NCBI GenBank assembly: GCA_900128395.1
Contig: LT649436.1
Span: forward strand, 1-26,322
Direction: 5' to 3'
From: Stramenopiles sp. TOSAG23-2
Taxonomy: Eukaryota > Sar
Length of the DNA stretch: 26,322 bases
Below the pieces are notes generated by a model. That model saw only the letters and a program-made list of their open reading frames with translations, made no database searches and was not told the DNA's origin. The number at the start of each line of letters is the position of its first letter. Position 1 is the first letter of the stretch. The position numbers and the translations under genes were made by a program. Shown one piece after another: positions 1 through 26,322 of the stretch.

Positions 1-1973
1 TAAAGCCATACAACTGCATCCTTCAGAGCATTAAAAAAATTCAAGATATTGTCAATTGTTTTGTAAAATGTAGATGTATTACCTATTTTCTCATCTTTTT
101 TTTCATTCAAGTTGTCTTCTGCATTTCGTTCGCAGCTTAATGGTCGTGGTGGACAAGTTGTAACTTCACTCCATTCACTGGTGCCAAAGCTACTCCATGA
201 TCTTATTCGAAATTCAATTATACCGCCTTTCTCCTCACCGACGTATTTAGTAGATGAAAAGCTACGATCGTTATGACTACTTATTACAAAGTCATTCCAT
301 ATATTTATACGACTTAAACGCTCTTGCAATTGATAAGAGTGGGGTTTTAACATTTTATTATTATCACTATTACTGTAATCATCATTCAGAGTCCAAAACA
401 CTTCAAACCTGTCACAATGTGACTTACAGTAATGCATTTTAACTATGTTTGGTATTTTGTGTAAACCAAGTAATCGTGCTTTCAATGATCTTCGAAATTG
501 CAAAATATGCAATTCATTTGTTATTTCCAATACATTTTTTAAAAAATGTTTCTTTGTCAACAATGTTGGCAAAATATCGCCTGTGATGGAATTAGAACGA
601 AAATTATCTTCATATTGCTTTAATTGCAATCCATACTTCACCCAATCAGCTATTTCATCAATGGTTTGCAAACCATCCATTTTTTCCCAAAATGCTTCGA
701 GTTCAGCGTGTGAGATCACGCCATCGCCACCTAAATCCATCGTATCAAATGCATTATCAACACTGTTGCTGATTTCCTTATCCTCATCGAAATTTTCAGA
801 TTTACCTAGACTTTCACGAATGAATTCATTTAATTCTTCTCGTCTAATTTCTAAATCATTGCTACCTTCCGTCGTCCATTCAATTTTGTTCATAAAATTT
901 GTCACGCGTTTTTGATCTGATGCTTTTTTTTTCTCAATAATTTCTTTACATTTTAATGGTATAGGTGGACAGTTGATATGTTTGGTCCATTTACTTGCAC
1001 CAAATAAATTCCATGATTGCATTTTGTAACGATATATCATACCGGGAACATTCGCATTTTCATCGAAAAATGGTAATTTTTTACATGTTTGATCCTTATC
1101 CACAAATGTTTTATGGTTTAATCTTTTTTTCATTTTGCTTTTCATACCTTTCGGTGCATTTTCAATCATCAAACGTTTTATTCGATACAAATGGACAGGA
1201 ATTTGTTCTTGTGATGTTGCTTCTGCGTCTTGCATGATGGATTCAACTACTGCTAAAGATCCTTCTTCATTGTCGTCATCCTCATCGTGATTTGCTTCTA
1301 CATCCCAATCAATCTCTATACCATTGCAATTTGGCAATAGATAACAATACATATTATTGATCGGTGGTGGTATTTTGCCAATACCTAGTAAACGCGTAGT
1401 AATGCTGCGTAAAATAATTTTCCGATGCAATTTATTTTTGATTCCTAAATCTGTGTTTAAAACATCTCCTTTCCCTTCCAATAAAGACGGTAAATCATAC
1501 CCGGTAATAGCATTATTACGGAAGTTATCTTCATATTGGGGTAGCAGCACGGAATATTTTATCCAATCCGCAACATCATCGACGGTTTTTAAATCATTTA
1601 ATTTATCCCAAGAACTTGTCAGTTCCGTCAAACTAATAGTGCCATCACCACCAACATCTACATTCTCAAACGCTTGGTTCACACCAACTGTTACTTCACT
1701 ATCGTCATCAAAATGTTCACTACCAAGTTCATTTTTTAAATAATCTTCTAGTTCACCACGACTCATTTCATGATTATCTACCCCTTCAGTTTCCTTTTCG
1801 AAACCACTCAAAAATTTTGTTGCTCGCTTATTTTCCCCTGTCGGTTTCTTAAGCGACGCATCATCACCTGTATCTTTTATATTTGCAAATGCATATGTTA
1901 TAACTAATAACAATACAGTTATTATTTTAATTGACAAAAAGTAGCTATTATTGTTTTGGAAATTTATCCTCAT
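1..1973 (-). CDS. STIM-like tandem EF-hand/SAM/FN3 secreted or ER-luminal protein (C-terminus off window)
   Basis: The frame is open from ATG 1973 to the left edge, giving 657 residues with no stop. Residues 11-30 form a signal peptide or signal anchor. Unit 1 has an EF-hand loop at 106-117 (DVGGDGTISLTE), a SAM domain at about 128-198 with the run VLLPQYEDNFR, and an FN3-like domain at about 201-337 ending in YRYKMQSWNLFGASKW. Unit 2 repeats this order: EF loop 413-424 (DLGGDGVISHAE), SAM 437-503 (LKQYEDNFR), FN3 about 507-609 (FRIRSWSSFGTSEW). An EF-hand directly followed by SAM is the luminal calcium sensor of STIM proteins, and the SAM resembles that of STIM. Inference: a calcium-responsive luminal or extracellular protein. 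A membrane span, STIM coiled coil or channel-activating region would lie beyond the window, so calling it STIM is not justified. The start is chosen because it opens directly into the signal peptide. Confidence 0.75.
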   Translation of the reverse strand, partial: MRINFQNNNSYFLSIKIITVLLLVITYAFANIKDTGDDASLKKPTGENKRATKFLSGFEKETEGVDNHEMSRGELEDYLKNELGSEHFDDDSEVTVGVNQAFENVDVGGDGTISLTELTSSWDKLNDLKTVDDVADWIKYSVLLPQYEDNFRNNAITGYDLPSLLEGKGDVLNTDLGIKNKLHRKIILRSITTRLLGIGKIPPPINNMYCYLLPNCNGIEIDWDVEANHDEDDDNEEGSLAVVESIMQDAEATSQEQIPVHLYRIKRLMIENAPKGMKSKMKKRLNHKTFVDKDQTCKKLPFFDENANVPGMIYRYKMQSWNLFGASKWTKHINCPPIPLKCKEIIEKKKASDQKRVTNFMNKIEWTTEGSNDLEIRREELNEFIRESLGKSENFDEDKEISNSVDNAFDTMDLGGDGVISHAELEAFWEKMDGLQTIDEIADWVKYGLQLKQYEDNFRSNSITGDILPTLLTKKHFLKNVLEITNELHILQFRRSLKARLLGLHKIPNIVKMHYCKSHCDRFEVFWTLNDDYSNSDNNKMLKPHSYQLQERLSRINIWNDFVISSHNDRSFSSTKYVGEEKGGIIEFRIRSWSSFGTSEWSEVTTCPPRPLSCERNAEDNLNEKKDEKIGNTSTFYKTIDNILNFFNALKDAVVWL

Positions 1974-2663
1974 AATATATATATATATATATACAATCAA
2001 TTGATGAACCTCGTTTACACTGATGTATTGTATCAAGATTATATACAAAAAATTATAGGCAAAGGGATGGGGGGAACGGTGGGTTCATATACTTAGTACT
2101 ATTATCTATACATCTGTATTTATTTTGATATGTCTTGTATCCACTTTGCTAGTTAGAGATCATAAAATATATATATTTATCTATTCGTATATTCGATCAA
2201 CCGTGACAACCAGGACAACAACAACAAGAACAACACTTCTTCACCACTTCTAGAAGAAAATGACAAGATGAGAAGCAAAAAATATTTATAAGTATGAATG
2301 TTGTATACTATAATATTCCAATTTGACCAAAAATCATATTGATAGGAATATTAGTATACGAAAGTCATACTTATAATATTTTTAAAAAAGTAGGACACCT
2401 TTTGATTTTTTATCCTTGCGTAAGATGTTATAAAATGTACACATCTCATCGTGCCATTTTTTATTGAATTTTATTGAATTTATATATATATATAATTATT
2501 GATATCATCGACCACTACTGTGTATATTACAATCATAGAGAGATAGAATAAAACTATTAACAAACGTACATATATATATATATATATATACGCAGAGAGA
2601 GATAAATTTTATTAAACCACGGACATAAATACCGATATACTTGTACAGATATATTCATAGTAA
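1974..2663. other. Intergenic region between divergent genes
   Basis: This is AT-rich DNA between two divergent genes and presumably holds both promoters. It contains AT microsatellites at about 1975-1994 and 2571-2590 and an imperfect hairpin at 2280-2381. A missing 5' exon of the coiled-coil gene downstream could lie here, but I could not find one. Confidence 0.6.
2280..2381. repeat. Imperfect inverted repeat (hairpin)
   Basis: The arms at about 2280-2319 and 2345-2381 pair over roughly 37-40 bases with a few mismatches and small bulges. Each arm carries AAGTATGA, GTATACTA and ATATTCC-type blocks. The loop is about 25 bases. It could be a degenerate miniature foldback element or a transcribed hairpin. 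No target-site duplication is evident. Confidence 0.6.
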
Positions 2664-3527
2664 CGTCAAACAGATAAATTATCACTAGAGAAACAACTAT
2701 CAACTTATGAAAACAATTTAAAAACTATTTTATCACGTATTGAAAGTGAAAATACAACTAGAAAGAATCTTTTAAACGAAATTGCTGAATTACATGAAAA
2801 AGGTGTGAATATGCAAAGAGATAAAACACAATATGAGGAAGAATTGAATAATTTACAGAAACAAAATAAACAAATGTATTTACAAATTATAAACGAAAGA
2901 GAAAATTTTGAAGTCTTAAAACGTAATGCGGAAATATCGAAAAAATTATTGAATAATGAAAGATCTATTGCGACGAAACATTTAAAGAATTTATCAAAAT
3001 TAAAACATTTACAAGAACAAATTGTACAAGATACAGCTAGTAGCCCACCAGATCAAGAAAATGACCATATCGTAAATCATTCACATGTTACACCTCGTGA
3101 CGATTACATGAAAATGGATATTAATGATAATCATAATACTTTTAACAATGGTAATAATGATAATAATGATCTTGATATTGGAAAAGAAAATCATACATAT
3201 GATGATATTATTGATGACGATATTGTATTGCAAGTAATACCATCTAATACACCACATCGAAAAAGAAACAAACGTGATCATCAAAGTGTTAAAACGACCA
3301 AACGTCCTACTGTTTCAATTGTCAAAAGCAAATTGGGAAACAATAATCGTAGAAATAAAAAATCTAGATTGACATTTGGAAGAAAAGTTGACCATCGTCA
3401 TAATAATAATAATACTAATAATCATAAAGCACAGAAAAATATTAAAACCAACAGACAACATGTTAAAAAGAAGAAAACAAAAAAAAGACGTAAAGTAAAC
3501 TTTTTAGGACTTTTTGAAGAGTTATAA
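2664..3527 (+). CDS. Coiled-coil protein with basic, Asn-rich tail; 5' end missing
   Basis: The frame is open from 2664, after an in-frame TAA at 2661-2663, to the stop at 3525-3527, but its first ATG is only at 2811. The 49 codons before that ATG look coding: they continue an acidic/basic heptad coiled coil (LSLEKQLSTYENN, ILSRIESEN, NLLNEIAELHEKG). The start is therefore probably supplied by an upstream exon, for example through an acceptor AG at 2672-2673, or the gene is 5'-truncated. From the ATG the protein is 238 residues: coiled coil to about residue 75, then an acidic Asn/Asp-rich stretch, then a strongly basic Lys/Arg tail ending VNFLGLFEEL. The tail suggests nucleic-acid or microtubule binding, but I recognise no family. 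It converges on the gene at 3934-7421, and 3002-3040 recurs inverted at 3896-3934. Confidence 0.55.
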   Translation, partial: RQTDKLSLEKQLSTYENNLKTILSRIESENTTRKNLLNEIAELHEKGVNMQRDKTQYEEELNNLQKQNKQMYLQIINERENFEVLKRNAEISKKLLNNERSIATKHLKNLSKLKHLQEQIVQDTASSPPDQENDHIVNHSHVTPRDDYMKMDINDNHNTFNNGNNDNNDLDIGKENHTYDDIIDDDIVLQVIPSNTPHRKRNKRDHQSVKTTKRPTVSIVKSKLGNNNRRNKKSRLTFGRKVDHRHNNNNTNNHKAQKNIKTNRQHVKKKKTKKRRKVNFLGLFEEL

Positions 3528-3933
3528 AACGAGGATACGGCCGTATTGGTAGTATGAAAGTGTATACTACTTCGTACCATTTTAACACATCTAGAATAGA
3601 TCGTTTACATTACGGTAAATATTTAATAAAATGTGTAAGGGAGAGAGAGTGAAAAATTTTATAAAATTTTTTAGAGAAGGGTGTATAAAAAAGCTTTTTA
3701 TGATTAGGTACAACTTCGTATCTCTAAACAAATGGACTCATATGATATATTCTCTCTCATTACGTAAAGAATGACGAACGTAATTTAGATTAGTTCGTGG
3801 CACGAGTACAGATTAATCTCACCGTGTGCCATATTTCTTTTTCACTAACTTCATTTTACGTCTTAAAATTTCACTTTCCATTAATTCTGGTGCTTCTAGC
3901 TGTATCTTGTACAATTTGTTCTTGTAAATGTTT
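3528..3933. other. Spacer between convergent genes
   Basis: This holds the 3' regions of two convergent genes, with no independent gene visible. Its right part, from 3832, is a duplicated copy of the neighbouring gene's 3' end plus an inverted insertion. A small inverted repeat (GTAGTAT, 8-base loop, ATACTAC) lies at 3549-3570. Confidence 0.6.
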
Positions 3934-4004
3934 TTATTTCTTTTTCACTAACTTCATTTTACGTCTTAAAATTTCACTTTCCATTAATTCTGGTGCTTCT
4001 AGCT
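3832..4004. repeat. Exact 70-bp direct repeat around the 3' end of the multidomain gene
   Basis: Copies at 3832-3901 and 3935-4004 are identical and offset by 103 bases. The right copy encodes the genuine C-terminus (ending LVKKK) of the gene on the minus strand. The left copy lies beyond its stop codon. Between them is a 39-base sequence copied in inverted orientation from 3002-3040. Confidence 0.95.
3896..3934 (-). repeat. 39-bp inverted copy of 3002-3040
   Basis: The reverse complement of 3896-3934 equals 3002-3040 exactly, a piece of the coiled-coil gene (reading KHLQEQIVQDTA). The match overlaps the flanking direct repeats by CTAGC on the left, a microhomology typical of template switching. 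It abuts a T run on the right. Confidence 0.95.
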
Positions 4005-7000
4005 TCTTCTTTTTTTTCTTCAAACTACCCGAACCATCGAGTTTAGGCAATTTGCCACTATTTTTCTTCCTACTTGATGATGTCGCTGGATTTAAAATAT
4101 TAAAATTACTTTTTGCTTTGAGTTGAATCGCACGTTTAGCTAATAATCTATGTTCATTATCATCCAGCACTGCAACAGAAAGTGCTTTAGCTTGATACGG
4201 TTTTAACATTGTTTTTATTTCAGCATTATTTTTTTTTACTAAATCAATTGCTAGTTTGGCTTTATGATTTGGAGTTGCTAGTAGGTGATAAAAATCCGAC
4301 ATATCTGTATATTTCAAAAATTGTCTAACTGTACGTCTATATCCAGCACGAACAGCAATATGCAAAGCGGTATCACCATGTGCGTCTTTGATACACATAG
4401 TTGCCCCATGATCAAGTAACATTGCGATCATATCTGGTCTATCAACAGATGCAGCTATATGTAACAATGCTGTTTTATTTATTTTGTTGTCTATTAGATC
4501 TGGATTTGCACGCATTTGTAATAAATATTGTAATATATTGATTTTTCCAAATAAAACCGCATTTCCTGGCATCGTTTCCCCCGTTTCAGGGCATTTATCA
4601 TTGATTGTAAATTGCTTTTTTTCTTGATAAAGTTGCCGTTCCATTTCACCTTGTAACAATTCGCGGAATATAGTTGGTGTGATGTCTAATCGTATTGCTT
4701 TCCATGGTGATGAAATATCTCGTGCTTTTTTTATTATAGCATTGTTACGTTTAATAGTTGCTTCTTTTAGTTTTTCTTTCAACTTATTTTTTTCCTCTAC
4801 TGACATTTTAATTTTATTTTCTTGTTCAATTACTTTTTTTTCCTTTCCAATAACCCATTTGTCTTGACACATAAGTACAAATGCTTCATGTTTTGCTTTT
4901 TTTTCAGCTCGTATTTTTGTTAACAATATGTACGATCTTTGTTTTGCCTCTTCTTTTTTTTCCTTTCCAATAACCCATTTGTCTTGACACATAAGTACAA
5001 ATGCTTCATGTTTTGCTTTTTTTTCAGCTCGTATTTTTGTTAACAATATGTACGATCTTTGTTTTGCCTCTTCTTGCCTCATTCTTAATAATTCCACTTG
5101 GCTAATACGCTTATCCATCAACTCCCCAGAAACTTGCATAAATGAATTCGTTACATATACAGCTTGATATACTTTTTTAATAACTTGTCTCAATGTCTTT
5201 GCAAATACTGCATAGTTTCCTTGAAATTTTCTACGTTTTCTTAATTTTGTCAATGCATATTTAGTTTCACCCATTGATTGGAAGCTTAGGACTGCGTGTT
5301 TTGCTTTATCAACTTCTGTACGCACACCTAATAATGATTCATCCGTATCATCTAATCCAGGGGTTTGTAATTTATATATGTCTAAATTTATTAAATCACG
5401 AGGACTGCGTGTTTTGCTTTATCAACTTCTGTACGCACACCTAATAATGATTCATCCGTATCATCTAATCCAGGGGTTTGTAATTTATATATGTCTAAAT
5501 TTATTAAATCACGTAAACGATTACGAATAATGCGAAACATGTCCATTTCCTCGTTAATAACAATTGGAATTGCATTTTCTACTTGATCCGTAAACATTGT
5601 TATTACATTTTTTACTTCATCTACTTCCTCATCATTGACGTTATTTCCTGTATTTTTTTCTAAATTTCTATATTTAACTTTGATATCTTCGAGTAAAAAT
5701 TTCAAATCAAATATCATAGAACGAGCTCTTACGCTTTTTCTGGTGTATCGATGGCGATACATTTCAGAAAAGTCACGTACAGCGCTTTGGAATGCATTGT
5801 ACATTTCATTTTCTTCTAAGTTTTCCTCTGGGTTGAAAATTAATGGCATTGTAATTGGGAATTTTCTTACAAGAAATTTGTCGTTATGCCTATTGCAACG
5901 AGATTGAAATGCACGAAATGCTGCTTGTATTTTTATAGCAGCAGAAAATTGTTTATTGCTTCCTCCTGGGGTATAATTATCAGGCATTTCATATTTTACT
6001 TCGCCAACAATCGGTTTATAATAATACACTTTCTTCTTGAATGGATCATATGCTTTAATCCAACGATTCATATCCGTGCGCATTTCCATCGGGCGCTTCC
6101 ATATTACAGCATTAGTTTCAGTATTGTGAAAGTATTTTCGACGTACTTGTGGATCAAATGCTTCGACCCAGACTTGTTTCGGTGCTATTTGCAATTTTTT
6201 CCCTCGTTTCCTTCGTATTTTTCGTTTTGCAATAAATATACGTACCATACGCTGAATCTTTTGAGCACTTTGACTACGTACATATGGTGCAGGTGGTGCC
6301 CAAAGTCTTTCCTCAACTCTATAGTCTAAACCAAAATCAAATGGTTGTTTCCACTTAATTTTACTACTGAAATTGTTGTAATAAAAAAAATTATGTGTAT
6401 CTACATCGTATAATCTTTCCCATTGCGACCAGTCTGATAAATATGTTGTTTTTTTCTTTTCAATAATTTGATCTTCATTTGCACCAGTTGGTTGTTTGGT
6501 CTTTTTTTTTGCATTTTCTCTCATTTGATTAACAATCTCTGGGATTTCAGATGCATCTTGTCCATCCTCATTCATTACACCAAGACACTGCATTGTTACC
6601 GTTCCTGAGATACTTTTATCTTTCCCTATTTTATCGTCCTCTGGCCTTAAATTATATATTTTCGGTGTTCGAGTTAATAAAAATTCTAATAATTCTAATC
6701 CTTGTAATTTCAATTGCCCGAGAAAATCATGATCTCCAACTTTATCATAATCGTAGACTATTGTTTTTATTTCTCCACTACCCAAATTTGCAATGTTACC
6801 ATCAGCAATAGGTATTTCAAAGTTTGTTTCCCAAATTGGGTTTAGATTCTTTTTTATAATTTCCGTTTTACCATGCATAGTATCATTGAAATATAATGCT
6901 GCATATGCATCGCTTTTTCCAAACATATCTGCTTTCTTCAAGTCTTTTGCACGTATTAACCGTATTATAACCATATTTTTTTTATCTTTCATTGTTAAAT

Positions 7001-7421
7001 AGGATTCTTCATCTTTTGTATATGAAATAAATTTTATAGTTATACTCCCTTTACCTTTACTATTATTTTTTTCCAACAAATCAAAGGTTTTATTTGTATC
7101 AGTTGGTAACTTCAGAAAATCTAATATAGCATCATTTTTCATTTCATACTTTCCTAAAAAATCGTCTGATCCAATCAAATCCTTATCAAATATTTCGAAG
7201 CGTATATTTGCATTCTCTATTTTTGTGTCACCATCTTCGCTCTCTTTCAGTGTTATTTCAAATTCCGCATTCCATTCTGGATCTAATGTTTTTTTTATTA
7301 CTTCTGTTTTACCTACTGCATCATCGTTTGAAAGCACTTTACAAAAAGGATCAGACTTACCAAATGTATCTGCCTTTTTTAAACCTGCCGCGGAAACCAC
7401 AAGCAATTTCAATCGTCCCAT
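3934..7421 (-). CDS. C2-C2-WW-IQ-WW-WW-IQ-ankyrin multidomain protein, frame split by a 113-bp duplication
   Basis: ATG 7421 opens a frame of 676 codons that stops at 5391. A second frame runs 5325-3934 (463 codons). They share the reading TEVDKAKHAVL because 5288-5400 is repeated at 5401-5513. With one copy removed the gene is a single 1124-residue frame. Domains: C2 at about 1-135 (Asp18, 24, 79, 81, 87), second C2 at 148-280 (Asp165, 171, 224, 226, 232), WW at about 330-360 (WERLYD..WKQP), IQ at 385-405, WW at 417-444 and 453-480, IQ at 494-512. The second part adds a Lys/Glu coiled coil containing an exact 40-residue duplication, about three ankyrin repeats (TALLHIAASVDRPDMIAMLL, DTALHIAVRAGYRRTVRQFL) and a poly-Lys tail. 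The C2 acidic residues suggest calcium-dependent membrane binding and the IQ motifs calmodulin-like partners. The assembly of domains implies a cytoplasmic scaffold. Confidence 0.8.
4833..5075. repeat. Tandem 120-bp exact duplication inside the ankyrin gene
   Basis: 4833-4955 and 4953-5075 are identical with a 120-base period. The unit encodes 40 residues (EEAKQRSYILL to VIGKEKK) twice in frame in the coiled-coil region. There are no differences between copies. Confidence 0.97.
5288..5513. repeat. Tandem 113-bp exact duplication, frame-breaking
   Basis: 5288-5400 and 5401-5513 are identical and head to tail. Since 113 is not a multiple of three, the upstream frame is thrown into a stop (HAVLVI*), while the true continuation (HAVLSFQSM) lies after the second copy encountered on the minus strand. 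Confidence 0.97.
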
Positions 7422-8095
7422 GTCGGTATTCTATTTCTTTAGATATGTTTCCTTTGTCTATATTGTATTGAAAAGTACAAAGGTTTGATCGGGTATTTGA
7501 GATATCTGTGTTATGTGTATATTTATATTAAATTGTGTGTGTGTGTTTGTGTAAATTATTTTTATTATTATTTTTTCTAACGGTTTGCAAACCACCACCA
7601 GCAAACAACAACTATAATACTATCCCTATTATTTCTATCAAATCCAGTGGTATAAAATAACAAAATAACACTATTGACTGATGACTATTGAAATAGTATA
7701 TAATACTAAATAATACTAATTACTAATAGTATACCACTTAAACAAAATAAAAAGGCTGTTGTCAATCCAGGCAATCCTATCACGACCAATTTTATTCTTA
7801 TACTAAGGCCATATTTTTATAGTTATTAGAATACATTATAATATATGAATACTAATACCACACCACACAACTCAACATCTACATAATAGTATCATTCAAC
7901 CACTCAAACACATCAAAATGAATAAAAGTATAGAACAAATATATCAAATTGAATCGCATGTAAGGAAATGTATTTGGGATTTTCAACATTTTTATATTAT
8001 ATACATCATTGCTGTGCATATTCATCCATATAGCAATATAATAAAATAAGCACTTTATTGTGTTAATCTATATATATACGTATCATAGTATTAAT
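7422..8095. other. Intergenic region between divergent genes
   Basis: AT-rich spacer between the C2/ankyrin gene and the U2A' gene, with a short GT run near 7534-7555. It probably contains both promoters. No gene, RNA or long repeat was recognised. Confidence 0.6.
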
Positions 8096-8605
8096 ATGGT
8101 ATATTTAACCATTGAAACATTAAAAAATGCACGTGGATTTGTCAATCCTTGTAAAAAAAGAGAATTAGATTTACGTGATTTATCACTAGATACGATTGAA
8201 AACTTAGGTTTAACTTTGGACCAATATGACGTAATTGATGTTTCTGGTAATTATTTGAAACGTTTAGAAAACTTTCCCACCTTGCAGCGTTTAGAGTGTA
8301 TTACTGCGCATAATAATTCTATAGCTACTATTGATTCCGATATGTTTTCCCGATGTTTGCCTTCGTTGAGAACATTATTATTAACAAATAATAATATATC
8401 TGATATTAACGAAGTGAAAGGTTTAAATAAATGTGAAACATTACAACATTTAAGTTTGTTAGGAAATCCAGTCACTGGCATATCAAATTATCGTTTATTT
8501 GTAATTGCTGCATTGCCATTCTTACTAACCTTGGATTTTAAGAAAGTTACCCAAACAGAGAAAGAAGCTGCTGCAAATGGATTTGATAGTACAGTAGCAA
8601 CCAAT

Positions 8606-8636
<31 letters not shown>

Positions 8637-9316
8637 TTAATAGTAATAATAATATGGAAGTCGACGAAAAACCTTCTCAAAATAACAATAATAGTGATAA
8701 AAACAACGAAAAAAATAAGAATAAATTAAAAGCAAAAAAGAAAACAATTGATAAAGATTTATTGCAACGAGCAATTGGAATGGCAAATACGCCAGAAATT
8801 TTAGCTGCATTAGAAAAGGCATTAAAAAATGGAACCTTTAATGAAGATTTTGTAAACAGTATTGGTGGTAATAATGATAATAATAATAATAATAATGATG
8901 GCGACACAAGAAACAATAAAACCGCAACACCAAACAACAATATTGAATTAAATAGATCAAAAGAAAAAGAAGAGGAAGAAACCAAAAAAGTAGGAGAAAA
9001 CGCACCAATGCAAAAAACAGAAGAAAAAGAAAGCCCAAAAGAAGTAGCAAAGGAATCAATGCAACCTGATGACAATATGGAAGAGGAAGAGGAGGTTCTT
9101 ACAAAAGCTATTTTAATGAAAATGAAAAAAGATACATTGATTGGATTGGCTAAAAAATATAATGTCAGCGAAACCGGCACAAAAAAAGTTCTCTCTAATA
9201 ATATATTCAACGCATATGAAAGTAAACAAAAGGGTAATGGTAAATCAAAACGCAAACGTTCGGATAGTAATGTAAGCAATAGTAGTACTGGTAGTAAGAA
9301 AAAAGCAAGACGATAA
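8096..9316 (+). CDS. SNRPA1: U2 snRNP protein A' (leucine-rich repeat) with C-terminal SAP-like domain
   Basis: 406 residues from ATG 8096, chosen over an in-frame upstream start at 8060 because MVYLTIETLK aligns with the start of U2A'. Residues 1-160 are the U2A' LRR fold: KKRELDLRDL, IENLGLTLDQYDVIDVSGN, LLLTNNNI, LSLLGNPVTGISNYRLFVI, LDFKKV. U2A' binds U2B'' and U2 snRNA stem-loop IV in the spliceosome. Residues 222-252 (LLQRAIGMANTPEILAALEKALKNGTF) match the conserved helical C-terminal segment of the family. The linkers are Asn-rich microsatellite-encoded tracts (171-200, 259-281). Residues about 336-374 (LMKMKKDTLIGLAKKYNVSE.GTKK) resemble a SAP DNA/RNA-binding helix-extended-helix, and a basic tail (KSKRKR, KKKARR) follows. 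The SAP-like extension is not part of the usual protein of about 255 residues. Confidence 0.93.
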
Positions 9317-9620
9317 AGCACTAAACGATAAAACGTACGAATGATAAAAATTTTTTTCGCACATTTCATATATATAAATATATGAGATATATGATATGTA
9401 TGCATATGATATTTTTCTTGGATATTTAGATGTGACTAAGGTGCTAAGCCTAAAATATTTTAAAAAAATATATATACGAGTATATGCACACATGTGTTAA
9501 TTTCATTTTTTTTTATATCATAATATGATGTATGAGATTACGTATTTTTTTATTAATATAAAAGCTAATTAATACACACCCCAGATCGCCACTCGTCTTC
9601 TCTCTCTTGTTCGTGTCCTT
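9317..9620. other. Spacer between convergent genes
   Basis: AT-rich 3' regions of the convergent U2A' and IFT80 genes, with short TA-rich palindromic runs near 9365-9410. No gene is supported. Long antisense frames reaching in from the U2A' gene are shadows of its Asn-rich repeats. Confidence 0.6.
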
Positions 9621-11942
9621 TTAAAATTTGCCTTCTTTCCTACTTGAACCTCTTGAATCAGCTATTCGTTCCTCTTCTTCATGTTCCTTCGCTTTTTTCT
9701 CAGCAATTGCATCTTCATTAATTTCAACTTCGGCAAATAATTCCTTAAACCTTGGTTCCTCCTCACTTCGATTATGACTTGTTAAGAATTTTTGTCGATA
9801 ATACAAAACGGTATCAATATGTTTCTTATGACTTTCAGCTATTTGTAATGCGCGCTTCCATCTGAATAAACGTATATTCATTTTAATCGCACGGTAAATT
9901 AATGGGGGATTTGCTTGTAGCAAAATTCGTTCGGCTTCATCTGGTCGCCTTTGATATAATGCAATCTCTGCATTTTGACCTTCCTCTAATGGAATATCTT
10001 TGATATATAATATGTAATGCAATTTATCAACCTCTTTCATGGCAGCAAGTGCTATTTCCGCTGTGTCCAAGTGCAAACTCCCAATTGCACCACCAGCCAA
10101 TGCGGCCCAAAGCGGATCACTTTTCACAAAACGACATAAACGCACTGCTTCTTCCCATTGTCTTTTTTTCACAAATTTATCCAATTCAATTGGGTATGGA
10201 GAAACGCTTGCTGTCATTAACGCACCATCGGCACGTCTTACTTTCAAATGCGAGCCGAAAAACGATATGATATTGGAATGTTTGCCAAATAAAACACCTT
10301 CTTGCTCATCCTTGGATCGATTCAAAAGGGTTTGATCCACTTGGACTACGTGTGGATTGTACCATGTGATTAATTTACCATCAGCAATTGCTACTAGTAA
10401 ATCACTACCATCGTTCCATGCCATCGTATCTACCATGGTTGCTAATTTAAATGGTGTTTTCACATCATCTCCTATATCTGTCATGTACAAATCTCTGTTT
10501 TTATCAATAAACGCTAATAGCGGTTTGTTGCGATTGTTTGTTGCTTTGGAAACAGCAATTTCAGCAATTTCTAATGCGTGCGTGCATGTCGATAAACTAT
10601 TCCCATTTTGCGATGTTGCGCTAAAACAGCGAATACTCCTTGAATCACTTAAATCCAATATACCAACAACTTCATCAGTAATACTTAATACTTTTGGATT
10701 TAAAAACTCCGTTCGTAAACCTGGAAAGGTTACATTGCAAAGTAAACGGCCTTCGAAGGAATATAATTTCACACCTGGATGTACATTATCCACTAATGCA
10801 AAATGTGAATGAGATAATATAATCAATTTTACTGGATTTCGCAGATCAATTTGAGTCAATGGTGTATTAAAATTGCTAGTGTTGTAAACAGCACATTGCA
10901 ATGCTGTTGCTGCTACTAAGTGATCATAACCTAATTCCCATTGGATAATTCTATCACGTAATTCCACTTGATCAACTTGTTCATTTGCAATGTCTAATAC
11001 ACGAATAGTATCACTTTCCGTTTGCACGGCACTAAAACGCGGATCCTCGCTAGACCTTTCCACAACTTGTGCAAATACAACTGCACCATTGCCGCCTGCA
11101 CATGCCAATTGCGTCCCATCTCTTGTCCATGCTTGCTGCATGATAGATCCACTTTCTGGGCGTTCACGGCAATAACTCCATCCAGTTTTATCACATAAAC
11201 GTAATAAATTATATGAACCAACGCTGAAAAAATCACCACTTGGACACCATGCTACACTTGTAACCACATAATCAAAAGGACGACTTTGAAACAATTGCCT
11301 GCCATATGTATCCCATACTTTGTAACGTCTGTCTTCACCGCCAGTTACTACTAAATTTGTGACTGGATTCCAATCCGCTTTCATGACTATGCCATCATGC
11401 GCCGTCCATTGTACTTGTTTACGGTCAACATTAATAGATTTAATAATACAATTAGAACCACTACCGAAAAGTAATTGGTTGCTATCTGGACCCCATGCTA
11501 AAGTATAAATGGCAGCACCTTGCTGCGAGAAGTTATTTCGCAACATCCCTGATCTAGACCATATTTTGACACTACCATCTTCGCCACCAGATGCTAAAGA
11601 ATTCCCATCAAAACTCCATTTCAAGCAAATAACGGCACCACCTGAAGCTTCTTTAATTTTTTTCTGTTCATTACCACTTTTTGATAATAAACGTATAGTC
11701 CCATCCGAGCAAGAAACGGCAAACATATCAGAAGTTTGTTGTCCAGCACTTGGAAACCAACTCATGTCGGTAACAAATGCATCTAAATCGCATACTTTAC
11801 CTAAATGTTCACCTTGCAAATTCCATTTCATAATAACTTTATCATCGCCACAAGTATATAATTCATTGGATGGTGTCCAACAAGTAGCAGTTACCATTTG
11901 CTTATGGACATTAACTGGTTGTTGTGTCGTTTTAAATTTCAT
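9621..11942 (-). CDS. IFT80: Intraflagellar transport protein 80 (IFT-B)
   Basis: 773 residues from ATG 11942 (MKFKTTQQPV). A frame extension to 11969 begins only at a TTG and is rejected. The N-terminal WD40 propeller (about 1-290) has the IFT80 hallmarks CWTPSNELYTCGDD, SGGEDGSVKIWSRSGMLR, AWGPDSNQLLF, WTAHDGIVMKADWNPV, TGGEDRRYKVWDTYGR and SYNLLRLCDKTGWSY. A second propeller follows to about 560, then an alpha-solenoid (KRQWEEAVRLCRFVKSDPLW, ILLQANPPLIYRAIKMNI) and a charged C-terminal helix. IFT80 is a subunit of the IFT-B train needed for anterograde transport in cilia, so the organism builds flagella in at least one life stage. Its length equals the family norm and no break is seen. Confidence 0.97.
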   Translation of the reverse strand: MKFKTTQQPVNVHKQMVTATCWTPSNELYTCGDDKVIMKWNLQGEHLGKVCDLDAFVTDMSWFPSAGQQTSDMFAVSCSDGTIRLLSKSGNEQKKIKEASGGAVICLKWSFDGNSLASGGEDGSVKIWSRSGMLRNNFSQQGAAIYTLAWGPDSNQLLFGSGSNCIIKSINVDRKQVQWTAHDGIVMKADWNPVTNLVVTGGEDRRYKVWDTYGRQLFQSRPFDYVVTSVAWCPSGDFFSVGSYNLLRLCDKTGWSYCRERPESGSIMQQAWTRDGTQLACAGGNGAVVFAQVVERSSEDPRFSAVQTESDTIRVLDIANEQVDQVELRDRIIQWELGYDHLVAATALQCAVYNTSNFNTPLTQIDLRNPVKLIILSHSHFALVDNVHPGVKLYSFEGRLLCNVTFPGLRTEFLNPKVLSITDEVVGILDLSDSRSIRCFSATSQNGNSLSTCTHALEIAEIAVSKATNNRNKPLLAFIDKNRDLYMTDIGDDVKTPFKLATMVDTMAWNDGSDLLVAIADGKLITWYNPHVVQVDQTLLNRSKDEQEGVLFGKHSNIISFFGSHLKVRRADGALMTASVSPYPIELDKFVKKRQWEEAVRLCRFVKSDPLWAALAGGAIGSLHLDTAEIALAAMKEVDKLHYILYIKDIPLEEGQNAEIALYQRRPDEAERILLQANPPLIYRAIKMNIRLFRWKRALQIAESHKKHIDTVLYYRQKFLTSHNRSEEEPRFKELFAEVEINEDAIAEKKAKEHEEEERIADSRGSSRKEGKF

Positions 11943-12651
11943 CTTTATGTATATAATATTATAATTCAAATGATATATATATATATTAAATATATATTAT
12001 CTTGTTTTGATAATATATTTTTTCTCTTTTGGAAAATACAAATGAAGAAAAAGGATGATAAGTTTGGTTATATTGCTCAAACGTAGCTAACAGAAAGACA
12101 CAGATATCGTATAACATATACTTTTATACATATATAGTCACTGTTATTATTATATTAGTAGAAGAATTCATCAAGTGAATGATGTGTGAAATCTAAAATT
12201 CGTCGCTATATAATATGAACACACCATTGCAAGCCAAGGCAGCATTTCAAAAATCACAACAAAAAAATAATAAAAAATACAAAAAAATTTAAAAAAAAAT
12301 TATTTGAAAAACTTGAATTGTGCAATTGGTACAGTAATTGGTATCCCGTGCTCCCTATCATCATCCTTTACAGGAAAAGTTGACTGAGGATAGCATATAA
12401 ATAATATTAAGTACTATATATATGCTAAATAGGTATACATAAATCACACAAATCGATTAAAACACCTTAAATATATCATACTTCTTCAGACTAAGAGACG
12501 ATACAGAGCTACCTACATTAACATGGTATAAAAAAAAAAAAGTTGTTGTTGTTGGACACAGAAAGAAAAAAAAAGGTTTATTTTTTTATAGCTTTATACA
12601 TTTGTCTTTATCTGTGCGTGCTGTTGTAAAAACATATTACAAGATATAATT
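11943..12651. other. Intergenic region between divergent genes
   Basis: About 710 bases of AT-rich DNA with A-runs near 12257-12300 and 12529-12541. It lies between divergent genes and should hold both promoters. No coding segment, RNA gene or long repeat was recognised. Confidence 0.6.
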
Positions 12652-13208
12652 ATGGCAATCACTGCATCGACTAGGTATTTACAATATGTCACTTTTCACA
12701 GTGCATTTCGTCTATTTGCATATATAGTAAACAGGGAACGAGTTACGAGAGTTAAATTTTCTGATGTGGCTGTAAGTATTCAAAAATTTAAATTTGAATC
12801 ATTAAACCCGAAAGGTAGAAATTCTCTCTCTAACACAACATATACTCTTGCATATATATATATATATATTACTGTCCATAGTGGGAAAATCCTATCACAA
12901 GACAAGCTGCTTATGCATATACTGGAGTGATACGAAGTTTATTTATATTTAGGGTCTGTATTTATTTTTGGGGTTCATATTTAGAAAATAAAAAAGATAG
13001 GGATAGACTGTCTATCATTTCATTTCTATTTGATAGCCAAATGATGTATGGTATCTTGTCGAAATCATTTTTACAAGGTGGTGTTGATATTGTCAAAAGT
13101 ACACAAACACGTGCATTGGTTCATAGTCAAGGTTGGGTGCCATTGTCCATGCAAGCATCTCGGATTCTAGCTGCTTTTATTGCTTTTTTGTATGAAATGT
13201 ATTATTGA
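12652..13208 (+). CDS. Small spliced protein, probably membrane-associated, family not recognised
   Basis: Two exons, 12652-12771 and 12882-13208, join in phase 0 to give 148 residues. The splice is supported by a consensus GTAAGT donor at 12772 and an AG at 12880-12881. Reading through the intron instead gives low-complexity Ile/Tyr from an AT microsatellite and then a stop. After joining, the junction reads FSDVA|WENPITRQAAYAYTG. Two moderately hydrophobic segments are visible: about 57-75 (IRSLFIFRVCIYFWGSYL) and 132-146 (RILAAFIAFLYEMYY). There is no clear signal peptide and no motif I can name. It stands alone between divergent IFT80 and co-oriented DNAJC25, 335 bases upstream of the latter. 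Confidence 0.7.
12772..12881 (+). other. Spliceosomal intron (110 bp)
   Basis: It begins GTAAGT and ends CATAG with an AT microsatellite just upstream of the acceptor. Removal restores one open frame across two otherwise separate frames. It matches in size the 111-bp intron at 25712-25822. Confidence 0.85.
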
Positions 13209-13543
13209 GTAATGCATCAACGAAAGGGGGTATATTAATACTACTATATGAGAGTTACCACCAGGTGGTAGTAGTGGAGATAATACTATTTATATACTAC
13301 CAACTATAATATCCTATATATATATAATTCTTGTAAACTTTATTTTTATTATGGATATTTGAATAAATATATATATATATAAATACACACACACTGGCGG
13401 CACACACATACAGATGAGAACAAATATATACATATATATATAGAAGTATACACATCAGATTCTATATTGAAACCATCTATTATTATTATTAATAATAATA
13501 CCTCTCTGTCTCTCTCTCTCTCTCTCACACACACATATATAAA
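13209..13543. repeat. Microsatellite-rich promoter region of DNAJC25
   Basis: 335 bases without a gene. It holds a near-palindrome TACCACC-A-GGTGGTA at 13256-13270, then TA runs (about 13316-13325, 13367-13382, 13425-13441), CA runs, ATT/AAT runs (13477-13500) and a CT run (13507-13526). The CT and CA runs end about 10 bases before the DNAJC25 ATG and so sit in its 5' UTR or core promoter. Confidence 0.75.
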
Positions 13544-14575
13544 ATGGTCAATACGAAATATATGTTACGATCAATCTTCATGCCATCATTTTTCATTTAT
13601 TATTATTGTTTTATAACATCATTTGTCTTAATAAAAAAAGTTGAAGCAGCAACATATGCAGAGCAAACAACATGGTGGAATTCAGATTTTTATGGTATGC
13701 TAGGTGTTTCCAAAGATGTTGAAACAAGAGAATTGAAAAAAGTATATCGAAAACTAGCAAGAACATTTCATCCTGACAAATATGAAACGAGTGGCCCCGA
13801 AATCAAACAAGTATTTACAAAAGATGAAGCAGCAAATAAATTTTTAGAAATTAGTGGAGCATATGAAATATTAAAAGATGAAGATAAAAGAAAAGAATAT
13901 GATGAATTTATTGCTTCCATTCCAGCACGATTCCGCCCAGTATATGGTGAAAGTCGATTAGCCAAAGCTGATGTATGGGTTGTGATACTTGGTTTTTTGT
14001 TGGCATTGACTGGAATACAATACGTTTCACAAAGATTTAAATTTAATTCGTTTGTAAAATTTTGGAAGACACGAGATGATGTACAACAATGGGGGATGGA
14101 ACAAACAGAGGAGGACTATCAAAAACAATTAAAAACAATGAAAAAAATGACAAAACAAGATAAACGCATTTTAAGGGCACAACTTGTTGATGATTTTTTA
14201 ACATTGAAATCAAAAGATTTGGATGTTAAAGGTGGATATAAAAAATTGGTATGGCATGAATTAATAATCGTGCGTTTCTTTTGCTCCCCATATACGATAC
14301 CTAGGTGGTTTTTTGCATTATTGTCATATACTTTAAGATTATTAAGAAATACACCAACGGAGGATGATAAAATATATTGGACAAAAGGTGCTTTAAAAAT
14401 GAAAGATACACAATGGGAGCAATTAGATGATGAAGATAAAGAAGAATATGTATCAAAGGAATTATGGATATCAGCAAATATGGCAAAATATCAAAAAGAA
14501 CAGCAAGATGAATATATGAAATCAAACCCGGCTCAGATGAAACGATATTTAAGATGGAAAAAGAAAAATCGATAG
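13544..14575 (+). CDS. DNAJC25: DnaJ homolog subfamily C member 25 (ER membrane J-protein)
   Basis: 343 residues from ATG 13544. A hydrophobic signal segment (12-31) is followed by a J domain at about 48-121 (YGMLGVSKDVETRELKKVYR) with the HPD motif at residues 76-78, which stimulates Hsp70 ATPase. A transmembrane span follows at about 142-161 (ADVWVVILGFLLALTGIQYV). The C-terminal region carries the DNAJC25 signature: KGGYKKLVWHELII, a short hydrophobic stretch around 240-265, then SKELWISANMAKYQKEQQDE and KRYLRWKKK at the end. The topology fits a luminal J domain working with ER Hsp70. The length is that of the family (about 350) and the gene appears intact and intronless. Confidence 0.93.
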   Translation: MVNTKYMLRSIFMPSFFIYYYCFITSFVLIKKVEAATYAEQTTWWNSDFYGMLGVSKDVETRELKKVYRKLARTFHPDKYETSGPEIKQVFTKDEAANKFLEISGAYEILKDEDKRKEYDEFIASIPARFRPVYGESRLAKADVWVVILGFLLALTGIQYVSQRFKFNSFVKFWKTRDDVQQWGMEQTEEDYQKQLKTMKKMTKQDKRILRAQLVDDFLTLKSKDLDVKGGYKKLVWHELIIVRFFCSPYTIPRWFFALLSYTLRLLRNTPTEDDKIYWTKGALKMKDTQWEQLDDEDKEEYVSKELWISANMAKYQKEQQDEYMKSNPAQMKRYLRWKKKNR

Positions 14576-14859
14576 AACGCATGTGTTTTATACGAACCGT
14601 TCGTATTTTTACGTGTATATGTGTGTGTGCCGAGAAGAGTGAAGAGTGAAGAGTGAAGAGTGGAGAGTTTTGCACACACACTCATACTTTTTTTTGTAGT
14701 ACACAGTGTATTATATGCATATTTTTTTAATATTTAAAAAGTATTTTTTTAGTTTTTTTTATAAAAAATATAAAATGAGTAAATTAAAAAATAAGTTATG
14801 CATTAATTAATTATCGTAATATATACGCCTCGTAATAAAAAAAAAGACTTTTTTAAAAT
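14576..14859. other. Convergent 3' spacer with stem-loop and 7-bp tandem repeat
   Basis: Immediately after the DNAJC25 stop a perfect stem (ATACGAA, loop CCG, TTCGTAT, 14590-14606) runs into a T run. At 14634-14668 there are four copies of GAAGAGT and a variant GGAGAGT. The rest is A/T-rich. No gene is supported. Confidence 0.6.
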
Positions 14860-16728
14860 TCATTTATCCAAACCGACAGTTCGATCATCATAATCTTGTT
14901 GAAATTCTGCTTGTTTCTCCAATGTCGGTAATAACAATGCTTCTGTATATGCATTTAATTGAGATCGTAATTTGATATTTTCATGCAATATTTCAATTAA
15001 TGTCCTGGAAATATCAGCAGTCAAGACTTGATCATCATCAGTTGCTTTTCTATTTTGCAATTTCTTAAAATGTCGTTCACGCATAACACCAACACTCTTT
15101 TCAATACCTTCCAATGCTTTGTCACTATTACGAATTGCATTTTTTACATCTAAACTTTGATTATTACCTCCTTCGCCCATGCTACCATTAATTGCGCGTA
15201 AATTTGTTGAACGAGCTTGGACCCAAATAGTTTTTACATTCTTTAATGTACGTCTTAAATCCATTAAATTTAATCCTTCCCTATCTGCTTTTAAAACCTT
15301 TGCAGCTTCCAAAGCATCGTTTACACGTTTTTCTCGATTTTTTTCTAACTCCTTCAAATGTTCCAATTCTACTTCTTTTAAATGCTTATCAAGCAATTTT
15401 TTGCCAGCTTCGACTCGATCTTGCCAATCTTGCAACATATATTTATCTTGAACTTCCATTTTATGTTTTTTAATTTTTGTTTGATATTTTTTAATTGTTT
15501 TTTCAATTGCAATTGTACGTGCATCTTTTCTCGCTTCTAGCTTTTTAAGTCTCTCTGCTCTTTTTTCATCAAGCTCCTGTATAACATCTTTATCTGTACT
15601 AATTTCATTTTCCAATTCTTGATCATAATTAATTGTATAATTTGTATATTTTTTCATACTATTTTTTTTTCTTGTTTCATTTACAACTTTTTCTTCCGTG
15701 TTTTGTTTCAATTTACTTGTTGCTTTCTGTTTGCGATTAGTAGATACACCTGGAACGTCCAATGCACCATTATCTGTTGTAGATGGTGCATGTTTTGCAT
15801 AATCAAATTCTTCTACTTCATCATTTTCTGTTAATATTTGTTGCTCCGAGTTGTTGTTTGTTTCATTGGTATTCTCATCATCATTTGCTTCATCCCCATT
15901 TGCATTTTCTTCTTTTGCTATATCTATAATAGCAGAAGTATCACGGTCATCTACATCAATAATGGATTTATAACCAAAAATTACATCATGATCTTGTATA
16001 AATGCAATCATTAAAAATACAGCAGCAGCTGGTGGAGCTTCGTTGTAATTTTCTTTATGTTGATTTAAGATTAAAATACGTGCAAATCGCGGGGCTAAAT
16101 TTCTACGGGTATCATCAAATCGTCGTGCTGGACGAATAGCAACTTCCCATGGTCGATGGACATGACAAAACTTTCTAACGACTGCAGAGACTTCTCTAAT
16201 TAAGCGCACATTTGATCGTGACATCATATCTATTAAATCTTTTACCATTCTGATATTTCTTTTCTTCATTTCTATTTTGTCCCTAGTCCTATTGCTACCA
16301 GAAATCATTGCTACGTAACTTGTTTCATACATTCCATAAACTTCTCTAGGTATTATTGTTGATCCTATATTTTCAAGACCAATAAGCATCGCTTTACAAA
16401 TAACATTAATTCTGAAACTATCAAGCTCCACTTGCCGTGAGAATGCAAACGCATTCATTAATTTTTCTAATTCCATTTTACTAACTTTTGCTAAACTTTC
16501 AAATAAATCTTTTGGATAACTTCTTTTTTGCTGTAAATACCTTGCAGTCTGCAAAACTACTCTTTGACTTCTTAAAACACTATCTCTATCAATGTCTCCT
16601 GATAACGCTGAATTATGATCAATTGGTGTATCACCTGGTTCTCCAATAATCATACTATCTGGTTTGTATATCATATGTGGAACTAGGGAATATCCTAAAT
16701 CTTCACAAACGAACAAAAAAAATAGCAT
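14860..16728 (-). CDS. RhoGAP-like domain plus coiled-coil protein
   Basis: 622 residues from ATG 16728; a TTG six bases further out is not credible. Residues about 10-250 follow the RhoGAP pattern: a helix like that around the GIFR motif (VVLQTARYLQQ..KDLFESLAK), FRINVICKAMLIGLENIGS with IIPREVYGMY (pattern: va-llK-fLreLp-pLip-elY), then VKDLIDMM..REVSAVVRKFC, RRNLAPRFARILIL (pattern: NLA-vfgP-ll) and a final helix FLMIAFIQDHDVIF. The catalytic Arg finger expected in GIFR is not visible, Glu taking its place, so GTPase-activating activity is doubtful. An acidic Asn-rich linker (about 265-330) leads to a Lys/Glu coiled coil (about 380-500) and further helices. Inference: a cytoskeletal or trafficking scaffold binding a Rho-family GTPase. 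Its 5' end overlaps that of the divergent prolyl hydroxylase by 65 bases. Confidence 0.6.
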   Translation of the reverse strand: MLFFLFVCEDLGYSLVPHMIYKPDSMIIGEPGDTPIDHNSALSGDIDRDSVLRSQRVVLQTARYLQQKRSYPKDLFESLAKVSKMELEKLMNAFAFSRQVELDSFRINVICKAMLIGLENIGSTIIPREVYGMYETSYVAMISGSNRTRDKIEMKKRNIRMVKDLIDMMSRSNVRLIREVSAVVRKFCHVHRPWEVAIRPARRFDDTRRNLAPRFARILILNQHKENYNEAPPAAAVFLMIAFIQDHDVIFGYKSIIDVDDRDTSAIIDIAKEENANGDEANDDENTNETNNNSEQQILTENDEVEEFDYAKHAPSTTDNGALDVPGVSTNRKQKATSKLKQNTEEKVVNETRKKNSMKKYTNYTINYDQELENEISTDKDVIQELDEKRAERLKKLEARKDARTIAIEKTIKKYQTKIKKHKMEVQDKYMLQDWQDRVEAGKKLLDKHLKEVELEHLKELEKNREKRVNDALEAAKVLKADREGLNLMDLRRTLKNVKTIWVQARSTNLRAINGSMGEGGNNQSLDVKNAIRNSDKALEGIEKSVGVMRERHFKKLQNRKATDDDQVLTADISRTLIEILHENIKLRSQLNAYTEALLLPTLEKQAEFQQDYDDRTVGLDK

Positions 16729-18107
16729 AGTCAAAATAGCCTTTTTAACTAGTAAAAATGACCATGTACAAGTTGTTAAAATTGATAGTAATAAATTATT
16801 TAATAAGGACGTCCAAAAATTTAGTAAAGTTCAGAAATTTAGGAAAGAAATTAGCTTAGCATTAAAAATTGATGATGACAGTCTTCATGACGAGACAGGT
16901 GAAAATTTAAAAAAAAACGTCCCATGGGGTAAACGACCTCGATGGCAAATATATTCCAAAGATGGTCTACATAGATATCACGATATAAATTTGTTGATAT
17001 CAGGTTCCATTGAAAATCCTAGTGGAACATCTTTGCTTTTTACTGGAGGTGTTTTTTTTTGGCCTGGTGTAAAAATTGGATATGAACGATTAATAAACGA
17101 TGTGGAAGGGTTTGGAGAAAAAGAAGGCAAACAGTTGTATTTAAAAACACTGAGTATTCGCCCATTAATCTTTGAAATTCATGATTTTATAGCAATGGAA
17201 GAATGTGATCATTTAATTGAAAAATCACGAACACATATAAAAAGTTCTGTTGTAAAAAATATGGATAAAGATATTGGGAAAGCTGATACATTGTGGAGGA
17301 CTAGTAAAACGTATTTTATGCCAAAAGGATCAACAGAGACATTGAAAACATTGGAGAGAAGGGTTCGAGATATAACACGCATACCATTAAGTCATGGCGA
17401 AAGTGCTCAAATATTACGGTATACAAAGACGGGGCATTATTACACACATCATGATTACTTTGATCCAGCAAACTATCAAAAGTCAAAATCAACTCTCAAC
17501 ATGGTGGAAAATGGTGCGAAGAATCGATTGTCAACTGTTTTTTGGTATATGTCAGACGTTAAATCAGGTGGTGAGACTAACTTTCCACGTTTCAATGGTG
17601 CAGCTAGTCCTGCGGATACTAAATCATGTTTACAAGGTTTAAGTGTTAAGCCAAAAAAAGGCAAAGTTATCATTTTTCACAATATGCATCCAAACGGTGA
17701 TCAGGATCCATTAAGTTTACATGCTGGATGTTCAGTTGGTGAAGGGGATAAATGGTCAGCAAACAAATGGATATGGAATAAACCATTTAATTTAAACACA
17801 TGGAATGGTGATGATATAGATATAAATAAAGAGAAACAAATTGATTTGCATCTTTCGAATGGTGAAATGTATACAGATGAAACTCATCAACAAATTGATA
17901 ATGGTGTTAGTAGTAGTAGTAGTTTTTTTTGGGACCATACTAAGTGATGGCAATATGATGATGTTGAATAATCAAAAACATAGATTCGATAGTCAATATG
18001 CATACAATATTTTACTTGTTATTTTTATTGTTGGTATTTGTATGTGTTGGAGATTTTTATATCATGGGAAGATTGGTATGACGAAAAATAAAAAAGATAA
18101 ATTGTAG
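16664..18107 (+). CDS. Prolyl 4-hydroxylase (2-oxoglutarate/Fe(II)); C-terminal membrane tail after a T8 frameshift
   Basis: The frame runs from ATG 16664 to a TGA ending at 17947 (427 residues). The catalytic domain (about 165-375) has the iron ligands His262 and Asp264 (HYYTHHDYFDP), GGETNFP at 302-308, His353 (SLHAGCSV) and the 2-oxoglutarate-binding Lys363 (GDKW). It hydroxylates prolines in secretory-pathway or regulatory proteins. Upstream, residues 85-142 (WGKRPRWQIYSKDG, TGGVFFWPGVKIGY) form a conserved-looking extension. At the T8 run 17923-17930, skipping one base moves into a frame open to 18107 that adds a transmembrane segment (YNILLVIFIVGICMCWRFLY) and a basic tail ending KKDKL. 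I infer the true protein may carry this membrane anchor. No signal peptide is seen at the annotated start, so an upstream exon is possible. It converges on the glycosidase-like gene. Confidence 0.88.
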
Positions 18108-18260
18108 ATAGAGAGAACCCAAGAGTGTGCGTGTGCGTGTGGGGATATTTGTCAAAAAAATCTCGGTGTAACACACACAACACACACACTATTAATACAT
18201 CAGTGTAATTAAAACAATTTTTAAATATATTACGAGTCGTAACACGCAACACGCTACGAA

Positions 18261-21140
18261 CTACACTCTCTCCCTCCAAAACTCTTTCCCCCTACACAGT
18301 ACCGAACCATTTATCTTTATCTGCATGGATATAATAATTTCTTGCTCCCCATCATCCTTTTTTCTACTGTAACTTTTGCCTGCTGAACTTGGTACAACGC
18401 ATTGAGCATGTATAATTTTCATTGATTCTGGAATTTTAACTTGCATATTTATTGTTTCATTTTCTTTTCCAGATAAAATCAATATTAAATCAGTGGAATT
18501 ACTTATCAATTTCATTATACGAGAATTAGATACTGGTATAAATTTATTTGCTTCTCCTAATAAAATCCAATTACCATTTAAAATTGGGGCGATTAAAACA
18601 TATGTTGCTTCCGTTCCTAATGGTTCTTTCCAATTTGCTGATAATATAGATAGCGAATCTTTATCGTCATTAAATGGTAGAAGAGACATTTCATTAGTTT
18701 GCTGAAATGGCCGATCACCAGACCAAAAATATGCCACATAGTTACCATGATGATTCTTCAGTTCATATTTGTTTGTACTATTGGTGGATGATGTCGTTCG
18801 TAGGATACCAACATCGTTTGGAGATAATTTAAATTCAGTATTATTAATTATGCTTACATACCGCCATACGTAATCATTGTTTATTACAGTCATTGCAACG
18901 GATGTTTCGCCAACTGATGTGTCTCCAAGCCAAACACGATCTATATACATAGCCGGAATAGATGGTTTTAATAATTTACCATTTTCATTACAACTCATCA
19001 TAAGAAGTACACGATCGGCATCACCTATTGGCCCACCCGGAGCAAAACCACCTCCACTTAATGCAGATACCAATGCTTGTGTAAATGGTAAAGACTCGTA
19101 TCCACCATAATCCTCCGCAAATGAATTTTTGACACGTGAGGATGAGTTGGAATAAAATGTATCTTTAAATGGCCACAATCCTAGAGACCAAAGGAGTGTA
19201 CTTTCACCACCAAAGCCTTTCCAATTATCAAATGGAAATCCATGTGAATTGTGACGTAAATGGCTATCCGTAGAGCCACGTCCATGCGTCATGGCTATAT
19301 GATTGACAGAATGCATCAATACATTTGGAAAAGACATGCATAACATAATACTCACATTATTTTTATAAGCAGATGTACCAAGGCCATCTAGATATTGCTC
19401 GGCTACATTTACATCGGTCACCATATCAAGTATACTATTTTTTGCAATTGAGCGATTACGTTCACCTGGTTTACATTCTGTTCCACCACAATTTGGAACG
19501 CTTGCATCACCTCCTAATACTACATCTAGGACATGATCCATTTTCAAAACAGACATACTCCATTCATTATTGGATTGAAATATATGGTCAAAAGCAGGAT
19601 TTGTTTCACTATTATTATTATTATTATTTAGACCAATGAGCACCAAATTCTATTCCCAATTTTTTTTGAAAGGTTTTTAATGTCTCTGGAAATATTAAGC
19701 CAACTTGTTTTGGAATATCTTCAAAATACAATGAATATGGTTCATTGTCCCCATGATTATTATATGCATGCCACCATGAATCAATTAAAAACCAATTGTA
19801 TGGTATTTTTTTTTCTATTGCATCTTGGTGAATGAGATACAAATTATCTTGATATGTATGACAATCATTGTCTTTTCCAGATGATGGTGGACAACCCCAT
19901 CCAATAGAATTATTAACGCAGTCACATGGATTGTAATGATAAATTCCGGTAGTGGAATATCCTAACTTTGAAATCCAAACATTTGAATTAGGCAATGTCC
20001 GCTGATTTTTACCATAACTTTTTTGAATCAATATATCTCCCCATTGTGAGAAACTCTGAGCAATTCTACCTATATGTTGATTGGTAATTTCTATATTTTC
20101 CAATATTTGTTTTGTTTTTTTTAACGATGTTGTACTTAGAACAAATTCAATTGTATAATTGCGTGGAATATTTTCAATTAATCCACCTACCCCAAATCCT
20201 AATAGATTAACTTGATTATTATCTTTAATAATATTAGACATTCCAACCATGTGATGCGTTAACGTGGACATGATGATTACATTATCAATTTTGTTATTAT
20301 TACTACTATTCTCATCTTCTTTGCCGAAAAGAGCTACAGGCCCACCAAGATACCCTCCTTTATATGCATCTGGCCATTTGCCATATAGCGTTGATTTTGC
20401 TGCATTTTGCCCTAAAAATGTTGCAACATGTACATGATTATTATTAACATTAGTAGTAGTAGTAGTACTTGTCTCTATCACACGAAAAGATGGAAAAATT
20501 GTTGATGGAATATCAATATCTCTTTGGTCATTAATATAAGTATCATGTGTAAGTCCGTATGGAAAATATTGCTCGAATGTTATAAACACATTTGGTAATA
20601 GTTTCTGGTTGTTGTAACATTGAAATGATGTTATCCATACGTTATTTTTGTTTGTACCCCATGTCCAGTAAAGGGATATTTTTTTATGATAATCAAATAT
20701 TTCAATATTATTATTATTTTTATTTATTATTGTTGTAACATTTTGCAAGTTTAACTTGTATTTTCCATTATTTGTGTTATCATACCATATGTTGTTGTGT
20801 AATATGCGATATGAACTACTGTACAACATATTCAAATTTGATGTAGGGTTCAAATATATTGTATAATTACCAAGTTGATCATCTATAATAATTTTTTGTG
20901 CTGATGGTGTTATTGAATCATTTATTTTATTATTATTGAAGTTACAAATAATATCTTTTGAATGTACATTACATATTGTTATTATAAATGTAATTATTAG
21001 AAACGTCCATGTATATTGTTGTTTCTTTCATTTATTTTATTATTATTGAAGTTACAAATAATATCTTTTGAATGTACATTACATATTGTTATTATAAATG
21101 TAATTATTAGAAACGTCCATGTATATTGTTGTTTCTGCAT
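18261..21140 (-). CDS. Secreted glycoside-hydrolase-like protein, frame broken twice
   Basis: The likely start is ATG 21140, giving MQKQQYTWTF followed by a hydrophobic signal peptide. A 110-base tandem duplication (20918-21136) then shifts the frame, and the main frame reopens at once and runs to 19624 (ends FGAHWSK*). One surplus base at the AAT repeat (19610-19626) moves the rest into another frame to the stop at 18261. With both corrected the length is about 922 residues. An N-terminal beta-rich half (WTWGTNKNNVW) precedes a barrel-like segment: NWFLIDSWWHAY, FPETLKTFQKKLGIEFGAHW, then VLKMDHVLD with an Asp at 19536-19538. The LK-x-D pattern resembles the nucleophile strand of clan GH-D (families 27 and 36, alpha-galactosidases). 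This is inference from motif and order only; the substrate is unknown. It may be a pseudogene, or intact with assembly errors. Confidence 0.55.
20918..21136. repeat. Tandem 110-bp exact duplication over a signal-peptide region
   Basis: 20918-21026 and 21028-21136 are identical over 109 bases with one base between, for a period of 110. The unit contains most of the signal peptide of the glycosidase-like gene. Reading from ATG 21140 through the first copy into the second shifts frame and soon reaches a stop. Confidence 0.97.
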
Positions 21141-21762
21141 GTTTCAACGTTTCTTATTATTATCGTTTGTTTTAATTTTTTGATCTTGTTGGTTTTATGT
21201 AATATTTCTCTTTATTATTTGCCTCACTTCTTTAAAAAATATACACGTCGTTGTTCTATATCTTTATTAGAATTAATTATATATTATTTTGAATGTGTAC
21301 CAGGTAGTGCACCCTAGAGTATGTATTAATAATAATATTATAATAAAAAAAAAGAAATTAATACTGGCCATAGTTATAGTGCAAAGTTACTCTGGACACC
21401 AGAGATTTTCCTTGCCAGTACCCTGTAGGTCCTTGCCTTTCACACGGCACTTGGCATCAAAATTGAAATTAATTCAGGGGGGAGGGGGGGGTAAAAAATA
21501 TTTCAGCAAAAAAAATCAAAAAAGTCTTCAAGATATTTCCTGGATTTTTTTCATGTCATACTTTGTTGTACTATTAATAATATTAATATGCAGTACTCAA
21601 GCGAATAATAGGATCGGATCCTCTCTACCATAGTTGTTATATAGTGGGAATGTTTCTACACAAGATGCATTTTGTATTAGTCACTTCAAAATTTCATTTA
21701 CACATTCACCAAAAAGAAAAAACAACTCGAGTAATAACAATATTTAAAGAGATATAAAAATC
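21141..21762. other. Spacer with small putative ORFs at the edge of the accessory region
   Basis: The left part is AT-rich and should be the promoter of the glycosidase-like gene. A G-rich homopurine tract (G6AG8) lies at about 21477-21491. Two very short frames look more protein-like than their surroundings. On the minus strand, 21387-21458 is GC-richer and reads DAKCRVKGKDLQGTG..WCPE before a stop. On the plus strand, 21553-21633 reads MSYFVVLLIILICSTQA, like a signal peptide, then nine residues. Neither can be called a gene from sequence alone. Confidence 0.35.
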
Positions 21763-22176
21763 ATGAAAGCCTCCCTCACAGTCCTACTTTTAGTCGCTGC
21801 CACAGTTCTAATTGGTGTGCCGACTGCCTATGGTAATAATTGCCAGCGGTGCTTAGCGTACAATTATAATAATTACAACGCGTGTAGTTATTTCTGCAGA
21901 AGAAGATTGAGTGAAACAGACGAGGACGTCGTGTCGCCTACCTCATCTCGACGACGACTTAATAATTGCCAGCGGTGCTTAGCGTACAATTATAATAATT
22001 ACAACGCGTGTGGTTACTTCTGCAAAAGAAGATTGAGCGAATCAGACGAGGACGAAACGTTAGCGCTGGATGAGGACGAGATGGTGTTTACCAAATCCCG
22101 ACGACTTAATTATCAATGCCAGCTATGCAAAGTGCGAAATCCTGGATATCATTCAGCGTGTAGTTGGGTCTGCTAA
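21763..22176 (+). CDS. Secreted prepropeptide with three Cys-rich modules
   Basis: 137 residues, with a clear signal peptide at 1-24 (cleavage after AYG). Three modules share the exact spacing C-x2-C-x10-C-x3-C: Cys27/30/41/45, Cys69/72/83/87 and Cys119/122/133/137, with the last Cys being the C-terminal residue. Modules 1 and 2 are nearly identical (CQRCLAYNYNNYNAC) and repeat every 126 bases; module 3 is divergent (CQLCKVRNPGYHSAC). They are separated by basic sites (RRRL, KRRL, SRRL) followed by acidic linkers (SETDED, SESDEDE), which suggests proteolytic release of peptides of about 20 residues with two disulfides each. Codons are GC-richer than in neighbouring genes, implying high expression or foreign origin. 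Role unknown: antimicrobial, signalling or structural peptides are all possible. An AT-rich TATA-like stretch (tatttaaagagatataaaa) precedes the ATG. Confidence 0.75.
   Translation: MKASLTVLLLVAATVLIGVPTAYGNNCQRCLAYNYNNYNACSYFCRRRLSETDEDVVSPTSSRRRLNNCQRCLAYNYNNYNACGYFCKRRLSESDEDETLALDEDEMVFTKSRRLNYQCQLCKVRNPGYHSACSWVC
21835..22055 (+). repeat. Recent 126-bp internal repeat within the Cys-rich peptide gene
   Basis: About 21835-21928 and 21961-22054 differ at only around five positions, two of them synonymous. Unlike the exact duplications elsewhere in the window, these copies have diverged, so this is a genuine evolutionary duplication. Confidence 0.9.
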
Positions 22177-22461
22177 AGAAGAATGCTGAGAATGACCCAG
22201 TCTAACCTCTAAGAAGGAAGAAGAAAGGTTTTGGAGAGATAACACATACCCAGGCGAAACAGCACGATGAGAAAAACTGTGCATTACAAAAGATATTGTG
22301 TGCGTAATAATAACTCGTACGAGTATGCATAATCCATATTATCAATCTAGTGTATTCATCACACCAGATGTAAAATTAAATTATTATACGAAGTAAAATT
22401 TAATTTAAACGCATAATTTACGACTCCATGTGTCTCCATTTTTATTTAAAACATGACGTTT

Positions 22462-22860
22462 TCAATAATATTCATTTAATAAATCATTGAAACTTTCTTT
22501 ATTTCTTTCAATTCCAACTTTTACTTTCACTTTACCTCCATCTAAACTCCAAAGTTCATGCGATATACTTGATAAGAAGCTTTGATTATGACTAACTAAT
22601 AAAACTGCACCTTGAAAATCGTTCAATCCAATAGCTAATGCACGCAAACTATCCATATCTAAATGATTTGTCGGTTCATCTAATATTAATATATGTGGCT
22701 TTTTCCACATTACCACTGCTAATGCAAGTCTTGCTTTTTGTCCACCGCTTAATAACCGAACTGGTTGCAATGCTAAGTGTCCAGCAAGGCCAAAACTACC
22801 TAAATGTGATCTTGCTTCCATAAGTGATATACCATTTCGCCCAATGAAGATCTGTCCAAT
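22462..22860 (-). pseudogene. C-terminal fragment of an ABCF-type ATPase
   Basis: About 130 codons ending at a stop at 22462. They read SLMEARSHLGSFGLAGHLAL, then the ABC signature LLSGGQKARLALA, Walker B plus D-loop ILILDEPTNHLD, H-loop LLVSHNQSFLS, and the tail LWSLDGGKVKVKV..FNDLLNEYY. This is the end of the second nucleotide-binding domain of a soluble ABCF protein (Gcn20/ABCF3-like), which acts on ribosomes and has no membrane spans. A whole protein would be 500 residues or more. Walker A, Q-loop and the first domain are absent, because the homology stops near 22860, where unrelated plus-strand coding begins. The nominal frame continues to 23022 only through the antisense of that other gene. 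It is truncated by rearrangement or by a misjoin. Confidence 0.8.
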
Positions 22861-22861
22861 T

Positions 22862-23510
22862 GATTGCGACAAAAACCAAAACTGGGTCGTGTCTGTCGAT
22901 TTCAATACTGCAGAAGATGAACTTGGAACTCTTGTTTGTTCGAAAGGAACTGAAGAAGACGCAAAACGCGATGGGGAAAAGATTCCAAATGGGTACACCC
23001 GTACCATTATTGGGTCATTCAATACGGGTGATCACAACAGAATCGCATTGGGTGATCCGTGTGCCTTTTCCAACTCCGACAATTGGTATGACTCCGATTC
23101 TGCGTTGTACAAAATGAAACAATTCGATGGTACTGACGGTGTTTATTTTTCAACAAATCATTGTGACGGAATGTATCCCGTCATTTGTTTGTATGAAAAT
23201 CAAGCAGCACAAATGGCAAACAAGCCGAATTCATTTCGTGTAACCTTTACTCAGCCATGTCATAACGCATTGTGCGACGCGTTGGGGATGCCTTAAAGGT
23301 ATTGGATGGCCTAGAATATTTCGAGGGATTTTTAAAAAACTAAATCTGGTTCAAAGGTGAACTTGCCTCTAAACCATCGCTGCGATCGCGTTTCCGTATC
23401 ATTGAATTGAAAACAGTAGATTGTCCCCCTTCGGTTTTAGAAATTCCTTACGCGGTAGAAACAGCAACAATTCCGGCCAAGAGAATTGCAGGTGCCACTG
23501 GAACAGCGTT
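22862..23510 (+). pseudogene. GC-richer gene remnant, extracellular-domain-like, with frameshift and stop
   Basis: From about 22862 to the stop ending at 23296 the plus strand reads as protein: NWVVSVDFNTAEDELGTLVC, SKGTEEDAKRDGEKIPNGYT, GDPCAFSNSDNWYDSD, FSTNHCDGMYPVICLYE. The W, paired Cys and YPVICLYE ending recall C-type-lectin-like or similar extracellular modules, but this is only a resemblance. After 23296 another frame continues coding-like (LKVLDGLEYFEGFLKN, a stop at about 23340, then SRFRIIELKTVDCPPSVLEI and YAVETATIPAKRIAG) until AT-rich DNA resumes near 23510. There is no credible start: the 5' side is the ABCF fragment on the other strand. It is a decayed or mis-joined piece, possibly of foreign origin given its composition. 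An intron near 23296 is a weaker alternative. Confidence 0.5.
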
Positions 23511-23767
23511 ATATTTTCGTATTTTTTTATATATGATACTGCTATACGTGCATGATTATCATATATTATGACAATATACTAGCAGTTCTTATTACTTTCC
23601 TAATTTTCAAATAATAGATCTTTTGGTTTCTCCCATTGAACTACGTTTGATATCACATTTGATAATATGGTTTACCACTATTTTCATCAATATATTACCT
23701 GGTAAACCCTTAATAAACTCATCTGGTCACATCATCATCTGTTGTTGTGATCTATCTGTTCATTCCT
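23511..23767. other. AT-rich spacer
   Basis: Low-GC DNA between the gene remnant and the foldback element. No gene or RNA was recognised. Confidence 0.5.
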
Positions 23768-24193
23768 AATCGGGTCCATTATCCATAAAAGTGGTGCGCC
23801 TACACAGCACTGGTTATTTGTTCATTGCCAATAACCAGTCCTGTGTACCTGTTAATCCGGAAATCGGTAGGAAAATATCATATATTGAAGTATAATAATT
23901 TGTAATCTAAATCACACAATAAAATATTACCTTAATTTACTGTAGAATTGTCGCTTCTCTCTGTGGCTTTTCATTGAAATTTTGCATCAAAACATCAAAA
24001 CCCAAAACCTCTAAATTGAACTAAATTAAGGTAATATTTTATTGTGTGATTTAGACTACAAATTATTATACTTATCTATATGATATTTTCCTACCGATTT
24101 CCGGATTAACAGGTACACAGGACTGGTTATTCGTAATGAACAAATAACCAGTGCTGTGTAGGCGCACCACTTTTATGGATAATGGACCCGATT
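23768..24193. mobile_element. Foldback/MITE-like element with 172-bp terminal inverted repeats
   Basis: The arms 23768-23939 and 24022-24193 are inverted copies with about 6 mismatches in 172 bases (roughly 96% identity), around an 82-base non-coding centre. The termini read AATCGGGTCC and GGACCCGATT. Each arm contains its own hairpin (left arm 23803-23845: CACAGCACTGGTTATT pairing with AATAACCAGTCCTGTG). There is no transposase frame. A TTCATT sequence occurs close outside both ends, but a target-site duplication cannot be asserted. This structure is typical of non-autonomous DNA transposons. It ends 129 bases before the ATG of the GxGYxYP gene, so it may contribute to that gene's promoter. 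Confidence 0.8.
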
Positions 24194-24322
24194 CCCGATT
24201 TGGTTCATTTATAGTTCATTCATTCAAAATAAAAAGATAGAAGATAATGCAGATACATGACATCGAAACACAAAATCAAACAGATGATATATAGACAACA
24301 ATAATCTATAAATAGAAGCGAC

Positions 24323-26322
24323 ATGGCATTATCAATACAATGCAGTATTAGAATAATCAGTATTGCGATATACGTACTTACCATTCATACAGTTGCTACA
24401 GCGAAAGCTACTAAAAGTGTTTTTTATAATGTTAGTCATATTATTTCAAATTTGTCATATAACGAGCAATCATTAATATATGCAATTCAAGGAATTGTGA
24501 ATAAAAACAAAGAACCAGAATTGTTTCTAAATACTGGTCATATGGATTTAGATTTTCCAAAATCAGATTTATTGTGGAAAGAATATTTTGAGAAAACACG
24601 AAACATAGAATTTGATACTACCATCGAAACAAATAATTTATGCAGTTTAATTAATCATTTTCAAGACAAATTCAAAAATGGTATTGTTATTTATAATGAA
24701 AGTGATAATTTTACACTTTACCCATCGTTGACACTTGCAGGTTTAAATAGTGTATTGCCAATATCTGATGTAATATATGAAAAGTACTATGATTCATGTT
24801 TACGAAATTTTCCAATCCATTTAAATTTAACCAAAATGGAATTTTCAAATAAATTTGAAATGTATCGTTGGGCAATTGATACGTTATTACCTAATTGCAG
24901 CAAAACAATTTTATTTAATGCAGACAATTATCCGAATGCAGTTGCACAAGCAAAATTTACAACAATTATGTCAGTTGATTATGCAATTTCACAAAGAGCA
25001 TTTATAATGAATTTATGTCCATTATGGAAATGTCAACCAAAATTATGTGGAACAACTAGAAAGGCAACGCCAAAAGATACGGAACTTTTTATTGAAATTA
25101 TAAAAGCATCTGATAAATTAGTTTCTGTGTTTGGTTGGAGTGATCCTGAATACAGTTATACGAACATTACATCCCATGCTGGAGGTGCTGTTTTTTGTTC
25201 ATTTAGCACACCAAATTTATCATATTGGGATGCTATTTCTAAATATTTCAATAACATTACATCCCATGCTGGAGGTGCTGTTTTTTGTTCATTTAGCACA
25301 CCAAATTTATCATATTGGGATGCTATTTCTAAATATTTCAATGTCAAACCATTACCATTACCAATAAAAGACAATGATCTTCAACATATGTTAGATGCAT
25401 CTAAAACATATTTAATATTTGAAACAAATGAAGGCGACACGCCAAGGATATTGTCTTCACAATTTACCAGTGCTTGGGTTTCACCAAATCGTGGCAGCGT
25501 TCCAATTGCATGGGCAATCGATCCATACCTTGGTATATTATTTCCAGAGTTGTACAATTATTATGCAAATAATACTACAAGAAATGATACATTTATAAAT
25601 GGTGTCGTAGGTGCTGGTTATGCATATATTAGTAGTTTAGGAGAGAATGCACAGGTTTATGAAAAACGGAGTGGGAAAATTATGCAAATGCTTGGTCCAA
25701 ATGTTGTAGATGTAAGTAAATTTCGATTCCTATACTATTAAAGACCTATATAGTATACAGCCCTGGATATATCCTCCCTCTCTAACAATACATCCCTCTC
25801 TTTCATTTAAATACGTTTACAGGTCGGTGTCCCAATGAATAAATGGCCCGCAACACCTATTGATTTAATAGAAGAATATGTTGTTCATGCTAGAAATACA
25901 GGAAATAACGATGATAAAACAACGATAACGTCACCAGAGGCATTTGTGAATGCATGTGGCACTACATATGGACAAGATATTAATATTTGTTTAAATGATG
26001 GTACCCCTGTTATCAATTCAGTGTGTGTCGGTCCAAAAAATAATGATACAACCGATGGACATTATTTATATTATTATAGAGATCATTTAAATAAAACAGA
26101 TCCTGTACATGATTTTGTCGAGAAAGTGAAATGGGCATCAAATCATTATAAATCAAAAGATCAAGCCTTGTTTTTATTGGCATATGGAGGTTTAGGATTA
26201 TATGGAGGACATAATGATATATTCATATTTATTCAAAATGTTATGAGGGAGCTTGGGGAGGATTATATTGTCATTGGTGCTCAAGAGATGGTGAGGTTAG
26301 CGAAGGAGCAATGTAAAAAAAA
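24323..26322 (+). CDS. Secreted GxGYxYP-family protein (putative carbohydrate-active), C-terminus at window edge
   Basis: Exon 1 (24323-25711, 463 residues) and exon 2 (25823 to the right edge, 166 codons) join in phase 0. A signal peptide occupies 1-27. The N-terminal region has the family pattern ISNLSYNEQSLIYAIQGIVN with PELFLN. The signature appears at 430-435 as G-A-G-Y-A-Y, followed by Ile where Pro is usual. After the splice the reading is GPNVVD|VGVPMNKWPATPIDL. The GxGYxYP family is a putative glycoside-hydrolase group known mainly from bacteria; its enzymatic activity is inferred from domain context, not seen here. Residues 281-310 are repeated exactly as 311-340. Near the edge VIGAQEMVRLAKEQC looks like the last helix, so little may be missing. 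Confidence 0.75.
25163..25342. repeat. Tandem 90-bp exact duplication inside the GxGYxYP gene
   Basis: 25163-25252 and 25253-25342 are identical. The unit encodes 30 residues (NITSHAGGAVF to SKYFN) twice and keeps frame. A duplication inside a conserved enzyme fold would be expected to harm function if real. Confidence 0.97.
25712..25822 (+). other. Spliceosomal intron (111 bp)
   Basis: It begins GTAAGTAAAT and ends TTACAG. Reading through gives a TAA at 25739-25741, while removal continues the GxGYxYP protein in frame to the window edge. Pyrimidine-rich CCTCCCTCTC and CATCCCTCTCTTTC stretches precede the acceptor. Confidence 0.9.

Follow-up and report, generated by a model that had tools for sequence, protein, structure and literature searches.

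In this work, a complete open reading frame of 137 codons followed by a stop was found at positions 21763–22176 on the forward strand of the window, i.e., the whole stretch of 26,322 nt that was analyzed (contig LT649436.1 of Stramenopiles sp. TOSAG23-2). Both its start and its end are kept in three relatives (P0001–P0003). The first part, a signal peptide of 24 aa (21763–21834; GRAVY 1.62), ends with A-Y-G before N-N, where we take the predicted cleavage site to lie by the –3/–1 rule. It is followed by Cys module 1 (21835–21897, 21 aa), with two, ten, and three residues between its cysteines, and by the first RRRL site (21898–21909), in which RRLSE fits the RxLxE form of the motif described in PMC6212819 and PMC4764566. 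Next come acidic spacer 1 (21910–21948, 13 aa, calculated charge –4.5), a second RRRL site (21949–21960) with N-N-C directly behind it, and Cys module 2 (21961–22023, 21 aa). The third site, KRRL (22024–22035), also fits RxLxE in the window (RRLSE), whereas RRLSK at this site in P0003 does not, so that the RxLxE form is not fixed. Acidic spacer 2 (22036–22098, 21 aa, calculated charge –8.5) leads to an RRL site (22099–22107) with N-Y-Q-C at once after it, and Cys module 3 (22108–22173, 22 aa) ends the protein. RRL ends every module or spacer except module 3 (RRRL at residues 46–49 and 63–66, KRRL at 88–91, RRL at 113–115), and the pattern C-x2-C-x10-C-x3-C begins at residues 27, 69, and 119. 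In 200,000 shuffles of the mature part (113 residues), four RRL never occurred and at least three occurred in 16 shuffles; three such Cys modules never arose either. The signal peptide, the three Cys modules, and the acidic linkers claimed in an earlier inspection of the letters (the sequence-only reading) were thus confirmed. The modules of 21–22 residues are nearly neutral to mildly basic, modules 1 and 2 being rich in Asn and Tyr, and the spacers begin with S-E-T/S-D-E-D in the window copy. Judged from these features, the predicted product is a secreted modular precursor of the RRL-bounded multi-peptide type with very few known relatives.

Modules 1 and 2 lie in two 95-nt copies that are 95% identical and 126 nt apart, in agreement with the recent duplication claimed before. 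The copied stretch consists of the module plus the start of the spacer. A third copy (22156–22185, 80% over 30 nt) crosses the stop codon, and the stop codon with the following bases (22174–22185) resembles a remnant of the RRRL repeat. Because the similarity runs across the stop, the repeat unit may once have continued past the present end, and the precursor may have been shortened at its present stop codon. The spacing of the three modules is identical in the window copy, as had been noticed, but not across the family, since module 1 of P0003 has x8. Likewise, the YNYNNYN core is present in the window, while module 1 of P0001 reads YNHNNYN. An AlphaFold model has a helix-turn-helix in each module, although it is a poor one, with a mean pLDDT of 49. 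The modeled helix-turn-helix would suit a two-disulfide hairpin.

About 5.8 billion proteins were searched with E up to 10, and only P0001–P0003, all of them environmental sequences, were recovered; a second search using the alignment gave no further relative. These searches reach targets that share exact 5-residue words and have 0.55–1.75 of the query length. No Pfam family was over its curated cut-off among four weak matches up to E 10, and membership of any Pfam family was rejected, the best match being DUF6472 with 18.6 bits vs a cut-off of 27. PDB sequences gave no match better than E 0.3, tblastn against phages gave no match, and none of 19 pattern matches in viral contigs was confirmed. 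Among the papers listed for such precursors in protists, none was on this family, as judged by the title or the opening of the abstract. The Pfam, PDB, and large protein searches thus agree with the earlier statement that no known family has this motif. The absence of homologues had been named as a point against that reading, and three were found. The genome itself contains one copy of the gene, and no further modular ORF with C-x2-C-x7-12-C-x3-C was seen when 143 ORFs of 80 aa or more were sampled, where the pattern occurred once more as a single match in the Cys-rich tail of the L050 protein.

The ENA contigs that carry the relatives are short, at most 716, 634, and 784 nt long. P0001 differs from the window by two residues, and P0002 has one module fewer, perhaps because assembly collapsed the two near-identical units. 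P0003 shares 80% identity with the window, and its module 2 is of the module-3 type (15/22 positions identical to module 3 of the window). RRL is kept at each module/spacer border that the relatives possess, with four RRL in P0001 and P0003 and two in the shorter P0002. The identity between the window and P0003 is 23/24 in the signal peptide, 19/21 in spacer 1 and 24/28 in spacer 2 (both with sites), and 22/22 in module 3, which is also identical in P0001 and P0002. On the other hand, it is 13/21 in module 1 and 9/22 in module 2, so the change is gathered in these two modules. From the aligned sequences we infer that this change came partly through module exchange.

The gene lies in an assembly of 17.45 Mb in 793 contigs with eukaryotic gene content (IFT80, DnaJ, a 2OG-Fe(II) oxygenase, C2/WW and ankyrin proteins), in which tubulin-family genes form long uninterrupted frames. 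We take the beta-tubulin to be stramenopile-like and the tubulin not to be fungal. No match to the chlorophyll a/b-binding family was found in the genome, and 18S was not found with one 71-nt probe. At L011, 10 kb with GC 0.389 contain no complete ORF of at least 150 aa; by eye, the start resembles cadherin repeats in one long frame, perhaps of a giant cadherin-like gene. Upstream of the peptide gene, the window contains a partial copy (21388–21425) of a dispersed 48-nt element with two hairpins and a DNA fold z-score of –7.4. A search with the upstream flank gave matches at 22 further places in the genome (L024–L032 are among the loci of the element), and 7/10 copies examined fit the full-length pattern. 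Flanking direct repeats of at least 6 nt were found at 4/7 full-length copies vs 3/42 cross pairs. This pattern points to target-site duplication and so to a tiny mobile element. Downstream, an inverted repeat at 23768–24193 with 172-nt arms, 97% complementary and with copies on many other contigs, is a MITE-like element. Between the two, the C-terminal part of an ABC transporter (Pfam ABC_tran, 22462 to ~22828, reverse strand), which we take to be ABCF-like, adjoins ORF 22844–23296 at ~22823–22829, and this odd junction is ~650 nt downstream of the peptide gene. Eight residues of P0004 (SDIPFRPM) read just across the border. Among eight relatives of the ORF, five (P0005, P0006, P0007, P0008, P0010) are interrupted, as judged by eye, at positions that could hold unspliced introns; the window ORF, P0004, and P0009 read through these positions. 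The region is possibly a processed copy or a chimeric join. Exact tandem duplications occur in the window at 4833–5075, 5288–5513, 20918–21136, and 25163–25342, and also at 11/20 sampled loci. In the window and 20 stretches (226 kb; spacings of 60–259 nt searched, low complexity dropped) there were 35 of them, with spacings of 67–241 nt, and they are most likely unmerged overlaps at assembly joins. One, of 90 nt and in frame (25163–25342), lies within a GxGYxYP putative glycoside hydrolase frame at 24323–25741 on the forward strand.

The GC-richer codons noticed earlier were confirmed: the third-position GC of the gene is 0.467 vs 0.244 (sd 0.035) expected from genome codon usage, higher than in any of the 70 ORFs (150 aa or longer) that were sampled, whose maximum is 0.374. 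The accompanying idea that such codons hint at strong expression fails, because the usage is further from the tubulins than from the genome. The log-likelihood per codon is –1.367 with genome usage (expected –0.964, sd 0.051) and –1.989 with the usage of four tubulin genes (expected –0.745, sd 0.053), and the gene uses GCG, GTC, GTG, and CGA, which the tubulins of this genome nearly avoid. Scored with an order-4 Markov model against 1,300 sampled windows, two windows of 300 bases lying over the gene rank at the 0.8 and 0.3 percentile, and 22051–22350 is at percentile 4.8. More distant windows on either side score in the ordinary range until a second low stretch is reached at 22801–23550 (2.2–7.1). 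This odd composition amid native flanks means either a foreign stretch in native surroundings or selection that keeps unusual codons. The coding stretch looks foreign and may be non-native, through recent horizontal transfer or through DNA of another organism that entered by assembly or amplification, and we give this reading the same weight as its opposite. It agrees with the codon log-likelihoods, the low Markov percentiles, and the third-position GC. The nearby GC-richer stretch 22844–23296 (third-position GC 0.41), which adjoins the truncated ABC-transporter-type gene, and the exact tandem duplications resembling unmerged joins point the same way. However, the upstream flank is typical in composition and holds the dispersed element, a genome repeat lies downstream at 23768–24193, and no exact tandem duplication was found between 21137 and 25162. 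A shared foreign source of the gene and ORF 22844–23296 was unsupported (–1.329 with the usage of that ORF vs –1.259 with that of three window genes). Whether the gene belongs to this organism is thus evenly balanced in our view, and a non-native origin would be compatible with any of the processing mechanisms discussed below.

Entry of the precursor into the ER by its signal peptide, i.e., secretion, is very likely, and its cleavage into pieces is probable. The earlier claim of dibasic processing sites holds in that RR is present at all four sites, but Leu is constant after RR and the modules start right behind this Leu. All six modules of the window and P0003 begin with Asn, directly after either the signal peptide (AYG) or the Leu of RRL, and the sites are therefore better called RRL than dibasic. 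With Asn in the same phase, signal peptidase and an RRL protease would give the same N-terminus. The multi-peptide precursor of the sequence-only reading stands as regards the secreted modular architecture, which is kept in three relatives, and its sites are to be redescribed. RRL is found at 4/4 sites in both the window and P0003, and RxLxE at 2/4 and 1/4, respectively. For ASP5, a protease of the Golgi, cleavage behind the Leu of RRL has been reported even at sites distant from the N-terminus, with perhaps no restriction on position, and plasmepsin V is reported to cut RxL|xE (PMC4764566, PMC6212819). We hypothesize, at slightly less than even confidence and from the sequence pattern, that the secreted precursor would be cut after the Leu of RRL and not after the dibasic pair. 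In the Golgi or later, an RxL-specific protease, most plausibly of the plasmepsin-V/ASP5-like type (A1B), might make these cuts, an assumption that we hold just as tentatively. Before this, once the precursor is in the ER, the cysteines of each module would pair into two disulfides of a small hairpin. The C-terminal R/K-R-R-L tails would be trimmed after the cuts or left on. Three Cys peptides of ~2.5 kDa would be released, together with two acidic ones that may carry phosphate. RRL was seen 7 times in sampled signal-peptide-like ORFs (1.25 expected), four of the 7 being in this gene, and 17 times in other sampled ORFs (7.28 expected). Because of the share of this gene and the excess in the other ORFs, these counts lend RRL processing across the genome no independent support.

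In classical dibasic processing, a Kex2/furin-like convertase would cut after KR/RR and a carboxypeptidase would trim the ends. Every site has RR or KRR, and precursors with KR/RR repeats are described as widespread in fungi (PMC6339444). Such a cut would give modules 2 and 3 an extra Leu that module 1 lacks, and Leu follows RR at all four sites. Kex2 does not need Leu after RR. Moreover, no P_proprotein domain (the P domain of proprotein convertases) matched at E 0.001 in the 17.45 Mb assembly, which may be incomplete, with one candidate scored. This mechanism is accordingly unlikely in our view. For cutting after RRL, five Asp-family matches are present on four contigs, C351 and C309 among them. 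In the two genes examined further, L049 and L050, TAXi_N and TAXi_C are above cut-off, and the general Asp family outscores them in both. Plasmepsin V is the best PDB match of L049 over the whole protease domain (E 9e-19). For L050 it is the third (E 6.6e-15, 2.7 bits below the best, residues 86–224 only), and this protein scores slightly higher to chymosin. Toward the C-terminus of L050 there is, by eye, a hydrophobic stretch, and RRNL/RRYL precede its protease domain. Since A1 aspartic proteases are common, the presence of A1B-like enzymes is weak and circumstantial support for RRL cutting. In L049 (85–2808, reverse strand), one frame joins a GH43-like region, with PDB matches to beta-xylosidase/arabinofuranosidase, to the plasmepsin-V-like protease, either as a real fusion or through an assembly join.

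There is also a small chance that the protein is not cleaved and that its three modules serve together outside the cell, in a structure or at the surface, where disulfides would cross-link the protein and RRL would act in binding or sorting. The near-neutral, Asn/Tyr-rich modules are unlike strongly cationic antimicrobial peptides, and module 3 is invariant across the four copies. In diatom Silicanin-1, an RRL-ending segment is joined to an Asn/Gln-rich, Cys-bearing domain that finally resides in biosilica (PMC5525289). The regular RRL at every border speaks against an uncut protein, as does the varying module number, although the shorter P0002 could be the assembly collapse mentioned above. 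Still less probable, and to us very unlikely, are the acidic spacers as the main products, i.e., silacidin-like phosphopeptides for mineral or extracellular matrix. Their charges and S-E-T/S-D-E-D starts would suit this role, and silacidins are acidic phosphopeptides from a repetitive precursor with RXL at repeat ends (PMC4557024). However, the protein has only two spacers, which are unequal in length, rapid change is seen in the Cys modules instead, and what was duplicated is a module with the start of a spacer. No silicon-transporter family match was over cut-off in the genome, and this lead was dropped, as the single weak match lies in a frame that by eye resembles a short-chain dehydrogenase. 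If the RRL-bounded precursor is cut, its Cys peptides may equally well act, or not act, as free peptides outside the cell. The sequence allows as a first guess a role against other organisms, in defence or competition, which is itself rather doubtful; mating or self-recognition would be the second guess.

We know of no four-Cys hairpin modules in the diatom RXL-processed precursors. In other respects these are close: silaffin Sil1p, silacidin, cingulins, frustulins, and Silicanin-1 combine a signal peptide with RXL at the ends of repeats or segments (PMC4557024, PMC5525289), and the present protein has a signal peptide and four RRL at module/spacer ends. RXL is described at repeat C-termini in frustulins, cingulins, and silacidins, and also in Sil1p, and the protease that removes these motifs was termed yet unknown in a 2017 paper (PMC4557024, PMC5525289). 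The acidic silacidin peptides and the observed or proposed RXL removal (PMC4557024, PMC5525289) resemble the acidic spacers and the predicted cutting here. In contrast to this precursor, the diatom proteins are linked to silica, and the present genome gave no chlorophyll-binding family match. RRL at all four sites agrees with Toxoplasma ASP5 (TEXEL) substrates and RxLxE at two of four with Plasmodium plasmepsin V (PEXEL, RxLxE/Q/D) substrates, secretion being read from the N-terminus. On the other hand, several sites in one small precursor would release peptides here, and the parasite/host export context belongs to TEXEL/PEXEL substrates. Oomycetes possess plasmepsin-V-like proteases (PMC3116508), and those tested on RXLR effectors were described with no or weak activity (PMC11754927). 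Plant alpha-hairpinins likewise have a signal peptide and several four-Cys modules with linkers, and their module number varies between genes (PMC7191063). In fold, the likeness is limited to the weakly modeled helix-turn-helix. The alpha-hairpinin motif is C-x3-C-xn-C-x3-C, and membership was rejected, since the first pair is C-x2-C in all four copies; RRL sites and the absence of a Pfam/PDB match are further differences. Fungal KEX2-processed repeat proteins also are secreted precursors with repeated units between basic sites, and the published pipeline that defines them asks for four or more fragments between KR/RR sites and for three or more occurrences of a motif, with the C-terminal fragment left out (PMC6339444). 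The present protein has four RR-bearing sites, and three modules only if its C-terminal fragment is counted (PMC6339444). It also differs in the constant Leu after RR, in two alternating kinds of unit, and in that no convertase domain was found.

Precursors that yield several secreted peptides are familiar from animals, plants, and fungi, but little known among uncultured protists. If its RRL sites are indeed cut sites, this one would be a compact natural substrate, with four of them (two fitting RxLxE) within 137 residues, and could be used to test the kinship of the diatom RXL protease, the RXLR-cutting activity of oomycetes, and plasmepsin V/ASP5. The contrast between changing Cys modules and fixed flanks also singles out modules 1 and 2 as the region where selection is changing or modules are exchanged. 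It is decidedly improbable, though worth stating, that a free-living heterotrophic flagellate shares the RxL aspartic-protease pathway of malaria parasites, Toxoplasma, and diatoms (where the enzyme is not known) and cuts with it a polyprotein into fast-evolving hairpin peptides. RxL maturation would then be ancient in the secretory system of the wider lineage and would have produced peptide weapons or signals before it was recruited for export or silica.
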